Position numbers and translations under genes: made by a program
Shown: positions 1 to 64,000 of the stretch, one piece after another
Layout of the letters: each line of letters begins with the position of its first letter
Position numbering within the stretch: the first letter of the stretch is position 1
The notes under the pieces: model-generated
Database searches by the model: none
The model's input: the letters and a program-made list of their open reading frames with translations, nothing else
What the model was told of the DNA's origin: nothing
NCBI GenBank assembly: GCA_016218815.1
Contig: JACRCX010000028.1
Coordinates: forward strand, 1 to 64,000
Direction: 5' to 3'
Source: Deltaproteobacteria bacterium
Lineage (GTDB): Bacteria > Myxococcota_A > Polyangia > DRWM01 > JAAZOP01
DNA length: 64,000 bases

Positions 1-861
<861 letters not shown>

Positions 862-923
862 GGGTCCTCCCGCCCGTCAAGACGCTCGCGCCGCGGGCCG
901 TGAAAACACGACGAGGGCGCGAT

Positions 924-948
924 GCGGGCCGGCTTCCGCCGGGCCCGC
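924..948 (-). terminator. hairpin in rplL-rpoB gap, possible attenuator
   Basis: A GC-rich inverted repeat (arms GCGGGCC and GGCCCGC plus an inner GGC/GCC) sits between the rplL stop and the rpoB start. A short T run follows about 15 nt downstream on the minus strand. Partial termination between rplL and rpoB is known in other bacteria, so an attenuator is plausible. The T run is too far away for a textbook terminator. Confidence 0.35.
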
Positions 949-1001
949 CGCCCAACGAGCAACAAACCTAACCACCCGCAAATGCAACGGGCGGTCCCCC
1001 A

Positions 1002-1385
1002 CTACTTCACGGTCACCTTCCCGCCGGCGTCTTCCAGGGCCTTCTTCGCGGCTTCGGCATCTGCCTTGGACACGCCCTGCTTGATCACGCTGGGAGCGTT
1101 GTCCGCGAGATCCTTGGCTTCCTTCAGGCTGACCTGGGTCAAGGCGCGGATGGCCTTGACGACCTCGATCTTCTTCTCGCCGGAACTGGCCAGTTCCACC
1201 GTGAACTCGGTCTGCTCCTCCTTCTTGGCTTCTTCGGCGGCGGGGGCCGCGACGGCTCCCACGGCGGCGATCGGGGCGGCGGAGACGCCCCACTTCTGCT
1301 CGAGCGTCTTGGTGAGCTGGGCGATCTCCATCACCGTCAGCTTGCTCAAGTAATCGACCACGCTTTCCTGGTTCAACTCTGCCAT
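1002..1385 (-). CDS. rplL: 50S ribosomal protein L7/L12
   Basis: L7/L12 forms the mobile ribosomal stalk that recruits translation GTPases. The 127-residue length is normal. The N-terminal dimerisation helix region ([20 protein letters not shown]), an Ala/Glu-rich hinge around residues 40-55 and the C-terminal globular domain ([20 protein letters not shown], ending GGKVTVK) are all visible. It lies 52 nt downstream of rplJ, which encodes the L10 base to which it binds. Expression is probably tied to rplJ, as in other genomes. Confidence 0.98.
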
Positions 1386-1437
1386 TTGCGACCTCTCTTT
1401 CTTCCGGATCCGATTCGTTTCCCGGTCCTGGAATCAA

Positions 1438-1956
1438 TCAGCCTGCCGCGCGCCTCTTGGCGTCGAGCAGGTAGACGAAGTTCTGGGGAGCCGCGGCCAG
1501 CGTGCGAACGAACTGGGCGGCGGGTGCCTGGAACGTGGCGAGGAGCTGGGCGCGGAGCTGGTCCTTGCCCGGCATGCGGGCCAGGACGCCGACGTCGGCC
1601 GCCTCCAGGACGCGTCCGTCGAGCAACGCGCACTTGACCTTCACCTTCTCGTGCTTCTTGGCGAAGGTGGTGATCACCTTGGCGGCCGCGGTGGGATCCT
1701 CGTACGACCAGGCGACGACGGTCATGCCGCGCAGGTGTGGGCGGATGGTGTCCTGGTAGGGGGTACCCTTGGCGACCTCGCGCAGGTAGGTGTTCTTGAC
1801 GACGCGCAGCTCGACCGCGGCGTCGCGGCAGACGTCGCGCAGACCGCCGGCCTCCTTGACGGTGAGTCCGCGGTAGTCGGAGAGCACGGCGACGGCCATG
1901 CGGCCGAACCGGTCGCGCAGCGTCTGGATCTCTTTTGCCTTCGTCTCGCGGTTCAT
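1438..1956 (-). CDS. rplJ: 50S ribosomal protein L10
   Basis: L10 anchors L7/L12 dimers to 23S rRNA at the stalk base. At 172 residues it is a normal length. The N-terminal RNA-binding part (FGRMAVAVLSDYRGLTVKE, VELRVVKNTYLREVA) is typical of L10, and the C-terminal helix that binds L7/L12 follows. The start at 1956 lies only 15 nt after the rplA stop, so there is no room for a long L10 autoregulatory leader here. Any feedback control must act elsewhere or through coupling. Confidence 0.97.
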   Translation of the reverse strand: MNRETKAKEIQTLRDRFGRMAVAVLSDYRGLTVKEAGGLRDVCRDAAVELRVVKNTYLREVAKGTPYQDTIRPHLRGMTVVAWSYEDPTAAAKVITTFAKKHEKVKVKCALLDGRVLEAADVGVLARMPGKDQLRAQLLATFQAPAAQFVRTLAAAPQNFVYLLDAKRRAAG

Positions 1957-1971
1957 CGATGCACCTTCCGT

Positions 1972-2679
1972 CTACTTCGCGAACGGGAGCGTCAGGGGGT
2001 CGACGCGTACCCCGGGCCCGTGCGTCGTGGACAGGGTAATGGTCTGCATGTAGGTGCCCTTGGCGGTCGAGGGCTTGGCGCGCTGGAGCGCCTCGAGCAG
2101 CGCCATGGCGTTGTCGTTCAGGCGGGCGGCGTCGAAGCCGACCTTGCCGATGGGGGCGTGGATGATGCCGGCCTTGTCGACACGGTACTCGACCTTGCCG
2201 GCCTTGGCCGCGCGGACGGCGCCGCCGATGTCGTTGGTCACGGTGCCGGTCTTGGGGTTGGGCATCAGGCCGCGGGTACCGAGGATCTTGCCCAGCTTTC
2301 CGACCTGGCCCATGAGGGAGGGCAGGGCGATGGCCGTGTCGAAATCGAGCCATCCGCCGGTGATCTTTTCGATCAGGTCCTCGGCCCCGACGAAGTCGGC
2401 GCCGGCCTCGTGGGCCTCCTTCTCCTTGTCGCCCTTGGCGAAGACCAGGACGCGGACGGTCTTGCCCAGGCCTCCGGGCATGACGACGGCGCCGCGGACC
2501 ATCTGGTCGGAGTACTTGGGGTTGACCCCGAGCCGGACGGCGATGTCGACGGTCTCGTCGAACTTGGTGAATTTCTTGCCGATGGCCAGGGTGAGCTTGA
2601 TCGCCTCCTCCAGCGCGTAGCGCTTGGCGCGATCAACCATCGCCAGGGATGCGGCTCGCCGCTTGCTGAGCTTCTTCAT
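1972..2679 (-). CDS. rplA: 50S ribosomal protein L1
   Basis: L1 binds 23S rRNA at the E-site stalk and often represses its own operon. The ATG at 2679 ([20 protein letters not shown]) gives the usual 235 residues and has a GAGGTGG ribosome-binding site just upstream. The frame stays open another 40 codons, but that extension falls in the dispersed repeat at 2697-2757 and does not look like L1. Conserved segments include [32 protein letters not shown] and the C-terminal GPGVRVD-type end. Confidence 0.97.
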
Positions 2680-2696
2680 CTTCCACCTCTCCGGCC

Positions 2697-2757
2697 CCCT
2701 TCGACTCGCCCTCGATCCCTCGCTTCGCTCGGGACTCGGGGTTCGCTCAGGGAGCCT
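2697..2757. repeat. dispersed palindromic repeat in rplK-rplA gap
   Basis: The 156-nt gap between rplK and rplA contains an element made of CCTTCGACTCG, CTCGCTTCGCTCGGGACT and GGTTCGCTCAGGG. It resembles the widespread Ser/Leu-codon-like 'CCCTTCGACTCG...GCTCAGGG' intergenic repeats of environmental bacteria. A shorter relative (gagcgaagcgagtcgaggg) is at about 34799-34820. It lies inside an essential ribosomal operon without interrupting a gene. Confidence 0.6.
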
Positions 2758-2835
2758 CCCACGGTCCGGCACCCGGGACGGCGGCGGACCGTGGTGCAAC
2801 GATGGCGGCGGAACGACTCCCGCCGCTCTCCGGCG

Positions 2836-3258
2836 TTACCCGACCACGTCGATGCCCATCGAGCGAGCCGTGCCGCGGACCATGCGCACGGCGGCCTCGA
2901 GGCTCTTGGTGTTGAGGTCGGGCATCTTGAGGGTCGCGATCTCCTGCACCTGCCTGGCCGTGACCTTTCCGACCTTGGCGCGGTTGGGCTCGCCCGAGCC
3001 CTTCTCGAGCCCGGCCGCCTTGAGCAGGAGGATGGAGGCGGGCGGGGTCTTGGTGATGAAGGTGAACGAGCGATCGGCGAAGATGGAGATGACGACGGGG
3101 ATGATCAGGCCTTCCTGCTTGGCGGTCTTGGCGTTGAAGGCCTTGCAGAAGTCCATGATGTTGACGCCGTGCTGGCCGAGCGCGGGACCGATCGGCGGGG
3201 ACGGGTTGGCCTTGCCGGCGGGGATCTGGAGCTTCACTTCGGCGACGAGCTTCTTCAT
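2836..3258 (-). CDS. rplK: 50S ribosomal protein L11
   Basis: L11 binds the GTPase-associated centre of 23S rRNA together with L10. The start is set at the ATG at 3258 ([20 protein letters not shown]), giving 140 residues, the normal size; a GAGGTGG site lies 5 nt upstream. The in-frame GTG at 3267 falls inside that site and is unlikely to be used. The proline-rich hinge ([20 protein letters not shown]) and the C-terminal [12 protein letters not shown] are diagnostic. Confidence 0.97.
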
Positions 3259-3268
3259 GACGACCACC

Positions 3269-4117
3269 TCACGGGAGCTTCTCGACCTGGTGGTACTCGA
3301 GGTCCACCGGCGTGGCGCGCCCGAAAATCGATACCAGCACGCGGACGACCTGCTTGACGGGGTTGATCGTGGAGACGGTGCCGGTCATGTTCATGAACGG
3401 TCCGCCGCTCACGCGGATCCGATCGCCCTCGCTGAACGCGACCTCGGGTTTGACCTTGATCGCGCCCTCGCTGATCTGCCGCTGGATCTCCGCGATCTGC
3501 TCGGTGGGCACCGGGGTCGGCTTCTGGTTGCCGACGAAGTTGGTGACTCGGGGAGTGCCCTTGACCAGGGTCCAGGTGATCTCGTTCATGACCATCTGGA
3601 CGAAGATGTAGCCGGGGAAGAAGCTGCGGCCGGCGGCCTTCTTCTTGCCTTCGGGCGGCGCTTCGGAGGGGACGAGCACGTCGCCGAAGAGGTGGACGTG
3701 GACCGACTTCTTGATCCGCTCCTCGAGCGCCTGGCGGGCCTTGTTCTCGAAGCCGGAGTACGTCGTGACGACGTACCACTTCATTTCCTCCGGCTTGCTG
3801 TCCTCGGCCAGCGTCTCCGTCGGACCGGCCTCGGGCAGGGAGATGGTGCTGGAGGCCGGGGTCGCAGGGGAGGGGAGTTCCTGGTCCTTGGTTCTTGGTT
3901 CTTGGTCCGGGCGGGGCAGTGCCTCGACCGGAGCCGCCGGCTCCGGCTCGGCGACCGCCGCGCTCGGCGTGGAGACGACCGGTTCCGGCGTCGCGGCCTC
4001 GATCGGGGTGGGAGCGGGCGTGCCGGCGTCCGGCTTCGGCGAGGCCTCGTCGGACGGAGCCGTGGGCGGCGCCGTGGAATCGGCCTGGGGCTCCCCGTTT
4101 TTCAAGTCTTCGGACAT
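3269..4117 (-). CDS. nusG: transcription antitermination factor NusG with long disordered N-terminal extension
   Basis: NusG binds RNA polymerase, suppresses pausing and links transcription to Rho or the ribosome. Residues 111-282 are a complete NusG: an NGN domain starting [20 protein letters not shown] and a KOW domain ([19 protein letters not shown]). Residues 1-110 are an unusual low-complexity extension rich in Pro, Ala, Glu, Thr and Ser, so the protein is 282 residues against about 175-180 normally. Part of it (EPRTKDQE) is encoded by a dispersed DNA repeat. The ATG at 3787 would give a standard NusG, but its SD-like GGAGG is only 2 nt away. The ATG at 4117 has a GAGG at workable spacing and leaves a normal 69-nt gap from secE, so I favour the long form. 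Confidence 0.93.
3879..3917. repeat. 7-nt tandem repeat (ggttctt) inside nusG
   Basis: Imperfect tandem copies of a 7-nt unit (ggttctt on the plus strand) lie inside the nusG extension and are translated as [10 protein letters not shown]. The same simple sequence occurs between genes at 43027-43059 and 44452-44505, so this looks like a dispersed intergenic repeat that became coding. Confidence 0.7.
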
Positions 4118-4186
4118 CGCACCCGCCTCGATCCATCTCCCGGCGCGTCCGGTTCCGCCAGCGGCGGGACCTGCGCGGCGCGGGGG

Positions 4187-4576
4187 TCAGTAGATGATGC
4201 TCGTCAACCAGCTCCAGAACGTATCGAAGAGCCCCAGGACGATCGCCAGGATGATCGAGGTGACGATCACCACGACGGTCGCGGCGCCGAGTTCCTTGCG
4301 GGTCGGCCAGCTGACCCGCGACAGCTCGCCGATCGTTTCCTGGGCGAGCTGGCGGGTCCGTTCGTGCCGCCAGAGGTAGAGGCCCAGGCCGCCGCCGACG
4401 ACGACGGCGAGGCCGAAGAGCATGGGGAAGCTGGGCTCGGGGTTGAAGCGGACCCAGATGTTGTTGATGATCTCGTAGGCCAGGTAGGCGGCGAGGAGTC
4501 CGCCGAAGATGAACAGGATGTGGACGTAGCGCGTGAGATCGAGTTGCGCTCCGGCCGTGCCTTTCGCCGTCATCAT
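4187..4576 (-). CDS. secE: preprotein translocase subunit SecE
   Basis: SecE clamps SecY in the protein-export channel of the inner membrane. The start is the ATG at 4576 (a second ATG follows immediately), giving 129 residues with a GGAG upstream; the longer open frame would run back into tRNA-Trp. Three membrane segments are visible at about residues 17-40, 50-70 and 97-120, as in E. coli SecE rather than the single-span form. The conserved amphipathic motif ELSRVSWPTRKE precedes the last span. Confidence 0.95.
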   Translation of the reverse strand: MMTAKGTAGAQLDLTRYVHILFIFGGLLAAYLAYEIINNIWVRFNPEPSFPMLFGLAVVVGGGLGLYLWRHERTRQLAQETIGELSRVSWPTRKELGAATVVVIVTSIILAIVLGLFDTFWSWLTSIIY

Positions 4577-4654
4577 GGCTGGTTCTCCACCGCTCCCAAC
4601 GGGGCTCTTCCGCCTCGCCATCGCGGGCCGGGGCTCGGCCGGCCGCCGTTCCAG

Positions 4655-4727
4655 CAGGCCAAGAGGGACTCGAACCCCCAACCTACGGATTTGGAATCCG
4701 TTGCTCTACCACTTGAGCTATTGGCCT
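4655..4727 (-). tRNA. tRNA-Trp (CCA)
   Basis: A 73-nt cloverleaf read on the minus strand: acceptor AGGCCAA paired with TTGGCCT, D-arm AGCTCAAGTGGTAGAGC, anticodon stem ACGGA/TCCGT around the loop TTCCAAA with anticodon CCA, and T-loop GTTCGAGTC. No 3' CCA is encoded. It lies between rpmG and secE, a conserved place for tRNA-Trp. Confidence 0.97.
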
Positions 4728-4734
4728 CCACCCG

Positions 4735-4896
4735 TCACGCCTTGACCTCCTTGTGAGGTTTGTGGGCGCGGCAGAAGGGGCAGAATTTCTTGATCTCGAG
4801 CTTTCCGCCGGCAGTGCGCTTGTTCTTGGTGGTCGCGTAATTCTTGCGCTTGCACGCGGTGCACTGGAGCTGGATGATGTCGCGGTTGCCTGCCAT
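4735..4896 (-). CDS. rpmG: 50S ribosomal protein L33
   Basis: A 53-residue L33, a small protein of the large ribosomal subunit near the E site. The sequence starts MAGNRDIIQLQCTACKRKNY and ends CPFCRAHKPHKEVKA. The two CxxC pairs (CTAC and CPFC) show the zinc-binding form. The start ATG at 4896 has a GAGG about 9 nt upstream, and the TGA lies 7 nt before tRNA-Trp, so gene and tRNA must be processed from one transcript. It sits between tuf and tRNA-Trp in the expected order. Confidence 0.96.
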   Translation of the reverse strand: MAGNRDIIQLQCTACKRKNYATTKNKRTAGGKLEIKKFCPFCRAHKPHKEVKA

Positions 4897-4912
4897 GGGT
4901 CACGCCTCTTCT

Positions 4913-4932
4913 CGCGGCGCCGCAGCGCCGCG
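4913..4932 (-). terminator. perfect 8-bp hairpin between tuf and rpmG
   Basis: Arms CGCGGCGC and GCGCCGCG around a 4-nt loop (CGCA) begin 5 nt after the tuf stop. There is no T run. It may be a processing or partial-termination site that separates highly expressed tuf from the downstream genes. Confidence 0.4.
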
Positions 4933-4937
4933 TCGGG

Positions 4938-6143
<1,206 letters not shown>

Positions 6144-6273
6144 GTCCGTTCCTCCCTACATCCCCTCGTAGGGCGAGCATCGTCTTGGCTCGCCCATTAC
6201 CTGCCGAACCTCCCCGGTCCGAACCGGGCTCCGGAACGCGACCGTCGCATTCCAGCCCCGGGGCGGGCCCGAG

Positions 6274-6346
6274 AGCCCACGACCGGGATCGAACCGGTGA
6301 CCTCCTCCTTACCAAGGAGGTGCTCTACCAACTGAGCTACGTGGGC
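6274..6346 (-). tRNA. tRNA-Thr (GGU anticodon)
   Basis: 73-nt cloverleaf: acceptor GCCCACG/CGTGGGC, anticodon stem CCTCC/GGAGG around loop TTGGTAA (anticodon GGT), T-loop GTTCGATCC. CCA is not encoded. It is the tRNA closest to tuf. Confidence 0.97.
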
Positions 6347-6389
6347 AACTCCTCCCCTTCCCGTTGATACCCAACGATCCCGTTCCCGG

Positions 6390-6462
6390 AGCGGGAGACG
6401 GGAATCGAACCCGCGACGTTCAGCTTGGAAGGCTGATGCTCTACCAATTGAGCTACTCCCGC
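6390..6462 (-). tRNA. tRNA-Gly (TCC)
   Basis: 73-nt cloverleaf: acceptor GCGGGAG/CTCCCGC, anticodon stem TCAGC/GCTGA around loop CTTCCAA (anticodon TCC), T-loop GTTCGATTC. CCA is not encoded. Second from tuf in the tRNA cluster. Confidence 0.97.
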
Positions 6463-6475
6463 CGAGCTCCGACAG

Positions 6476-6559
<84 letters not shown>

Positions 6560-6626
6560 AGAACCGAAACCACGTCACACCTCCCGGGACGCCGCACGCC
6601 CCGTTGCACTCCACTCGCTCGGCGAG

Positions 6627-6699
6627 AGCTGGCGGTGGGAGTCGAACCCGCAACCTGCTGATTACAAATCAGCTGCTCTTCCGGTTGAGCTACGCCAGC
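6627..6699 (-). tRNA. tRNA-Thr (TGT)
   Basis: 73-nt cloverleaf: acceptor GCTGGCG/CGCCAGC, anticodon stem GCTGA/TCAGC around loop TTTGTAA (anticodon TGT), T-loop GTTCGACTC. It is the promoter-proximal tRNA of the Thr-Tyr-Gly-Thr-tuf cluster. Confidence 0.97.
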
Positions 6700-6792
6700 C
6701 CGGCAACTCCCAAACCGCCGTCCGGCCCGGCGCCTCGACTCCTTCCTCGTCCCGCGGCCACACCTTGCTCCCCCCGACCGCAAAGGCAACGT

Positions 6793-6821
6793 ACCCTATA
6801 CGGGTGGTTCCGTTGTGTCAA
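6793..6821 (-). promoter_or_regulatory. promoter of tRNA-tuf operon
   Basis: On the minus strand a perfect TTGACA (-35) is followed after 17 nt by TAGGGT (-10), about 95 nt upstream of the first tRNA. It is the only good promoter ahead of the whole translation cluster. Confidence 0.7.
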
Positions 6822-6917
6822 GACTTTTTGGCGGGTAGGAGATGGGGGGCGATGGAGGGGGTTTGACCACCCCGGGACCGGCGCTTCCGGCGCCTGAAGG
6901 CGCCCGCTAGACCACGA

Positions 6918-6934
6918 AGCCCGCTGCGCGGGCT
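6918..6934 (-). terminator. hairpin after TPR lipoprotein gene
   Basis: AGCCCGC and GCGGGCT form a 7-bp stem with a 3-nt loop, 30 nt beyond the lipoprotein stop codon. There is no T run, so termination would be non-canonical. The hairpin also sits about 100 nt upstream of the tRNA promoter. The rest of 6700-6963 shows no gene. Confidence 0.35.
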
Positions 6935-6963
6935 GCAACGGTGAACCGGGAGCAAGGGGCTGC

Positions 6964-8190
6964 CTAGGGCGCGGGAGCGCCTTCGCCGCCGATCTCCAGG
7001 CCCAGGCGTTCCAGCACGGGAGCCAGCGGATCGGACTCGCCCTGCGCTTCCACGTACTGTTCGGCTTCCTCGTCGATCGCGGTCCGGCGCTGCGCCCGCC
7101 CTTCCAGTATCCCCTGCACCCGCGCCATTCCCTCGGCGGTGAGGTCGACGGCTTCGCCGCGCACCCCGGCCCGCTCCGCCCGCACGAGGTTCTGTTCCCA
7201 CGCCTCGAGCGCGTTGGCCAGCAGGATCCGCGTCCGCGCCCGCAACAACGCCTCGTACGCCTCCCGCTGTTCCTCGGTCAGGGCGGTCGGCACCGGCGCG
7301 TCGAAGAACATGTCGTAGATCTGCACGTACAGCGCCCCGACCCGGTAGCCGGCCTCCACTGCCCAGAACGCGCTTCCCCCCAGGATCGCGGCCCGGAGCC
7401 GTTCGAACGCGTCGCCGAAGATCGCCGCCAGCTTCTCGACCTGCCGCCGCAGCTCGGCCGGGTCCGGCGAGTCCAGGTGCACCTCGGAGAAACGCTCGGC
7501 CTCCAGCATCCCCAGCCGCAGCTCGGCCTCCGCCGCCGGCGCCGGGTGCACCGGCCCGCCCGCGGTCGAGGCCGCGACGGACTGCTCGATGACCTGCTCG
7601 AACATCGGCTGAGCCACGTCCGGCTCGCCCCGTTCGAGCGTCACCACCGCCAGCCGGACGGTCGCCGCGCGGCGGTCGCCGTCGGACAGCGCGTCGCACG
7701 CCAGGAGACCCTCGTAGGCGGCCGCCGCGTCGTTCCACAGCTCCAGACGCTCGGCCAGGAGCCCGGCATGGATCAGCGCAGGCAGCGCCTCGCCGTCCGG
7801 GTCCGGCCCGGGGGCCAGCGCGAGGCAGGCTCGGAAGGACAGCAGGGCCCCGGTCCAGTCCTCGGCCCACTCGAGGCACACGCCCTTGCGGTAGAGCGCT
7901 TCTTTCTCAGCCGGCGTTCCGGCGAAGCGCGCGGCGACCTCGTCGTAGATCGTCACCGCGTCGAGCCACTCGCCGGCGTCCGCGAGCGCGGCGGCCCGTT
8001 CCAGCAGCTCGCCGGCGTCGATCTCCTCGATCTCCACCCCGCCAGCGGTCCGCTCGGCGAGCAGGAGCAGCGGATCGGCCTCCACTTCGGCGACCGGGGG
8101 CTGGGGCGTGACGAGCGGCGGAAGCGAAGGACATCCCAGCAGGAGGGTGCAGAACCCCAAACCCGGTCGTGCTACGCCGAAGGAACGCAT
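6964..8190 (-). CDS. TPR-type lipoprotein, function unknown
   Basis: A 408-residue protein beginning with a lipoprotein signal (lipobox LLLGC at about residues 16-20), so it should be lipid-anchored in the envelope. The mature part is alpha-helical and rich in Ala, Glu and Leu, with TPR-like pairs such as AALADAGEWLDAVTIYDEVA and ALYRKGVCLEWAEDWTGALL. No catalytic motif is seen. The ATG at 8190 overlaps the end of yjbQ by 19 nt, so the two genes are translationally linked; GGTG upstream is a weak ribosome site. TPR lipoproteins of this kind are common in Myxococcota, but the substrate or partner cannot be told. Confidence 0.75.
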   Translation of the reverse strand: MRSFGVARPGLGFCTLLLGCPSLPPLVTPQPPVAEVEADPLLLLAERTAGGVEIEEIDAGELLERAAALADAGEWLDAVTIYDEVAARFAGTPAEKEALYRKGVCLEWAEDWTGALLSFRACLALAPGPDPDGEALPALIHAGLLAERLELWNDAAAAYEGLLACDALSDGDRRAATVRLAVVTLERGEPDVAQPMFEQVIEQSVAASTAGGPVHPAPAAEAELRLGMLEAERFSEVHLDSPDPAELRRQVEKLAAIFGDAFERLRAAILGGSAFWAVEAGYRVGALYVQIYDMFFDAPVPTALTEEQREAYEALLRARTRILLANALEAWEQNLVRAERAGVRGEAVDLTAEGMARVQGILEGRAQRRTAIDEEAEQYVEAQGESDPLAPVLERLGLEIGGEGAPAP

Positions 8191-8570
8191 GTCACCCACA
8201 CCTCGCGGCGGCGGGGGCCGTCCAGCTCGAGGAAGAAGATGCCCTGCCACGTACCCAGCGCCACCTTCCCGCCCTCGACCGGCAGCGTCACGCCGCAGCC
8301 GGCGAAGCTCGACAAGATGTGCGCCTGCGAGTTCCCCTCGGCGTGCCGATATCCCCCGTCGCGCGGCACCAGCCGGGCCCACGCCTCGAGGATGTCGCGC
8401 ACGACGTCGGGATCGGCCGCCTCGTTGACGACGATCGATCCCGTCGTGTGCGGACAGTGCAGGTGCAGGAGGCCGCTCGAAATGCCGAGCTTCGCGACGG
8501 CCTGCTGCACCTCCCGGGTGATGTTCACCGCGTCGAAATGGTCGTTGGTCTTGATTTCGAATCGGAGCAT
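8172..8570 (-). CDS. yjbQ: YjbQ/UPF0047 family protein
   Basis: A 132-residue cytoplasmic protein of the YjbQ (UPF0047) family, for which a thiamine-phosphate-synthase-like side activity has been reported but no settled role. The family core is clear: HCPHTTGSIVVNEAADPDV, YRHAEGNSQAHILSSFAG and LGTWQGIFFLELDGPR, carrying the conserved histidines and acidic residues. The ATG at 8570 has only C-rich sequence upstream and no Shine-Dalgarno. A TATACT -10 element ends 9 nt before it, which suggests a leaderless mRNA. It overlaps the downstream TPR lipoprotein gene. Confidence 0.9.
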   Translation of the reverse strand: MLRFEIKTNDHFDAVNITREVQQAVAKLGISSGLLHLHCPHTTGSIVVNEAADPDVVRDILEAWARLVPRDGGYRHAEGNSQAHILSSFAGCGVTLPVEGGKVALGTWQGIFFLELDGPRRREVWVTCVPSA

Positions 8571-8705
8571 GGGAGGGGGAGTATACCCTACAACCGCAGC
8601 GCGACGGCGCACTACGCGTCGTTCGCCGGACGTTCACCGGACGGTCACGGTGCACTGGTCGCGGGTGAACTCGTTACCGTCGACGGGCGGGGCCCTCTCG
8701 TACCC

Positions 8706-9056
8706 TCACTCCCACCTGCAGCCGACCTGCCTGTGGCACTCGAGTTCGAGGAGACCCGTGCACGGGGTTGCCCCTACCGGTCGTGTTTCGACGCATACCA
8801 AGTCATGGTAGTTGTACCCGCATCCCCCCTGCAGCTCGCATCCCATGATGTCGTGGAACGAGTCGCAAGCAGCCGGTGGGCCGGTGCAGCGTCCGGAATC
8901 TGCCGACATCTCGTCCGCGTCGTCCGATGCGTCCCGTGCCGGCGGGGATGTCCCGTCGCAGCCCGAGAACAGGATCGCCATGATCAGAACCGGCAATCGG
9001 CGTGCCGGGGGGCCCGCCGCGCCGCCCCTCGCGCAAGAACGACTGGACCACATCAT
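8706..9056 (-). CDS. small Cys-rich lipoprotein, copy B2
   Basis: A 116-residue lipoprotein of unknown function. The signal segment RRLPVLIMAILFSGC has lipobox LFSGC. The mature part has eight cysteines arranged like those of the neighbour at 9165-9530: CTG, a Cys six residues on, then GCGYNYHDLVC, TRPVGATPC and ECHRQVGCRWE. The two are clear paralogues. The start at 9056 is supported by an ATGA overlap with the decayed upstream ORF at 9053-9112, the same junction seen in the intact copy. The conserved NYHDL and RQ.GC.WE segments suggest a small disulfide-rich fold. It is the last gene of the operon starting at 10495. Confidence 0.72.
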   Translation of the reverse strand: MMWSSRSCARGGAAGPPARRLPVLIMAILFSGCDGTSPPARDASDDADEMSADSGRCTGPPAACDSFHDIMGCELQGGCGYNYHDLVCVETRPVGATPCTGLLELECHRQVGCRWE

Positions 9057-9112
9057 TCCGCCTCTTCCCAGCGTTCGAACGCGCCGGGAAGGAACTCGTG
9101 GATGCAGCCGTC
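9053..9112 (-). pseudogene. remnant of the 164-residue gene (A'), C-terminus only
   Basis: The minus strand encodes NDGCIHEFLPGAFERWEEAE then TGA, which matches the last 20 or so residues of the intact gene at 9527-10021 (NNDGCIHEFLPGAFERAEEQ). Similarity stops abruptly upstream, and no start or N-terminal part is present. The TGA overlaps the ATG of B2 exactly as the intact copy overlaps B1, so this is the surviving tail of a duplicated two-gene cassette. Confidence 0.8.
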
Positions 9113-9164
9113 GTTATCGGTGGATACCGAGGCAGTCCGCAGGCTTCCGGTGTCGCCCTTTGCG

Positions 9165-9530
9165 CTACTCCCAGGTGCAGCCTGCCTGTCGTCGGCATTC
9201 ATCCTCATAGACGGCCGCCTCGCAGGGAACCGCTCCTCCCGGTCGGGTGGCGATGCAGTCCAGGTCGTGGTAGTTCCACCCGCAGCCGAGTTGGGAATCA
9301 CATGCGGTCATCTGGACGATCTCCTCACAAGGAGTCGCGGTGCCTGTGCATCGCCCTGCCTCGCTGGTCGCCTCGCCCTCGATGGAATCGCCGCCGGCAT
9401 CGGCTGACGGGTTGGAGGATCCGTAGCAGCTGACCAGCAACCCGGCCATCATGGGGGCGGAGAACGACCACCATCCCACGCAGCGAATGACGCGGGGAAA
9501 CCAGGAAGCCCGCTTGGGCGAGGTCGTCAT
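9165..9530 (-). CDS. small Cys-rich lipoprotein, copy B1
   Basis: A 121-residue lipoprotein of unknown function, paralogous to B2 at 8706-9056. Signal segment FSAPMMAGLLVSC with lipobox LVSC, then a short acidic/Ser linker, then eight cysteines: CTG, PC, AC, GCGWNYHDLDC, TRPGGAVPC and ECRRQAGCTWE. The ATG at 9530 overlaps the TGA of the upstream gene (ATGA), implying translational coupling. Keeping the cysteine spacing and the NYHDL...TRP block while the signal peptides diverged suggests that the disulfide-rich domain is under selection. Confidence 0.75.
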   Translation of the reverse strand: MTTSPKRASWFPRVIRCVGWWSFSAPMMAGLLVSCYGSSNPSADAGGDSIEGEATSEAGRCTGTATPCEEIVQMTACDSQLGCGWNYHDLDCIATRPGGAVPCEAAVYEDECRRQAGCTWE

Positions 9531-10021
9531 TGGCCTTGCTCTTCTGCGCGTTCGAACGCGCCTGGAAGGAACTCGTGGATGCACCCGTCGTTGTTGCACT
9601 GGTCGCGGGTGAACTCGTTGCCGTCGTCGCACTTGATCCGCCGGCCGACGCAAGCGCCGTCGACGTCGTGATCGAACACCGTGCAGGGATCCGCGTCATC
9701 GCACGCCGACCCGGACCCCGGAGACGTCCGCGAGGGTGCGACGGGAGCCACGGGCTGGAGCACCGCCCTACGCTCCGCTTCCTGCGTCCCGGAATCATCC
9801 CCGGAGACGACAGCAGAGGCCGTGACCGGCGGGGACTCGCGGGACTCGCGGGACGCGCCTTCCGCCGACCGGCGGTCGTGCCGAACCGCCGACAGCGGCG
9901 GCGCCTCCTCCGACGCCGCCGGCTCGGCCTCGCCGCGCATGCCGGACAGCAACCAACAGAGGCCCGCCACCCCGCCTGCGGCGAGGATCGCCCCGACGAC
10001 TCGGGCTGATTTCGTCTGCAC
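9527..10021 (-). CDS. membrane-anchored protein with C-terminal Cys-rich motif (A)
   Basis: A 164-residue protein with one N-terminal membrane segment (VVGAILAAGGVAGLCWLLSG, about residues 8-27), a disordered Ser/Glu/Pro middle, and a C-terminal block CDDADPCTVFDHDVDGACVG ... CDDGNEFTRDQCNNDGCIH. This CDDG-type repeat resembles the Cys-rich extracellular repeats common in Myxococcota surface proteins. The C-terminus should therefore be outside the cytoplasm. It lies 9 nt after the gene at 10031 and overlaps B1 by ATGA. A decayed copy of its tail is at 9053-9112. Function unknown. Confidence 0.7.
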   Translation of the reverse strand: MQTKSARVVGAILAAGGVAGLCWLLSGMRGEAEPAASEEAPPLSAVRHDRRSAEGASRESRESPPVTASAVVSGDDSGTQEAERRAVLQPVAPVAPSRTSPGSGSACDDADPCTVFDHDVDGACVGRRIKCDDGNEFTRDQCNNDGCIHEFLPGAFERAEEQGQ

Positions 10022-10030
10022 GACGCCGCC

Positions 10031-10495
10031 TCAAAGATGGTCGCAGGAAGCGACCGCGACGACGTCGAGCAGGCGCGTCTCGGAACCGAACTCCCCTCGA
10101 CCGCACGACGCAAGACAGCCGGGCCAGTCCCCCTCTTCCTCCGGCCCGTTGCACCGCCGAAGAAGGAGGCAGTAGTCGTAGCAGCCGTCCTCCGACACGC
10201 GTGCCGCCTCCGCTGTTCCTCGAGCGGCATCTGGGGCGTGTTCTGATCCCCGAGCGACCGCCTTCCGGAACGGCACGTTGTCCCCGGCCCACGCCAGCCG
10301 CCGCCGCAACTCGGCACGCTCGGCACGCTCGTACTCGGCCCCCGCCGCTTCGAGCCGCCTGCGCTGCGACGCCGCGAACGCCTCGTTCGTCACGTCCTCC
10401 GCGTGCGACGGGCGGACCTGAAGGTCGCCGATCAGCAGCCCGGCCCGGTGAGCGAGCGCCGCCAACTCCTCGTCCGTGACGGTGTCGGCCCGCAT
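10031..10495 (-). CDS. hypothetical protein with C-terminal Cys-rich helical hairpin
   Basis: First gene of a four-gene operon (10495 to 8706). The ATG at 10495 has a GGGAGGGAA ribosome site. The 154 residues have no signal peptide or membrane segment. An N-terminal helical part rich in Ala, Glu and Arg is followed by six cysteines (CYDYCLLLRRC ... CLASC ... SCDHL) in a spacing seen in helical-hairpin Cys-rich domains of myxobacterial exported proteins. A Cys-rich domain without an export signal is odd; either export is atypical or the cysteines bind metal. No family recognised. Confidence 0.6.
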   Translation of the reverse strand: MRADTVTDEELAALAHRAGLLIGDLQVRPSHAEDVTNEAFAASQRRRLEAAGAEYERAERAELRRRLAWAGDNVPFRKAVARGSEHAPDAARGTAEAARVSEDGCYDYCLLLRRCNGPEEEGDWPGCLASCGRGEFGSETRLLDVVAVASCDHL

Positions 10496-10647
10496 CTCGT
10501 TCCCTCCCCTGGTCCCCCAACCTGCCGACGACCCGCGAACCGCCCACCCGACCCACTGCCGGCCCGTGCCGGGCCACGGCGGAACACGGTGCGCTGACCG
10601 ACCGCCGCGACGCCGCATCCCCCCTGCTCAGGCCCAAACTCGAGCCC

Positions 10648-10676
10648 AGCAGAACATCGACGAGAAAATGTGTCAA
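10648..10676 (-). promoter_or_regulatory. possible promoter of Cys-rich operon
   Basis: Perfect TTGACA followed after 17 nt by TCTGCT on the minus strand. The -35 lies only 3 nt inside the target duplication of the insertion sequence, so the element landed just upstream of it. The -10 is weak. Confidence 0.35.
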
Positions 10677-10679
10677 CCG

Positions 10680-10689
10680 GGATGGGGGG
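10680..10689. repeat. left target-site duplication of the IS
   Basis: GGATGGGGGG immediately outside the left end of the insertion sequence; identical to 12372-12381. Confidence 0.9.
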
Positions 10690-12371
10690 GAGGACCTTGT
10701 AGGTCCCCACGATGCCCGGGCCGGAGCAAGGGGGCTGCGTGGCGTCCGGGGCAGGGGCCCGGTCTGGCGGTACGTCTGCCGAGAATTTGCCAAGGGCCCC
10801 CCTTCTGCCGAATACCGCTGATTGAAGCGATCGGTCAGCGCGCTGACGGACAGAAAGGAGGCACCGTGGATGAAGAGGCTACGGTGGATCAGGACGTCTG
10901 TCCAGAAATGGGCACGGCGGGCAACCGACCGAGCTCAGCGGCTGACGCGCGACGTCGTGGTCGGGATGGTGCTCAGTGGAAGCGTTGTGCTGTGCGAGAT
11001 CGGCCGTGCACTCAACCCGCTGAAGCGGGCCTTCGAGACGATCCTGCATCGGCTGAGCACGAACCTGGGTGACGAGTACGTTGCGGGCGAGGTGGCGCTG
11101 GTCGCGCGTGACTATCTCGCCGATGCGGGACGCGTGACCTGGGCCGAGTACGAGTTCGTGCTCGTCGACCCGACGGACATCAGCAAGAAGTACGGCCGGT
11201 GCATGCCCTGGCTGTGCACGGTTCGGGACGCGAGCGAAAGTCGGCGGGGGGCGCCCAAGTTGGAACGCGGCTGGTGGAGTTGCGACATCGTGGCGACGAC
11301 GGAGGACCACCGTGTCGTGCCGCTGCATCGCCCGATCTGGTCGACCGAGCATCCGAGCTTCCGCAGCGAGACCGACGAACTGCGCAAGGCCATGACGTGG
11401 GTCCGCCCTTTCGTCTCGCCCGACGTGACCTGGTTGATGGATCGCGGTGGTGATGGTGATCAGCGAATCGCGCTGTTCGATGAACTCTGCCGCCGCTGGA
11501 CGATCCGGATGCGCGGAGATCGCAACGTCTGGCGACCCGGAGCCGAGGACGACGGTCCCTTCAACATGCTCGAGGTGGCGCGGGCGATGGCCAAGCCGCA
11601 CAAGGCCTGGTGCTGGGTCAGCCGCGACAACAAGCTGGTCCGGGTCCGGCGGCGCTTCGGCTGCTTGACCGTTCGGCTCGATCGCGGAGGGAAGTGCTAC
11701 ACGCTCGTCGCCGTCGAGCGCGACGAGGACGTCCGGGACGATGAACCTCACCGCCCGCTGATGCTGCTCACGAACATCGTACCGCTCTCCTCGCGCGAAG
11801 CTGCGCGGCTCGTCTCCGCCTACACCCGCCGCTGGGGAGTGGAGGACGATACGAGGGCCGGAAAGCAGTGCCTCGAGTTGGAGAACATCCGGGTCCTCAA
11901 CTGGCCGGCGATCGTCTCCCTGTTCCTCCTCTCCGTCATCGCCCAGGGCTTGGTTGCTCTTCAAGAGGCGCGGGCCCCGCGGCGTGCGGCGCGCCTCGCC
12001 GCCCAAGCGCCGATCGTGGATCCGATCCCACCCTATCGCCCCTACCGGCTCTGGATGCCGGTCCAGCAATTGCTGTTGGAACTCGCCGTCCGTCTGCGCC
12101 GTCGGCGCCAGCCGCGCGGTGGACTCTTGCAACGGCTCGTCGCCGTAGGAGGACTGGCGGCCCGATCCTGACCCGGGGCGCTCCGGCCATCGCCCCATTC
12201 GGTCGCCGCGTCAAGCCGGCGCGATGCGGCGATCAGACATCACCGGCCGCTTCGACCTCGTTCCGCACGGGGGAAAGGGGGCCGTTCGCCGCCAGCCCCC
12301 ACCGACCGCGAAGCACGGTCCACCCCGCTCCGCCCTCCGGGCGCAACGCCTTGGGGACCTACAAGGTCCTC
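10690..12371 (+). mobile_element. complete IS4-family insertion sequence (1682 bp)
   Basis: Both ends carry the perfect 20-bp inverted repeat GAGGACCTTGTAGGTCCCCA (10690-10709 and 12352-12371). The outside is flanked by a 10-bp direct duplication, GGATGGGGGG. Each terminal repeat contains its own palindrome, GGACCT-TGT-AGGTCC. One intact transposase gene fills most of the element; 10710-10869 and 12172-12351 hold no other gene. A 10-bp duplication and the transposase YREK motif fit the IS4 superfamily. Perfect duplication and repeats indicate a recent insertion. It landed between the Cys-rich operon and the LptD-like gene without breaking either. Confidence 0.95.
10870..12171 (+). CDS. IS4-family DDE transposase
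   Basis: A 433-residue transposase, apparently intact. First catalytic Asp in FVLVDPTDISKKYG, second in TWLMDRGGDGD, and the Glu in YTRRWGVEDDTRAGK, where Tyr, Arg, Glu and Lys are spaced as in the IS4 YREK signature. The start is placed at the ATG at 10870, preceded by AAAGGAGG at 8-nt spacing; the frame is open upstream from a TTG at 10822. The C-terminal 60 residues are Arg/Pro-rich and less conserved-looking. The element's presence as an intact open frame with matching ends suggests it may still be active. Confidence 0.93.
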   Translation: MKRLRWIRTSVQKWARRATDRAQRLTRDVVVGMVLSGSVVLCEIGRALNPLKRAFETILHRLSTNLGDEYVAGEVALVARDYLADAGRVTWAEYEFVLVDPTDISKKYGRCMPWLCTVRDASESRRGAPKLERGWWSCDIVATTEDHRVVPLHRPIWSTEHPSFRSETDELRKAMTWVRPFVSPDVTWLMDRGGDGDQRIALFDELCRRWTIRMRGDRNVWRPGAEDDGPFNMLEVARAMAKPHKAWCWVSRDNKLVRVRRRFGCLTVRLDRGGKCYTLVAVERDEDVRDDEPHRPLMLLTNIVPLSSREAARLVSAYTRRWGVEDDTRAGKQCLELENIRVLNWPAIVSLFLLSVIAQGLVALQEARAPRRAARLAAQAPIVDPIPPYRPYRLWMPVQQLLLELAVRLRRRRQPRGGLLQRLVAVGGLAARS

Positions 12372-12381
12372 GGATGGGGGG
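12372..12381. repeat. right target-site duplication of the IS
   Basis: GGATGGGGGG immediately outside the right end; identical to 10680-10689. Confidence 0.9.
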
Positions 12382-12413
12382 CAGCCGTGGCAGGCGCCCG
12401 GCGCCCACCAGAT

Positions 12414-14390
12414 CTACAACCGCAGCGCCACCGCCACGTTCGGTATCGGCTGGTCGAGCCAGAAGACCGCGCCCAGGTCCAGGCCGAGGCAGCGGGCGGG
12501 ATCGTTGAACGACAACCCGACGCGTATCGCGGCGAGCGCCGGCGCGTCGAGGTCGGCTTCGGCGCCCACCCGCAGCACGACGCGGTCGCCGCCGGAGCGC
12601 AGCACGACGTCGCCGCCCAGGCCGTGGCGCACCACCCGAAGACCCGACGGCATGGTCGCCAAGCGCTCCTCCCACGGCAGGAATGCGGTCGCACCGGCGA
12701 TGGCGTCGTCGAGCCACGTGTACCGCACGAGCAGCTCGACCGGACCGCCGGCGTCGAGCACGGCGTCGGCGGCGGCGGCGATCGGAGCGCCGTCGCCGTC
12801 CATGGCGAAGCGGGCGCCCAGGTCGAGCCACGGAGCCGCAACGTCGAGCCGCGCGCCGAAGGTCGCGGCATCGCCCGACCACCCGTCCAGCCGGCGCAGC
12901 TCGATCCAGGCATCGCCGGAAAGCACCGCATCCCCCAGGCGAAGGACCTGCGGGAAACCGACGCGCAGCAGGTCGGGGCCCGGCCCGAGGAGCGCCTCCT
13001 CGCCGATCGCATCGGCGTCGACCGGAAGGATCCGGGCGTAGCGCAGCTCGATGCCGAAGCGGTGATACGCCTCGCCGCCGTCCCACGAACGCTCCGCGGC
13101 AAGCAGCGCACGTGCGCCGGCCGCAAGCCAGACGAAGTCGTGCGCCGCGCCGCCGGCGACGTCCCGGCGACCCGCGGAGGCGACGAACGGGCGAAGGTCG
13201 AGGCCGGGAATTCCCGGAAGGGCCACTTCGATCGACTGCCGCCAGTCGAGAGCCAGGACGTTCGAGGTATCGCCCTGCACGATCAAGAGGCCGCCCAGGG
13301 GACGCCACAGGCCGAGGCGCGCGGCGCCGGGGAAGCACAGCGCGTCGTCGAGCGCCCCGGGCGACCAGCCGAAACGGAGTCGGGGCAGCGCGGTCTCACC
13401 GGCTTCGACGACACCGTCGACCGCGCGCTGCCAGGTCGTCAGGCCGACGGCCGCGGTCCAGAAGTCGCCGCCGAGCATCGCGAAGCGGTCGGCGCGGAGG
13501 GACGGGAAGCGCGTGGAGGACGTGGAGTCCGTGGAGAGCGTGGGGCCCGTGAAGCCGGTCGGGGCGGAGAGGCGGCTCGTCTCCACCACACCGGCCGGAC
13601 GGAAGCCGGGCTGGCCCCAGATCCCGCGGCTGATGATCGCGCCCAGCGTGCCGATCGGCTTGGCGACGTCGGTCCGCAAGAACCCGTGCGGACCGATGAT
13701 CGTATCGGCGACGCCGAGGTCGATCCGCCCGTAGGGCCCGAGCCAGCTCGCCGCGACGTCGACGTCGTCCATCGGAAAGCCGGTGACGGCCAGCTCGAAG
13801 TCGCCCAGCGACCCGGCCGGAAGGACCGCGGCGACCCGCAGGAACGGCCCGCGGCGCTCGCGCGCCCCGACCTCCAGCGGCCGCAGGCCGGGCAGGCGAC
13901 CGAAGCGGAGCAGGGCCCACGGGGAGCCGAACACGGGGATCTCTCCGATCCTCAGCACGGCGGAGCGGACGACGACATCGCCGTTCGCCTCGGCGCACGC
14001 CTCGCCGAACTCGAGCCGCCAGCCGGCGGTCTCGAGCGGGCAGCGGGAGAGAGCGCCGTCGCGCGCCGTCGCGCCGCCGTCGTCGACTTCCAGCTCCTCC
14101 GCGGCGCCGTGGACGGCCGGAATCTCCGGCAGCTCGAGGCGCAAGCGGACGCCGAGCAGGCGGTACCGGCCGGCCTCGAGCTCGGCGAACGCCTCGTCGG
14201 CGGCGAGCGCGACGCCGGGGGCAGTCAGGGACACGTCACGGGCGTCCAGGGTGCCGTCGTCGAGATCGAGAGTCAGGCGATCGGCGGAAAGCTGCAGCTC
14301 GGCGGGTAGGGGCGGGAAGTCGGCGGCGGCGTCCGCGGCAACGCGGGCGGCCCAGAGCTGGGCGAGGAGGGCGATGGGAAGGACGCGCAC
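12414..14390 (-). CDS. LptD/OstA-like outer-membrane protein
   Basis: A 658-residue predicted outer-membrane beta-barrel resembling LptD, which inserts lipopolysaccharide into the outer membrane. A signal peptide (residues 1-20) is followed by an OstA/LptA-like segment (LSADRLTLDLDDGTLDARDV ... AFAELEAGRYRL). Next comes a GEIPVFGSPWALLRFG motif like the conserved LptD PV..LPYF region, and then about 400 residues of alternating beta-strand pattern. The end FNDPARCLGLDLGAVFW ... VAVALRL resembles the LptD C-terminus. Only two cysteines occur in the N-terminal part. A micro-repeat (about 13511-13557) encodes a Thr/Ser/Pro insert around residue 280-293. It starts at GTG 14390 with no clear SD. 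The call is by pattern, hence moderate. Confidence 0.6.
   Translation of the reverse strand: MRVLPIALLAQLWAARVAADAAADFPPLPAELQLSADRLTLDLDDGTLDARDVSLTAPGVALAADEAFAELEAGRYRLLGVRLRLELPEIPAVHGAAEELEVDDGGATARDGALSRCPLETAGWRLEFGEACAEANGDVVVRSAVLRIGEIPVFGSPWALLRFGRLPGLRPLEVGARERRGPFLRVAAVLPAGSLGDFELAVTGFPMDDVDVAASWLGPYGRIDLGVADTIIGPHGFLRTDVAKPIGTLGAIISRGIWGQPGFRPAGVVETSRLSAPTGFTGPTLSTDSTSSTRFPSLRADRFAMLGGDFWTAAVGLTTWQRAVDGVVEAGETALPRLRFGWSPGALDDALCFPGAARLGLWRPLGGLLIVQGDTSNVLALDWRQSIEVALPGIPGLDLRPFVASAGRRDVAGGAAHDFVWLAAGARALLAAERSWDGGEAYHRFGIELRYARILPVDADAIGEEALLGPGPDLLRVGFPQVLRLGDAVLSGDAWIELRRLDGWSGDAATFGARLDVAAPWLDLGARFAMDGDGAPIAAAADAVLDAGGPVELLVRYTWLDDAIAGATAFLPWEERLATMPSGLRVVRHGLGGDVVLRSGGDRVVLRVGAEADLDAPALAAIRVGLSFNDPARCLGLDLGAVFWLDQPIPNVAVALRL
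13511..13557. repeat. 9-nt-type micro-repeat inside LptD-like gene
   Basis: Imperfect copies of gtggag(t)cc / gtggagagc / gtgaagcc give a Pro-Thr-Ser-rich insert (GPTLSTDSTSST). It looks like one of the simple dispersed repeats of this genome captured in a coding region. Confidence 0.5.
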
Positions 14391-14490
14391 GAGGCGGGCA
14401 CGATACTACGAGGGGAGGGAGCCGAGCGAGTCGGGCGCGGCGGGTCGGCGAAGGGAACGGCGGGCGGGGGCGGGGAATGGGAACAGAGAA

Positions 14491-15351
14491 TTACATGCCG
14501 CCGGGGTAGTTCGAGGGGATGTTCGGGGTGGGAGGTGGGGCGGGAGCGGGAGCGGGAGCGGGAGCGGGAGCGGGGGCGGGGGTCGTTCCGGCGGGGCCGC
14601 CGGTGGTGCCGGCGGGAGCGGGCTGCGTGGTCGTGGTGGTCGTCGTGGTGGTGGTCGTCGTGCCCGGGGTCGAGGTCCCGGCGGCCGCCTGCTCGGCCTG
14701 GTCCGCCTGCTCGGGCGTGGACAGGGTACGGCTGCGCCCGGCGCGCACGCCGCTGGACGGGCCCAGATTGATCGACCTGGGCCCGGAGACCTCGACCGAC
14801 GTCGGCAGCTCGGACGCGGGCGTCAAGTACTGGCCGGCCGGGAAGTCGACGAACAGGTAGTAGTAGCCGTCGTGGTCGGGCTGCGTGCTCACCGACGCCA
14901 CCGTCGTCGCCTTGACCTCGATGACCAGGTTCACATCATGCCCGTGCCGCTCCAGCGAGGCGCGGGAAACAGGGGTCTGCGAAAAGTACTCGGTGACCAG
15001 GGGGTTGCGGTTGTTGCGCAGGTCGATCTTCGCATCCTGGATGACGATGACGATCTTGCCGCCGGTGTCGTTGCGGCTCCACTGGATGGCGCGGGTGGAC
15101 TGGACGAAGATGCGGGAGCCGCCGTCGGTGAGCTGGAAACCGGGCCAGGTGACGACGGCGCGGCGCTCGCGGGAGGCCCGACGGGCGGCCGGCGGGTCGT
15201 GGTTCTCGCCCGGAACGACGCCGGGGTAGTCCTCCTCGACCGTGGTTTCCGCGGTCGCGGTGGACTGGCCCGTCTGCTGGGCGAGCGCGTGCCCGGGGAC
15301 GGCGATGGCGGCAAGGAGGAACGCGAACGACACGATCAACGCGGTGCGCAT
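14491..15351 (-). CDS. exported AMIN-like protein with Thr and Pro-Ala tail
   Basis: A 286-residue exported protein: signal peptide MRTALIVSFAFLLAAIAVPG with cleavage near AHALAQ. A beta-rich domain spans about residues 65-170 (GKIVIVIQDAKIDLRN ... VNLVIEVKA ... GYYYLFVDFP), resembling an AMIN domain, which in other proteins binds peptidoglycan or secretin systems. The C-terminal 80 residues are low complexity: a run of 12 Thr, then Pro-Ala repeats encoded by a 6-nt DNA repeat, ending PSNYPGGM. A GGAGGTG ribosome site and a TTGCCG/GATAAT promoter lie upstream. The specific role is unknown. Confidence 0.65.
   Translation of the reverse strand: MRTALIVSFAFLLAAIAVPGHALAQQTGQSTATAETTVEEDYPGVVPGENHDPPAARRASRERRAVVTWPGFQLTDGGSRIFVQSTRAIQWSRNDTGGKIVIVIQDAKIDLRNNRNPLVTEYFSQTPVSRASLERHGHDVNLVIEVKATTVASVSTQPDHDGYYYLFVDFPAGQYLTPASELPTSVEVSGPRSINLGPSSGVRAGRSRTLSTPEQADQAEQAAAGTSTPGTTTTTTTTTTTTQPAPAGTTGGPAGTTPAPAPAPAPAPAPAPPPTPNIPSNYPGGM
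14541..14582. repeat. hexanucleotide repeat (gggagc)n encoding Pro-Ala
   Basis: About seven copies of ggagcg/gggagc in frame encode the Pro-Ala tail of the AMIN-like protein. Such tracts are prone to length change. Confidence 0.7.
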
Positions 15352-15370
15352 GGGGGCACCTCCGCGTAGG

Positions 15371-15400
15371 ATTATCGCAGGTCGCGGGGGGAAGCGGCAA
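15371..15400 (-). promoter_or_regulatory. promoter of AMIN-like gene
   Basis: TTGCCG, 18 nt, GATAAT on the minus strand, followed by a short leader containing GGAGGTG and then the ATG at 15351. This one is a conventional leadered arrangement. Confidence 0.5.
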
Positions 15401-15402
15401 AT

Positions 15403-15463
15403 TTGGCTGGTGGCTCGTGGCGAACCACGAACTACGAGCTGCCAGCTACGAGCTGCCGGTCGA
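15403..15463. repeat. simple repeat (ctacgagctgcc) overlapping the CDF gene end
   Basis: Two copies of ctacgagctgcc separated by ag, with a nearby TCGTGG/CCACGA inverted repeat. It supplies the last codons (SSTGSS) of the metal transporter gene. A related ggctaccggctatcg stretch is at about 19981-19999. Confidence 0.55.
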
Positions 15464-16438
15464 GCTTCCGCGGATGAACTGCAGGGTGGCGTGGCCGATG
15501 CCGAACTCCGTGCGGAGGTAGGGTTCGAGGCGCCCGGCCAGCTCGCAGCACTCGTCGAGCGATTCCAGGCGGACCTCGACGCGCGCGGTCATCGCGACCA
15601 AGCCGGACGTGACGGTCCAGACGTGGACGTCGTGCAGCGCGACGACCTCGGGGAAGCATGCGCCGATGCCCGCACGGACGTTCTGGATCGACATGCCGTA
15701 CGGGGCGGCCTCGAGCAGGACGCGCACGGCGTCGCGGATCAGGCCGGCGGACCAGATCAGGATCAGCACGCAGATGCCGAGGGACAGGGCGGGGTCGATC
15801 CACAGCCAACCGGTGCCCTCGATGACGATGGCGCCGGCGACGACGGCGACCGAGGAGACGGTGTCGCCGAGCATGTGCAGGAAGGCGCTGCGAACGTTGA
15901 GGTCGTGCTTGCCGACGTCGTGCAGGAGCCAGGCGGTGAACAGGTTCACGCCGAGGCCGACGGCGGCGACCACGAGCATCGGGGTCTCGAGGATCGGCGC
16001 GGGCTGCCGGAAACGCCGGACCGCTTCCCAGGTGATCCAGACGGAGGCGGCCAGGAGCACGACGCCGTTGAGCAGCGCCGCGAGGATCTCGACGCGATGG
16101 AAGCCGAAGGAGCGCTCGGCGGTGGCGGCGCGGGCGGCGAGGACGATGGCGGTGAGGGAGACGCCGAGCGCGAAGGCGTGGGTGAGCATGTGGCCGGCAT
16201 CGGAGACGAGGGCGAGGGAGCCGACCCACAGGCCGCCGAGCAACTCGCCGACCATCGCCACGGCGGTGATGGCAATCGCCCACCCCAGCCGCCGGCGCTC
16301 CTTCCGCCGCCCCGGGGAGGACGACCCCGCCATCGGACAGCTCATGAGGTCCGCGCGGGCCACTCCGGCATGCCCGTGTTCGTGATGGCCTGCCCCGAGC
16401 CCGGTCGAGGGGTGGTCGTGGTGGTGGTCGTGATTCAT
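15446..16438 (-). CDS. cation diffusion facilitator (CDF) metal exporter
   Basis: A 330-residue inner-membrane zinc/cobalt-type efflux protein of the CDF (CzcD/ZitB) family. The His-rich N-terminus (MNHDHHHDH ... HHEHGHAG) is typical. Six membrane spans lie between about residues 50 and 240, followed by a cytoplasmic domain with HDVHVWTVTSG. In span V the metal ligands are HMLGD (HxxxD) as usual. In span II the motif is SDAGHMLTH, so the second ligand is His rather than the usual Asp. The ATG overlaps the sulfatase TGA (ATGA), so it is the last gene of a lipoprotein-sulfatase-transporter operon. Confidence 0.9.
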   Translation of the reverse strand: MNHDHHHDHPSTGLGAGHHEHGHAGVARADLMSCPMAGSSSPGRRKERRRLGWAIAITAVAMVGELLGGLWVGSLALVSDAGHMLTHAFALGVSLTAIVLAARAATAERSFGFHRVEILAALLNGVVLLAASVWITWEAVRRFRQPAPILETPMLVVAAVGLGVNLFTAWLLHDVGKHDLNVRSAFLHMLGDTVSSVAVVAGAIVIEGTGWLWIDPALSLGICVLILIWSAGLIRDAVRVLLEAAPYGMSIQNVRAGIGACFPEVVALHDVHVWTVTSGLVAMTARVEVRLESLDECCELAGRLEPYLRTEFGIGHATLQFIRGSSTGSS

Positions 16439-19035
16439 TGCAGGTAGCCCAGGGCGCGGAGCCGCTCCGCCATCTGGGTATCATAACGCGCCGGGGCCGG
16501 GGCGTACTCGCGGGCACCGGTTTCCACGACCGTCCCCGCCCGCCAGTCGCGGCGGGACGGGGCGCCCAGGAACTGTCCCAGGAGGATGCGCAGGTAGCGG
16601 ACGGTGATCGGGTGTTCGCGGGCAAGCGGGCGCAGGGCGTCCCAATCCCACTTGCCGTCGGGCAGCAGCGGCAGGTCCTCGAGCGTGTCGCCGGAGAGGG
16701 CGAAGAGCGCGGACTGGGTCGGACCGTACATGATCAGTTTCCAGGCCCCCGCGAGGACGGCCATCCGTTCGCCCTGATGGTTGGAGAACGCGGCGTCGGG
16801 ACCGGCCGCGCGCTGACCCAACAGGTACGGCAAGAGGCTGTTGCCCTCGACGGCGCGACCCATGGCGTCGGCGGCGGGGCCGAGGTTGAAGAGGTCGACG
16901 ATGGTGGGGGCGATGTCGACCAGGCTGACGAGCTGCGGAACGCGGCGGGGGGCGGGAAGGCCGGGGAAGCGGATAATGAGGGGAACGTGGAGCAGCTCCT
17001 GGAACAGCGAGTGCCCGTGGCCGACCTTGCCGTGCTCCTCGAACTCCTCCCCGTGATCGGCCGTGACGATGAGCAGCGTGTCTTCCTGCAGGCCGGCGGC
17101 GCCCAGCTCCTTCCAGAAGCGTCCGAGCGCGTCGTCGTGGTACGTCACCTCGCCCTCGTACAGGGCGTGCAAGCGGACGAGGTCGCGCTCGGAGAGGACG
17201 ACCTGGCCTGCCTTGACGCGCTCCAGCAGCGTCGGCGTGTCACGACCCTGTACGGGGCCGCCGTAGGCGGCTGCATCGTACATCTGGAGGTACTCGTCGG
17301 GAGGGTCGTACGGCACGTGCGGATCGACGGTGTGCACGTAGAGGAAGAAGGGCGAACCCTTGTTGGCACGCACCCAGGCCAGCGCATCGCCCAGGACGGC
17401 GTCGGCCTGGTTGGGCTGTCCCTCCTTGACGTAGTTCTTGAAGGTGTCCCAGCCGCGGTCGAAGCCCGCGGGGGCGGAGACGTGCCCGTTGGCCACGAAG
17501 GCGCCGGTCTTGAACCCCTGCTTCTGCAGAAACAGCGAGATCAGGAGCACCTCGGGCGACAGCGCGTCGCGCTCGTGCTGGGCCCCATGGGTGATCGGGT
17601 ACAGGCCGGTGAGCACCGAGGCCGTGCAGGGCAGGGTCCAGTTCTCCGGCGCGATCGCGGCGTCGAACACGACGCCTTCGTCGGCCAGCGCCCGCAGCGT
17701 CGGGGACTTCACGTCCAGACCGCGGTAGGGCAGCCGGTCGCGCAGGCTGGGGACCTCGTAGGGCTCGAGGTGGTCGGCGCGCTGCGTGTCGATCAGCACC
17801 AGGACGACGTTGCGCGGCGTGCGGTCGAGGTGGGGCGCGGCGCCGGGCGCCTGGCTGATCAGGAGGGTCGGAGCGCCCCAGACGGCGCGGAAGCCGTCGA
17901 GCGGCCGGCCGCGGACGGAGAAGTCGACGCGGACGACCTGGCCGCCGAACGAGCCCAGGGCGCCGCTGGAGGCGACCATCCAGCGGCCCTGCCGTTCGGG
18001 ACCGACGTCGCGGCTCCAGACCACCCGTCGCAGCCCGTCCTCCCCCGTGACCCCGACCTCGAACGTCACCGCCGACGCCTGCCCGGTCGGCGCCGCGCGC
18101 GTGCCGTAGGCGAAGCCGATGTACGGGTCGGTGGGGGCCTCCTGGGAGCCGAGCGGAACCTCGAGGTAGTACTGCGCGGAGGCGGGGAGCGGCAGCGCGA
18201 GCGACGGGCGGGTGACCTCCACGCCGTCGTCCCCGCGCAGCGCGATCTCCCGCAGGACCTCGCCGTCCGTCGGTTGGACCTCGGGCGAGCCTTCCGCCGG
18301 CAGCTCGGTGCGCAGCCAGACCCAATCGACCTGGAAGTAGCCCTTGCGGTCGCCGAGGTCGTCCGCCGGCCCGCGATCCTCGTAGAGCTGGAGGTAGTTC
18401 TCGCCCTCGCGAATCGCCTCGACCGGGAACGTCACCTGGGCGACCTGCCAGTCGCCGGTCTGCAGGGTGAGCCGGAAGCCGTGGACGCCGTTCAAGTTGC
18501 CGGTGACGGCACGGCGGTAGGCGGTGCGGTAGCGCATCTGGAAGGTGAGTTCCTTCGCGCGCGTGAGGAAGAAGTAGAGGCGATGGTTGGCGTTGGGCGA
18601 GCCGTCGCGAGGGTCGTCGACGGCCCAGGTGAAGGTCTCGCGACCGTCGCGCACGTCGCCCGACCAGCCCATGGCCCAGTTGCCCAGCGTGTACTTGAAA
18701 CGGTGGGCGGTGCCGAAGTCGATGAACACGCCGTGGTGGTCGACGTCGGCCATGTGGAAGCGGTTGACGAAGCCGAACCACGGGAAGGCGGCGCGGAACC
18801 GTTCGGGGAGCGCGGAGGCCGAGCCTTCCTCGACTCCCGGCGGCGCCGGGTTGTCGGGTCGAAACAACGGGGCCTGTTCGAAGATGCGCGGGGGCGGCGG
18901 CCCCGTGGTGGTCGCGTGGGGGACGGGCGGCCCGCTGCCCGGCGCCGGCTCCGAATCGGCCTCCCCCGACCGCGTGCGCCGCGGGCAGGCCGGCAGCACG
19001 AGGAAGAGCAGCAAGAGGGCGCGAGAGACGACCAT
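16435..19035 (-). CDS. sulfatase-family lipoprotein
   Basis: An 866-residue envelope hydrolase. Signal SRALLLLFLVLPAC is a lipoprotein signal (LPAC). Residues 50-400 are beta-rich and not assigned. The sulfatase domain starts near residue 405: VVLVLIDTQRADHL with the metal-binding Asp, active-site region WTLPCTASVLTGLYPITHG, and TADHGEEFEEHGKVGHGHS with further metal ligands. The Cys in CTASV sits where formylglycine forms in sulfatases, but the Arg usual two residues after the Ser/Thr is Val. The enzyme could also act on phosphate esters, as alkaline-phosphatase superfamily relatives do. Its start lies 12 nt after the upstream lipoprotein gene, and it overlaps the CDF gene. Confidence 0.82.
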   Translation of the reverse strand: MVVSRALLLLFLVLPACPRRTRSGEADSEPAPGSGPPVPHATTTGPPPPRIFEQAPLFRPDNPAPPGVEEGSASALPERFRAAFPWFGFVNRFHMADVDHHGVFIDFGTAHRFKYTLGNWAMGWSGDVRDGRETFTWAVDDPRDGSPNANHRLYFFLTRAKELTFQMRYRTAYRRAVTGNLNGVHGFRLTLQTGDWQVAQVTFPVEAIREGENYLQLYEDRGPADDLGDRKGYFQVDWVWLRTELPAEGSPEVQPTDGEVLREIALRGDDGVEVTRPSLALPLPASAQYYLEVPLGSQEAPTDPYIGFAYGTRAAPTGQASAVTFEVGVTGEDGLRRVVWSRDVGPERQGRWMVASSGALGSFGGQVVRVDFSVRGRPLDGFRAVWGAPTLLISQAPGAAPHLDRTPRNVVLVLIDTQRADHLEPYEVPSLRDRLPYRGLDVKSPTLRALADEGVVFDAAIAPENWTLPCTASVLTGLYPITHGAQHERDALSPEVLLISLFLQKQGFKTGAFVANGHVSAPAGFDRGWDTFKNYVKEGQPNQADAVLGDALAWVRANKGSPFFLYVHTVDPHVPYDPPDEYLQMYDAAAYGGPVQGRDTPTLLERVKAGQVVLSERDLVRLHALYEGEVTYHDDALGRFWKELGAAGLQEDTLLIVTADHGEEFEEHGKVGHGHSLFQELLHVPLIIRFPGLPAPRRVPQLVSLVDIAPTIVDLFNLGPAADAMGRAVEGNSLLPYLLGQRAAGPDAAFSNHQGERMAVLAGAWKLIMYGPTQSALFALSGDTLEDLPLLPDGKWDWDALRPLAREHPITVRYLRILLGQFLGAPSRRDWRAGTVVETGAREYAPAPARYDTQMAERLRALGYLQ

Positions 19036-19047
19036 CGAGTCCGCCGG

Positions 19048-19953
19048 TCAGGTCCCCAGGTGGAGATCGTCGAAGTAGACCACGGAATGGAGGCGGGGAG
19101 GGTTCTGCACATCGACGTTGTCCCAGCGGACCTCGAAGAGGACGCGCACGTGCGAGAACTGATCGGGCGGAGCGCCCCACAGCGCGATGAAGTCGTCCTC
19201 CAGATTGCGCTCGAAATGAATCCACCGGCCGACGACCGGCTCCTCGCGAGTGACGTAGAAGAACTTGGCGTTCTGGATATCGAACGGCGGGTGGTCGATG
19301 CCGGCAAGAAGGTAGCGGATCTGGATGTTCTCCATCGGACCGCCGGCCATGGCGGCGCCGGCCACGATGACGACGAACTGGATGTACTGGTCGACGGTCC
19401 CGCGCTCCCAGGTCTCGACGTAGTAGTTGCCGCTCACGATCGTGGGGAAGACGGGCGTCGAGATGTCTTGGATCACGCCGCGGATGTGCGCCTTGTCGGG
19501 CGGCGGGTGCGACTCGTCGCACAGGAGCTCGAGACGCGCGGCCCAGCGTCCCTCCGCGGCGCGAGCGGTGGAGACCGTGAAGCCGCCCCAGTGCGCCCGA
19601 TCCGGGAAGTACCACCACGGCTCCGTCCCGTCCTCGAAGCCGGGGTTCATCAGCATGTTGAAGCCTTGCCCGGAGGGCGATGCGGTCAGCTCGACCGGCG
19701 GGGGCGCATGGAACTCGGTGCCGGGGACCCAGGCCGAGGGGATGGGAGGGATCAGCTCGAGGACTTCCGGCGGGCCTTCCGCGAGGGGCGCGTCGGATGC
19801 GGCGGGCGCCTCGGGTCCCGCGGCGAGGGTGCCCGCGGCAGCGGCAGCGGCGTCCGGGGCGGCGGCGCGCCCGCGGCAACCGGCGAGGGCGGCGCCGACG
19901 GCCGCAATCGCGAGGATCGGCCGGAAGGTGAGGCGATAGCGGCGACGCCACAT
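19048..19953 (-). CDS. lipoprotein with carbohydrate-binding-like beta domain
   Basis: A 301-residue lipoprotein (signal PILAIAAVGAALAGC, lipobox LAGC). An Ala/Pro-rich linker to about residue 75 is followed by a jelly-roll-like domain: NMLMNPGFEDGTEPWWYFPD, a motif common in carbohydrate-binding modules, through VSGNYYVETWERG to YFDDLHLGT. It probably binds a glycan or the sulfatase substrate, judging by operon position. The ATG at 19953 is preceded, 6 nt away, by TCTAAT, a good -10, which suggests a leaderless transcript for this three-gene operon. Confidence 0.68.
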   Translation of the reverse strand: MWRRRYRLTFRPILAIAAVGAALAGCRGRAAAPDAAAAAAGTLAAGPEAPAASDAPLAEGPPEVLELIPPIPSAWVPGTEFHAPPPVELTASPSGQGFNMLMNPGFEDGTEPWWYFPDRAHWGGFTVSTARAAEGRWAARLELLCDESHPPPDKAHIRGVIQDISTPVFPTIVSGNYYVETWERGTVDQYIQFVVIVAGAAMAGGPMENIQIRYLLAGIDHPPFDIQNAKFFYVTREEPVVGRWIHFERNLEDDFIALWGAPPDQFSHVRVLFEVRWDNVDVQNPPRLHSVVYFDDLHLGT

Positions 19954-19959
19954 GGGCGC

Positions 19960-19965
19960 ATTAGA
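19960..19965 (-). promoter_or_regulatory. -10 element of lipoprotein-sulfatase operon
   Basis: TCTAAT on the minus strand ends 6 nt before the ATG at 19953. No convincing -35 is visible at normal spacing. Confidence 0.35.
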
Positions 19966-20062
19966 GCACAGATGAAGTTGTTGGCTACCGGCTATCGATC
20001 GCCGGGCCCTCGCGTGGGGAGGGCGCTTGGATCCGTGGTACCGTCGCGGTCGCGGAGGAGGG

Positions 20063-21424
20063 ATGGCGAGCGGCGTACTCATTCCGGACCGGATGCGGGG
20101 CGAGCTGACCGATCGGGCGATCTCGGTGATCCACCGCCTGTCGGAGATGATCATCACGCTGGAGGCGCACTTCGACGGGCGCCTGGACCCGGACCGGCTG
20201 ACCCGCGCGGTGGAGCTGGTGCTCGACGCGGAGCCGGTACTCGGCTGCCGCTTCGTGTACGACCGCTGGCGCCCGTACTGGGAGCGCCTGCCGCTGCCGA
20301 TCAACGACGCGTTCCTGGTGGCCGCGGACGCCGCGTCGTTCGAGGCCTTCGCGTGTGAGCCGCTGGATCCCGGTCGCGGGCCGCAGCTCCTGGTCTGCCT
20401 GTGGCCGGCGCCGGAGGGCGACCGGCTGCTGGTAAAGGTCGGGCACTACGCCGCGGACGCGGGGGCCGTGAAGGAGGCGATCGAGCGGTTGGCGGAGACC
20501 TACCGGCGGCTGGCGACCGAGCCGGGATACGAGCCGGAGCCGAACGTGGGCGGCTCGCGGAGCATGGGCCAGGTGATGCGGCACATCCCCTGGAGCGCCC
20601 GGCCGAGGATCACGGGCAACTACCTGCGCGCGATGCGCGGCGTGGCGGGCGGTGCACCGCCGACCCGCTTCCCGTTGACGAGCGAGAGGAGGGAGGGGCC
20701 TCCGCGCTATGCGTTGCGTCACCTGGCGAGGGAACAGGTGGCGGCGGTGGCGGAGTACGGCCGGCGCCGCCAGGCGACGATCAACGACGTCGTGGTGACG
20801 GCCGTGCTGCGGGCGCTCTCCGTGCTGGCGGACCGCTCGCGGCCGACCGAGCTGCGGCTGCTCGTGACCGCCGACCTGAGGCGGCACCTGCCGGGCGGGC
20901 GGGGGGCCGGGCTGTGCAACATGAGCGGCATCGATCCGATGTCGCTCGGGGTGCCTCCCGACCTGGACGAGGGGTTCGACGGCCTGCTGGCGCGGGTGAC
21001 GAGGCACACGCGGGCGCGCAAGGCGTCGTGGATCGGCCTGAACGACTACGTCGCGATGCTGCCCGTGATCGGCTGGATGCCCATGTCCTGGCTGCACGGG
21101 TTCTTCGGCATGCTGATCCGCGCGACGAACCGTTGGCGGCGCATGCCCAACGGCCTGACGAACATGGGGCCGATCCGGCGGGAGACGGTGGATTTCGACG
21201 CGGCGCCGCGGAGGGCGTTCCTGCGTGTGCCGCCGACCTTTCCGCCGAACTTCGTCCTGGGGATGAGCGGGTACGGGGGAGAGCTGAGCTTGTCGGCGGG
21301 CTGGTACCCGGGGAGCGCGCCGGAGGCGCTGGTCGAGCGGTTCTTCGATCTGGTGGTGGAGGAGCTGAGGGGGGTGGAGGGCACGGAGGGGAGGAGAGGG
21401 CGAGGAGATCCGACTTGCCGCTGA
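20063..21424 (+). CDS. condensation/WS-DGAT-type acyltransferase
   Basis: A 453-residue cytoplasmic acyltransferase of the CoA-dependent condensation-domain superfamily. The expected HHxxxDG is here GHYAADA (about residue 140), keeping the second His and the Asp. The later TINDVVVTAVLRALSVL matches the conserved block of wax-ester/diacylglycerol acyltransferases and polyketide-associated Pap proteins. FDARLDPDRLTRAVELVLDAEPVLGCRF-like N-terminal structure is present in part (GRLDPDRLTRAVELVLDAEP). The ATG at 20063 has GGAGG four nt away; a TTG at 20027 is the only alternative. The last residues (EGRRGRGDPTCR) are encoded by a dispersed repeat. Substrates unknown. Confidence 0.75.
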   Translation: MASGVLIPDRMRGELTDRAISVIHRLSEMIITLEAHFDGRLDPDRLTRAVELVLDAEPVLGCRFVYDRWRPYWERLPLPINDAFLVAADAASFEAFACEPLDPGRGPQLLVCLWPAPEGDRLLVKVGHYAADAGAVKEAIERLAETYRRLATEPGYEPEPNVGGSRSMGQVMRHIPWSARPRITGNYLRAMRGVAGGAPPTRFPLTSERREGPPRYALRHLAREQVAAVAEYGRRRQATINDVVVTAVLRALSVLADRSRPTELRLLVTADLRRHLPGGRGAGLCNMSGIDPMSLGVPPDLDEGFDGLLARVTRHTRARKASWIGLNDYVAMLPVIGWMPMSWLHGFFGMLIRATNRWRRMPNGLTNMGPIRRETVDFDAAPRRAFLRVPPTFPPNFVLGMSGYGGELSLSAGWYPGSAPEALVERFFDLVVEELRGVEGTEGRRGRGDPTCR

Positions 21425-21432
21425 GACGTTGA
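21404..21432 (+). repeat. 29-nt dispersed repeat, copy 1
   Basis: The block beginning ggagatccgacttgccgct matches the reverse complement of 24467-24495 at 27 of 29 positions. It overlaps the end of the acyltransferase gene and provides its stop codon. The following stretch to 21696 (about 260 nt) shows no gene. Confidence 0.75.
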
Positions 21433-21696
21433 ACGACCAGTCCCGCGGTTCGTGACGGCGCCAGCCTTTTCCGGACCGGATGAGGGGAGATGGAGAGACC
21501 GGCTGGAGAGGTGGGGAAGGTCCGGGTGCAGATGCCCGTCGCGCGGCGGGTCGCCGCGCCACGGACTCTCCCGCCGCCGGGTAGAACAGTGGACGGTTTC
21601 CGGACAGGACGACACCCGCGAACCTCGCGGCGAGGTGGGTCGACCGGGTCCCCGGCGGCCAGTTGGCGTGCTACCCTGCGGTGCAGGGAGGAACCG

Positions 21697-22545
21697 ATGC
21701 GCCGCTTGCGCTCGATCCTGATCGGCGGGTTCGCGTTCGTTGCCGGGTGCCCCGCGGGGTCCGACGACTCCGCGGGCACGGACGTGCCGGCCGAGTCGGC
21801 CGACGAAGACGGCGGGGCGTGTGAGGCCCTGCGGTGCCATGCCGACTGCATTTCGCACGGCTACGCAGGAGGAAGCTGCGCCGGAGCGATGTGCAACTGC
21901 CACGGGGATCCCGGCGACGGCGGAGCGGATGCCGACGGCGATGCCGAAACAGCGATGGAGGCGGAAGCGGAGGCGGACGCCGTCGTCGACGCGGGGGAGT
22001 GCAGCGGGCGCGGGACGATGCGTACATGGGGTTCGGTGCGCGTTTGCGCCTGCGATCCCGGGTTCACGCCGTCGACCTCGGCTGGTCTGGACTGCGTTCC
22101 GACGAGCACCGTCTGCACCGGCGGCGCGATCGCGTACGACGTGGACGGCGACGGTGTGAACGAGACGCGCTTCGACCCCTCGGCGCAGGAATGCCGGATG
22201 TACGAGCTGGTCAACTTGACGCGGGCGACGCACGACGACGAGGGGACGCCCGAGTGCCACACGCCTCTTTCGTACAGCGTCGAGTGGTCGGCGCACGGCC
22301 GGAACCACTCGCGGCAGATGTACGAGCGTGGCGGCCTCTATCACGAGGACTACCCGTGGGGGCAGAACTGTGCCTACGGCTGCGACCCGGCGTGCGAGAT
22401 CGACATGTACATGACCGGGCCGAGCGAGCCGCACTGCGAGGCGATCTCGCACCACTGCAACATCATGCGCTGCGGCTTCTCCGCCGTCGGCATCGGCTAC
22501 TGGCCCCCGGAGGACGGGACGTACAACACGCAGAACTTCCTGTAA
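21697..22545 (+). CDS. lipoprotein with defensin-like CS-alpha-beta motif, EGF-like segment and CAP domain
   Basis: A 282-residue lipoprotein (signal RSILIGGFAFVAGC) with a strong GGGAGGAACCG ribosome site. Residues 42-68 hold six cysteines spaced C-x4-C-x3-C-x9-C-x4-C-x-C, including HADC and the gamma-core-like GGSCAGAMC: the invertebrate defensin (CS-alpha-beta) signature. An acidic linker follows, then an EGF-like segment (residues 102-133, CACDPGF). Residues 165-282 form a CAP/SCP domain: YELVNLTRA, WSAHGRNHSRQMYERGGL, WGQN, and SHHCNIMRCGFSAVGIGYW. Defensin-like peptides have been reported in myxobacteria; their attachment to a CAP domain is what stands out. Role unknown: adhesion, lipid binding or toxin-like action are possible. 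Confidence 0.78.
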   Translation: MRRLRSILIGGFAFVAGCPAGSDDSAGTDVPAESADEDGGACEALRCHADCISHGYAGGSCAGAMCNCHGDPGDGGADADGDAETAMEAEAEADAVVDAGECSGRGTMRTWGSVRVCACDPGFTPSTSAGLDCVPTSTVCTGGAIAYDVDGDGVNETRFDPSAQECRMYELVNLTRATHDDEGTPECHTPLSYSVEWSAHGRNHSRQMYERGGLYHEDYPWGQNCAYGCDPACEIDMYMTGPSEPHCEAISHHCNIMRCGFSAVGIGYWPPEDGTYNTQNFL

Positions 22546-22636
22546 GGGAGGGCGGCGGCTCCCGCGGCCCCCACGGGGACGCGAAGGTCAGCGGATCGGG
22601 TGACGCCACCGACGTTGCCGCCGCCGCTCGTTCCGG

Positions 22637-23746
22637 TCACGTCGCCGACTGCTTGCCGAAAAACCTCCGCCAAAGGCTCGGTTTCCGCAAGGCCAGCGCC
22701 TCGTCGATCATCCCAATCGCCCGCTTGGCGTCCCGGTGTCTCGCGTCCCGGCCGAGGACCCATTGCATCTCAGCGCGCGCCTCCTCAAGTCGGCCGACGA
22801 GCGCCAGGGCGCGACCGCGATTGTATCTCGCGCGCGGATGCTCCGGCGCGAGACGGACGGCCTCCTGCGCGGCGGCCAGCGCCTCTTCGCCACGGTCCTG
22901 CTCGGCGAAAATGAACGCCCGATCCTCGAAGAGGCGGGCGCGCTCCTCGACGCTCACTTCCAACCCCAGGCTCGCATCGATCGCGGCCACCGCCTGGTCC
23001 CACTCCTTCCGCCTGATGCACAGATGGATCAGGTTCAGCCGGTGCGAAAGCAGGCCGGGTTGCCGTGAGATCGCCTCGTCGTACAGGACCCTCGCCTCCT
23101 CGTCGCGACCCAGGGCGGCCAGCGAGTTCGCCTTGTTGGCCAGCACGGCCGCCGTCCAATCGTCCGCGGGACCGACAAGGTAGCGATCGTGGACCGCGAG
23201 CGATTGCTCGAACAGCTTCGCGTCGTACAACTCGCAGCCGTAGGAAACGAGCAGTGGTCGCGGCAGCCCCGCGTCGAACGCCGCGCCCATCATCTCGAGG
23301 ATCGCTTCGCGCATTCCCAACTCGCGCAGGATGCGGTACTTCATCGTCCAGGCGTCCGCTCGCGCGATGTCGGAGACGAGCGCGTGATTGGCGACCGCCA
23401 GCGCGCTCCGGATAAGGCCCCGCCGCACGAGATCGATGACGGTCGCCTTGAACGCCTCGGGCCCGGGAAACGGTCCCAGCCACTCGATCGACTCGGTCCG
23501 TCGCATTCCGCAACCCGGACAACGGGGGTCCATCTCGTCGGCCGGAAACCCGCCGCCGCAGTTGAGGCAGGTCCGGGCCGAAGGTACCAGCGGGCCGACG
23601 GGGCACAGGTCCAGCGAAAGTCCGTCGCACCGCGGGCAGCGCCAGCCGACGCCGAACGTCGAGGCCGAGGTGCCGGGGAAGCGTCCCGCACGCTCGAACG
23701 TGCACTCGACGTCGCATTTCTTGCAGCGCAGCGGCTCAACGGACAT
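22637..23746 (-). CDS. zinc-ribbon plus TPR protein
   Basis: A 369-residue cytoplasmic protein. The N-terminal 85 residues contain CKKC ... CPRC and CLNC ... CPGC, enough for two zinc ribbons. From about residue 105 the protein is tetratricopeptide-like: ANKANSLAALGRDEEARVLY, DRAFIFAEQDRGEEALAAAQ, YNRGRALALVGRLEEARAEM are three clear repeats. It probably acts as a scaffold or substrate-recognition protein. The start ATG at 23746 has no Shine-Dalgarno, and a TTGACA/GATCGT pair ends 7 nt before it, so a leaderless mRNA is likely. Function not known. Confidence 0.75.
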   Translation of the reverse strand: MSVEPLRCKKCDVECTFERAGRFPGTSASTFGVGWRCPRCDGLSLDLCPVGPLVPSARTCLNCGGGFPADEMDPRCPGCGMRRTESIEWLGPFPGPEAFKATVIDLVRRGLIRSALAVANHALVSDIARADAWTMKYRILRELGMREAILEMMGAAFDAGLPRPLLVSYGCELYDAKLFEQSLAVHDRYLVGPADDWTAAVLANKANSLAALGRDEEARVLYDEAISRQPGLLSHRLNLIHLCIRRKEWDQAVAAIDASLGLEVSVEERARLFEDRAFIFAEQDRGEEALAAAQEAVRLAPEHPRARYNRGRALALVGRLEEARAEMQWVLGRDARHRDAKRAIGMIDEALALRKPSLWRRFFGKQSAT

Positions 23747-23753
23747 CCATCGG

Positions 23754-23782
23754 ACGATCGACCGTCGCCGCCGCGTTGTCAA
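23754..23782 (-). promoter_or_regulatory. promoter of zinc-ribbon/TPR gene
   Basis: Perfect TTGACA, 17 nt, GATCGT on the minus strand, with the -10 ending 7 nt before the start codon at 23746. The -10 is weak but the -35 and the spacing are good. Confidence 0.45.
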
Positions 23783-23865
23783 CGCCTTCGCGGGTCGAAA
23801 ACCGCCGTCACGGCCCGCACAGCACGCCAGTGCTCGGCCGAGCCTCTTGCTCCCCGTCGTCGACC

Positions 23866-23895
23866 TTGATGCGCCTTGCCGCCCGGTCGTAGGCT
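23866..23895 (+). promoter_or_regulatory. promoter of small lipoprotein gene
   Basis: TTGATG, 18 nt, TAGGCT, followed by a leader of about 35 nt with GGTGGAGG before the ATG at 23936. A conventional leadered promoter using the same TAGGCT -10 as at 36470. Confidence 0.5.
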
Positions 23896-23935
23896 GGTGC
23901 ATCAGGAACGGCCGCCCATCCCGGTGGAGGACGCA

Positions 23936-24409
23936 ATGAAGGGAGTCGGAGTGTGGATCCTGCTGCTCGCCGTACTTGCCACCCTGGGATGCTGCCCGTC
24001 CGCACAACGCCCCGCGGGTCCCGGGCCCACGACCGTCGCCGGACCCATCGGCTCCGGCCTGGATCGTACCGGTCCGCCCGACCGCCGCGAGGTCTTCGCC
24101 GTCCTGGCCCGCGCATCGGGCGTTTCGCTCGCCGGCAACCCCTCGTGCGACGGCGTTGTCCCGGAGGTTGCCGCGCCGACGCTGGCCGACTGGGTGGACT
24201 ACAATCTGTCGGTGCTCGAGGGCGACCAGATCCAGATCGGCGCCGAGTGCGTCGCCGCCGATGCGGCGGGCGAGTGGCAGTGCGACGTCACGTTCCACGC
24301 CGACTTCGCCGACTCCCCCGACCCCTGGACTTGGGGCGTCCGCTTCCGCCTCCGCGACTCCGACCGCTCGCTTGTCGAGGACTCGATCCTGTGCACCGGT
24401 GCGGGCTGA
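23936..24409 (+). CDS. small lipoprotein, function unknown
   Basis: A 157-residue lipoprotein: signal VWILLLAVLATLGC (lipobox TLGC), a Pro/Gly linker, then a small mixed domain with four cysteines (NPSCDG, GAECVA, QCDVTF, ILCTG) that could make two disulfides. The TLADWVDYNLSVLEGDQI and EDSILCTG segments show no known family. GGAGG lies 6 nt before the ATG. The gene is separated from the following sigma factor by repeats and is probably its own unit. Confidence 0.65.
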   Translation: MKGVGVWILLLAVLATLGCCPSAQRPAGPGPTTVAGPIGSGLDRTGPPDRREVFAVLARASGVSLAGNPSCDGVVPEVAAPTLADWVDYNLSVLEGDQIQIGAECVAADAAGEWQCDVTFHADFADSPDPWTWGVRFRLRDSDRSLVEDSILCTGAG

Positions 24410-24414
24410 CGTCC

Positions 24415-24560
24415 CAGGGGCCAAGAGCCAGAAACCAAAGTTTTCTCAGCGTTTGTCTCAGCGTCCTCAGCGTCTCAGCGGTAAGTCGGATCTCCGCGCC
24501 CTCTTCTCCCCTCCGCGCCCTCTTCTCCCCTCCGCCCCCTCCCCTCCCCTCCGCGCCCTC
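24415..24560. repeat. repeat cluster between lipoprotein and sigma factor genes
   Basis: Contains, in order: a ccaagagccagaaacc simple stretch; the 29-nt element at 24467-24495 (inverted match to 21404-21432); and a 19-nt tandem unit ctccgcgccctcttctccc present twice in full, with shorter C/T-rich copies to about 24560. No gene is seen in 24410-24602. Confidence 0.75.
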
Positions 24561-24576
24561 CCACGTCACACTTTGC

Positions 24577-24604
24577 TTGCACGCGGCCCCCAACCCGGTA
24601 CGAT
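24577..24604 (+). promoter_or_regulatory. possible promoter of ECF sigma factor gene
   Basis: TTGCAC, 16 nt, TACGAT. The -10 overlaps the ATG at 24603, so if this promoter is used, translation must start at the ATG at 24624 or 24630. Confidence 0.4.
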
Positions 24605-25172
24605 GGGCGCGACGGCATTGGCCATGGACATGGAACGGGACGGGGAGATCGCGGCGGCCATCCGCGATCGGACGCACCACCGGGCGCTGGCGATGATGAG
24701 TCGGGAGTTCGGCCCGGCCCTGGGCAGGTTCTGCACGGCGTTCCTCGGCAACTCGGCCGAGGCCGAGGAAGCCGCGCAGGATTCGCTCATCGAAGCGCTG
24801 CGGGCGATGCCCGGGTTTCGCGGGGAATCCGCCGTGAAGACGTGGCTCTTCGCCATCGCCAGGCGGATCTGCATCCGGCGCCGCAAGCGCCGGCAACACC
24901 GCGAGGCGCTCCTCCGCGTGGTGTCCGTGACCGACGTGCCTGCGCCCGACACTCCGCTGGACGAAGCCGCGCGCACCGAGCTGGTGCGCCGCCTGCAAGC
25001 CGCGGTGGCCTCGCTCCCCGAAGAGGAGCGCGAGGTCCTGGCACTGCGGTACCAGGCGGACCTCACCTACGAGGAAGCGGCCGAGGTGTGCGGCATCAAG
25101 CCCGACGCGGCGCGCAAGCGCGCCAGCCGGGCCTTCGCCGCCCTGCGCGAGAAGTTGGGAGGCCGGTCATGA
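24603..25172 (+). CDS. ECF-type RNA polymerase sigma factor
   Basis: A sigma-70 family extracytoplasmic-function factor of up to 189 residues. Region 2 is REFGPALGRFCTAFLGNSAE ... GFRGESAVKTWLFAIARRIC, and region 4 is SLPEEEREVLALRYQADLTY EEAAEVCG-type with a helix-turn-helix (AAEVCGIKPDAARKRASRAF). The start may be the ATG at 24603 or, more likely if the overlapping promoter is real, 24624. Its TGA overlaps the ATG of the next gene (ATGA). That gene has an N-terminal zinc anti-sigma motif, so the two form a sigma/anti-sigma pair. Confidence 0.92.
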   Translation: MGATALAMDMERDGEIAAAIRDRTHHRALAMMSREFGPALGRFCTAFLGNSAEAEEAAQDSLIEALRAMPGFRGESAVKTWLFAIARRICIRRRKRRQHREALLRVVSVTDVPAPDTPLDEAARTELVRRLQAAVASLPEEEREVLALRYQADLTYEEAAEVCGIKPDAARKRASRAFAALREKLGGRS

Positions 25173-28100
25173 GCGAAGCGCGATGCAAGGAAGTGGACGA
25201 TCGTCTGGCCGAGCTGGTCGACGGCGAGCCGGCGGCGGTGCAGGAGTTCTCGTCCCATCTGGCGACGTGCCGCGAGTGCGCCGCGAAGCTGGAAGGGGCG
25301 AAACGCACCGCGGCGTGGCTGCGGCGAGCGGTCGACGAAGTCTCGCCGAAGTCGCTGGAGGCCGACGCGATTTTTCGCCTGGCCCAGGAGCGCGCCAGGG
25401 CCCGCACCCGTCGCACCGCCGCCTGGATCGGCGGGGCCGCGGCCCTGGCCGCTTCCGTCGCCGCCGTCGTCTACTTCTCGATCGGGACGGGCGAGGGGAC
25501 GGACTCGCAGCCGCAGGGCCCGGCACCGGTCGCGGCGGCACACGACGCTGCGGCGCCACAGGCACCGGTGGAGCCCCAGGCCCCCTTGCCGAACGGCGTC
25601 CGGGCCCGGCTCGTCGCCGTGCTCGCGCCCGAAGGCGCCGCCGTCGAGGTGAAGACGGCGGATGGGTCGCAGAGCCTGGCCAAGGGTGCAGGACCGGTCG
25701 ACCTGCCGGCCGGCGCGACGGTGACCACCGACGCCCGGACCCTCGCCACCCTCACCATGTCCGACGGCACGACCCTGAGCCTGGACCGCGCGACGTCGCT
25801 CACCTTCGACCTGGACGACGAGGATCTGCTGCGGGTCGGGTCGGGACAGGTGCTGGCGGACGTGATTCCGCGCGAGGCGGGGCGTCCCAGGCTGCGCGTG
25901 GCGCTGCCCACGGGCGAGCTCAGCGTGCTGGGCACGAAGTTCTCGGTGCGGGCGGAGGACGACGAATCGCGGGTCGACGTGGCGCGCGGCGTGGTCGAGG
26001 TCCGCGGCGGCTCGGGTGAGCCGGTGCGGGCCGCGGCGGGCCAGGAGGCAGTGATCCCGCGCGAGGGCGTGCCGATCGTCGCGCAGGTCCGCGACCTCTC
26101 CGCTGTGCTGGCGTGGGCCGACGACCTGGACGAGGGCGAGAAGGCGCCGCGGGGACTGGGGTCGCTGTCCGCGAACCCGCCCGGGCGCCCGGAACGGCAG
26201 CGCGACCTCGACCTGGCCAGCCACAAGGTGACCGTGCGCATCCAAGGGCCGGTGGCGCGGACCGAGGTCGAAGAGGTCTTCCAGAACGACACCGGCGAGC
26301 GGCTGGAGGGCGTGTACAAGTTCCCGTTGCCGCCCGGCGCGTCGATCGCGCGCCTGGCGCTCGAGGTGAACGGCAAGCTGGAGGAGGGGGCGTTCGTCGA
26401 GTCCGAGCGCGCGACGCGCATCTGGCGCGGCGTGATCCGCCACGCGACGCCGCAGCCGGTACGCCGCCCGCACGAGGAGTACATCTGGGTGCCGGGACCG
26501 TGGCGCGACCCGGCGCTCCTGCAGTGGCAGAAGGGCAACGAGTTCGAGCTGCGCATCTTCCCCATCGAGCCGCACGCCTCGCGACGCGTGATCATCGCCT
26601 ACACCGAAGTGCTGCGCCCGGTGGGCACGCACCGCCGCTACGTCTATCCGCTGCCCTTCGACGAGGGCGGCTCGACGAAGTCCGGCGAGTTCTCCTTCGA
26701 CGCGCGCATCGGCGGCGCGGACGAGGGGACCAAGGTCCGCAGCCTGGGCTACGACGTCGCCGTCACCGTCAAGGACGGCGCGCCCGAGGCGACTTTTTCC
26801 AAGAGCGACTTCGCGCCCACCGGCGACCTGGTCCTCGACTACGCACTCCCGGCGAAAGAGGCCGGCCTCTCCGCCGTCACCTACAAGGCGGGTGAGGAGG
26901 AAGCGAGCGGACGAGCGGACGAGCGGACGAGCGGACGAGCGGATGAGGAGGGGGGCGACGCGGCGGGCTACGTCCTCCTCACGATCCGCCCCGATCTGCC
27001 GATCAAGGGCGATCCGAAGCCGCGCGACGTGCTCTACGTCATCGACTCGTCGTACTCGGCGTTCGGCGACCGTTACCAGTGGCAGGTGAAGCTGGTGCGG
27101 TCGATGATCGAGCAGATGGACCATCGCGACCGTTTCCAGGTGCTCGCGTGCGACCTCGACTGCACCGCCCTGTGGGACTCGTTCCAGGAGCCGACGGCGC
27201 GCAACGCGGAGGAGGCGTCGACGCGGCTCGGGCGGATCGAGCCCGGACAGGCGACCGACGTGGGCGCGGCGTTCGCGGCGGCGGCGCGCGAGATGCGCGA
27301 GCGCGGGAGCGGCGCGGGGGAGCGGGACGCGCGGATCGTGTACCTGGGCGACGGCGTGGCGTCCGCGGGCGAGCTCGACGCGGGACGGTTGGCCGTGGAG
27401 GCGCTGGGCGAGCTGGAAGGGGCGAGCGTCCGGGTGTCGACGATCGGCACGGGCGCCGAGGCCGACGAGCTGGTGCTTTCGACGCTGGCGCGTCGCGGCG
27501 GGGGCTCGTACTTCGCGTTCACGCCGGGCCGTTCCGTCCGTTCGCTGGCGCTGGCGGCCTTGTCGGCGCAGTACGGGGCCGCGCTGGAGGACGCGCAGCT
27601 CAGCCTGCCCGCGGGGCTCTCGGAGGCGCAGCCGCGGGACCTGCCTGCCGTGCGCGCCGGCGACGAGCTGATCGTCGTGGCACGGATGGACGACCACGTG
27701 CAGGGCGAGGTCGTGCTCAAGGGCAAGGTGGGCGGGGAAGACTACGAGCAGCGCTACCCGATCGACCTCGAGGTCACGAGCGCGAAAGGCAACTCCTTCG
27801 TGCCCCGGCTGTGGGCCGAGGCGAAGATCGCCGACCTGACGCTGGCGGACGCCGAGGCGAACAAGGACAAGATCGTCGAATTGTCCCAGGAGCACCGCGC
27901 GCTCTCGCGCTTCACGTCGCTGCTCGTGCTGGAGAGCGAGGCGATGTACGAGGCGTACGACATCGATCGTCCGGAGCTGGCCGAAGACTGGACCGGGGAG
28001 GAGGCGATCGCCGAGCAGAGCTTCGGCGGGGCGGTCGAGCACTCGCTGGCGGCCGGCGCGAGCGGCGGCGGTGGGGACGAGGGTGAGATGGACGCGCTGG

Positions 28101-29320
28101 ACGGCGCCGGCCGGGCGGGCGGACGAACGGCGCGCGCCTCGGGCCCGGCGCCGGCGGCCCCGGCGGTGGGAACGATCGTGCTCGACGCCGGCACGCCGCT
28201 CGAACGGCGAGTGCCGGACACCGGGGCCGATCGGGAGCGAGCGAGGGCGGAGGAGATGCCGGCCCCGCGGTCCGGCGGGCAGTGGATGCGGCGCACCTGG
28301 CAGCGTCGGGCGACCATCGAAGGGCCGGTCTCCGTGCGCAACTGGGAGGAGCGGCGGCTCGAGGAGCTGAAGACGGCGCTGGAGGAGAAGCCCGACTCCC
28401 GCGATCGCACCAAGGCGCTGTACCTGGCGCTGTCGCGGGCCGGGAAGATCGAGGAAGCGCTGGATCTGGCCGAGACGTGGTGGGCGAAGGACCGGCTGGA
28501 TCCGGAGGCGCTGGAGCGGATGGCGCTGTCGGAGCAGTCGCTGGGGCATGGCGGGCGCGCCTTGCGGCTCCTGGGCAGCATGGCGGACCTGCGCCCCAGG
28601 GACGTGGAGCTGCAGAAGCGGCTGGCCGGCGCGTACGAGGCGGCAGGAGAGTACTCCGACGCGTGCGCGCACCGCCGCGCGGTCGCCTCGATCGTGCCCG
28701 ACGACGCCGAAGCGGCGAAGGCGGCCTACCGCTGCCTGTCGTGGTTGGGGCGCAGCGAAAAGGCCGATTCGCTCATCGAGCGCTTCGGCAACGAGATGAC
28801 GCGCTCGCGACTGCGCTCGCAGCTCGACACGTCCGAGCCCGTGGCGCCGGACGTGCGCGGCGACCTGCGGATCGAGGCGAGCTGGGACGAGTCCGCGGAT
28901 CTCGACCTCGTCCTGGTGCACCCCGACGGCCGGCGGTCCTCCTGGACGGGCGGCGTGACCGGCACCATGGCGAAGTACGCCGACGACGACCGCCGCGAGA
29001 ACCTCGGCTTCCGCCGCCTCCAGACCGGTCTGTACCGCATCGAGATCGTGCGGCACGGCGCGGCGAAGGCGGTGGACGAGCCCGACGAGGCGAGCGACGA
29101 AGAAGGGGAGCGAGCGGTCGAGCGGTCGAGCGGTCGAGCGGTCACGGCGGAGGATGTGCGGGGCGAGGTGACCATCCGCGCGATGGGCACGACGCGCCGC
29201 CTGTCGTTCTCGCTGGGCGACGACGACGTCCGCGTGCCGGTCGCGTCGGTGGAGGTCGAGCGATTCGAGGTCATGGTCCCGGTCGACGGCCCGCCCGAAC
29301 CCACCCGCTGGATCGAGTAG
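25169..29320 (+). CDS. membrane anti-sigma/FecR/VIT/vWA multidomain protein
   Basis: A 1383-residue protein encoded directly after the sigma factor. Residues 30-37 (HLATCREC) form the HxxxCxxC zinc anti-sigma motif. One membrane span lies at about 83-105. Outside it come a FecR-like beta domain (about 150-290), a VIT domain (about 340-470, VEEVFQNDTGERLEGVYKFP), and a vWA domain from about 618 with the MIDAS motif DSSYS. TPR-like helices follow around 1075-1200. A DUF2135/YfaP-like domain (LRIEASWDESADLDLVLVHP) lies near 1230. Two linkers are encoded by 8-nt DNA repeats. The layout suggests a sensor whose extracytoplasmic vWA/VIT part signals to the sigma factor. Known families, unusual combination. 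Confidence 0.88.
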   Translation: MSEARCKEVDDRLAELVDGEPAAVQEFSSHLATCRECAAKLEGAKRTAAWLRRAVDEVSPKSLEADAIFRLAQERARARTRRTAAWIGGAAALAASVAAVVYFSIGTGEGTDSQPQGPAPVAAAHDAAAPQAPVEPQAPLPNGVRARLVAVLAPEGAAVEVKTADGSQSLAKGAGPVDLPAGATVTTDARTLATLTMSDGTTLSLDRATSLTFDLDDEDLLRVGSGQVLADVIPREAGRPRLRVALPTGELSVLGTKFSVRAEDDESRVDVARGVVEVRGGSGEPVRAAAGQEAVIPREGVPIVAQVRDLSAVLAWADDLDEGEKAPRGLGSLSANPPGRPERQRDLDLASHKVTVRIQGPVARTEVEEVFQNDTGERLEGVYKFPLPPGASIARLALEVNGKLEEGAFVESERATRIWRGVIRHATPQPVRRPHEEYIWVPGPWRDPALLQWQKGNEFELRIFPIEPHASRRVIIAYTEVLRPVGTHRRYVYPLPFDEGGSTKSGEFSFDARIGGADEGTKVRSLGYDVAVTVKDGAPEATFSKSDFAPTGDLVLDYALPAKEAGLSAVTYKAGEEEASGRADERTSGRADEEGGDAAGYVLLTIRPDLPIKGDPKPRDVLYVIDSSYSAFGDRYQWQVKLVRSMIEQMDHRDRFQVLACDLDCTALWDSFQEPTARNAEEASTRLGRIEPGQATDVGAAFAAAAREMRERGSGAGERDARIVYLGDGVASAGELDAGRLAVEALGELEGASVRVSTIGTGAEADELVLSTLARRGGGSYFAFTPGRSVRSLALAALSAQYGAALEDAQLSLPAGLSEAQPRDLPAVRAGDELIVVARMDDHVQGEVVLKGKVGGEDYEQRYPIDLEVTSAKGNSFVPRLWAEAKIADLTLADAEANKDKIVELSQEHRALSRFTSLLVLESEAMYEAYDIDRPELAEDWTGEEAIAEQSFGGAVEHSLAAGASGGGGDEGEMDALDGAGRAGGRTARASGPAPAAPAVGTIVLDAGTPLERRVPDTGADRERARAEEMPAPRSGGQWMRRTWQRRATIEGPVSVRNWEERRLEELKTALEEKPDSRDRTKALYLALSRAGKIEEALDLAETWWAKDRLDPEALERMALSEQSLGHGGRALRLLGSMADLRPRDVELQKRLAGAYEAAGEYSDACAHRRAVASIVPDDAEAAKAAYRCLSWLGRSEKADSLIERFGNEMTRSRLRSQLDTSEPVAPDVRGDLRIEASWDESADLDLVLVHPDGRRSSWTGGVTGTMAKYADDDRRENLGFRRLQTGLYRIEIVRHGAAKAVDEPDEASDEEGERAVERSSGRAVTAEDVRGEVTIRAMGTTRRLSFSLGDDDVRVPVASVEVERFEVMVPVDGPPEPTRWIE
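26905..26946. repeat. 8-nt tandem repeat (gagcggac) inside the vWA protein gene
   Basis: About five copies of gagcggac encode the octapeptide-like linker SGRADERTSGRADE just before the vWA domain. Eight is not a multiple of three, so copy-number change by one would shift the frame. Confidence 0.75.
29112..29142. repeat. 8-nt tandem repeat (gagcggtc) near the end of the vWA protein gene
   Basis: About four copies of gagcggtc encode RAVERSSGRAV, a second repeat-derived linker close to the C-terminal end. Confidence 0.7.
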
Positions 29321-29353
29321 CACGTCCCGCACTTCCTGCTTCGGAGGCCGGGA

Positions 29354-29398
29354 ACCGAATCTCGCGCAGAGACGCAGAGACGCAGAGACGCAGAGGGG
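29354..29398 (+). repeat. 30-nt dispersed repeat with 8-nt tandem (gcagagac)
   Basis: The block starting accgaatctcgcgcagaga matches the reverse complement of 62300-62329 at 29 of 30 positions and runs into further gcagagac units. It fills the gap after the vWA protein gene. Confidence 0.8.
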
Positions 29399-29468
29399 GA
29401 CGACTGGCCCGGCGGCGTGGCGGTCGGGGGGGCCCTCGTGCGACAATGCCCATCGCGAGGAGGCGGCC

Positions 29469-29939
29469 ATGTACCTGGACAAGAAGGCGGTGATCGTCGT
29501 GGGAGCGTTCGCGGCGGTCGTGATCGGACTGCTGGCGTGGAACATCGTCGCGACGGGGGGGGCGACGCGGGCCGCGGAGGAAGCGACGGCGGCCGTCGCG
29601 GCGACGACGAAGCAGTGCTCGACGTGCGGCGGGTCGCTGACGCGCAAGGACGTGGACGACGCGCTGGCGCAGCTCCGGAGCGACGTCGCGACCAACGTGG
29701 TCATGACGCGCGGCGTGCGCGACGACACGCTGGCCATCCGCTCGGCGCAGCCCGACCTCGAGCCGATCGTGCACTTCCTCCGCTTCTCGGACGCCTACAC
29801 GGAGATGCTGCTCGAGGAGCTGGCGCGGCGCGCGCGGGTCGACATCGGCGCCGCGCGCGCGGAGGTGGACAAGATGTTCGAGGGGCACGGGGGGAAGCCG
29901 GCGGGCTGGTTCTGGGGGCCCGTTCCCGCGTCGCCGTAG
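29469..29939 (+). CDS. single-span membrane protein, function unknown
   Basis: A 156-residue protein with an N-terminal membrane anchor (KAVIVVGAFAAVVIGLLAWN). A short Ala/Thr linker follows, then a CSTCGG pair and a helical domain (DVDDALAQLRSDVATNVVMT, EMLLEELARRARVDIGAARA). GAGGAGG lies 6 nt before the ATG. The CxxC could bind metal or be a redox pair, but no thioredoxin-like fold is evident. No family recognised. It is convergent with birA. Confidence 0.6.
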   Translation: MYLDKKAVIVVGAFAAVVIGLLAWNIVATGGATRAAEEATAAVAATTKQCSTCGGSLTRKDVDDALAQLRSDVATNVVMTRGVRDDTLAIRSAQPDLEPIVHFLRFSDAYTEMLLEELARRARVDIGAARAEVDKMFEGHGGKPAGWFWGPVPASP

Positions 29940-29997
29940 GCTGGCTCGTGACCCGGTGCGCTCCCATCAACCCTCCCATCCGCTCGCGACGCGCCGG

Positions 29998-30783
29998 CTA
30001 CGACAGCTCGACCGCGTCCGCCGTCACGGACACCTCGCGGCCGTCGTCCCCGCGCAGGACCAACGCTCCGTCCGCGGCCAGGCGGAGCAGCGTCCCATCG
30101 ACCCCGCCCGCACGGGCCCTCCGCCCCCACAGGTCGGATCGCGCCGACCACGCCGGGACCACCCAGCCCAGTCCCTCGCGGCGGAACGAGTCCACCGCGG
30201 GCTCGAGACCAGCGAGCAGCGCCGCAAGCGCGTCGTCCAGGGAGACCACGAGGCCCGTTTCGACGGCGATCGACGAGGCGATCGGCGCCAGGTCGGGCGG
30301 AAACCCCGACTGCGCCGCGTTGAGGCCGATGCCGACGATTGCGGCGCCGGACGGCGACGGCTCGGGCGGACGGCGGCCTCCCGGCGGGCGCGGCGCGCCG
30401 GGACCTCTCTCCCCCACCCACTCCGTGAGGATCCCGGCGAGCTTGCGCGCCCCCGCAAGCACGTCGTTGGGCCACTTGAGCGTCGCGCGAGAAACCCCCA
30501 GTGCGCGGACCGCGTCGAGCGTTCCGACGCCCACCGCGAGCGTGAGCCCGGTCGCCGCCGCGGCGCTCTCGAAACCTCGCAGGAGGAAGGAAACGTAGAG
30601 CCCTCCGTCGTCGGAGGAGTGCCACGCACGCCCGACGCGCCCGCGGCCCGCGGACTGACGGCGCGCGACGACGACGTATCCGTCCGGCGCCCCCGCGCGC
30701 AACGCCGCCGCGCACTCCTCCATCGTCGAGCCCACGACGTCCCGGCGATCCAGGGAGCGGCCGAGCCATACAGGGAAGCTCAC
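29998..30783 (-). CDS. birA: biotin--[acetyl-CoA-carboxylase] ligase
   Basis: A 261-residue biotin protein ligase that attaches biotin to carboxylase carrier domains. Motifs: QSAGRGRVGRAWHSSDDGGL for the biotinyl-AMP loop, LKWPNDVL and GIGLN. There is no N-terminal helix-turn-helix, so it is the monofunctional type without repressor activity. The start is the GTG at 30783, which lies 4 nt after the stop of the MopE-type lipoprotein gene; an ATG farther in would cut the fold. nadC and birA are often adjacent; here a lipoprotein gene separates them. Confidence 0.93.
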   Translation of the reverse strand: MSFPVWLGRSLDRRDVVGSTMEECAAALRAGAPDGYVVVARRQSAGRGRVGRAWHSSDDGGLYVSFLLRGFESAAAATGLTLAVGVGTLDAVRALGVSRATLKWPNDVLAGARKLAGILTEWVGERGPGAPRPPGGRRPPEPSPSGAAIVGIGLNAAQSGFPPDLAPIASSIAVETGLVVSLDDALAALLAGLEPAVDSFRREGLGWVVPAWSARSDLWGRRARAGGVDGTLLRLAADGALVLRGDDGREVSVTADAVELS

Positions 30784-30787
30784 AGCG

Positions 30788-32611
30788 TCAGATGCCGGTG
30801 ATGTCGAGCTGGAAGGTGCCGCAGGCCGTCGCGTCGGCGCGGGCCTGGTCGACGAAGACGTAGTAGATGCCCTCGCCCAGCGACTGGGAGAGGCGGGAAG
30901 CGCCGGGCACGGAGCCGGTCGTACAGCTCGGATCGTTGTCGTTGCAGGCAATCTGGGAGGCGGAGGAGGTGCAATCCGTGCGGAGGTGGAGGACGGTGTC
31001 GGCGCCGAGGCCGAAGTTGCAGGTGGAGAGGGTGACGGTGCGGGTCTCGCCCAGTGCGAAGTAGTAGACTGCTTCGCCGCCGGCACCGCCGCAGCCGCCC
31101 GTGTACTCGTTGGAGAAGGTGCACGTCGAGCCGCTCGCCGACCAGGCGCCGGGGTCAATGCGGATCGGGCTGCCGCAGCGATCGCCGGCCGTGTCAGTGG
31201 GCGTGATGTAGACGTGGAGCGCGTACGGGCCGTAGGAGTAGGAGGAGTAGCCGTCGAGCGTGATGTAGTAGCGGCCAGGGGCGAGGGCGCGCGCGGACAC
31301 CGCCGAGGTGTTGACGAACGAGCCGGTCGGTCCGCCCACGGGGTTGACGTCGTCGTTGCAGCCGAGGGTCCCGCCGCCGCAGGTGGTGCCGAGGTACAAC
31401 ACCGAATCGAGGTAGTAGTCGCTGCCCACGGTGTTGATGAACACGTCGGACGTGACGCTCAGGTCGAAGTAGAAGTAGGCGTCCGGAGCCTCGTAGGGCG
31501 GCGTGACGGTGACGCAAGAGGCCGGCGGGAGGGTGTTGTTCACGTACCCCGTCGTGTCGCCGGTGAAAGTGCCGCCGCCGGAGACGTTGAGCGGCGAGGC
31601 GCAGGTGTCGTTGCTTCCCCCGCAGCCCTCGTCGGTCGCGCCGTCGCAGTCGTCGTCCACGCCGTTGGCGCACGTCTCGGCCGGGGGCGTGCAGGCCGAC
31701 GGGAGCGTGCAGGTGCCGGAGCAGGTCCGGGTGCCGGTGGTGCCGCAGGTCGTGGTGCAGCGGCTGGCCGAACCCGCGACGCAGGCAAAGCCGTTGTCGG
31801 GAAAGCCGTCGCAGTCGTCGTCCACGCCGTTGCAGGTCTCGTGCGGCGGGACGCACGCCCCGGGCACGCAAGTCGCGGAGCAGCTCGCGGTCCCGGTGCT
31901 GCCGCAGGTGGTGGTGCAGTAGTCGGTGCGGCCGGCGCAGCAGCCGAAGCCGTCGTCGCAGATCCAGTTGCAGTCGTCGTCGGCGCCGTTGCACGTCTCC
32001 GCCGGCGGGACGCAGATCTCGGGGGGCGGGAGGGCGCAGCCCGGCTGGCAGTAGCCCCAGCCGGAATTGCCGCAGATTGTCGTGCAGCCGACCGTCGAGC
32101 CGAGCAGGCAGGGGAAACCCTCATCGGTCGCGCCGTCGCAATCGTCGTCGCGCCCGTTGCACACCTCGGGCGGGCTCGGCACGCAGCCACCGTCCCCGTC
32201 CGCGTCCGCGTCCGCATCCGCGTCGGCATCCGCGTCGCCATCCGCATCCGCGTCGGCATCCGCGTCGCCATCCGCATCCGCGTCGGCATCCGCGTCGGCG
32301 TCGGCGTCCGCGTCGGCGTCCGCGTCGGCATCCGCGTCGGCGTCCGCGTCGGCATCCGCGGCGGCGTCCGCGGCGACATCCGCGTCGGCATCCGCGTCGG
32401 GGCCGTCAGGCGAGTGGTCGGCGGTCCCGTCGGTCGTGTCATCGCCGCCGTCGAGGTCCGGGACGCAGGCCCCGAGGAAGCAGGTGAAGCCCGGCTCGCA
32501 TCCGCCGGCGCAGTCCTCGGTGCCGCCGCCGCAGGCGGCGGCGGAGGCAAGAGTAAGCGCGACGACGATGGTTCCCGAGAGCATGGAGCAGCTTCTCGAT
32601 CCCGTTTGCAT
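30788..32611 (-). CDS. MopE-type lipoprotein with Asp-Ala tract
   Basis: A 607-residue lipoprotein (signal [15 protein letters not shown]). [17 protein letters not shown] Cys-rich motif is followed by an acidic Asp-Ala tract of about 70 residues. Four repeats of the type [18 protein letters not shown] come next, the putative metal-binding motif found in MopE and many myxobacterial proteins. The last 270 residues hold two PPC-like beta domains ([39 protein letters not shown]). GGAGG lies 6 nt before the ATG at 32611. It probably binds Ca2+ or Cu at the cell surface. It is inserted between nadC and birA, which otherwise tend to be neighbours. Confidence 0.82.
32197..32402. repeat. hexanucleotide repeat (gcgtcc/gcatcc) encoding Asp-Ala
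   Basis: About 200 nt of 6-nt units (gcgtcc, gcatcc, gcgtcg, gcatcg) in frame in the lipoprotein gene. In-frame gain or loss of units would vary the length of the Asp-Ala spacer without breaking the gene. Confidence 0.85.
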
Positions 32612-32746
32612 GCACGTCCTCCCGATCCTCCGGCAGACGATCCCCTTTTCAGGCGGCCCTTAGTCGCCCCGACGGCTCCCAGCATTCAACGGGGGGGGTG
32701 ATCCCGCAAGTTGTTTCGCGGAATTGTGTGCGATGCCGAACGCGGC

Positions 32747-33592
<846 letters not shown>

Positions 33593-33676
33593 CCGCTGAT
33601 CCTTTCCGCCGGTCGCCGCCGGCCGGGCGCCTTCGCCGTGCGGGTCGTCGCGCTCGTCCAGATCCCCGCCCATCGC

Positions 33677-34381
33677 CTACGTCATATACCCGAAGTACAG
33701 GGCGTCGCCCAGGACGTTGCTGGCGCCGTGGAAGAGGATGGGGGCCAGGAGCGAGCCGGTCCAGTGACGCAGGACCCCGAAGACGAGCGAGGGGAAGAAG
33801 ACGGCGAGGCGCGCGGGATCGGGGATGACCACGAAGTGCAGCAGCGCGAAGGCGAGGCTGGTCAGCGGAACGGCCCAGCCGAGCGGAATCCCGCGCCAGG
33901 TGCGGGACGGCAGGCGGCGTTCCACCCGGGTCTGGAGGTAGCCGCGGAACAGGGCTTCCTCGGGCAGCGCCACGACCAGGAACTGCGCGAGCGCGATGTT
34001 CCAGTAGGCGTCGGGGAGCCGGTCGAACAGAAATGCGTGCGGCGGCTTCCACCACCATTCGAAGCCGACGATGAACGCCGGGAAGACGACGAGCATCAGG
34101 GCCACGGCAGCGGCGACGGCGCGCCAGGGGCGCTGCAGATGGAACCCGTAGTCCTCGATCCGCTCGCCCCGCCGCTCGACCACCCAGAACGGGACCATCA
34201 GGAAGAGCAGCTCGGCCAGCTCCTGCGCGTGAGGGCCGAGCACGGGGATGCGGCCGAGGCCCTGCACGGTGGCCACGGCGCCGAGCGCGCAGCCCAGGAA
34301 GACGAGGATCTCCTCGCGCAGGCCCCACCAGCGCGGATCGCGCGGGACGAGCGAGGGGCGGGCGGCGGCGGGTTCGGGCAT
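33677..34381 (-). CDS. CPBP-family intramembrane protease
   Basis: A 234-residue membrane protein of the CPBP (Abi/CAAX protease-like) family. Membrane segments are seen at about residues 25-45, 55-72, 90-112, 130-150 and onward. The catalytic motif LPEEALFRGYLQTRVE (EExxxR), then FALLHF and HGASNVLGD, supply the glutamate and histidines. Some members are myxosortases that cut surface proteins in Myxococcota, but no matching C-terminal sorting signal is seen here. The ATG at 34381 lies 9 nt after a TACGAT -10 and has no ribosome site. Confidence 0.88.
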   Translation of the reverse strand: MPEPAAARPSLVPRDPRWWGLREEILVFLGCALGAVATVQGLGRIPVLGPHAQELAELLFLMVPFWVVERRGERIEDYGFHLQRPWRAVAAAVALMLVVFPAFIVGFEWWWKPPHAFLFDRLPDAYWNIALAQFLVVALPEEALFRGYLQTRVERRLPSRTWRGIPLGWAVPLTSLAFALLHFVVIPDPARLAVFFPSLVFGVLRHWTGSLLAPILFHGASNVLGDALYFGYMT

Positions 34382-34390
34382 GGGGGGGCG

Positions 34391-34446
34391 ATCGTAGGAC
34401 ACTCGGGCGCCGCGCGTCGACGGAGAAGGACGACCTGCGGTAGCCT
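34391..34446. promoter_or_regulatory. divergent promoters sharing a palindromic -35
   Basis: CGTCGACG at 34415-34422 reads TCGACG on both strands. Leftward, 18 nt then TACGAT (34391-34396) and 9 nt to the CPBP ATG. Rightward, 18 nt then TAGCCT (34441-34446) and 6 nt to the DUF167 ATG. The symmetry and the short distance to both starts support two leaderless transcripts. Confidence 0.5.
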
Positions 34447-34452
34447 GCACGT

Positions 34453-34764
34453 ATGGCGACTTGGTGTCGGGCGTCGGGCGAGGGGACGCTGTTGGATGTG
34501 GTGGTGCAGCCGAAGGCTTCGCGCGAGGGGATCGGGCCGGTGCAGGGGGAGCGGCTCAAGGTGCGGGTGCACGCGCCGCCGGCGGACAACGAGGCGAACG
34601 AGGCGGTGGTGGCGCTTGTTGCGAAGCGGGTCGGCGTGCCGAAGTCGGCGGTCACGATCGCCAGCGGGCGGACAGGACGGCGCAAGACCCTGCTCGTGCG
34701 CGGCCTGGCGCCCGGTGTCGTACTCGCGCGCCTCGGCGAGGGTGCCGGGCCACCCGTCGGTTAG
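34453..34764 (+). CDS. DUF167/YggU family protein
   Basis: A 103-residue small basic protein of the YggU/DUF167 family, found in most bacteria with no settled function. Recognised by VVVQPKASREGIGPVQGERL, VRVHAPPADNEANEAVVALV and IASGRTGRRKTLLVRG. The length is normal for the family. No Shine-Dalgarno is visible; the ATG at 34453 lies 6 nt after a TAGCCT -10. It is divergent from the CPBP protease. Confidence 0.88.
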   Translation: MATWCRASGEGTLLDVVVQPKASREGIGPVQGERLKVRVHAPPADNEANEAVVALVAKRVGVPKSAVTIASGRTGRRKTLLVRGLAPGVVLARLGEGAGPPVG

Positions 34765-34866
34765 ATGATTCCCGTGGTAGCGGCCAGGCGCAGGCCCGAG
34801 CGAGCGAAGCGAGTCGAGGGCCAAGCCCGCCGATCCGCCTGTCGGATGCGGCGACGCCGCGACGGG

Positions 34867-35358
34867 TCAGCGTCGGGCGGCATGGGCGGAGGCGCCCGCC
34901 AGAGCACGGAAGCGGGTGGCGCGCCAGTCGTCGCCGACGCGCCGCAAGGCCAGATCGACGGGGATCGACTGGTCGGGATCGCCGTCGCGCCGGAGGACGA
35001 GGCGGAAGTAGGCATGGGCGCGTCCACCGTCGATTTCGATCGTGGGCGACTCCAGCCGGAGGCTGGCGTCGCGCATCCAATCGGTCGCGTCCGACAGCCG
35101 TTCCTGGAGCAGCTCGACGTCGTCGGCAGCGAAGCGATCGTGGTCGGCACCGACGTCGATCTGGAACCCGTCGCCGTCGAGGTCGAGCAGGGGGACGAGG
35201 CGATCGGCGTCGCTGGTGGCGGCGGCGGAGCGAATCTCGTCCAGGACCTTCTCGATCCGTTCCTCGTCGGTCTCGACGAGGAGGTCGATGCCGAGCGCGA
35301 CGGCGCCGCCGGCGAGGGCGAGGACGACGGCGTAGATGGTGATTCGTCTCATCAACAT
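34867..35358 (-). CDS. membrane-anchored NTF2-like small protein
   Basis: A 163-residue protein with an N-terminal anchor (RRITIYAVVLALAGGAVALG). A soluble domain follows (EERIEKVLDEIRSAAATSDA ... GGRAHAYFRLVLRRDGDPDQ ... VDLALRRVGDDWRATRF), whose helix-sheet pattern resembles NTF2/SnoaL-like folds. The start is ATG 35358 or 35352; neither has a good ribosome site. It is divergent from dapF. A large open frame on the opposite strand here is judged non-coding. Function unknown. Confidence 0.65.
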   Translation of the reverse strand: MLMRRITIYAVVLALAGGAVALGIDLLVETDEERIEKVLDEIRSAAATSDADRLVPLLDLDGDGFQIDVGADHDRFAADDVELLQERLSDATDWMRDASLRLESPTIEIDGGRAHAYFRLVLRRDGDPDQSIPVDLALRRVGDDWRATRFRALAGASAHAARR

Positions 35359-35498
35359 GGGATTCAGCAAGGGGCATGCCACCCCGAGGCACCTCGAAAT
35401 CACAGGGAGATCCGTCGGCCCGGCGGCGAAGGCGCGGGGCAGGGTGACGCGGGCGTCCGTTGCGCCCCGTCGCCGGTGACTTTCTGTCAATCGGTGCT

Positions 35499-35527
35499 TT
35501 GACACGCCGCGCGGGGCGCGCGAAACT
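35499..35527 (+). promoter_or_regulatory. promoter of dapF
   Basis: Perfect TTGACA, 17 nt, GAAACT; the -10 ends 7 nt before the dapF ATG at 35535. A second TTGACA faces the other way at 35485-35490. Confidence 0.4.
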
Positions 35528-35534
35528 CGGGGCG

Positions 35535-36413
35535 ATGGCGGAGTTGATTCCGTTCGCGAAGTACGAGGGGCTGGGCAACGACTTCGTCCTGATCGACGAC
35601 CCGCTGGACCGGCTGGCGATCTCGGCGGAGCTGGCGGCCGCGATCTGCGATCGTCGGCTGGGGATCGGCGCCGACGGATTGCTGGTGGTGGCGGCCCCGC
35701 GCCTGGCGGAGGCAGCGGCGCGGATGCGCTACTGGAACCAGGACGGGAGTCCCTCCGCGATGTGCGGCAACGGAGTCCGCTGCATCGCCAAGCACGTACG
35801 CGATCGCCACGGCGTGCCGTTGGGCCCGTTCGTCATCGACACGGACGCGGGTCCGGTGCGCTGCCGGATCGCGAGCGAGGGGGAGGGGTTGTCGCGGGTG
35901 GAGGTCGAGCTGGTGGCGCCGCGGCTGGACCCGACGGCGGTGCCGGTCGTGCTTCCCGCCGGGGCCTCGGAGATCGTCCGCGAGTCGAACGGTCGCGGGG
36001 TGCGTTTCCTGCCGCTATCGATGGGCAACCCGCACGCGGTGACGTTCGACGTGTCCGACGAGGGGGAACGGCGGTGGCTGGGTCCGGCGATGGAATCGGA
36101 TGCGGCATTCCCGGAGCGGGTGAACGTCGGCTTCGCGCAGCTCGTGGGCGAGGCGGAGCTCCGCCTGGACGTCTACGAGCGGGGGTGCGGGTTCACGCGC
36201 GCGTGCGGCAGCGGCGCGGCGGCGGCCGTGGTGGCGGCCGGTGCGACGGGTCGCATCCCCTGGGGCACCTCGACCGTCGTCCACCTGCCCGGGGGCGAGC
36301 TGCGCCTGACGGCACCGGGACCCGACCGGCCCGTGCTGATGGAGGGACCCGCGCGTCGCGTGTTCGAGGGCACCTTCGTGATGCGGCACCTGGTGCCGGG
36401 GAGCCGCGGGTAG
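35535..36413 (+). CDS. dapF: diaminopimelate epimerase
   Basis: DapF converts LL- to meso-diaminopimelate for peptidoglycan and lysine synthesis. The 292-residue protein starts MAELIPFAKYEGLGNDFVLI. The two catalytic cysteines are in MCGNGVRC and ACGSGA, and GNPHAV follows the family pattern. The ATG at 35535 matches the family N-terminus; the frame is open further upstream but that part overlaps a TTGACA/GAAACT promoter. No Shine-Dalgarno is seen, consistent with a leaderless or nearly leaderless mRNA. Confidence 0.96.
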   Translation: MAELIPFAKYEGLGNDFVLIDDPLDRLAISAELAAAICDRRLGIGADGLLVVAAPRLAEAAARMRYWNQDGSPSAMCGNGVRCIAKHVRDRHGVPLGPFVIDTDAGPVRCRIASEGEGLSRVEVELVAPRLDPTAVPVVLPAGASEIVRESNGRGVRFLPLSMGNPHAVTFDVSDEGERRWLGPAMESDAAFPERVNVGFAQLVGEAELRLDVYERGCGFTRACGSGAAAAVVAAGATGRIPWGTSTVVHLPGGELRLTAPGPDRPVLMEGPARRVFEGTFVMRHLVPGSRG

Positions 36414-36446
36414 GGCTCGTCGGGGGCGGCGGCTGCGGCCAGCCGA

Positions 36447-36475
36447 TTGACCCGTCCGGGCGACGAGCCTAGGCT
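36447..36475 (+). promoter_or_regulatory. promoter of leader ORF and GGDEF-EAL genes
   Basis: TTGACC, exactly 17 nt, TAGGCT. The -10 ends 8 nt before an ATG at 36484 that opens a 20-codon leader ORF. Confidence 0.6.
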
Positions 36476-36483
36476 GGTCCACG

Positions 36484-36546
36484 ATGGGTGGGGAATCGTC
36501 GGTCGTCCGTAGCCCGCCGGTGCGACCGGACTGCGCGCGGCCGTGA
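36484..36546 (+). CDS. predicted 20-residue leader peptide
   Basis: ATG at 36484 opens MGGESSVVRSPPVRPDCARP and ends in a TGA whose first two bases lie in the GTG start of the GGDEF-EAL gene (GTGA). Its start sits where transcription should begin from the TTGACC/TAGGCT promoter, so it would be a leaderless leader ORF that couples translation to the downstream gene. Alternatively it is simply untranslated 5' sequence. No known family; evidence is positional only. Confidence 0.4.
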   Translation: MGGESSVVRSPPVRPDCARP

Positions 36547-38909
36547 ACGTCCTCTCCGTCGCGTCGCTGTTCGCCACGTACTTCTACGTCTACTGCCTGG
36601 GGTACGTCCTGTCGCTTTCCGGCCCGCGCCTGCTGCGCGTCTCCTTCGCCGCGCTGAGTCTGCTGTTCGCCGCGTGGGCCTTCCCCTACGTGTTCATGCT
36701 GTCGGCGTCGACGAAGGCCGAATACTTCGCATGGCTTCCGGCATCAGAGATGGCCGGAGCGGCGATCCCGGGGCTGGTGTTGTATTTCCTGCTCGTGCTC
36801 TCCGGCATGCCGCGGCGCAGGCTGCGCCTGATCGCACCGGTGTTGATCGTCGTGACCGCGGTCTTCGTCGCGCGCGCGGCGACGGGCACGCTGTTCGCGG
36901 CCGACGCGGTGCGCGGCCCGTTGGGATGGGTCGAGACGTCGGACTTCGGGTCGCCGTGGACGGTGGCCGTGAACCTCTGGTACCTGCTCTGCGCGGGGGG
37001 CGGACTCTGGCACTGCCGGAGCTGGGGCCGGCGGACGTCGAGTGCCCGCGAGAAGGCGCAGGCCACCATCATCCTCCGCACCGGCGTCGCGATGCTCGCG
37101 CTGATTGGCCTCTCGGTGACCGTGCTCCCGGCGCTCGGCGACAACCACGTGCCGTCCACGGCGCACCTGGCCGCCGCGATCTGGGTCGTCGGCATCTTCC
37201 GCGCGATCACGCGGCACGGCCTGATGACGTTGACCGCGGGGCGGGCGGTGGAAGCAATGGTCCGGTCGATGCCGGACGGGCTGCTGCTGCTCGACCTGCG
37301 CGGACGTGTGGTCGCGGCCAACGAGTCCGCGTTGCGCATGGTCGGGTGGTCGAACCCAGAGGCGCACGGGAAGCGCTGGGTGGACCTCCTGGCGCCGGGA
37401 CGGGGGGACGCCGAGCGCCTGACGGCGGCCGTGGGGGGCGGTCCGGTCCCCCATTTCGAGACGGAGGTGCGGCGCAAGGACGGCGCGGTGGTTCCCGTGG
37501 TGTTGTCGGTATCGGTGGCTCGCGATCATTTCGGCGACCCTCGGGGAATCGTCGCCGTGGTCCGCGACGAGACGGAGCGGCTGCGGGCGGAAGAGCGGCT
37601 GCGGCACATGGCGCACCACGACGCGCTGACCGGGCTGCCCAACCGGCTGCTGTTCCGCGACCGGCTGGAGCAGGGGGTGGTCCGCGCGCGACGCTACGAC
37701 CACGCCGTCGGCGTCCTCGCGCTCGACTTCGACCGCCTGAAGGAGGTCAACGACCGGCTGGGGCACGAGGCCGGGGACGAACTGCTGCGGGGCGCCGCCG
37801 CGCGGCTGGGGGAAGGGCTGGGCGCCGGCGACACGCTCGCGCGGACGGGAGGCGACGAGTTCGCCCTCGTCTGTGCCGAGCTCGCCGGCGTCTCCGAGGC
37901 GGAAGCGATCGCGCGGCGGATTCTCGAGTCGTTCGTGCGGCCGTTCACGGTCGGCGGCCGGGAGTGGCGGGCGAGCGCCAGCGTCGGCGTCGCGGTCTTT
38001 CCGGATCACGGGCGCGACGGCGACGAGTTGCTGCGCCGCGCCGACCTCGCGCTGTACGAGGCCAAGGGCGCGGGGCGGAACGGGTTCCGAGTCTGGTCGC
38101 CGACCCTGGGCCGGATCGCACAGGCGGGCCGCAAGCTCGGGGAGCGACTGCGCCGGGCGCTGGCGGAGAAGCAGTTCCTCCTGCACTACCAGCCGCAGGT
38201 GGATCTGGCGTCGGGGGAGGTCGTCGCCGTCGAGGCCCTCGTACGTTGGCTCGATCCCGAGCGCGGGCTCGTGGCAGCGGCCGAGTTTCTGCCGGTGGCG
38301 GAGGAGACGGGACTGATCGAGCCGCTCGGGGAGTGGGTGCTGCGCACGGCGTGCGCGCAGAACGCGGCCTGGCGCGCGGCCGGGCTGCCGCGGGTCCCGG
38401 TGACGGTGAACATCTCGCCGCGGCAACTCCTGGCCCCCGGCCTCGTCGAGCGGATCCGCGAGGCGCTGGAGCGGACGCGGCTGGCGCCGGAGGATCTCGA
38501 GGTCGAGGTGACCGAGGACGCGGCGCGCCAGGACGCGAGGCAGGCGGCCGAGACGCTCCGCGGCTTGCGGGACCTCGGAGTGGGGCTGGCCATCGACGAT
38601 CTGGGGACCGGCCGCACGTCGCTCCTGTTCCTCACGGCCTGGCCGGGCCGGACGCTGAAGATCGGCCAGGCGCTGGTCCGCGACCTCGGGACGGCACCGG
38701 AGAACCGGACGATCGTCGAAGGGATCCTCGCGCTGGCGCGGGCGGTGGGCGTGGAACGCGTCGTGGCGGAAGGAGTGGAGTCCGCGGCGCAGGCGGATCT
38801 GCTGCGCACGCTCGGCTGCCGGGCGGCGCAGGGCTACTACTTCGCACGGCCCGCGACGGCTCAGGCGTGCGCGACGTTCCTGGCGCGGAAGGCGGAGGCG
38901 GGGCGATGA
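36543..38909 (+). CDS. membrane PAS-GGDEF-EAL protein 1
   Basis: A 788-residue c-di-GMP enzyme. Residues 1-225 hold about seven membrane spans like the 7TM sensor region of some histidine kinases. A PAS domain (about 240-350) follows. The GGDEF domain carries RTGGDEF near residue 437 but lacks the RxxD inhibitory site (AGDT instead). The EAL domain has VEALVRW, the Asn of NISPRQ, EVTED, both aspartates in DDLGTG, the Lys of LKIG, AEGVE and QGYYF. All expected EAL metal and catalytic residues are thus present, and phosphodiesterase activity is likely. It starts with GTG at 36543 overlapping a leader ORF, and its TGA overlaps the ATG of the paralogue downstream. Confidence 0.92.
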   Translation: MNVLSVASLFATYFYVYCLGYVLSLSGPRLLRVSFAALSLLFAAWAFPYVFMLSASTKAEYFAWLPASEMAGAAIPGLVLYFLLVLSGMPRRRLRLIAPVLIVVTAVFVARAATGTLFAADAVRGPLGWVETSDFGSPWTVAVNLWYLLCAGGGLWHCRSWGRRTSSAREKAQATIILRTGVAMLALIGLSVTVLPALGDNHVPSTAHLAAAIWVVGIFRAITRHGLMTLTAGRAVEAMVRSMPDGLLLLDLRGRVVAANESALRMVGWSNPEAHGKRWVDLLAPGRGDAERLTAAVGGGPVPHFETEVRRKDGAVVPVVLSVSVARDHFGDPRGIVAVVRDETERLRAEERLRHMAHHDALTGLPNRLLFRDRLEQGVVRARRYDHAVGVLALDFDRLKEVNDRLGHEAGDELLRGAAARLGEGLGAGDTLARTGGDEFALVCAELAGVSEAEAIARRILESFVRPFTVGGREWRASASVGVAVFPDHGRDGDELLRRADLALYEAKGAGRNGFRVWSPTLGRIAQAGRKLGERLRRALAEKQFLLHYQPQVDLASGEVVAVEALVRWLDPERGLVAAAEFLPVAEETGLIEPLGEWVLRTACAQNAAWRAAGLPRVPVTVNISPRQLLAPGLVERIREALERTRLAPEDLEVEVTEDAARQDARQAAETLRGLRDLGVGLAIDDLGTGRTSLLFLTAWPGRTLKIGQALVRDLGTAPENRTIVEGILALARAVGVERVVAEGVESAAQADLLRTLGCRAAQGYYFARPATAQACATFLARKAEAGR

Positions 38910-41263
38910 GCGTCTTCGCCCTGCTCAACCTGACGGCCGGCGTGTTCCACGTGCTGCGCGGGATCGAGGTCGTGCAGCTCGACCCGCGCTCGCGGACCAA
39001 CCGCCTCTGCCTGTATTCCTGCGTGCTCCTGGGGTGGTGGGCGTTCGCGTACGCCTTCGCGCAGAGCTCGGAGACGGCAGCGGGCTACTGGGCCTGGTAC
39101 CGGGCCGGCAGCGTCGGTTGGATCCTGGTCCCGGCGATGCTCCTCGACTTCTTCCTGCTGCTCGCCTATCCGCCGGGGTCGCGCGCCCACACGCCGTGGC
39201 GCTGGCTGGTGCACGTCCCGGCGCTGATCTTCCTCGTGCGCGGCCTGTCCGGCATGCCGCTCGTCGCCGGCCGGATCACCCGCGGCCCGCTCGGCTGGGT
39301 CGAGTATCCGGCGACGGACTCGCTGTGGCCGGTCCTCTTCTCCGTCTACTTCATCGGCTGCCTGCTGGCCGGAGCGGCCGTGGCGGTGCTGTGGGGGCGG
39401 CGGACGCGCCTTCGGCGCGAGAGGCGGCAGGCGTTCTACATCGCGGGATTCGGCGCGCTCACCGTGATGCTCATCGCCTTCGTCGAGCTGGTGCTGCCGG
39501 AGTTCGGCCATCCCCTGCCGGTCATTTCGCCGGCGATCGCGATCCTGTGGGTCGTGGGCATCTGGTGGGGCGTGGCCCGGCACGGATTGCTCAAGCTCAC
39601 CGCAGGACTGGCCGCGGAGGACATCCTGGCGACGATGACCGACCCGGTCGTCCTGCTGGACGAGCACGGCACAATCGTGCGCGTCAACGGTGCCTGCAGC
39701 CGCGTTTTCGGGGGCGTCGAAACCGACTGGGTCGGGCGGACGCTGGAGCAACTGCTCGCCGAAGGTCGCGCCGCGGACGCGGCGCGTCTGGAACGCCTCG
39801 TCGCCGGCGGCCCGGTGCCCCATTTCGAGACGGAGGTTCGCCGAGCGGACGACTCGACGTTTCCCGCGTTTCTCTCGGCTGCCCAGGTCCTGGATCACGC
39901 GGGCGGGGCGTTCGGCACGGCGGTGGTCCTGCGCGACGCGTCCGAGTATGCGCGGACGGAGGATCGCCTGGACCATCTGGCGCACCACGACCCGTTGACC
40001 GACCTGCCCAATCGCTTCCTGTTCGGCGACCGCCTGGACCACGCCCTGGGGCGTGCGCGGCGCCGAAACGAGGCGCTGGCGGTGATGATGCTGGACCTGG
40101 ACCATTTCAAGGAGGTCAACGACACCCTGGGCCACGAGGCCGGGGACCTGCTGCTGCGGGCGGTCGCCGAACGGCTCACGGGCTGCATCCGCCGGAGCGA
40201 CACGGTGGCACGGATGGGCGGCGACGAGTTCGTCTTCGTGTTGCCCGACCTGAAGCAGGCCGCCGACGTGCGGGTGGTCGCCGAGCGGATCGTCGCGGCG
40301 CTCGCCAGGCCGGTGGACGTCGCCGGCTCCGCTCTGACGGTCGCCGCGAGCATCGGCATCGCGTTGTTCCCGGCGCACGGCCGGGACGCCGCCGCGCTGC
40401 TGACGTGCGCGGACGCGGCGATGTACCGGGTGAAGGCGACGGGGCGCCGCGCGTGGCGGGTGTTCGACCCGGCGGCGGGCGACACGACGACGGCGAGACC
40501 GGAGGAACCCGGCCGAATCCGGGAGGCGCTGGAGCGCGGCGAGCTGGTGCTGCACTACCAGCCGCAGCGGGAGCCTGCGACGGGGCGGGTCGCGGCGGTG
40601 GAGGCGCTGCTGCGCTGGCAGCATCCGGAGCGCGGGCTGCTGCCGCCGACGGCGTTCCTGCCGGCGGCGGCGGAGTCGGGGGCCGTCGGGGAGATCTGCG
40701 GTTGGGCGACGCGGGCGGCGGCGGCGCAGGCCCAGGCGTGGCGCGTCGCGGGGCTTGCCGTGCCGCGTCTCGCGGTCAATCTCGGCCCGCAGGAGCTGCT
40801 GGTTCCCGACCTGCCCGAGCGGCTGCGCCGGGCATTGGAGTCGACCGGGTTGCCGGCGGAAGCGCTGGAACTGGAGATCACCGAGGACGTCGCGGCGCAG
40901 GACGAGACCATGCTGCGCACGCTGGAGCGGGTGCGGCAGCTCGGCGTGCGCATCGCCGTGGACGCCTTCGGCACCGGTCCGACCTCGCTCGTCTTCCTCG
41001 CACGCTTCCCGGTGCAGACGCTGAAGATCGCGCCCGCGTTCGTGCGCGGGGTTCCGGAGCACGCGGAGCGTGCGGCGGTGGTGCGGGCGATCATCGCGCT
41101 GGCCCGCGCGCTGCACGTCGAACGCGTGGTGGCGGAGGGGGTAGAGACTTCCGAGCAGCTCGAATTCCTGCGCTCCGTCGGCATCGACGCCGTCCAGGGG
41201 CATTTCATCGGCCGCCCCGCCTCCGCGCAGGAGACCGCGACGCTCCTGGCGACTCGCGCGTGA
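38906..41263 (+). CDS. membrane PAS-GGDEF-EAL protein 2 with altered EAL site
   Basis: A 785-residue tandem paralogue of the preceding gene with the same 7TM-PAS-GGDEF-EAL plan. Its GGDEF (RMGGDEF near residue 438) has an intact RxxD inhibitory site (RRSD five residues before), so feedback-controlled cyclase activity is plausible. In the EAL domain the usual DDFGTG is VDAFGTG (about residue 686), so the second metal-binding Asp is Ala. EAL, the Asn, the Lys, AEGVE and QGHF remain. Phosphodiesterase activity is probably weak or lost. ATGA overlap with gene 1 implies equal expression, so the pair may act as phosphodiesterase and cyclase partners. Confidence 0.92.
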   Translation: MSVFALLNLTAGVFHVLRGIEVVQLDPRSRTNRLCLYSCVLLGWWAFAYAFAQSSETAAGYWAWYRAGSVGWILVPAMLLDFFLLLAYPPGSRAHTPWRWLVHVPALIFLVRGLSGMPLVAGRITRGPLGWVEYPATDSLWPVLFSVYFIGCLLAGAAVAVLWGRRTRLRRERRQAFYIAGFGALTVMLIAFVELVLPEFGHPLPVISPAIAILWVVGIWWGVARHGLLKLTAGLAAEDILATMTDPVVLLDEHGTIVRVNGACSRVFGGVETDWVGRTLEQLLAEGRAADAARLERLVAGGPVPHFETEVRRADDSTFPAFLSAAQVLDHAGGAFGTAVVLRDASEYARTEDRLDHLAHHDPLTDLPNRFLFGDRLDHALGRARRRNEALAVMMLDLDHFKEVNDTLGHEAGDLLLRAVAERLTGCIRRSDTVARMGGDEFVFVLPDLKQAADVRVVAERIVAALARPVDVAGSALTVAASIGIALFPAHGRDAAALLTCADAAMYRVKATGRRAWRVFDPAAGDTTTARPEEPGRIREALERGELVLHYQPQREPATGRVAAVEALLRWQHPERGLLPPTAFLPAAAESGAVGEICGWATRAAAAQAQAWRVAGLAVPRLAVNLGPQELLVPDLPERLRRALESTGLPAEALELEITEDVAAQDETMLRTLERVRQLGVRIAVDAFGTGPTSLVFLARFPVQTLKIAPAFVRGVPEHAERAAVVRAIIALARALHVERVVAEGVETSEQLEFLRSVGIDAVQGHFIGRPASAQETATLLATRA

Positions 41264-41343
41264 CGTGGCGGCGCGCGGCAAGGCATTGCCGGGAGCCCGG
41301 CAGTCGCGCGCGTCGGGGACCAACGGCGACCGTCGCTGCCCTC

Positions 41344-42387
41344 TCAGAACATCGCCTTCTGGCCGCCCTTCCTGGGCGGGATCTTGAGGTGCTCGAGGAC
41401 GCGCGGGGTGCTGACGCGACCGCGGGGCGTCTTCTGGATCCAGCCGCCCTGGAGGAGGAAGGGCTCGTAGACGTCCTCGAGCGTGTCGCGGGGCTCGCCG
41501 AGGACCGCGGCCAGGGTCTCGATGCCGACCGGGCCGCCGTCGTGCGAATCCGCGATGCAGCGCAGGTACTTGCGGTCCATCTCGTCCAGGCCCTGGTCGT
41601 CCACGCCGAGGCGGCCCAGCGCCTCGTCGGCAACCTCGCGCGTGATCCGGCCGTCGTGGAGCACCTGGGCGAAGTCCCGCGCCCGGGCGAGGTAGCGGTT
41701 GGCCAGGCGCGGGGTGCCGCGCGAGCGCCGGCCAAGCTCGGCCGAGGCGTCTTGGGAAAGCTCCACCCCGAGCAACCGCGCGCTGCGCCGCACGATCGTC
41801 GCCAGATCCTCCGCCGGGTAGTAGTCCAGGCGGACCTCGATGCCGAAGCGCGTGCGCAGCGGGGACGTGATGAGGCCGGTGCGCGTGGTGGCGCCGACGA
41901 GCGTGAAGGGTTTCAGCGGCAACTTGAGCGTGGTGGCATGCGGGCCGTCGCCGGTGACCAGATCGATGAAGCCGTCCTCCATCGCGGGATAGAGGTGCTC
42001 CTCGACGGCGGGGTTGAGACGGTGGATTTCGTCGATGAAGAGCACGTCGCGTGGTCCGAGCTTGGTGAGCAAGCCGGCCAGGACGCCCTTGTGCTCGATC
42101 GCCGGGCCGCTGGTGGAGTGCAGCGTGACGCCCATCTCGTGGGCCAGGATGTGGGCCAGCGTGGTCTTTCCCAGGCCGGGGGGGCCGCAGAGGATCACGT
42201 GATCGAGCGGCTCGCGGCGCTTGCGGGCGGCATCGATGAACACGCGCAGGTTGGCGCGGTGGTTGGCGTGGCCGACGAACTCGTCGAGCCGTTCGGGCCG
42301 CAGCGAGATCTCGGTGGCGACGTCCGCGTCGTCGGCGGCGGCGTCGGAAACACCGCGGTGGATCGTGTCCTTGGCCACTGCCGTCAC
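41344..42387 (-). CDS. ruvB: Holliday junction helicase RuvB
   Basis: RuvB is the hexameric AAA+ motor for branch migration. The 347 residues contain Walker A GPPGLGKT, Walker [11 protein letters not shown], the sensor region [20 protein letters not shown] and the C-terminal winged helix ([13 protein letters not shown]). Its ATG overlaps the ruvA TGA (ATGA). It is the last gene of yebC-ruvC-ruvA-ruvB. Confidence 0.98.
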
Positions 42388-42980
42388 CCCATCGCGTCCT
42401 GGAGCGCCTGGCGCATCAGGGTCTCGAAGTCCGCCTCGGCTCCGAGCCTGGCGCGGGCGACCTCGACCGCGCGCATCGCCTGCGCGGGACGATACCCCAG
42501 ACCGCTGAGGGCGGCGACGGCCTTCTCGTCGTCGGCGCGCGGCCCGGTGGAGGCGGCCCGCGGCGTCTCCGCCGCCCAGGCCAACGCCTTGTCCTTCAGC
42601 TCCAGCAGCAGCCGCGCGGCGAGCTTCTGGCCGACGCCGCTCACCTTGAGCAGCGCCTTGCGATCCTCGCGCAAAATCGCGTCGCGCAGCTCCGCCACCG
42701 TCAGCACGGAGAACACGCCCATCGCCGTACGCGGCCCGACGCCGGAGATGCCGATCACCTGCCGGAACACGTCGCGCTCGGCCGCCGAGGCGAACCCGAA
42801 CGCCTCCTGCCGGTCCTCCGCGTAGACGACGTGCGTGTGGACCACGACACGTTCCGCAGCCAGCGGAAACCGTTCCGCATCGCGCACCGGAACCAGTACC
42901 TGGTAGCCGACGCCCTGCACGTCGAGCACGATGCGCCCCGGCTGCGCCGCGACCACCGTTCCCGCCAGCCGATCAATCAT
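42384..42980 (-). CDS. ruvA: Holliday junction DNA-binding protein RuvA
   Basis: RuvA binds the four-way junction and loads RuvB. The start ATG at 42980 ([20 protein letters not shown]) gives 198 residues; GGGGAAGG lies upstream. The OB-fold N-terminal domain, two helix-hairpin-helix motifs ([14 protein letters not shown] and [16 protein letters not shown]) and the C-terminal domain III ([20 protein letters not shown]) are all present. It overlaps ruvB by 4 nt. Confidence 0.97.
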
Positions 42981-43026
42981 CCGCCTTCCCCTCGTCGCTC
43001 TCCGGGAAGCCACCCATCAACAGGTT

Positions 43027-43059
43027 CCCAAACCAAGAACCAACAACCAAGAACCGACA
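43027..43059. repeat. simple repeat (accaagaacc) between ruvC and ruvA
   Basis: Imperfect copies of aaccaag/aaccaac units lie in the ruvC-ruvA gap. Same simple family as the stretch inside nusG at 3879-3917. Confidence 0.65.
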
Positions 43060-43064
43060 ACTCC

Positions 43065-43553
43065 TCACTTCGCCCCCTCCGGGTGCATGGCATGGCACAG
43101 CGCCACGGCGAGCGCGTCGGCCGCGTCGGCGGCGGGAGGCGTCGAGAGGCCGAGGATGACGCTGACCATGCGCGTGACCTGCGGCTTGTCGGCGCGCCCG
43201 CTGCCGGTGACGGCGCGTTTGACGACGGCCGGGGGGTAGCTGGCGATGGTCAGTCCGGCCTCCGCGAGCGTCACCAGGGCGACGCCGCGGGCCTGGGCGA
43301 GCTTCACGACCGATGGCACGCTGTGGCCGTAGAACACGTCCTCCATCGCGGCCGCGTCCGGCCGGTGTTCGGCGAGCAGCTCGGCCAGGCGGGCGCGGAT
43401 GCGGACGAGGCGATCGGCCATGTCGCCGTCGGCGCGAATGACCTCCTGGTGGACGAGCCGGTAGCGGGTGCCGTCGCGAGCGACGATGCCGACGCCGGTG
43501 CGCGACGATCCGGGATCGATGCCGAGCACGAGGGGAAGGGGGCGGTCGGTCAC
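43065..43553 (-). CDS. ruvC: Holliday junction resolvase RuvC
   Basis: RuvC cuts Holliday junctions. The 162 residues carry the acidic active site: Asp in LGIDPGSSRTG, Glu in MEDVFYGHS, and two Asp in AADAADALAVALCH. The start is GTG at 43553 with GGAGG close upstream. It lies 23 nt after yebC and is separated from ruvA by a simple repeat. Confidence 0.96.
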   Translation of the reverse strand: MTDRPLPLVLGIDPGSSRTGVGIVARDGTRYRLVHQEVIRADGDMADRLVRIRARLAELLAEHRPDAAAMEDVFYGHSVPSVVKLAQARGVALVTLAEAGLTIASYPPAVVKRAVTGSGRADKPQVTRMVSVILGLSTPPAADAADALAVALCHAMHPEGAK

Positions 43554-43576
43554 GAGCCTCCGTTCGTGGGAACGGA

Positions 43577-44323
43577 CTATTCGAGTCCTTCCATCACGTC
43601 GTCCGGGATGTCGAAGTTCGCCCAGACCGCCTGGACGTCGTCGTGCTCCTCGAGCGCCTCGTAGAGCTTGAGCATGGTCTCGGCCGGGCGGCCCTCGAGG
43701 CGCACGGTGGTCTGGGGGATCTTCTCGAACTTCGCCTCGGTCACCTCGATGTCGACGGCGACGAGCGCCTTCTTCACCACATCGATCTTGTCGGGGGCGG
43801 TCTGGACCTCCCAGTTCTCGCCCTGGTCGATGATCTCCTCGATGCCGGCGTCCAGGCCGACCTCCATCAGGCGATCCTCGGTGGCCTTCGGCTTGGGGAC
43901 CGTGAGTATGCCGCGCTTGTTGAACATCCAGCCGACGCAGCCGCTCTCGCCCATGTTCCCGTTGTGCCGCGTGAAGAGCTGCCGGATCTCGCCGACGGTG
44001 CGGTTCTTGGAGTCGGTGAGCGTGTCGACGAGGATGGCGACGCCGCCCGGTCCGTAGCCTTCGTAGACGATCTCCTCGTAGTTGACGCCTTCCAGCTCGC
44101 CCGTGCCGCGTTTGATCGCGCGCGTCACGGTGTCGCTGGGCATGTTGTTGGCGCGGGCGGAATCGAGGGCGCGACGGAGGCGGGGGTTGGAGTCGGCGTC
44201 GGCGCCGCCCATGCGCGCGGCGACGGTCAGCTCCTTGATCACCTTCGTGAACACCTTGCCGCGCTTGGCGTCGGCGGCGCCCTTCTTGTGCTTGATGGTG
44301 CTCCACCTGCTGTGGCCGGACAT
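43577..44323 (-). CDS. yebC: YebC/PmpR family protein
   Basis: A 248-residue YebC family protein. Family members have been described as DNA-binding regulators and, more recently, as ribosome-associated factors for proline-rich stretches. It begins [20 protein letters not shown], and [38 protein letters not shown] and FNKRG are family blocks. GGAGAACGAACG precedes the ATG. It is the first gene of the yebC-ruvCAB operon, a conserved arrangement. Confidence 0.97.
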
Positions 44324-44413
44324 CGTTCGTTCTCCTCGCGGGCGCCGGGACTCGTGCCCCGGCGGAAACAGCCGTCGCGACCGGAAGCGATCCTCCGCCG
44401 GTCGACCGGTCGG

Positions 44414-44443
44414 AATCTACGTCCGCGACGCCGCGAGGGTCAA
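44414..44443 (-). promoter_or_regulatory. promoter of yebC-ruvCAB operon
   Basis: TTGACC, 18 nt, TAGATT on the minus strand, about 85 nt upstream of the yebC ATG, with a conventional ribosome site in between. Confidence 0.5.
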
Positions 44444-44543
44444 GGTGGGGTCGTGGTTGGTTGATCGGGTAGAGTTGTTGGTTGGTCAAGTGGGACGAGT
44501 TCTTGGTCCGGAGGTGCTTGGCCGTTGGACGCGGACCGCCGGG

Positions 44544-44603
44544 ATCCGAACCGCGGGCTGCTCGGCGGCAGAGCCGCCGAGTCCCTTCGGGGCCAGCCCG
44601 CGG
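44544..44603. repeat. REP-like hairpin, copy A with nested hairpin insert
   Basis: ATCCGAA, then CCGCGGGCTG at 44551-44560 pairing with CAGCCCGCGG at 44594-44603. The loop holds CTCGGCGGC-AGA-GCCGCCGAG, a second perfect 9-bp hairpin, and a small CCC-TTCG-GGG. The other copies (49849, 53101) have a 2-nt loop instead. The surrounding 44324-44656 region otherwise has only the yebC promoter and simple ttggt repeats. Confidence 0.75.
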
Positions 44604-44656
44604 CTTGACTTGAACCGACCCGGAACGCTCATCCTGTGGCCGGGAAGGAGGGACGC

Positions 44657-45022
44657 ATGCGAACGATCGGATTTGGAATGTTCATGCTGGTGCTGGCCGC
44701 GGGGTGTCCGCGGGGAACGACGACGCACGCGGAGACGGCGACGCCCGAGGGCGACGCGGGGACCGCCGCGACCGAGGCGACCGCCACACCGTCCTCGACC
44801 GGGTGCGTGGAGCCGACCGCGGCGAACAGCATCGGGTCGGCCACGATGGAGGCCGACGGGACGATCGTGCTGATGCTGCGCGCGGAAGGCGAAGGAGGCT
44901 TGGTCGGCGACGCGATGTTCTCCTATCCGCCCGACCACGCGGAGTACCAGAGCGTCCTCGATCATCTGTGCGGGCTGGAGCCGGGCCAGAGCAAGCCCGT
45001 GCCGCCCTGGCCGGAGGAATAG
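44657..45022 (+). CDS. small lipoprotein, function unknown
   Basis: A 121-residue lipoprotein: signal MFMLVLAAGC (lipobox LAAGC), a 25-residue Thr/Ala/Glu linker, then a compact domain (ATMEADGTIVLMLRAEGEGG ... YPPDHAEYQSVLDHLCGLEP) with two cysteines that could pair. AAGGAGG lies 6 nt before the ATG, and a TTGACT about 50 nt upstream may be a -35. The KPVPPWPE ending is distinctive but unassigned. Confidence 0.65.
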   Translation: MRTIGFGMFMLVLAAGCPRGTTTHAETATPEGDAGTAATEATATPSSTGCVEPTAANSIGSATMEADGTIVLMLRAEGEGGLVGDAMFSYPPDHAEYQSVLDHLCGLEPGQSKPVPPWPEE

Positions 45023-45123
45023 CCCCCTGCACTGCTGGGTCGAGCCCTTCTCCTGATGGCAGCCCGGGAACAACCCGGCTTCGTCTGGCGCGCGCGGCCG
45101 GGCGCAAGTATCATCGAACGACG

Positions 45124-46056
45124 TTGGCACGACGCGCCGTCATCACCGGGGCCTTCAGCTACATCGGCGCCGCAGCCGCGCGAGAGCTGCGCCGGCGCGG
45201 GTGGACCGTCCACACCCTGACCAACCGCCGCACGCCGCCGCACTCCCGCCACGTCACGTTCGCGAAACTCCTCTTCCACCCCGATCATCTCGCGGCCGAG
45301 CTGCGCGGCGCGGACGTCTTCGTCAACACCTACTGGATCCGCCTGCCCCACGCCGGCGACGACTTCCATACCGCCGTGCGCAACAATCGCATGCTCGTCG
45401 ATGCCGCCGTCCGAGCCCGCGTCGGGCGGCTCGTGCACGTCAGCGTCAGCAACGCCTCGCTCGACTCGCGCCTCGGGTACTACCGCGGCAAGGCCGAGGT
45501 CGACGCCGCGGTGCGCGCATGCGGACTCCCGCATGCCATCGTCCGCCCCACCTTGGTCGTCGGCCCCGCCGACGTGCTGACCTCGAACATCGCCTGGTTC
45601 CTCCGCCGCTTCCCCGTATTCCCCGTGCCCGACGGAGGAGGGTACCGCCTCCAGCCCGTGACCCTGGACGACACCGGACGGATCGTCGCCGACGCCGCCG
45701 AGTCCTCCGCCGACCTCGACGTCGATGCTGCCGGCCAGGACATCGTCACGTTCCGCGAGTACGTCGAGCTGGTCGCGCGCGCCTGCCATGTGAAGTGCGC
45801 CATCATCGGCGCGCCGGGCCGGCTCGCGCTCGCCGGAATCCGCCTCGTCGAGCTGTTCCTGGGTGATACCGTCCTCGCGCGCGAGGAGCTGGCCGGACTC
45901 GAGCAGGAGCTGCTGGTTTCGCGCGCGCCGCCGCTGGGCACCGAGCGCGTCGATGCCTGGCTGCTCGCGCACGGCGCCGCGCTCGGTCGCTCGTACGTCA
46001 ACGATCGGCGCCGCCACTTCGGCGACCTGGCCTCCCAGCCCATCGCTTCGCCGTAG
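45124..46056 (+). CDS. NAD(P)-binding SDR/epimerase-like protein
   Basis: A 310-residue atypical short-chain dehydrogenase of the NDUFA9/NmrA-like type. The Rossmann motif ITGAFSYIGAAAARELRRRG is at the N-terminus, VHVSVSNASLDSRLGYYRGK contains the YxxxK pair, and IVRPTLVVGPADVL follows the family pattern. Such proteins often bind NADP in quinone or lipid metabolism. The start is a TTG at 45124; no ATG fits before the nucleotide-binding motif. A TATCAT -10 ends 9 nt before it. The exact substrate is unknown. Confidence 0.82.
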   Translation: MARRAVITGAFSYIGAAAARELRRRGWTVHTLTNRRTPPHSRHVTFAKLLFHPDHLAAELRGADVFVNTYWIRLPHAGDDFHTAVRNNRMLVDAAVRARVGRLVHVSVSNASLDSRLGYYRGKAEVDAAVRACGLPHAIVRPTLVVGPADVLTSNIAWFLRRFPVFPVPDGGGYRLQPVTLDDTGRIVADAAESSADLDVDAAGQDIVTFREYVELVARACHVKCAIIGAPGRLALAGIRLVELFLGDTVLAREELAGLEQELLVSRAPPLGTERVDAWLLAHGAALGRSYVNDRRRHFGDLASQPIASP

Positions 46057-46083
46057 CGCGACCCGGGTTCCCTCCCCCGGCCC

Positions 46084-48546
46084 CTACTCCGCCACCGGAT
46101 CGAGCCCGCCGGGGAAGACCGGACCCGAAACCGCCGGCATCGGTCCCCTCACGAACAGCAGACCCGGATCGTCGCTCAGCCCGAGCCGCACCGCCAGCGC
46201 GACGGCCCGGCGGACCCACTCGTTCGATGCGCCGACCGCCCGGGCGAACGCCGTTGCGCCTACCACCCCACCCGATGCAGCGGTGCCGTCTCCGAGCAGG
46301 TAGTTCCGAACCATCGTCTCGATCGTGACGCTGTCCTCCACCACGACCTGCCGGACGCCCTCGTCGATCTCCTCCAGCCGGTCGCGCAACGTTCCCTCCC
46401 CTACCGCGGTGTCAAGCCACTCGGCCGGCAGCCGCTCGGAGAGCGTCGAGAGATTCCGCACCACGAGGTACCACACGAAGGCGATGCGGAAGCGCGCCGC
46501 GGTCCCCCCGGTCGGCGCCACCGGGTAGTCGCGCACGATCCGGAGGCAACCGGCCGTGAGGTCCTTGGCCCGTCGCACCAACTCGTCCTTGAACTCCATG
46601 AGGTCGTCGCCGAACGTGGGCACGCTTCGGCGCCGGAACTGGAGCCGAGCCAGCTCGTCGAAGTCCGATTCCAGTGCCTCGGAGGCTGGCTTGGCAAGTG
46701 CATCCTCGACGTCGAGCACGAGTTGGAGCTCGGCGGGTCCGAGGTCCGCACCGGCGACGCCTTTCTCCGCGTCGGTCAGGTTTTCGTAGGCGCCTTGCAG
46801 CCGGCGAAGCGCCCGCGTCTGCGCCCGTGCGTCGCCCTCTCGCTCGGCGTCCTGGTGCAGAAACCACCTCACGCGCAGCACGTCGAGCCGCCGATCCGCA
46901 TCGCCTTCGTACTCGTCCAGGAAGTCCTTCGCGGCGCGCCGCATGTCGCTCCACGCGGAGGCGCGGCGGTAGAATTCGACGACGTCCATCTTCATCCGGG
47001 CCGCATCCTCGACCGACCGGGTGAAGCCTTCGTCGAGAATGCGCTTGGTCACTCTCGCCGCCTCGGCCCAATCGGCCCGCAGCCGCGCGATGGCTGCCTG
47101 CGCGCGGACGGACTCGGCGATGTACTCACCGTCGGTGCAGGAGTTGACCGCCAGGCCGATGCACTCGGCCACGGGCCGCAACACCTCGCCCCGAGCGCGA
47201 CGCCCGACCGCCTGCTCCAACTCGCAGAAGCTCCGCGCGGCCTGCTCAAGATCGAAGGTCTGCATCGCGTACGACGCAACGAAGAAGTGCGCCTCCGCCA
47301 GCCGGACGCGGTTCGGGTCGCCCGGCCCATCGGCTTCGCATGCCGCCAGATGGGTGCTCGGTGGCGAGCAGAACTCGATCAACTTCTTCCAGGTCTCCCC
47401 GGCCAACACCGGTTCGTGCGCCTGACCGAATGCGACGGCGGCGACGCGGATGGCCGCCGGGGAGTCCCGGGCGTCAGGGCAATTGCTGGCGATTTCCAGC
47501 AGTATCCTCGCCGCTTCCCCGTACCCCTCCGGATCGTCGGCGTCGCGTGCCGCCTCGTACAAGTCCCATGCTGCGGCGAAGTACTCGTGGAGTTGCGCGG
47601 AGACGATGAGCTCGGACTCCCCTCCGCACGGATGGCGGCGACGCGGAAACAGCCGGTCTGCGGTCACAGCGGGAAAGCACCCGTCGACGCCCGCCTCATC
47701 CCGCAAGGTCTGTATTCGCTCCCGGTCCCCGGAAAGTGCGGCCAAGGTGCGCAGGAACTGCCAAGCTTCCAACGCCGTGGTTTCCTGCGTCGGATCCCCG
47801 CAGTAGTCGTCGAAGATCGCCTGGTACATCCGCTCCGCTTCGTCCCAATGACCTAGGAAGAAGAGTTGGCCGGCGATCGAGTGGCGGTACCCGAGCGACT
47901 CCGGGTCCTCGGGGTACCGTTCCACCCAGCGAAGCATGGCGGCGTGCCAGCGAGCGATCAGTGGCGGGAGAGGCACCGGGTCGGCGATCGTTCGCTCGGT
48001 ACCGTCCTCCACCACTTCCACGTGCGTCGGCGGCTCCTCGGGAATCAGACTCTGCCCCTCTCGCGCGAACCAATTCCCCAGGATCGTGATCTGGTTGGCC
48101 AATGCGTCCCGCTCGTGCGCGCTGCCCAGCGGCGAATCCTCCACCGCCCGGTACTCCTCCAGCGCCTCGTCCTCCCATCCGGCGAAGTACAGCGCCGTCG
48201 CGAGATTGAACATGCAATCGTACGCGTGCGGCCCCATCGGGTCCTCGGCCAGAACGAACCGGTACCCGGCGATCAACTGGTCCCAGGTCGCCGGCAAATC
48301 GTCGCAGGCGTCAACATCCCCGCTGTCGCACGCGGCCTGCAGGGTCTCCGCGCGCGCATGAAGCGCGGACACATCCTCCACCGACTCCACGCCCAGCACC
48401 GGACCTACCGCCGCCGGCTCGACCGCGGCCGTCTGCGCCGCCGCCCCCCCCGCCAGCCCCGCCATGAGGGAAACGGTCGCGAGCATCGCGTTGCGTCGGC
48501 CCGCCAAACCTGCGGAAGTTCGGTCGTCGTTCACGGGATCGCGCAT
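46084..48546 (-). CDS. large exported TPR-like protein, function unknown
   Basis: An 820-residue protein. An N-terminal hydrophobic stretch (NAMLATVSLMAGLAGGAAAQ) acts as a signal peptide behind a rather long, charged n-region. The rest is helical with TPR-like pairs (NLATALYFAGWEDEALEEYR, SIAGQLFFLGHWDEAERMYQ, AHFFVASYAMQTFDLEQAAR). Scattered cysteines (about 14) are consistent with a periplasmic location. The ATG at 48546 (MRDPVNDDRT) has GGGGGT upstream; a start nearer the hydrophobic segment is possible. No catalytic motif or family beyond TPR is recognised. It is divergent from the toxin-antitoxin pair. Confidence 0.7.
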   Translation of the reverse strand: MRDPVNDDRTSAGLAGRRNAMLATVSLMAGLAGGAAAQTAAVEPAAVGPVLGVESVEDVSALHARAETLQAACDSGDVDACDDLPATWDQLIAGYRFVLAEDPMGPHAYDCMFNLATALYFAGWEDEALEEYRAVEDSPLGSAHERDALANQITILGNWFAREGQSLIPEEPPTHVEVVEDGTERTIADPVPLPPLIARWHAAMLRWVERYPEDPESLGYRHSIAGQLFFLGHWDEAERMYQAIFDDYCGDPTQETTALEAWQFLRTLAALSGDRERIQTLRDEAGVDGCFPAVTADRLFPRRRHPCGGESELIVSAQLHEYFAAAWDLYEAARDADDPEGYGEAARILLEIASNCPDARDSPAAIRVAAVAFGQAHEPVLAGETWKKLIEFCSPPSTHLAACEADGPGDPNRVRLAEAHFFVASYAMQTFDLEQAARSFCELEQAVGRRARGEVLRPVAECIGLAVNSCTDGEYIAESVRAQAAIARLRADWAEAARVTKRILDEGFTRSVEDAARMKMDVVEFYRRASAWSDMRRAAKDFLDEYEGDADRRLDVLRVRWFLHQDAEREGDARAQTRALRRLQGAYENLTDAEKGVAGADLGPAELQLVLDVEDALAKPASEALESDFDELARLQFRRRSVPTFGDDLMEFKDELVRRAKDLTAGCLRIVRDYPVAPTGGTAARFRIAFVWYLVVRNLSTLSERLPAEWLDTAVGEGTLRDRLEEIDEGVRQVVVEDSVTIETMVRNYLLGDGTAASGGVVGATAFARAVGASNEWVRRAVALAVRLGLSDDPGLLFVRGPMPAVSGPVFPGGLDPVAE

Positions 48547-48667
48547 ATGACCCCCGGTCCGGCATCGGCACCGCGCACGAAGCGTGACCCGAGGTGGAAG
48601 CGGAGTCAACGGGCGTCTGGGTCCGGGGACTCGGGCCCAGGCGCGGCCGTCGTTTGGACGGTTGCCC

Positions 48668-48695
48668 TTGCCGCTTCCCGGCTACTGGCCATAAT
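48668..48695 (+). promoter_or_regulatory. promoter of toxin-antitoxin pair
   Basis: TTGCCG, 16 nt, CATAAT, with the -10 ending 8 nt before the ATG at 48704 and no Shine-Dalgarno. Confidence 0.5.
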
Positions 48696-48703
48696 GTGGG
48701 GCG

Positions 48704-49015
48704 ATGGACGTGCTGGTACGCATCAAGCGGCTCGTGGTCCGGGGGGCCGTTCGATTCACGGAAAAGGCGCGAACGGAATTGGACGCCGAAGGACTCGAGC
48801 CCGAGGATGCCCTGGAAGCCATCCTGTCGGCCCCGGGGATCCACAAGAGCCTGCGATCGCGCTCGACCCGCAGGCTTGCGAGGCGCGAGACGCTCTACGT
48901 GATCGTCGGCGTGAGTTTCCGCGGGATTCCGATCTACACCAAGGGAGTCATCCGCAAGGAACAGGGTCGCGACGTCCTGTACATCCTGGTGTCGTCCAAG
49001 AGGAGCCTGCCATGA
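48704..49015 (+). CDS. DUF4258-type toxin of a toxin-antitoxin module
   Basis: A 103-residue basic protein resembling RelE/MqsR-like DUF4258 toxins, which act as ribosome-associated or free mRNA interferases. VRFTEKARTELDAEGLEPED, LRRETLYVIV-type strands (RRETLYVIVGVSFRGIPIYT) and KGVIRKEQGRDVLYILVSSK give the small beta sheet expected. The next gene, overlapping by ATGA, encodes a YgiT-type zinc-finger partner, the usual antitoxin companion. Toxin-before-antitoxin order matches MqsR/MqsA. Confidence 0.78.
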   Translation: MDVLVRIKRLVVRGAVRFTEKARTELDAEGLEPEDALEAILSAPGIHKSLRSRSTRRLARRETLYVIVGVSFRGIPIYTKGVIRKEQGRDVLYILVSSKRSLP

Positions 49016-49233
49016 AGACCTCGTGCCTGAAGATCGCCTGCCCGACGTGCGGCCGGACCACGGTGTGCCGGGTACGGCGCACGGTGCGGGTCAAGGTCGG
49101 ACACCGCGAAATCGCGGTCCGGCAGGTCGCGCTGGAGGAGTGCTCGAGCTGCGGCGAACGCATGTACGACCTCGCGGCGCTCGCCCGCATTCGCGAAGCC
49201 CGCGAACGGGCCCGGCGGTCCCACGCCGCCTGA
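49012..49233 (+). CDS. YgiT-type zinc-finger antitoxin
   Basis: A 73-residue protein with CPTCGR and CSSCGERMYD, the zinc-binding pairs of MqsA N-terminal (YgiT-type) domains. No C-terminal helix-turn-helix is present, so unlike full MqsA it may not bind DNA itself and would neutralise the toxin by binding. The overlap with the toxin gene (ATGA) implies translation in a fixed ratio. Confidence 0.82.
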   Translation: MKTSCLKIACPTCGRTTVCRVRRTVRVKVGHREIAVRQVALEECSSCGERMYDLAALARIREARERARRSHAA

Positions 49234-49339
49234 CGCGTCGCCGGGGAGCGGTTGCTGACGAGCCTCCAATCCTTGTCCCCGCGACGCGGATGTGGCCTCA
49301 TCCTTCCCGAGCGGGGGGATGAAAGGGCTGGGGTGTCCG

Positions 49340-49831
49340 ATGCGCTACCTGACCTTGTCCATACTGTGCGGGTTCCTGGCCATCGGCGCGACATGCCGCA
49401 GCTCGACCCGCTCGCCGGACGCCGACGGCCCCGCCGCCGGGGACACCTCGCCGGGGGCCGACGGCACGTCGGCCACCCAACGGGAGGCTGCGACCGCCGT
49501 CGCGGAAACCTCCCACGACTTCCCCGTCATGCCCGGCATGACCCACGCCTGCGGCCAATCCGTCCTCTCCGCCGACGGCACCGAGATCCTCTGGGACATC
49601 TTCGCAACGACGGCCTCCCCGGAAGACGTGGCGGCCTACTACAAGCAGCAGCTCGGCACGGCCGGCCTCGAGGAGTCCGACGGCGAATGGACGTGGCGCG
49701 CGCCTCCCGGCCAGGAACAGCCGGACCGCGTGCTCGGCATCAGCAGCGCCTCGGCCTGGCACCCCGACTGCCCCGGCCTCCCCGCCGACGCCGCCACGCT
49801 CGGCAACTTCTCCAACATGCTCCGCCGGTAG
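49340..49831 (+). CDS. exported small protein, function unknown
   Basis: A 163-residue protein with a signal-like N-terminus (MRYLTLSILCGFLAIGATC); the Cys might be a lipid site although GATC is not a standard lipobox. A Ser/Asp/Ala linker is followed by FPVMPGMTHACGQSVLSADG and TASPEDVAAYYKQQLGTAGL EESDG-like sequence. The latter recalls small domains in which a helix (AAYYKQQL) packs on a sheet, often seen in predicted secreted proteins. The ATG at 49319 is an alternative start. Function unknown. Confidence 0.6.
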   Translation: MRYLTLSILCGFLAIGATCRSSTRSPDADGPAAGDTSPGADGTSATQREAATAVAETSHDFPVMPGMTHACGQSVLSADGTEILWDIFATTASPEDVAAYYKQQLGTAGLEESDGEWTWRAPPGQEQPDRVLGISSASAWHPDCPGLPADAATLGNFSNMLRR

Positions 49832-49848
49832 TAGCGGCCTCGGGTCAG

Positions 49849-49875
49849 CCGCGGGCTGAAGCCCGCGGTTCGGAT
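49849..49875. repeat. REP-like hairpin, copy B (inverted)
   Basis: CCGCGGGCT, 2-nt loop, AGCCCGCGG, then TTCGGAT. It is the reverse orientation of the 53101 copy and could act as a terminator-like hairpin after the preceding gene. Confidence 0.8.
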
Positions 49876-49964
49876 GCGGGAGGCGGGCAGCACAGCGGCG
49901 CGCCGCGCTCACGGCCGAACTGCAACGCAGGCGTTGCCGTTTCAGCCGCGCTTTCCCTTCCTCT

Positions 49965-49999
49965 CATCGGTGTCCATCGGTGTCCATCGGTGGTTTCTT
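49965..49999. repeat. 10-nt tandem repeat (catcggtgtc)
   Basis: Three copies of catcggtgtc/catcggtggt just beyond the murA stop codon. Simple dispersed repeat type. Confidence 0.7.
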
Positions 50000-50008
50000 T
50001 CTTCCGGC

Positions 50009-51268
50009 CTACCCGCCGCCCGCCACGCGCTGGACGTGCGCGCCGAGCCCCGCGAGCTTGGCGATCACGTCCTCGTACCCGCGATCGATGTGGTAGACGC
50101 GCAGGAGGCGCGTCTCGCCCTCGGCGACCAGTCCGGCGATGACCAGCGCCGCCGAAGCGCGCAGGTCGCTGCACATCACCTGCGCACCCGAGAGCCGCTG
50201 CACGCCCCGCACCACGGCCGACCGCCCCCGGATCTCCACATCCGCTCCCATGCGGCACAGCTCGGGCACGTGCATGAAACGGTTCTCGAAGACCGTCTCG
50301 GTGACGACGCTCTCGCCCTGGGCCAGGCACATGAGCACCATGAACTGCGCCTGCATGTCGGTCGGGAAGCCGGGGTAGGGCAGCGTCGTCACGTCGCACG
50401 CCCGGAACGGCCGCTTCCCGCGCACGCGCACGCCCTGCCCTTCCGCCGAGACCTCGGCGCCCGCCTGCGCGATCTTCGCCGCGACCGATTCCAGGTGATC
50501 GAGGCGGCAGTTGTGCAGCAGGACGTCGCCGCCGGTGGCGGCGGCGGCGGCCATGTACGTCCCGGCCTCGATGCGGTCGGGGATGATCGCATGGTCGACG
50601 GGCCGCAGCTCGCGCACGCCCTCAATGTGGATCGTGTCCGTGCCGGCGCCCTGGACGTTCGCGCCCATCTTGTTCAGCACCCGCGCCAACTCCTCGATCT
50701 CGGGCTCCTTGGCGCAGTTGAGCATCGTCGTGCGCCCTTCGGCCAGCACGGCCGCCATCATGAGGTTCTCGGTGCCGCCGACGGTCTGGAGGTCGAACAC
50801 GATCTCGGCGCCGCGGAGCCGCTTGGCCCTGGCGAGCACGAACCCGTGCTCGATGCGGATCTCGGCGCCGAGCGCCTCGAGACCCTTCAGGTGCTGATCG
50901 ATCGGCCGTGCGCCGATGGCGCAGCCGCCGGGCAGCGAGACGCGCGCCTCGCCGAAACGCGCCAGGAGCGGGCCGAGCACCAGGACCGAGGCGCGCATCT
51001 TCTTGACCAGCTCGTACGGCGCGTCGAAGCGATCGATGCTCGCCGTCGACACCTTGAGCACGGGCGCCGTTCCTTCGACCTCGGCGCCCATGTGCCGGAC
51101 GAGGTCGATCGTCGTATCGATGTCGTTGAGGCGCGGCACGTTGCGGAAGAAGTGCACGCCCTCGGCCAGCATCGAGACGCAGAGGATGGGCAGCGCCGCG
51201 TTCTTCGCGCCGCTGATCTCCACCGTGCCGCGCAACGGAACGCCGCCGCGAATGACGAACGAGTCCAT
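50009..51268 (-). CDS. murA: UDP-N-acetylglucosamine 1-carboxyvinyltransferase
   Basis: MurA makes the first committed step of peptidoglycan synthesis, moving enolpyruvate from PEP to UDP-GlcNAc. The 419 residues contain the Lys of SGAKNAALP, the PEP/fosfomycin-reactive Cys in [25 protein letters not shown] with the catalytic Asp, and DRGYEDV with the conserved Arg. The presence of the Cys predicts fosfomycin sensitivity of the enzyme. The gene lies 16 nt after the membrane-protein gene at 51285. Confidence 0.97.
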
Positions 51269-51284
51269 GGCGAAACTCTCCCTG

Positions 51285-51995
51285 CTACGCCAGCGCCAGC
51301 CCCGCGGCCCAGGCCGCCAGCCCGCAGACGACGACGCCCCCGGCCCACAGCGCCGGAGCGAGGCGCAACTTGCACTGGTCGTCGAGCCCGCGCAAGGCGA
51401 AGCCGATCACGCCCCCCACCCAACCCAGGAGCCCCGCGGTCGCCAGCAAGGCAAACCACGGATTCGGATCCTCGGGAGCGCGCAGCAGCGCGAGGTGCCG
51501 CCGCTCGCGCTCCGTCCCGGACAGTACCTCCTCGCCCGGGGCCGGCGGCCTCTCGAGTCGCGCCGAGACGCGCGCGATCGCCGCGTTCGCCCGCCCCAGC
51601 GTCTCCTCGTCTCCGAGCCCGAATCCGCGCGTGCCGAGGACCGCGGAGCGCGCGGCACGGTAGGCGTACACGGCCAGGCGGTCGTCCGCGGCCTGCTCGG
51701 CCCGCTGGCCGATGACCAGGAGCCGCTCGAGCGACCGGCGGCCGTAGGGATTGCCCGGGAGGTACCACAGCGCCGCCGCCCGGAAGCGAAGGACGGCGTC
51801 CCGCAGCAGGGCCGCCCGCCGTCGGCGTTCCTCCGGCGCCGGGTCCGCGCCGGGCGCCGCGGCGGTCCGGTTGTACTCGGCGACCAGCGCCTCCCCCGCC
51901 TGCCACTCCGCTCGCGACGCGAACCAGACGCGGACGACGACCAGCGCGAGCGCGAGGACGACGACAATCAGGCCGACGGCAACCACGCGGTGCAT
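51285..51995 (-). CDS. membrane protein upstream of murA, function unknown
   Basis: A 236-residue protein with an N-terminal span ([20 protein letters not shown]), a helical soluble middle (residues 30-165), and two C-terminal spans ([20 protein letters not shown] and [20 protein letters not shown]). The ATG at 51995 is preferred over 52016, because a TTGACC/GACGAT promoter ends 11 nt before 51995 and overlaps the other start. No family recognised; adjacency to murA hints at an envelope role. Confidence 0.65.
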
Positions 51996-52006
51996 GGGCG
52001 GAGGGC

Positions 52007-52035
52007 ATCGTCGCATTGTGGAGGGTTGTGGTCAA
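52007..52035 (-). promoter_or_regulatory. promoter of membrane protein-murA unit
   Basis: TTGACC, 17 nt, GACGAT on the minus strand; the -10 ends 11 nt before the ATG at 51995. Confidence 0.45.
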
Positions 52036-52041
52036 AAGTGG

Positions 52042-52085
52042 GGTTTCGCGCCAGGGGCGCAAAGAGGCAAAGGACGCCAAGGGGG
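52042..52085. repeat. simple repeat (gcgcaaagaggcaaagg)
   Basis: A gtttcgcgccaggggcgcaa-type element followed by agaggcaaaggacgccaagg, placed after the lipoprotein gene end. It is of the kind found between genes in many environmental genomes. Confidence 0.55.
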
Positions 52086-52089
52086 AAGG

Positions 52090-53073
52090 CTACTTCGATA
52101 GGCACCCACCTTGCCCGCCGCCCGCGGACGGGGCGCCGCGGATGCCGGCGACGCCGGGGGGAATCTCCATCTGGGGCGCGGGGGGCGGGATTTCGGGCGG
52201 CTGCCGGCCGTGCTCGTCGTAGGTCCATTCCTCGAAGGTCGGCACGTCGCATTCGGCCCCGACCGTCTGGCGCAGGAACCAGCCGCCGCCGTCGCGCGGC
52301 AGGACCGTCGCGGCGAAGAGCGTGAAGCGCCAGGCGACGAAGGCGGGTTCCCCTCCGCAGCGCACGGGCAGCCACTGGTAGTAGAAGCCGCCGATCTCCT
52401 CGTCGGTGGTCACGAAGATCGCGCCGGGCGGCAGGGCACAGAGCGGATGCACCTCGGGCAGCGGCGGGCACGGCTCGTCGCCGCCGAAGTCCCGGCAGCC
52501 GACCGAGGCGGAGAAGCCCTCGGCGTCGGCGGGAGAGAACGCCGGCACGGCCTCGCCGTCCTGGATGCGCACGACCCGGCGGCCGCTCCCTCGTTCCCAG
52601 GCGTTCCACGCCTCTTCGCCCTGAAGCAGCGGCATGACCTGGGCCTGCGGGAAGGAAGTCGAGGTCCGTTCGCGCCAGGCCTGGGCCTGCTCCAGCGTCT
52701 CGAACTGGCCCAGCACCACGACGATGCCGTCGTGCGGCGGTCCGGCCAGGGCCAGCTCGTCGGTGTGCACGGCCATGGGATACCCGGGCGGCAGGGCGCC
52801 GGCGGGCACGGCGGCGACGGCGCGCTCGGCCGACGCGGCGTCGCCGTAGACGTCGAGCACGACGACGGCCGCCGGCGCCGGACAGTCCCAGCACGTGGCG
52901 TAATTGTGCCCGCTGGTCCAGTCGCCCGCCGGGAGCAGAGGTCCCGAGAGATCCACGCCGCTGAACTCGCCGACAGGCAGCTCGGGCCCGGGCGAAGCCG
53001 CAGGAGCGGGACCACCGCCCCCGCACGCGCCAATCGCCAACGTCATCCAAGCCACCGCCAACTCCGCACGCAT
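52090..53073 (-). CDS. lipoprotein with SPOR-like segment, function unknown
   Basis: A 327-residue lipoprotein (signal LAVAWMTLAIGAC). After a CWDC pair, HDGIVVVLGQFETLEQAQAW resembles the SPOR-type beta-alpha unit. Other cysteines (VGCRDFGGDEPCPP, HPLCALPPG, VRCGG, AECDV, GGCLSK) suggest disulfides. IFVTTDEEIGGFYYQWLPVR and WRFTLFAATVLPRDGGGWFL are strand-rich. GAGGGAG lies 7 nt before the ATG at 53073. No family assigned; envelope location is likely. Confidence 0.65.
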   Translation of the reverse strand: MRAELAVAWMTLAIGACGGGGPAPAASPGPELPVGEFSGVDLSGPLLPAGDWTSGHNYATCWDCPAPAAVVVLDVYGDAASAERAVAAVPAGALPPGYPMAVHTDELALAGPPHDGIVVVLGQFETLEQAQAWRERTSTSFPQAQVMPLLQGEEAWNAWERGSGRRVVRIQDGEAVPAFSPADAEGFSASVGCRDFGGDEPCPPLPEVHPLCALPPGAIFVTTDEEIGGFYYQWLPVRCGGEPAFVAWRFTLFAATVLPRDGGGWFLRQTVGAECDVPTFEEWTYDEHGRQPPEIPPPAPQMEIPPGVAGIRGAPSAGGGQGGCLSK

Positions 53074-53100
53074 CGCAATGCTCCCTCGTCAGGCCGCGGA

Positions 53101-53127
53101 ATCCGAACCGCGGGCTTCAGCCCGCGG
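53101..53127. repeat. REP-like hairpin, copy C
   Basis: ATCCGAA then CCGCGGGCT, 2-nt loop, AGCCCGCGG. Same unit as 44544 and, inverted, 49849. The rest of 53128-53248 is C-rich simple sequence (ccccgaccccc units) with no gene. Confidence 0.8.
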
Positions 53128-53248
53128 CTGCCCTCCCGCGGAAGCCACGCTCCGAAGAGCGGGTCCGGGTCCGGTTCCTGCCAGCCCCCGACCCCCGACC
53201 CCCAGCCCCCTCTTGTCCCCCCTCCCCCCCCTCCCCAGCCCCCCCCTC

Positions 53249-54037
53249 CTACACCACGTCCTTCCGGCGGAAGATCAGCACGGCGAGGATGACCAGGCAG
53301 GCGGCATAAGCGAGGCCGTAGGCGACGGAGTAGCCGACGTAGTCCAGCGGCACGAAGCCGCGGTGCAGGTTCACGTAGCGGTCCTCGAACATCTCGCCGC
53401 TGGGGTAGAACAGGTAGAGGTTCGGCGTGAGATCGACGAGCAGCGAGAGCACGGTGCCGGTGAAACCTCCGGTCTTGCGCGAGGCCAGCTCGGCCAGGAC
53501 GTCGCCGTTGCGGCCGATGACGAAGACGCCGAAGGTGAAGATGCCGCTCATGAAGGGGGTGGCGAAGGAGGAGAAGAACACGGCGACCGCCGTGACGACG
53601 ACGGCCTCCACGGCAATCAGAGCCAGGAAGTAGGGCATCGCCGCCGGGATGGCCATGTCCTTGAAGGACAGGATGAAGACGAGCACCAGTCCCATGAGGC
53701 CGAGCGCCAGGAGGATGGTGACGGCGAGCCCGGCGAACTTGCCGAGGAGGAACTGCCAGCGGGCGATGGGCTTGGAGAGGACGGTGAAGAGCGTCTTGCG
53801 GTCCAGCTCCTTGTACAGGAGGTTGACGCCGGCGATCGTGGCCGCAATGACGGTGAACAGCGAGATGCCGGCCAGGCCCACATCGACCACGACGCGCTGT
53901 TCCTCGTGCAGCGACAGCTCGCCGAGCACCAGGCCGAAGAAGAGCATCGCGACGGCGAAGAACAGGATGCCGTAGAGCAGGCGGTCGCGGACGGCCTGGC
54001 GGAAGGTGCTCCGCGCGATGGCCCAGAGCGCGTTCAT
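53249..54037 (-). CDS. ABC-2 type transporter permease
   Basis: A 262-residue inner-membrane permease of the ABC-2/NosY type with six predicted spans. Typical features: ALWAIARSTFRQAVRDRLLYG at the N-terminus, AGVNLLYKELDRKTLFTVLS KP-type loop carrying the conserved Glu, and a final span AYAACLVILAVLIFRRKDVV. It needs an ATPase partner, which is not in the neighbourhood. The start may be GTG 54040 or ATG 54037; a TTCATC/TATGCT pair ends 5 or 8 nt before them, so again the mRNA may be leaderless. The substrate is unknown. Confidence 0.82.
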   Translation of the reverse strand: MNALWAIARSTFRQAVRDRLLYGILFFAVAMLFFGLVLGELSLHEEQRVVVDVGLAGISLFTVIAATIAGVNLLYKELDRKTLFTVLSKPIARWQFLLGKFAGLAVTILLALGLMGLVLVFILSFKDMAIPAAMPYFLALIAVEAVVVTAVAVFFSSFATPFMSGIFTFGVFVIGRNGDVLAELASRKTGGFTGTVLSLLVDLTPNLYLFYPSGEMFEDRYVNLHRGFVPLDYVGYSVAYGLAYAACLVILAVLIFRRKDVV

Positions 54038-54045
54038 CACGGGGG

Positions 54046-54074
54046 AGCATAGCTCACCCGCGCCCTGCGATGAA
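54046..54074 (-). promoter_or_regulatory. possible promoter of ABC-2 permease gene
   Basis: TTCATC, 17 nt, TATGCT on the minus strand, with the -10 ending 8 nt before the ATG at 54037. Confidence 0.35.
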
Positions 54075-54090
54075 ACTGCCGGGGGGCCGG

Positions 54091-54122
54091 AACCGAAAAC
54101 TGAAAACTGAAAACTGAAAACC
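54091..54122. repeat. 7-nt tandem repeat (gaaaact)
   Basis: Four copies of gaaaact between the permease gene and the end of the HD-GYP gene. AT-rich simple sequence, conspicuous in this GC-rich DNA. Confidence 0.8.
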
Positions 54123-54124
54123 CC

Positions 54125-55738
54125 TCAACCGGCCGTGTCGGCCACCCTGTAGACCTCGCCCTCGACGAAGAGGCGGACGAGGTCGGCGTCGAGGTGGCGG
54201 TCCTTGGTCTCGAGCCAGAGGATGTCGAGGGCGCGGGGGGTGGGGACGGCGCGCTTGTACGGCCGGTCCGAAGCGGTCAGGGCGTCGTAGATGTCGGCGA
54301 CGGCCATCATCTTGGACTGGATCGGGATGTCATCGGCGTGCAGGCCGCGAGGATAGCCGGTGCCGTCGATCTTCTCGTGGTGCGAGGCGGCGATGAGCGG
54401 CAGACGGTAGAAGCGGCGGCCCCAGGGGATCCGCGAGAGGAAGTCGAAGGTGTGCTGGGCGTGCGACTGGATCTCGCGCACCTCGGCGGCGTTGAGGCTG
54501 CCGCGCGCGATCTGCAGGCTCTCCATCTCGCCCGGCAGGAGGAGCGGCCGTCGCCCTCCCTCCGGCGTCAGGTAGGTCATCGCCGCGACCTCGGTCAGCC
54601 GTCCCGCGTCGCCTTGCGCCAGCACGGTCGGCTCGTTCGCGGCCTTGATCAGGCGGAGCGACTCGTCGAGCAGGCGCACCTGCTCGGCCAGCTCGGCCTC
54701 CAGCGTCTCGACCTCGGCGCGCGACGCGCCGCGTTCCAGCAACTCGAGCTTCCGGCGGTACATGTCGACCTCCGCGGACTGCCGCGCGTACTGGAAGCGG
54801 GCGAGGATCAGCTCGAGCGTCCCGGGGTAGAGCTTCTTGGCCTTGAGCAGCACTTCCTCGCGGACGCCGACCTTGCCGAAGTCGTGCAGCAGGGCGGCGT
54901 AGCGCAGCTCCTGCAGGTCGTCCGGACCGAAGCGGACGGCGTCGAGCCAGCCGCGATCGCAGGCGTCGACCTTGCGCGCCAGCTCGACGGTGAGCGAAGC
55001 GACGCGGACGGAGTGGCCCATCGTCGTCGGGTCGCGCTGTTCGATGGCGTGCACGGACGCCTGGACGAAGCCGTCGAACGCCCTGGCCATGTCCTCGTAG
55101 AGCATGGCGTTCTCGATGGCCACGGCGGCCTGGGCGGAAAGGGCGGAGAGGAGCTGCTCGCTGCGACGGTCGAAGGGCACGACGCGGGTCTCGAAGTCGG
55201 CCGGGGCGGCGAGCGGCCCGTCGCCGAGCTTGCGGTTGATGAGCTGCAGGACGCCGATCAGCTCGTCGGCGTGGGAGAGCATGGGCCAGACGAGCATGGA
55301 GCGGCTCTTGTAGCCGAAGCGCGTGTCGAAGGAGCGGTCCATGTGGAACGGCGCGTCGGCGGGCGGGTTGTAGGCGTCGGGGAGGTTGAGCGGCCGGCGG
55401 GAGACGGCGACGGAGCCGGCCACCGAGGTCATCGAGATGGGGACGGTGAACTCGCCGGTGGCCGGGAGCTGCACGGAGTCGTTGCGCGCCAGCTTGAAAC
55501 GCAGCGTCGTCGGCGGTTGCCCGCGCTCGGGCCGTTCCACCACGTACAGCGATGCGGCGTCGGCGCCGGTGATGCGGCAGGCCTGGGCGACGATCCGCGC
55601 CAACAGCACGGAAAGGTCGCGCTCGGCCGAAAGCGCGACGCCGATCGCGACGAGGTCGGCGACCTCCGCCTCCCGCCGGGCCAGCTCGGCCTCCAGCTCG
55701 CGCACGCGGGGCGCGGGATCGTGGTCGGCGTCGGTCAC
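54125..55738 (-). CDS. GAF-HD-GYP putative c-di-GMP phosphodiesterase
   Basis: A 537-residue cytoplasmic protein: N-terminal coiled coil, GAF domain (about 25-195, ITGADAASLYVVERP ... MLVWPMLSHADELIGVLQLI), then an HD-GYP domain. The domain contains GHSVRVASLTVELA, LLHDFGKVGV and ASHHEKIDGTGYPRGLH, so the metal-binding His/Asp and the GYP motif are intact. Between HDFGK and HHEKIDGTGYP there is an insertion of roughly 100 residues, partly coiled coil, absent from standard HD-GYP domains. It starts with GTG overlapping the phoH stop (GTGA). Confidence 0.9.
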   Translation of the reverse strand: MTDADHDPAPRVRELEAELARREAEVADLVAIGVALSAERDLSVLLARIVAQACRITGADAASLYVVERPERGQPPTTLRFKLARNDSVQLPATGEFTVPISMTSVAGSVAVSRRPLNLPDAYNPPADAPFHMDRSFDTRFGYKSRSMLVWPMLSHADELIGVLQLINRKLGDGPLAAPADFETRVVPFDRRSEQLLSALSAQAAVAIENAMLYEDMARAFDGFVQASVHAIEQRDPTTMGHSVRVASLTVELARKVDACDRGWLDAVRFGPDDLQELRYAALLHDFGKVGVREEVLLKAKKLYPGTLELILARFQYARQSAEVDMYRRKLELLERGASRAEVETLEAELAEQVRLLDESLRLIKAANEPTVLAQGDAGRLTEVAAMTYLTPEGGRRPLLLPGEMESLQIARGSLNAAEVREIQSHAQHTFDFLSRIPWGRRFYRLPLIAASHHEKIDGTGYPRGLHADDIPIQSKMMAVADIYDALTASDRPYKRAVPTPRALDILWLETKDRHLDADLVRLFVEGEVYRVADTAG

Positions 55739-56811
55739 TTGCCTTCCCCTTCCGTGCGCGGCGGCACGGCCTGGGTGCGCTCGCGTTCGTAGGCGAGGAT
55801 GATCTTCTGCACCAGCGGGTGCCGGACCACGTCCTTCTCCGTGAAGGTGCAGATGCGGATGCCCTGCACCTCGGCCAGCAGCTCGCGCGCCTCGACCAGC
55901 CCGGAGCACATGCCGACAGGCAGGTCGATCTGCGTGACGTCCCCGGTGACGACGGCCTGGGAGTTGTAGCCCAGGCGGGTGAGGAACATCTTCATCTGCT
56001 CGTGGGTGGTGTTCTGGGCCTCGTCGAGGATGATGAACGAGTTGTTGAGGGTGCGGCCGCGCATGAACGCCAGCGGCGCGACCTCGATGAAGCCGCGCCC
56101 CATCATCTCCTGCACCCGCTCGATGCCCATCATGTCGTGCAGCGCGTCGTAGAGCGGGCGGAGATAGGGATTGACCTTCTCCACCAGGTCGCCCGGCAGG
56201 AAACCGAGCCGCTCGCCGGCCTCGACCGCGGGCCGCGTGAGCACGATGCGCTGGTAGCGCTTGGCCTGGAAGGCGGCGATCGCGGCGGCCATGGCGAGGT
56301 AGGTCTTGCCGGTGCCGGCGGGACCGACGGCGAGCACGAGGTCGTGGGTGCGGAGGGCCTCGAGGTAGCGCTGCTGGTTGGCGCCACGGGGCGTCACGGC
56401 ACGACGGCCCGGCGTGACCAGAACGACGTCGGCGTGCAGGGCGCGCAGCCGGACCGGCTCGCCCTGGGACACGAGCGAGACCGCCTGCTCGACCTCCTGC
56501 GCGCGCAGGGGCGCGCCGGTCGCGGCCAGCTCGAGGAGCTGGAGCAGCGCGCGACGCGCCTGGTCGACCGCGTCGTCGGTGCCCTGGAGCTGGATCCGGT
56601 CACCGCGCGTGCCGGCCAGCGCGCCGAACGAGGCCGCGACGTGGCGCAGGTTGCGGCACTGCGGGCCCAGCACCTTGCGCAGGGTCTCCGGGTCCTCGAC
56701 GGCAATCTCCGTCACCGGCAGCCCGGGCTCCAGCCCGCCGTTGCCGCTCGAAGCCGTCCCGCTTCCCCCGTTGCACGATCCCGACTGACGCTCCTCGACG
56801 GGTTCCCTCAT
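55735..56811 (-). CDS. phoH: PhoH family ATPase
   Basis: A 358-residue PhoH/YbeZ family P-loop protein, linked in other bacteria to RNA handling together with YbeY. The N-terminal KH-like part ([20 protein letters not shown]) precedes the ATPase: [20 protein letters not shown] for Walker [21 protein letters not shown] for Walker B and [12 protein letters not shown]. The ATG at 56811 is chosen because a TTGTCC/TATGTT promoter overlaps the earlier ATG at 56832 and ends 9 nt before it. Usually ybeY or a 7TM-HD gene follows; here a GAF-HD-GYP gene is coupled by GTGA. Confidence 0.95.
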
Positions 56812-56820
56812 CTGGCCCGC

Positions 56821-56849
56821 AACATAGCCCATCGGAGGGGCGTGGACAA
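56821..56849 (-). promoter_or_regulatory. promoter of phoH-HD-GYP operon
   Basis: TTGTCC, 17 nt, TATGTT on the minus strand, the -10 ending 9 nt before the ATG at 56811. Confidence 0.5.
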
Positions 56850-56911
56850 CGAGAGAGCAGGGCGCGGAGGGGAGGGGAAGGGGGCGAGAGTCTCCCGACG
56901 CCGATGCCGGC

Positions 56912-56940
56912 TTGACGGTCGGGTGGGGCGGCTCTACGGT
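56912..56940 (+). promoter_or_regulatory. promoter of TIGR01777-type SDR gene
   Basis: TTGACG, 17 nt, TACGGT, with only 6 nt between the -10 and the ATG at 56947. Confidence 0.6.
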
Positions 56941-56946
56941 GGGCCG

Positions 56947-57855
56947 ATGGGCGGGGGAGATGCGAGACTGGTGGCGGTCACCGGCTCGACGGGATTGATC
57001 GGGCGGTCACTCTGCGCGCGGCTGGTGGGTGGCGGATTCCGCGTCCGACGCCTGGTGCGGCGAGCGGCGAGACGCGCCGACGAGACGTCCTGGGATCCAT
57101 CAGCCGCAAGGCTCGACTCCGCGGTGTTCGACGGCGTGGACGCGGTGGTCCACTTGGCGGGCGAGAACCTCTCGGCCGGACGATGGACGCGGCTGCGCAA
57201 GGAGTCGCTCCTGCGAAGTCGCGTGGAGGGAACCGGACTCTTGGCCCGCACCCTGGCCGCCCTCCCCCGCCCGCCGGGCGTGCTGCTCTCGGCGTCGGCC
57301 GTCGGCTGGTACGGCGACCGCGGCGACGAGGAACTCGACGAGTCGTCCGCGCCGGGCTCGGGCTTCCTGGCCGACGTCTGCGCCCGCTGGGAAGCCGCGA
57401 CGGAGCCCGCACGCGATACCGGGATTCGTGTCGTGCTCCTGCGGTCGGGCGTGGTCCTCTCGGGGGACGGCGGCGCGCTGCCGCGGATGGCGCGGCCGTT
57501 CCGGCTGTTCGCCGGCGGGCGCGTCGGCTCCGGACGCCAGTGGGTGAGTTGGATCGCGCGCGAGGACGCGGTCGGGGCCATCCTGCACCTGCTGTCCGCG
57601 GGGGAGGTGAGCGGCCCCGTCAATCTCGTGGCGCCGCAGCCCACGACCAACGCCGAGCTGTCGCGCGCGATCGGCCGCGCGCTGCACCGGCCGTGCTGGC
57701 TGCCTGTCCCCCGCTTCGCCCTGCGCCTGGCCTTCGGCGAGATGGCTGACGTCGTCCTGGGCAGCACACGGGTCCTCCCCCGCCGCCTCACCGCCTCGGG
57801 GTACGCCTTTCGCTGCCCAAACCTCGCAGCGACGCTCGCCACCGAGCTGGGATGA
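56947..57855 (+). CDS. TIGR01777-family NAD(P)-dependent epimerase (YfcH-like)
   Basis: A 302-residue SDR protein of the YfcH/SDR39U1 type. VAVTGSTGLIGRSLCARLVG is the nucleotide-binding motif, DAVVHLAGENLSAGRWT is the family hallmark (HLAGEN), and SASAVGWYGDRGDEELDE contains the SAvg(Y/W)YG motif. VSWIAREDAVGAI matches the family's substrate loop. Physiological substrate unknown. The start lies 6 nt after a TACGGT -10 and has no ribosome site, so the transcript should be leaderless. Confidence 0.93.
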   Translation: MGGGDARLVAVTGSTGLIGRSLCARLVGGGFRVRRLVRRAARRADETSWDPSAARLDSAVFDGVDAVVHLAGENLSAGRWTRLRKESLLRSRVEGTGLLARTLAALPRPPGVLLSASAVGWYGDRGDEELDESSAPGSGFLADVCARWEAATEPARDTGIRVVLLRSGVVLSGDGGALPRMARPFRLFAGGRVGSGRQWVSWIAREDAVGAILHLLSAGEVSGPVNLVAPQPTTNAELSRAIGRALHRPCWLPVPRFALRLAFGEMADVVLGSTRVLPRRLTASGYAFRCPNLAATLATELG

Positions 57856-57904
57856 GCGCGCCGCGGACGCATCCGCGGCCTGCACCAATCCATGAAAAAC
57901 GCGG

Positions 57905-57933
57905 TTGATGTTCGTATCCGTCAGGGTTATTAT
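57905..57933 (+). promoter_or_regulatory. strong promoter of DUF4143 ATPase gene
   Basis: TTGATG, exactly 17 nt, TATTAT, in a short AT-richer stretch. The -10 ends 6 nt before a GTG at 57940. Confidence 0.65.
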
Positions 57934-57939
57934 CGGATT

Positions 57940-59271
57940 GTGGATCGTGATCTTCAGGCTTCGTTGCTGAAGGACAATCCGTGGATCTCTGCCCCGGATA
58001 CCCTCGACGCTTGGCTCCACCGCCGCCTGCCGGATGCCTTCGTCCCCCGACTCCAGCTCGCCAGCGCCGCCGAACGCTGGAGCCAGGCCGATCAGGCGCA
58101 CCTCGTCGTCGGTCCCCGCCAGTGCGGCAAGTCCACCGCGATCTGGTCGTGGCTCGCTCGACGCGCCAAACCCGTGCTCTACGTGGACTGCGAGCTGTCG
58201 CCCGTACGCGAGTGGTGCCGCTCGCCACCCCTCTTCCTCGCCGACCTCGAACGACTCGCGCCCGCCGGCACTCCCGTCTTCTTCGACGAGATCCAGCACC
58301 TGGACGAAGCCGCCCTCTTCCTCAAGGGACTCGTCGACCGGCGCCCCGGCATGCCCCTCCTGGTCACCGGCAGCAGCTCCTTCCAACTCCGATCGCGCAC
58401 GCGCGAATCGCTCGCCGGACGCGCCAGCCGCACCCGGCTCTTCCCCTTCTCCCTCGCCGAAGCGTGCGGTGACGCCCCGCTAGCGCCCCCCGCCGCGCGG
58501 GCGGCGACGATCCGGGACCGCTTCGAACGGCACGTCATCTTCGGCGGCTACCCCCGCGCATGGCTCGCCGATCGTCCGGAGCAGGTGCTTCTCGATCTCG
58601 TCGAGGCGATCCTCTCGCGGGACGCGAGCGACCTGGGCCGCATCGCGCGGCCCGAGGCGTTCCGCCGCCTGCTGCGCCTCGCGGCCGGCCAGGCCGGGAA
58701 CCTCGTGAACTTCGCCGAGTGGTCGGGCCTCCTCGGCATCAGCCGCGACACCGTCGCCGCCTATGTCGAGATCCTCGAGTCGGTCCACATCCTCGTGCAA
58801 CTGCCCCCCTTCGCCGGCGGCAAACGCTCCGAGCTGACCGGACGGCCGAAGATCTTCCTCGTGGATAACGGCCTCCGCAACCACCTCACGGGCGACTTCC
58901 GCCGGCTGGCCGACCGCGTCGATGCCGGCGCCGTGCTGGAGAACTGGGCGTTCGGCGAGCTGTGGAAGGCATTGCCGGCCGGCGCCACGCTGCACTACTG
59001 GCGCAGCAGCTCCAAGGCCGAGGTCGACTTCGTCGTGCTCACCCCCGGCGGCCCGATCGGCGTCGAAGTGAAGGCGCACGCGATGGATCGACCGCGCCTC
59101 GAGCGCTCCTCGCGCAGCTTCCTCGACGCCTATCGGCCCCCCCGCTTCGTCGTCCTGAACCTCGAATTGGAGCACCGCGAGACGCTCGACGGCGTCGAAG
59201 TGCGCTGGACGACGCCCGAACACCTCGCGTCCGCCGTGCTCGCGCCTCCCCCACGGCCGTCAAGACGCTGA
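57940..59271 (+). CDS. AAA ATPase with DUF4143 domain
   Basis: A 443-residue P-loop ATPase of the family pairing an AAA domain with a C-terminal DUF4143 nuclease-like domain. Walker A is HLVVGPRQCGKSTAIW, Walker B is PVFFDEIQHLD, sensor-like TGSSSFQLRS follows. The C-terminal part has DNGLRNHLTGDF and the endonuclease-like ENWAFGELWKAL ... HYWRSSSKAEVDFVV ... GVEVKAHAM, in which Glu, Asp-Phe and ExK match the PD-(D/E)xK pattern. The frame is open from ATG 57892, but the first 16 codons lie in a TTGATG/TATTAT promoter, so GTG 57940 is preferred. Such genes are often mobile. Confidence 0.85.
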   Translation: MDRDLQASLLKDNPWISAPDTLDAWLHRRLPDAFVPRLQLASAAERWSQADQAHLVVGPRQCGKSTAIWSWLARRAKPVLYVDCELSPVREWCRSPPLFLADLERLAPAGTPVFFDEIQHLDEAALFLKGLVDRRPGMPLLVTGSSSFQLRSRTRESLAGRASRTRLFPFSLAEACGDAPLAPPAARAATIRDRFERHVIFGGYPRAWLADRPEQVLLDLVEAILSRDASDLGRIARPEAFRRLLRLAAGQAGNLVNFAEWSGLLGISRDTVAAYVEILESVHILVQLPPFAGGKRSELTGRPKIFLVDNGLRNHLTGDFRRLADRVDAGAVLENWAFGELWKALPAGATLHYWRSSSKAEVDFVVLTPGGPIGVEVKAHAMDRPRLERSSRSFLDAYRPPRFVVLNLELEHRETLDGVEVRWTTPEHLASAVLAPPPRPSRR

Positions 59272-59775
59272 TGGCCCGCCTCGCCCGCGATGACGTGAGT
59301 CCTCGCCGCACTCCGTCGTGACGTCCGCGCGCGCGTGAGCCGCATCAGCCTGGAAGAGAAGGCACACGACGGACGTCGTGAAGCACGGGGCGGAGCCGGC
59401 CGCGAGGATCTTCCGCGCTCTCAGGATCTTGCGTCAGTTCTCTGGTGGCGAGAGGGACATCTGCTATCCGGCTGCCTGCCGCGCGACGCTCTGGCCCGTG
59501 CATGTCGAGGTGTAGTACCCCACGCCGCGAGGTTGACCCCGAACGCCGTGGCCGCCAAGTCCTCGACACCGCTCGCCAGCCGCGAGTCGTTCTTGCGCCG
59601 GACTGCACCGTGACGTAGAAGATACCTCATGCTTCCTCCGCTCGTTCCCGCAGGGCGACCGCTCCGGTCCCCGCCGGCTTCGCCCGTGGGGTGCAGGTTC
59701 CACGCAAGAACGCGCTTCGACCAACCACCATCCCAAGGTCGCGCTGTAGGCTGCTGCCCGTCGAGGTTGGGGCGG
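59272..59775. other. 500-nt stretch without a supported gene
   Basis: No gene is convincing here. On the minus strand 59421-59629 is open ([20 protein letters not shown] ... then TGA, 69 codons) but shows no family, and its reading frame blurs into another after about 45 codons, so it may be a decayed gene. A TAGGCT -10-like element lies about 25 nt before the lipoprotein start at 59776, without a clear -35. Confidence 0.5.
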
Positions 59776-62178
59776 ATGGAATCGCGGCGCCTGGTTGTCC
59801 TGGCCACGTGCGTCAACTGCGCGTGGGCGGCGTGCGGCGGCTCGACATCGACGCGAGATGCCGCCGGCGAAAACGGAGACCCGTTCGACGTGCCGGCCGG
59901 GGATGTCCCGCTGGAGGCCGACGTTCCCGATCGCGACGACGGAACGTTCATGGAGGACGACGGTGTGGTCGACGGAGTCGACGCGGTCGACGGCATCGAC
60001 GGCACCGAGGACGCCGGCGATGCCGAGGCCGCCGGCCCGGTCTGCGGCGACGGACGGCTCGACGACGGCGAGGACTGCGACGACGGCAACCTCGACGACA
60101 CGGACGGGTGCGTCGCGGGCTGTCGCCTGGCCCGCTGCGGAGATGGCCATGTCCGCACGGGCGTCGAGGCATGCGACCGGGACGCCGAGCGAAGCTGCAC
60201 AACCCCGTGCGACTCGATCGGCGGGCAGGATTGCACGTCGAGCTGCACCTGGGGAGAGTGCGTCCCGCCCACGGAGACGTGCAACGGACGGGACGACGAC
60301 TGCGACGGGGCACCGGACAACGGCTTCGAGTGCGCGAGCGGAGCGTCGGCGACGTGCGAGACGGCGTGCGCCACAGGCGGTACGCGAACGTGCTCGGACG
60401 CGTGCACCTGGTCCTTCTGCGACGGCGATTGTGTCTGCAACCCCGACGGATTCTGTTGGTTGAACCCGCTGCCGCAGGGCGCCACCCTGCTGAATGCGTG
60501 GGGTTCGGGTCCCTCCGACATCTGGGCCGTCGGCGAGGTCGGGACCGCCCTGCACTGGGACGGCACGCGTTGGTCGCTCTTTGCGACGGGGACCCGGAAC
60601 AGCCTCGAGGCCGTCCGCGGCACGGGGCCGGCCGACGTCTGGGCCGTCGGCCGGGGCGGCACCATCCTGCACTGGGATGGGACGAACTGGACCGACACTC
60701 CCTCTGGGACCACCCTGGATCTTCTCGGGGTCTTCGCCCTCGGTCCCGCCGACGTGTGGGCCGTGGGCGGCGAGTGGATGTCGCCGGCCGTGGGAATCAC
60801 GCTCCACTGGGACGGCGCGACCTGGACGAACGTTTCATCCGGGGTGCGCCAGCAACTCCTCGCGGTGTGGGCCTTCTCGGCCTCCGACGCGTGGGCCGCC
60901 GGCATGGACGGGAACGTCATCCGTTGGGACGGCGCTCGCTGGTCGAGCGCGCCGGGCGTCGGATTCACCGTCTTCTCCCTGTGGGCCTTCGGGACCTCCG
61001 ATCTGTGGGTCGCCGGCCACTATGGTGCGTTCGCCCATTGGGACGGGGCGGCCTGGACGTCGAGCGTTCTGCCCGCCTTCGCTGGATGCAACGTCGAGCG
61101 GCTCGGCGGAACGGGGCCTTCCGATCTCTGGGCCTTGGCGGAATCCTGTGGCGTGGGGCACTGGGACGGCTCCGGCTGGACGACGACGCATACCGGGAAC
61201 GAAGCGTTGGGTCTGTGGCTCTCGTCGACCACGGATGGATGGATCGTCGGTGACCGCGGCAGCATGTACCGCTGGAACGGTTCCGCCTGGAACCCTGCTT
61301 CGTCCGGCTACCGCGGGGGCTACATCTTTGAGGACGTCTGGGCGGCGGGCACCGACGACGTGTGGGCCGTGGGGCTCTGGTACAGCCCGGGCGGCAGTGC
61401 GATCCTGCACTGGGACGGGGCGAGGTGGGCCGCGATCGACCTCGGTTCGAGCACCTACCTCAGGTCGGTCTGGGGCGCCACGTCCTCCCAGGTGTGGGCC
61501 GCGGGGGATGGGGGAACGGTGCTCCGATCGGACGGCAGCGCTTGGTCGCCCGTCCCCGTGGGAACCACCGCCAACTTCACGGGCCTCTGGGGTGCTTCGG
61601 CGTCGGACGTGTGGGCGGTGGGTGAGGCAGCGTTCCCGGTCTTCCACTGGGACGGGAGCAACTGGACGCCGGTGTACGCGTCCGACGACCCTGGGGTCTT
61701 CGCTGCGACGGGCGTCTGGGGCGCGGCTTCGTCCGACGTGTGGACCGTCGGCTGGAATGGCGCCGACGCCGGGGCATTCCACTGGGATGGAACGACATGG
61801 GCACAGGTTGCGGTCCCCGCCGCTTGGCACGACTTCGTCAGGGCGGTCTCAGGCAGCGGCCCGGATGACGTGTGGGCTCTCGGGGGCTATCGCTACGGCT
61901 GGGACAGCGATGATGGCGTGCCCTACGTATTCCACTGGGACGGCGGGAGTTGGTCCGAGCTGGCATCGCCGATCGCGGCGGAGTTCGATGCGGTCTGGGC
62001 CTCGGCTCCCGACGACGCGTGGGCGGTCGGCTGCGGAGCCATCATTCATTGGGACGGGACCGGCTGGACCGAGATGTCCTCGCCGGCCGCGGACTGCCTG
62101 CTCGGAGTCGCCGGGGTCGACGCCTCCGACGTGTGGGTCGTCGGCGGCGCCGGGACGATCCTGCGGCGACGCCGCTGA
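59776..62178 (+). CDS. large Cys-rich/beta-propeller-like lipoprotein
   Basis: An 800-residue surface lipoprotein. The signal ([17 protein letters not shown]) ends at a plausible lipid Cys. After an acidic linker comes a Cys-rich DUF4215-like block ([31 protein letters not shown]) and one MopE-type metal motif ([18 protein letters not shown]). From about residue 235 to the end there are some 14 repeats of the form (I/A)LHWDG..W ... G ... [11 protein letters not shown], about 38-45 residues each, likely forming one or two beta-propellers. Such proteins are frequent in Myxococcota. They are probably adhesins or scaffold proteins; no enzymatic motif is seen. Confidence 0.82.
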
Positions 62179-62299
62179 AGAGTCGGGGGGCTCCAGGGGA
62201 CCCGCACTTGCCCTGCTGCGTGCCGCATCCCGAACGGAGCGTCTTGCCCCCTCCGCGGGCCGTCGACCCCGGAAGCAGCAGCCGCCCGGCTGCCCGTCC

Positions 62300-62329
62300 G
62301 CGTCTCTGCATCTCTGCGCGAGATTCGGT
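62300..62329 (-). repeat. 30-nt dispersed repeat, inverted copy
   Basis: Reverse complement matches 29354-29383 at 29 of 30 positions. It lies in the 195-nt gap between the convergent lipoprotein and HExxH genes; nothing else is seen in that gap. Confidence 0.8.
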
Positions 62330-62373
62330 CCCCCGCCGGAAGCCCTGCACGTCGCGCGTGCACCTCGGCCCCC

Positions 62374-63186
62374 CTACCCCCGGAACCGCCCCAGGAACGA
62401 CACCCCCAGCGCCAGCGGGATGTTGATCGCCGCCACGAAGGAGAGCAGGAGGCCGGTGGAGAGGCCGGCCGTCCACGCCAGCGAGGCGAGCCGCGGGCCG
62501 GCGCCCGCCGCCACCGCGATCCCCCCACCCACGATCAACAGCGCAAACACCGCCAGTCCCCCCACCAGACTCCCCTTGAAATCCTGCGGGCTCGGCGACA
62601 CGTGGCTGCCCACGCACAACGAGAGGTAGAGGAAGACCCACAGCCGCCAGCCGCCGACGTTCTCGGCGGTGAACATGGTGCGCAGGGTGTGGTGCAGCGC
62701 GTCGCCTAGGCCTTGGCCCAGCGCCGCCCACCCCGCCGAGTCCCCCGGTCCCGCCGGCAACGCCACCTGCGGCACCGCCAGCGCGCCGGGCACCAGCACG
62801 TGCAGCAACACCAGGATCACCGCGGCGCCCCCCAGCAACGGCGCCATCCCGATGAAGAAGGCGCCCACGACGTGCAGCGGGTTCTTGCGGTTCCAGGAGT
62901 GGTTGACGTAGCCGAGCGTCCCCGTCTCGGGATCGGGATGGAACAGCACGAGCTTCTCGATGCGGTGACGGAAGATGACGCACATCAGGGCGTGCGACAG
63001 CTCGTGGATCGGCACCCCGAGCCAACCCGTGATCAGCACCGCCCAGCGGCCCGCGATGCGCATCAGGCCGCCGGTCATCCGGCGCTCCGTCCAGTGCAGG
63101 ACGACGCTGGCGACGGCCGGCGGGCCGAACAACAGGCCGATCGCCGTCAGGACGGTCAGCGCGCCCGTGAAGATGCTGTCGGCCAT
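62374..63186 (-). CDS. HExxH membrane protein (M50-like)
   Basis: A 270-residue membrane protein with six or so hydrophobic segments. LGVPIHELSHALMCVIFRHR carries HELSH, a zinc-protease HExxH motif inside a membrane segment, as in site-2 proteases (M50). VLFHPDPETGTLGYVNHSWN follows, and NPLHVVGAFFIGMAPLLGGA may supply another ligand region, but the usual M50 LDG/NPxDG motif is not obvious. It could be an intramembrane protease or a related non-peptidase. Its ATG overlaps the purA stop by one base (TGATG), so the two are coupled. Confidence 0.7.
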   Translation of the reverse strand: MADSIFTGALTVLTAIGLLFGPPAVASVVLHWTERRMTGGLMRIAGRWAVLITGWLGVPIHELSHALMCVIFRHRIEKLVLFHPDPETGTLGYVNHSWNRKNPLHVVGAFFIGMAPLLGGAAVILVLLHVLVPGALAVPQVALPAGPGDSAGWAALGQGLGDALHHTLRTMFTAENVGGWRLWVFLYLSLCVGSHVSPSPQDFKGSLVGGLAVFALLIVGGGIAVAAGAGPRLASLAWTAGLSTGLLLSFVAAINIPLALGVSFLGRFRG

Positions 63187-64000
63187 CAGCGCTTCCGCGT
63201 CCGGAAGGGGTTGTCGAACACCAGCGTCTCCGCGCGGCGCGGCCCCACCGACAACAGCGCCACCGGCACCCCGACGAACTTCTCCACCGCCGACAGATAC
63301 CGCCGCGCGGCCACGGGCAGGTCCTCCGCCGACCGCACGTCGCGCAGGTCGTCCGAAATCCCCCTGACCGTCTCGAAGACCGGCCGCGCACGGTCCAGTC
63401 GGTCCAGCGGAATCTCGGACTCGACCGCGCCGTCAACCTCATAACCGTTGCACACCTTGAGCTCCGGGCCGAACACCGAGAGGACGTCGAGCTTCGTGAG
63501 GGCAAGCGACGTAATGCCGTTGACCCGCACCGCGTACCGCACCGCCGCGGCGTCGAACCAGCCGCAGCGCCGCGGACGCCCGGTCGTCGCGCCGAACTCG
63601 CCCCCCGCCTGCCGGATCTTCTCCGCGAGCGGCGGATCGGCCTCGGTGGGGAACGGGCCGTTGCCCACGCGCGTGGTGTAGGCCTTGCACACGCCGACCA
63701 CGCCGTCGATGGACGACGGGGCGATGCCGCTGCCGGCGCAGGCGCCGGCGGCGGTGGTGGTCGAGGAGGTCACGAAGGGATACGTGCCGTGATCGAGGTC
63801 AAGCAACGTGCCCTGGGCGCCCTCGAAGAGCACGTGCCGGCCGCGCCGCACCTCGTCGTGGATCAGGCGCGCCGTGTCCGCGACGTGCGGCCCGAGCCGC
63901 TCCCACGCGGCCCGCAGGTCGTCGCAGGTCCGCGCGACGTCCGGCACCGCGACGTCCTGGGCCTCGAGCAGCGGGCGCCGGTACGCGGTGGCATCCTCGA
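63186..64000 (-). CDS. purA: adenylosuccinate synthetase (partial)
   Basis: PurA joins IMP and aspartate with GTP in AMP synthesis. About 271 codons, the C-terminal two-thirds, are in the window; the N-terminus with the P-loop lies beyond the right edge. Seen motifs: LFEGAQGTLLDLDHGTYPFV, VVGVCKAYTTRVGNGPFPTE, EFGATTGRPRRCGWFDA and ALTKLDVLSVF. The in-frame GTG at 63947 is internal, since the frame continues to the edge with purA-like sequence. Its last base overlaps the HExxH gene. Confidence 0.97.
   Translation of the reverse strand, partial: EDATAYRRPLLEAQDVAVPDVARTCDDLRAAWERLGPHVADTARLIHDEVRRGRHVLFEGAQGTLLDLDHGTYPFVTSSTTTAAGACAGSGIAPSSIDGVVGVCKAYTTRVGNGPFPTEADPPLAEKIRQAGGEFGATTGRPRRCGWFDAAAVRYAVRVNGITSLALTKLDVLSVFGPELKVCNGYEVDGAVESEIPLDRLDRARPVFETVRGISDDLRDVRSAEDLPVAARRYLSAVEKFVGVPVALLSVGPRRAETLVFDNPFRTRKR

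Follow-up and report, generated by a model that had tools for sequence, protein, structure and literature searches.

A predicted two-gene ECF sigma factor switch with an inter-alpha-inhibitor-like periplasmic module in Polyangia-type myxobacteria

Class I zinc anti-sigma factors (ZAS/ASDI), such as RsiW, RsrA and ChrR, carry a Cys...HxxxCxxC set of residues in their head, are encoded by genes that adjoin and overlap the gene of their ECF sigma factor, and usually possess one membrane helix; they are small or have only short C-terminal domains. Large external sensing modules are found in RsgI of Clostridium thermocellum, a membrane anti-sigma factor of the SigI/RsgI system whose external modules sense polysaccharide; RseP cuts within its helix and ClpXP degrades its head (PMC12203970). 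The cell-surface signalling anti-sigma factors FecR and PupR have a FecR domain (6ovk) outside the membrane. On the other hand, the VIT-vWA core is known from the inter-alpha-inhibitor heavy chains ITIH1 and ITIH4 and from bacterial VIT-vWA proteins (TIGR03788 sortase targets), which are secreted or wall-attached and have no transcriptional head. Thus, large anti-sigma sensors, zinc heads and VIT-vWA proteins are each already known, whereas their union as an ECF regulator is undescribed in the literature searched, in which no report joined an anti-sigma factor with VIT or, in this sense, vWA, although the main ECF classification paper may mention it.

In this study, we analyzed a gene pair in a 64,000-nt stretch of a Deltaproteobacteria bacterium genome (assembly GCA_016218815.1, contig JACRCX010000028.1, positions 1 to 64,000; hereafter the window). 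The locus resembles class I systems in its head and gene placement but adds a periplasmic part of approximately 1280 residues with FecR, VIT, vWA and TPR domains, and we consider it likely that the pair forms a membrane-held two-gene ECF switch, in which an ITIH-like periplasmic domain serves as input and the sigma factor is freed by proteolysis.

The first gene (24603..25172, plus strand) encodes a protein of 189 aa whose domain content was limited to Sigma70 regions 2 and 4, spanning some 190 aa (TIGR02937, 2.5e-28; Pfam Sigma70_r2 and Sigma70_r4). The second (25169..29320, plus strand) encodes the 1383-aa putative anti-sigma factor, and its start overlaps the sigma stop codon in an ATGA. 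The coordinates, reading frames and ATGA coupling given in a first-pass annotation of this DNA were exact on recheck, and the same profile matches bore out its identification of the ECF sigma factor. The entire 1383-aa frame was kept in relatives at 88%, 68% and approximately 40% identity, which excludes a chance open reading frame. An open frame of 1556 codons was also present antisense to the anti-sigma gene (25067-29737, minus strand), which is most likely an artefact of GC-rich codon bias.

Relatives were sought in one genome per GTDB species, and 80 of 129 loci were kept, all of them from Myxococcota-type or 'Deltaproteobacteria' records that included Sorangium cellulosum, Polyangium fumosum, Labilithrix and Sandaracinus. 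Among the 66 loci that came from named genomes and had 900 nt or more of upstream DNA, an ECF sigma gene lay directly 5' of the anti-sigma gene in 65, a proportion that describes the clade, since the search patterns were drawn from its VIT insertion. At the 66th locus (L098:6741-11507, a Polyangiaceae MAG), reading by eye placed sigma region 4 in frame with the zinc head in a single open reading frame that had lost most of sigma region 2, which makes it a natural sigma/anti-sigma fusion. A less biased whole-protein search of 59 related genomes gave a similar picture: the top-scoring relatives with upstream sequence had a sigma gene and the lower-scoring ones did not. Across 190 sampled genomes of the phylum, a match below 1e-80 was found in 32, and about 20 of these scored above 850 bits, in the range of the anti-sigma form (a split read off the score list rather than locus by locus). 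The ATGA overlap was possible at 32 of 69 loci, most others lying within a few bases. Distances of the sigma factor and the VIT-vWA core were correlated in a mirror-tree comparison (r = 0.62), which was not corrected for the species tree and was not used as evidence.

The two-gene arrangement is conserved across Polyangia-type myxobacteria. According to the first-pass annotation, its proposal that an ECF sigma gene is paired with an anti-sigma factor bearing a giant extracytoplasmic module would fall if the two genes were separated in relatives; such separation was seen at none of the 66 loci, and this part of the proposal is supported. Its description of the fusion as unusual holds for the literature searched but not for the clade, in which this arrangement is the rule. 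No third gene was conserved beside the pair across relatives within up to 8 kb; the real neighbours, a PP2C phosphatase and Fpg/MutM, were confined to subclades. Groups of apparently conserved upstream genes proved to be antisense frames within the anti-sigma gene and were rejected.

The N-terminal zinc anti-sigma domain comprised residues 1-57 (25169..25339, plus strand, as are all features below unless noted). Pfam gave only a weak zf-HC2 match below the cut-off (0.0028, residues 6-38). However, the head motif, an upstream C6 followed by H30xxxC34xxC37, was well preserved, each of the four residues being kept in at least 90% of an alignment of 38 relatives, and the family profile matched the solved anti-sigma factors RsiW (1.1e-7) and RsrA (0.0018). 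This conservation, together with the profile matches, secured the zinc head that had been read from the motif at first pass. AlphaFold2 modelled helices within residues 1-57 (pLDDT 92-98 for residues 1-50); when this small model was compared with PDB folds, no match was significant, and the profile search was used instead. HxxxCxxC was absent in about 12 of 66 relatives, which we counted against the switch model. No match to the RsgI model of the N-terminal domain was obtained for this head, which matched zf-HC2 and RsiW/RsrA and whose partner is an ECF sigma factor. The two systems are alike in outline but, by the tests applied, show no sequence relationship, and RsgI has no VIT-vWA.

Behind the head followed a single Ala-rich membrane helix with an Arg-rich stretch on its N-terminal side (residues 87-105, 25427..25483), in agreement with the one span noted previously, and a Pro/Ala-rich linker whose length varied among relatives (residues 106-183, 25484..25717). 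At least one hydrophobic span was detected in 65 of 70 relatives, and the five with none at the threshold used also counted against the switch model. The partner is predicted from its sequence to be an inner-membrane protein whose C-terminal part of approximately 1280 residues is periplasmic.

All four named domains of this part were backed by Pfam, as the first-pass annotation had proposed: FecR (residues 184-277, 25718..25999, 7.5e-14), VIT (residues 350-478, 26216..26602, 1.7e-15), vWA (residues 620-784, 27026..27520, 1.1e-9) and TPR (residues 1062-1207, 28352..28789, 1.5e-5, also seen in the AlphaFold2 model). Its assignment of the C-terminus as DUF2135-like was dropped, Pfam being empty there both in the 1383-aa protein and in 7 relatives; this region (approximately residues 1233-1371, 28865..29281) was modelled by AlphaFold2 as all-beta strands, and none of the searches assigned it to a family. 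AlphaFold2 folded the periplasmic part as one well-ordered unit (pLDDT 82.6, pTM 0.83), and the VIT-vWA core was the most conserved part of the protein. By sequence, the closest solved relatives were ITIH heavy chains (ITIH4, 1.4e-30; ITIH1, 1.8e-19), and the top fold match of the periplasmic model was ITIH1 (E 2.4e-23 over 627 columns). The match to TIGR03788 was far under the cut-off of that family (129 versus 551.65 bits).

Within an otherwise confident model, a long loop between the vWA core and the TPR region was predicted to be disordered (residues 959-1035, 28043..28273, pLDDT <50). In ITIH4, such a disordered loop is the bait region that is cut by a protease. By the same mechanism, a foreign or misdirected protease might cut the loop of the window protein and so trigger sigma release. 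The kinship with ITIH heavy chains and the length of the loop (approximately 77 residues) agree with protease sensing, but the loop is poorly conserved in sequence, flexible linkers are common and no cut site was identified, so we regard this reading as quite unlikely.

The MIDAS of the vWA domain was intact in the window protein, as had been claimed (D626-x-S628-x-S630, T696 and D728). Across 82 relatives, D626 was present in all, T or S at 696 in all, D728 in 80, and S628 and S630 in 73 each; the nine without S628 and the nine without S630 counted against the switch model. C661 and C665 were invariant (82 of 82), in keeping with an oxidising compartment. The residues of a putative metal-dependent ligand site are in place. 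The earlier label of an adhesion-type module has these residues as its sole basis. Direct sensing of surface contact by an exposed adhesion module, as the first-pass annotation had suggested, would fit the intact MIDAS, and in Bdellovibrio, another predator, a lipobox-bearing vWA protein with a MIDAS acts as an adhesin (PMC11003981). However, the predicted topology places the N-terminus inside and the C-terminal part in the periplasm, with neither outer-membrane passage predicted nor a surface-display signal, and contact sensing appears highly improbable.

The same FecR-VIT-vWA(-TPR) order occurred in lipoproteins from many genomes of the same class of Myxococcota (L019-L021, L023-L036 and L038), which are sister or ancestral to the anti-sigma clade. 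These proteins carry a lipobox instead of the zinc head and helix, have no sigma gene 5' of them, and lack the VIT insertion (xxWVPGPW) that marks the anti-sigma clade; in the window protein this insertion comprises residues 430-445 (EEYIWVPGPW, 26456..26503). Trees were built from the VIT-vWA core with the insertion columns removed and were rooted with VIT paralogues of the same genome. The genome of the window has seven further VIT-domain genes, distant paralogues on contigs C44, C7, C26, C49, C121, C13 and C64. The anti-sigma forms made up one clade with an SH-aLRT of 100 in the 108-row tree; this tree included 11 contig-end loci and L022 among the anti-sigma forms, their upstream DNA being unseen or without a sigma gene. 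In the 49-row tree the clade received 100/100 and was present in 100% of bootstrap trees. Since the anti-sigma forms are one clade and lipoproteins with the same module branch outside it, the change probably took place as a single conversion, in which the lipoprotein signal peptide was swapped for an anti-sigma head adjacent to a sigma gene. L022, which belongs to the clade by the tree and has kept the VIT insertion, lacked a zinc head, and a sigma gene was not found nearby; this is a probable secondary loss of the regulatory head.

The lipoproteins also bear on the role of the FecR domain. This domain is real, as the first-pass annotation had stated, and it aligned with the anti-sigma signalling domain of PupR and with BDI_1681, which would suit a FecIRA-type system, in which the signalling domain of a TonB-dependent receptor would contact FecR as the actual sensor and the VIT-vWA part would be accessory. 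However, FecR is shared by lipoprotein relatives that have no sigma genes, so that it came with the lipoprotein module and is older than the head, and no receptor or other gene is conserved within up to 8 kb as a third partner of the pair. Thus, the FecR domain does not imply a TonB system of the FecIRA type here. The canonical zinc head also sets the protein apart from FecR/PupR. With the VIT-vWA core being the best conserved part as well, we consider FecIRA-type signalling unlikely.

Under the switch model that we favor, the zinc head of the co-translated partner would sequester the sigma factor in the cytoplasm, as family match and linkage suggest, and one helix is predicted to anchor the partner in the inner membrane. 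The ITIH-like VIT-vWA platform with its MIDAS, flanked by FecR, TPR and the beta domain, would bind a periplasmic ligand, client or protease. By analogy with RsiW and RsgI, engagement would most likely make the linker accessible to proteolysis, a site-2 protease of the M50 type would cut the helix, and degradation of the head would free the sigma factor. The Ala-rich helix resembles the XAA sites described for RsgI, which is an analogy; M50 proteases were present in all 14 control genomes, and their presence therefore proves nothing. Once free, the sigma factor would drive transcription of its own operon through a promoter of the GTCAC type, for which the motif evidence comes from relatives rather than from this genome, and in some genomes it may also transcribe a few genes for exported proteins. 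In evolutionary terms, a FecR-VIT-vWA-TPR lipoprotein would, on a single occasion, have had its signal peptide replaced by an anti-sigma head, next to a sigma gene. As a tentative extension, which we consider less probable than not, the partner may be a probe derived from a structural lipoprotein, that is, an inner-membrane copy of the cell's own ITIH-like module, in which metal-dependent ligand binding by the MIDAS or cleavage of a bait loop directly releases the sigma factor, so that the cell is informed of whatever client or attacker the lipoprotein family meets.

If the switch model is true, the best known bacterial envelope switch, the ECF sigma/anti-sigma pair, gains an input module in common with human inter-alpha-inhibitor heavy chains, and does so across Polyangia-type myxobacteria, including the cultured Sorangium and Polyangium. 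It would also provide a clear case of the birth of a new signalling protein by one domain swap, from lipoprotein to transcriptional sensor. With a predicted promoter and an intact MIDAS, both output and input are directly testable.

Analysis of the upstream regions revealed a bipartite motif, GGTCACRAA-N15-CACnTG, 5' of most sigma genes in the clade. In 44 of the 70 regions examined 5' of sigma genes, its two halves were separated by one constant distance, compared with at most 7 at any other spacing and 0-2 in shuffles. The geometry was that of a -35/-10 pair (GTCACG-N17-CACATG), which makes it likely that the sigma factor autoregulates its own operon, a reading taken from the motif in relatives and not from the genome of the window. 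In the window, a conserved element starting with GTCACA (24565..24593) occupied the place of the -35-like half; it was shared with two genomes of the same genus and was almost unique in each genome. The -10-like half (CACnTG) was unrecognisable in the three genomes of this genus, and we counted this against the switch model. The weakest sigma profile matches, those of a Labilithrix-like group (E 1e-12 to 1e-20), were also without the motif, as would be expected if sigma factor and promoter had co-diverged.

In two Sorangium genomes (14.6-14.8 Mb), the sole exact site was that of the sigma gene itself. This fits a different role for the protein, namely that of an effector or scaffold for adhesion or envelope organisation, whose sigma head merely times its own expression in a homeostatic autoregulatory loop; the descent from a lipoprotein without a regulatory head points the same way. 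On the other hand, four further exact sites were found in other genomes, three of which, in three genomes, lay 35-38 nt upstream of genes for exported proteins, and two of these proteins were orthologous. The latter (L130:629-1495 and L131:1538-2362) shared 46% identity and had no Pfam match, and the exact motif stood 35-37 nt upstream of their start codons; among eleven genomes searched, orthologues were found only in two Kofleriaceae genomes. The fourth site (L126) lay inside a coding gene, glycogen-phosphorylase-like as identified by eye, and was discarded. We therefore judge the effector role to be somewhat unlikely and retain the switch with a periplasmic input as the preferred reading.

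A large regulon inferred from one-mismatch sites was rejected, as the counts in Sorangium were near those of a reversed-pattern control (11 versus 9). Such sites were clearly above the control only in some genomes, most of all in G064 (23 versus 3) and G062 (17 versus 4). In G064, the genome of locus L063, several of them preceded lipoprotein genes (L161, L165 and L166), which is a plain listing with no enrichment claimed.

Some other features of the window were also observed. A tandem 19-nt pyrimidine-rich unit was located just 5' of the sigma gene (24492-24560), and the stretch 24467-24519 had an inverted copy at 21380-21432 (53 nt, 91%), which resembles an interspersed repeat. Downstream, positions 30788-32611 (minus strand) encode a protein of 607 aa that contains an extended Asp-Ala repeat together with Cys-rich metal-binding motifs of the MopE type (Pfam Cu-binding_MopE, 2.1e-9).
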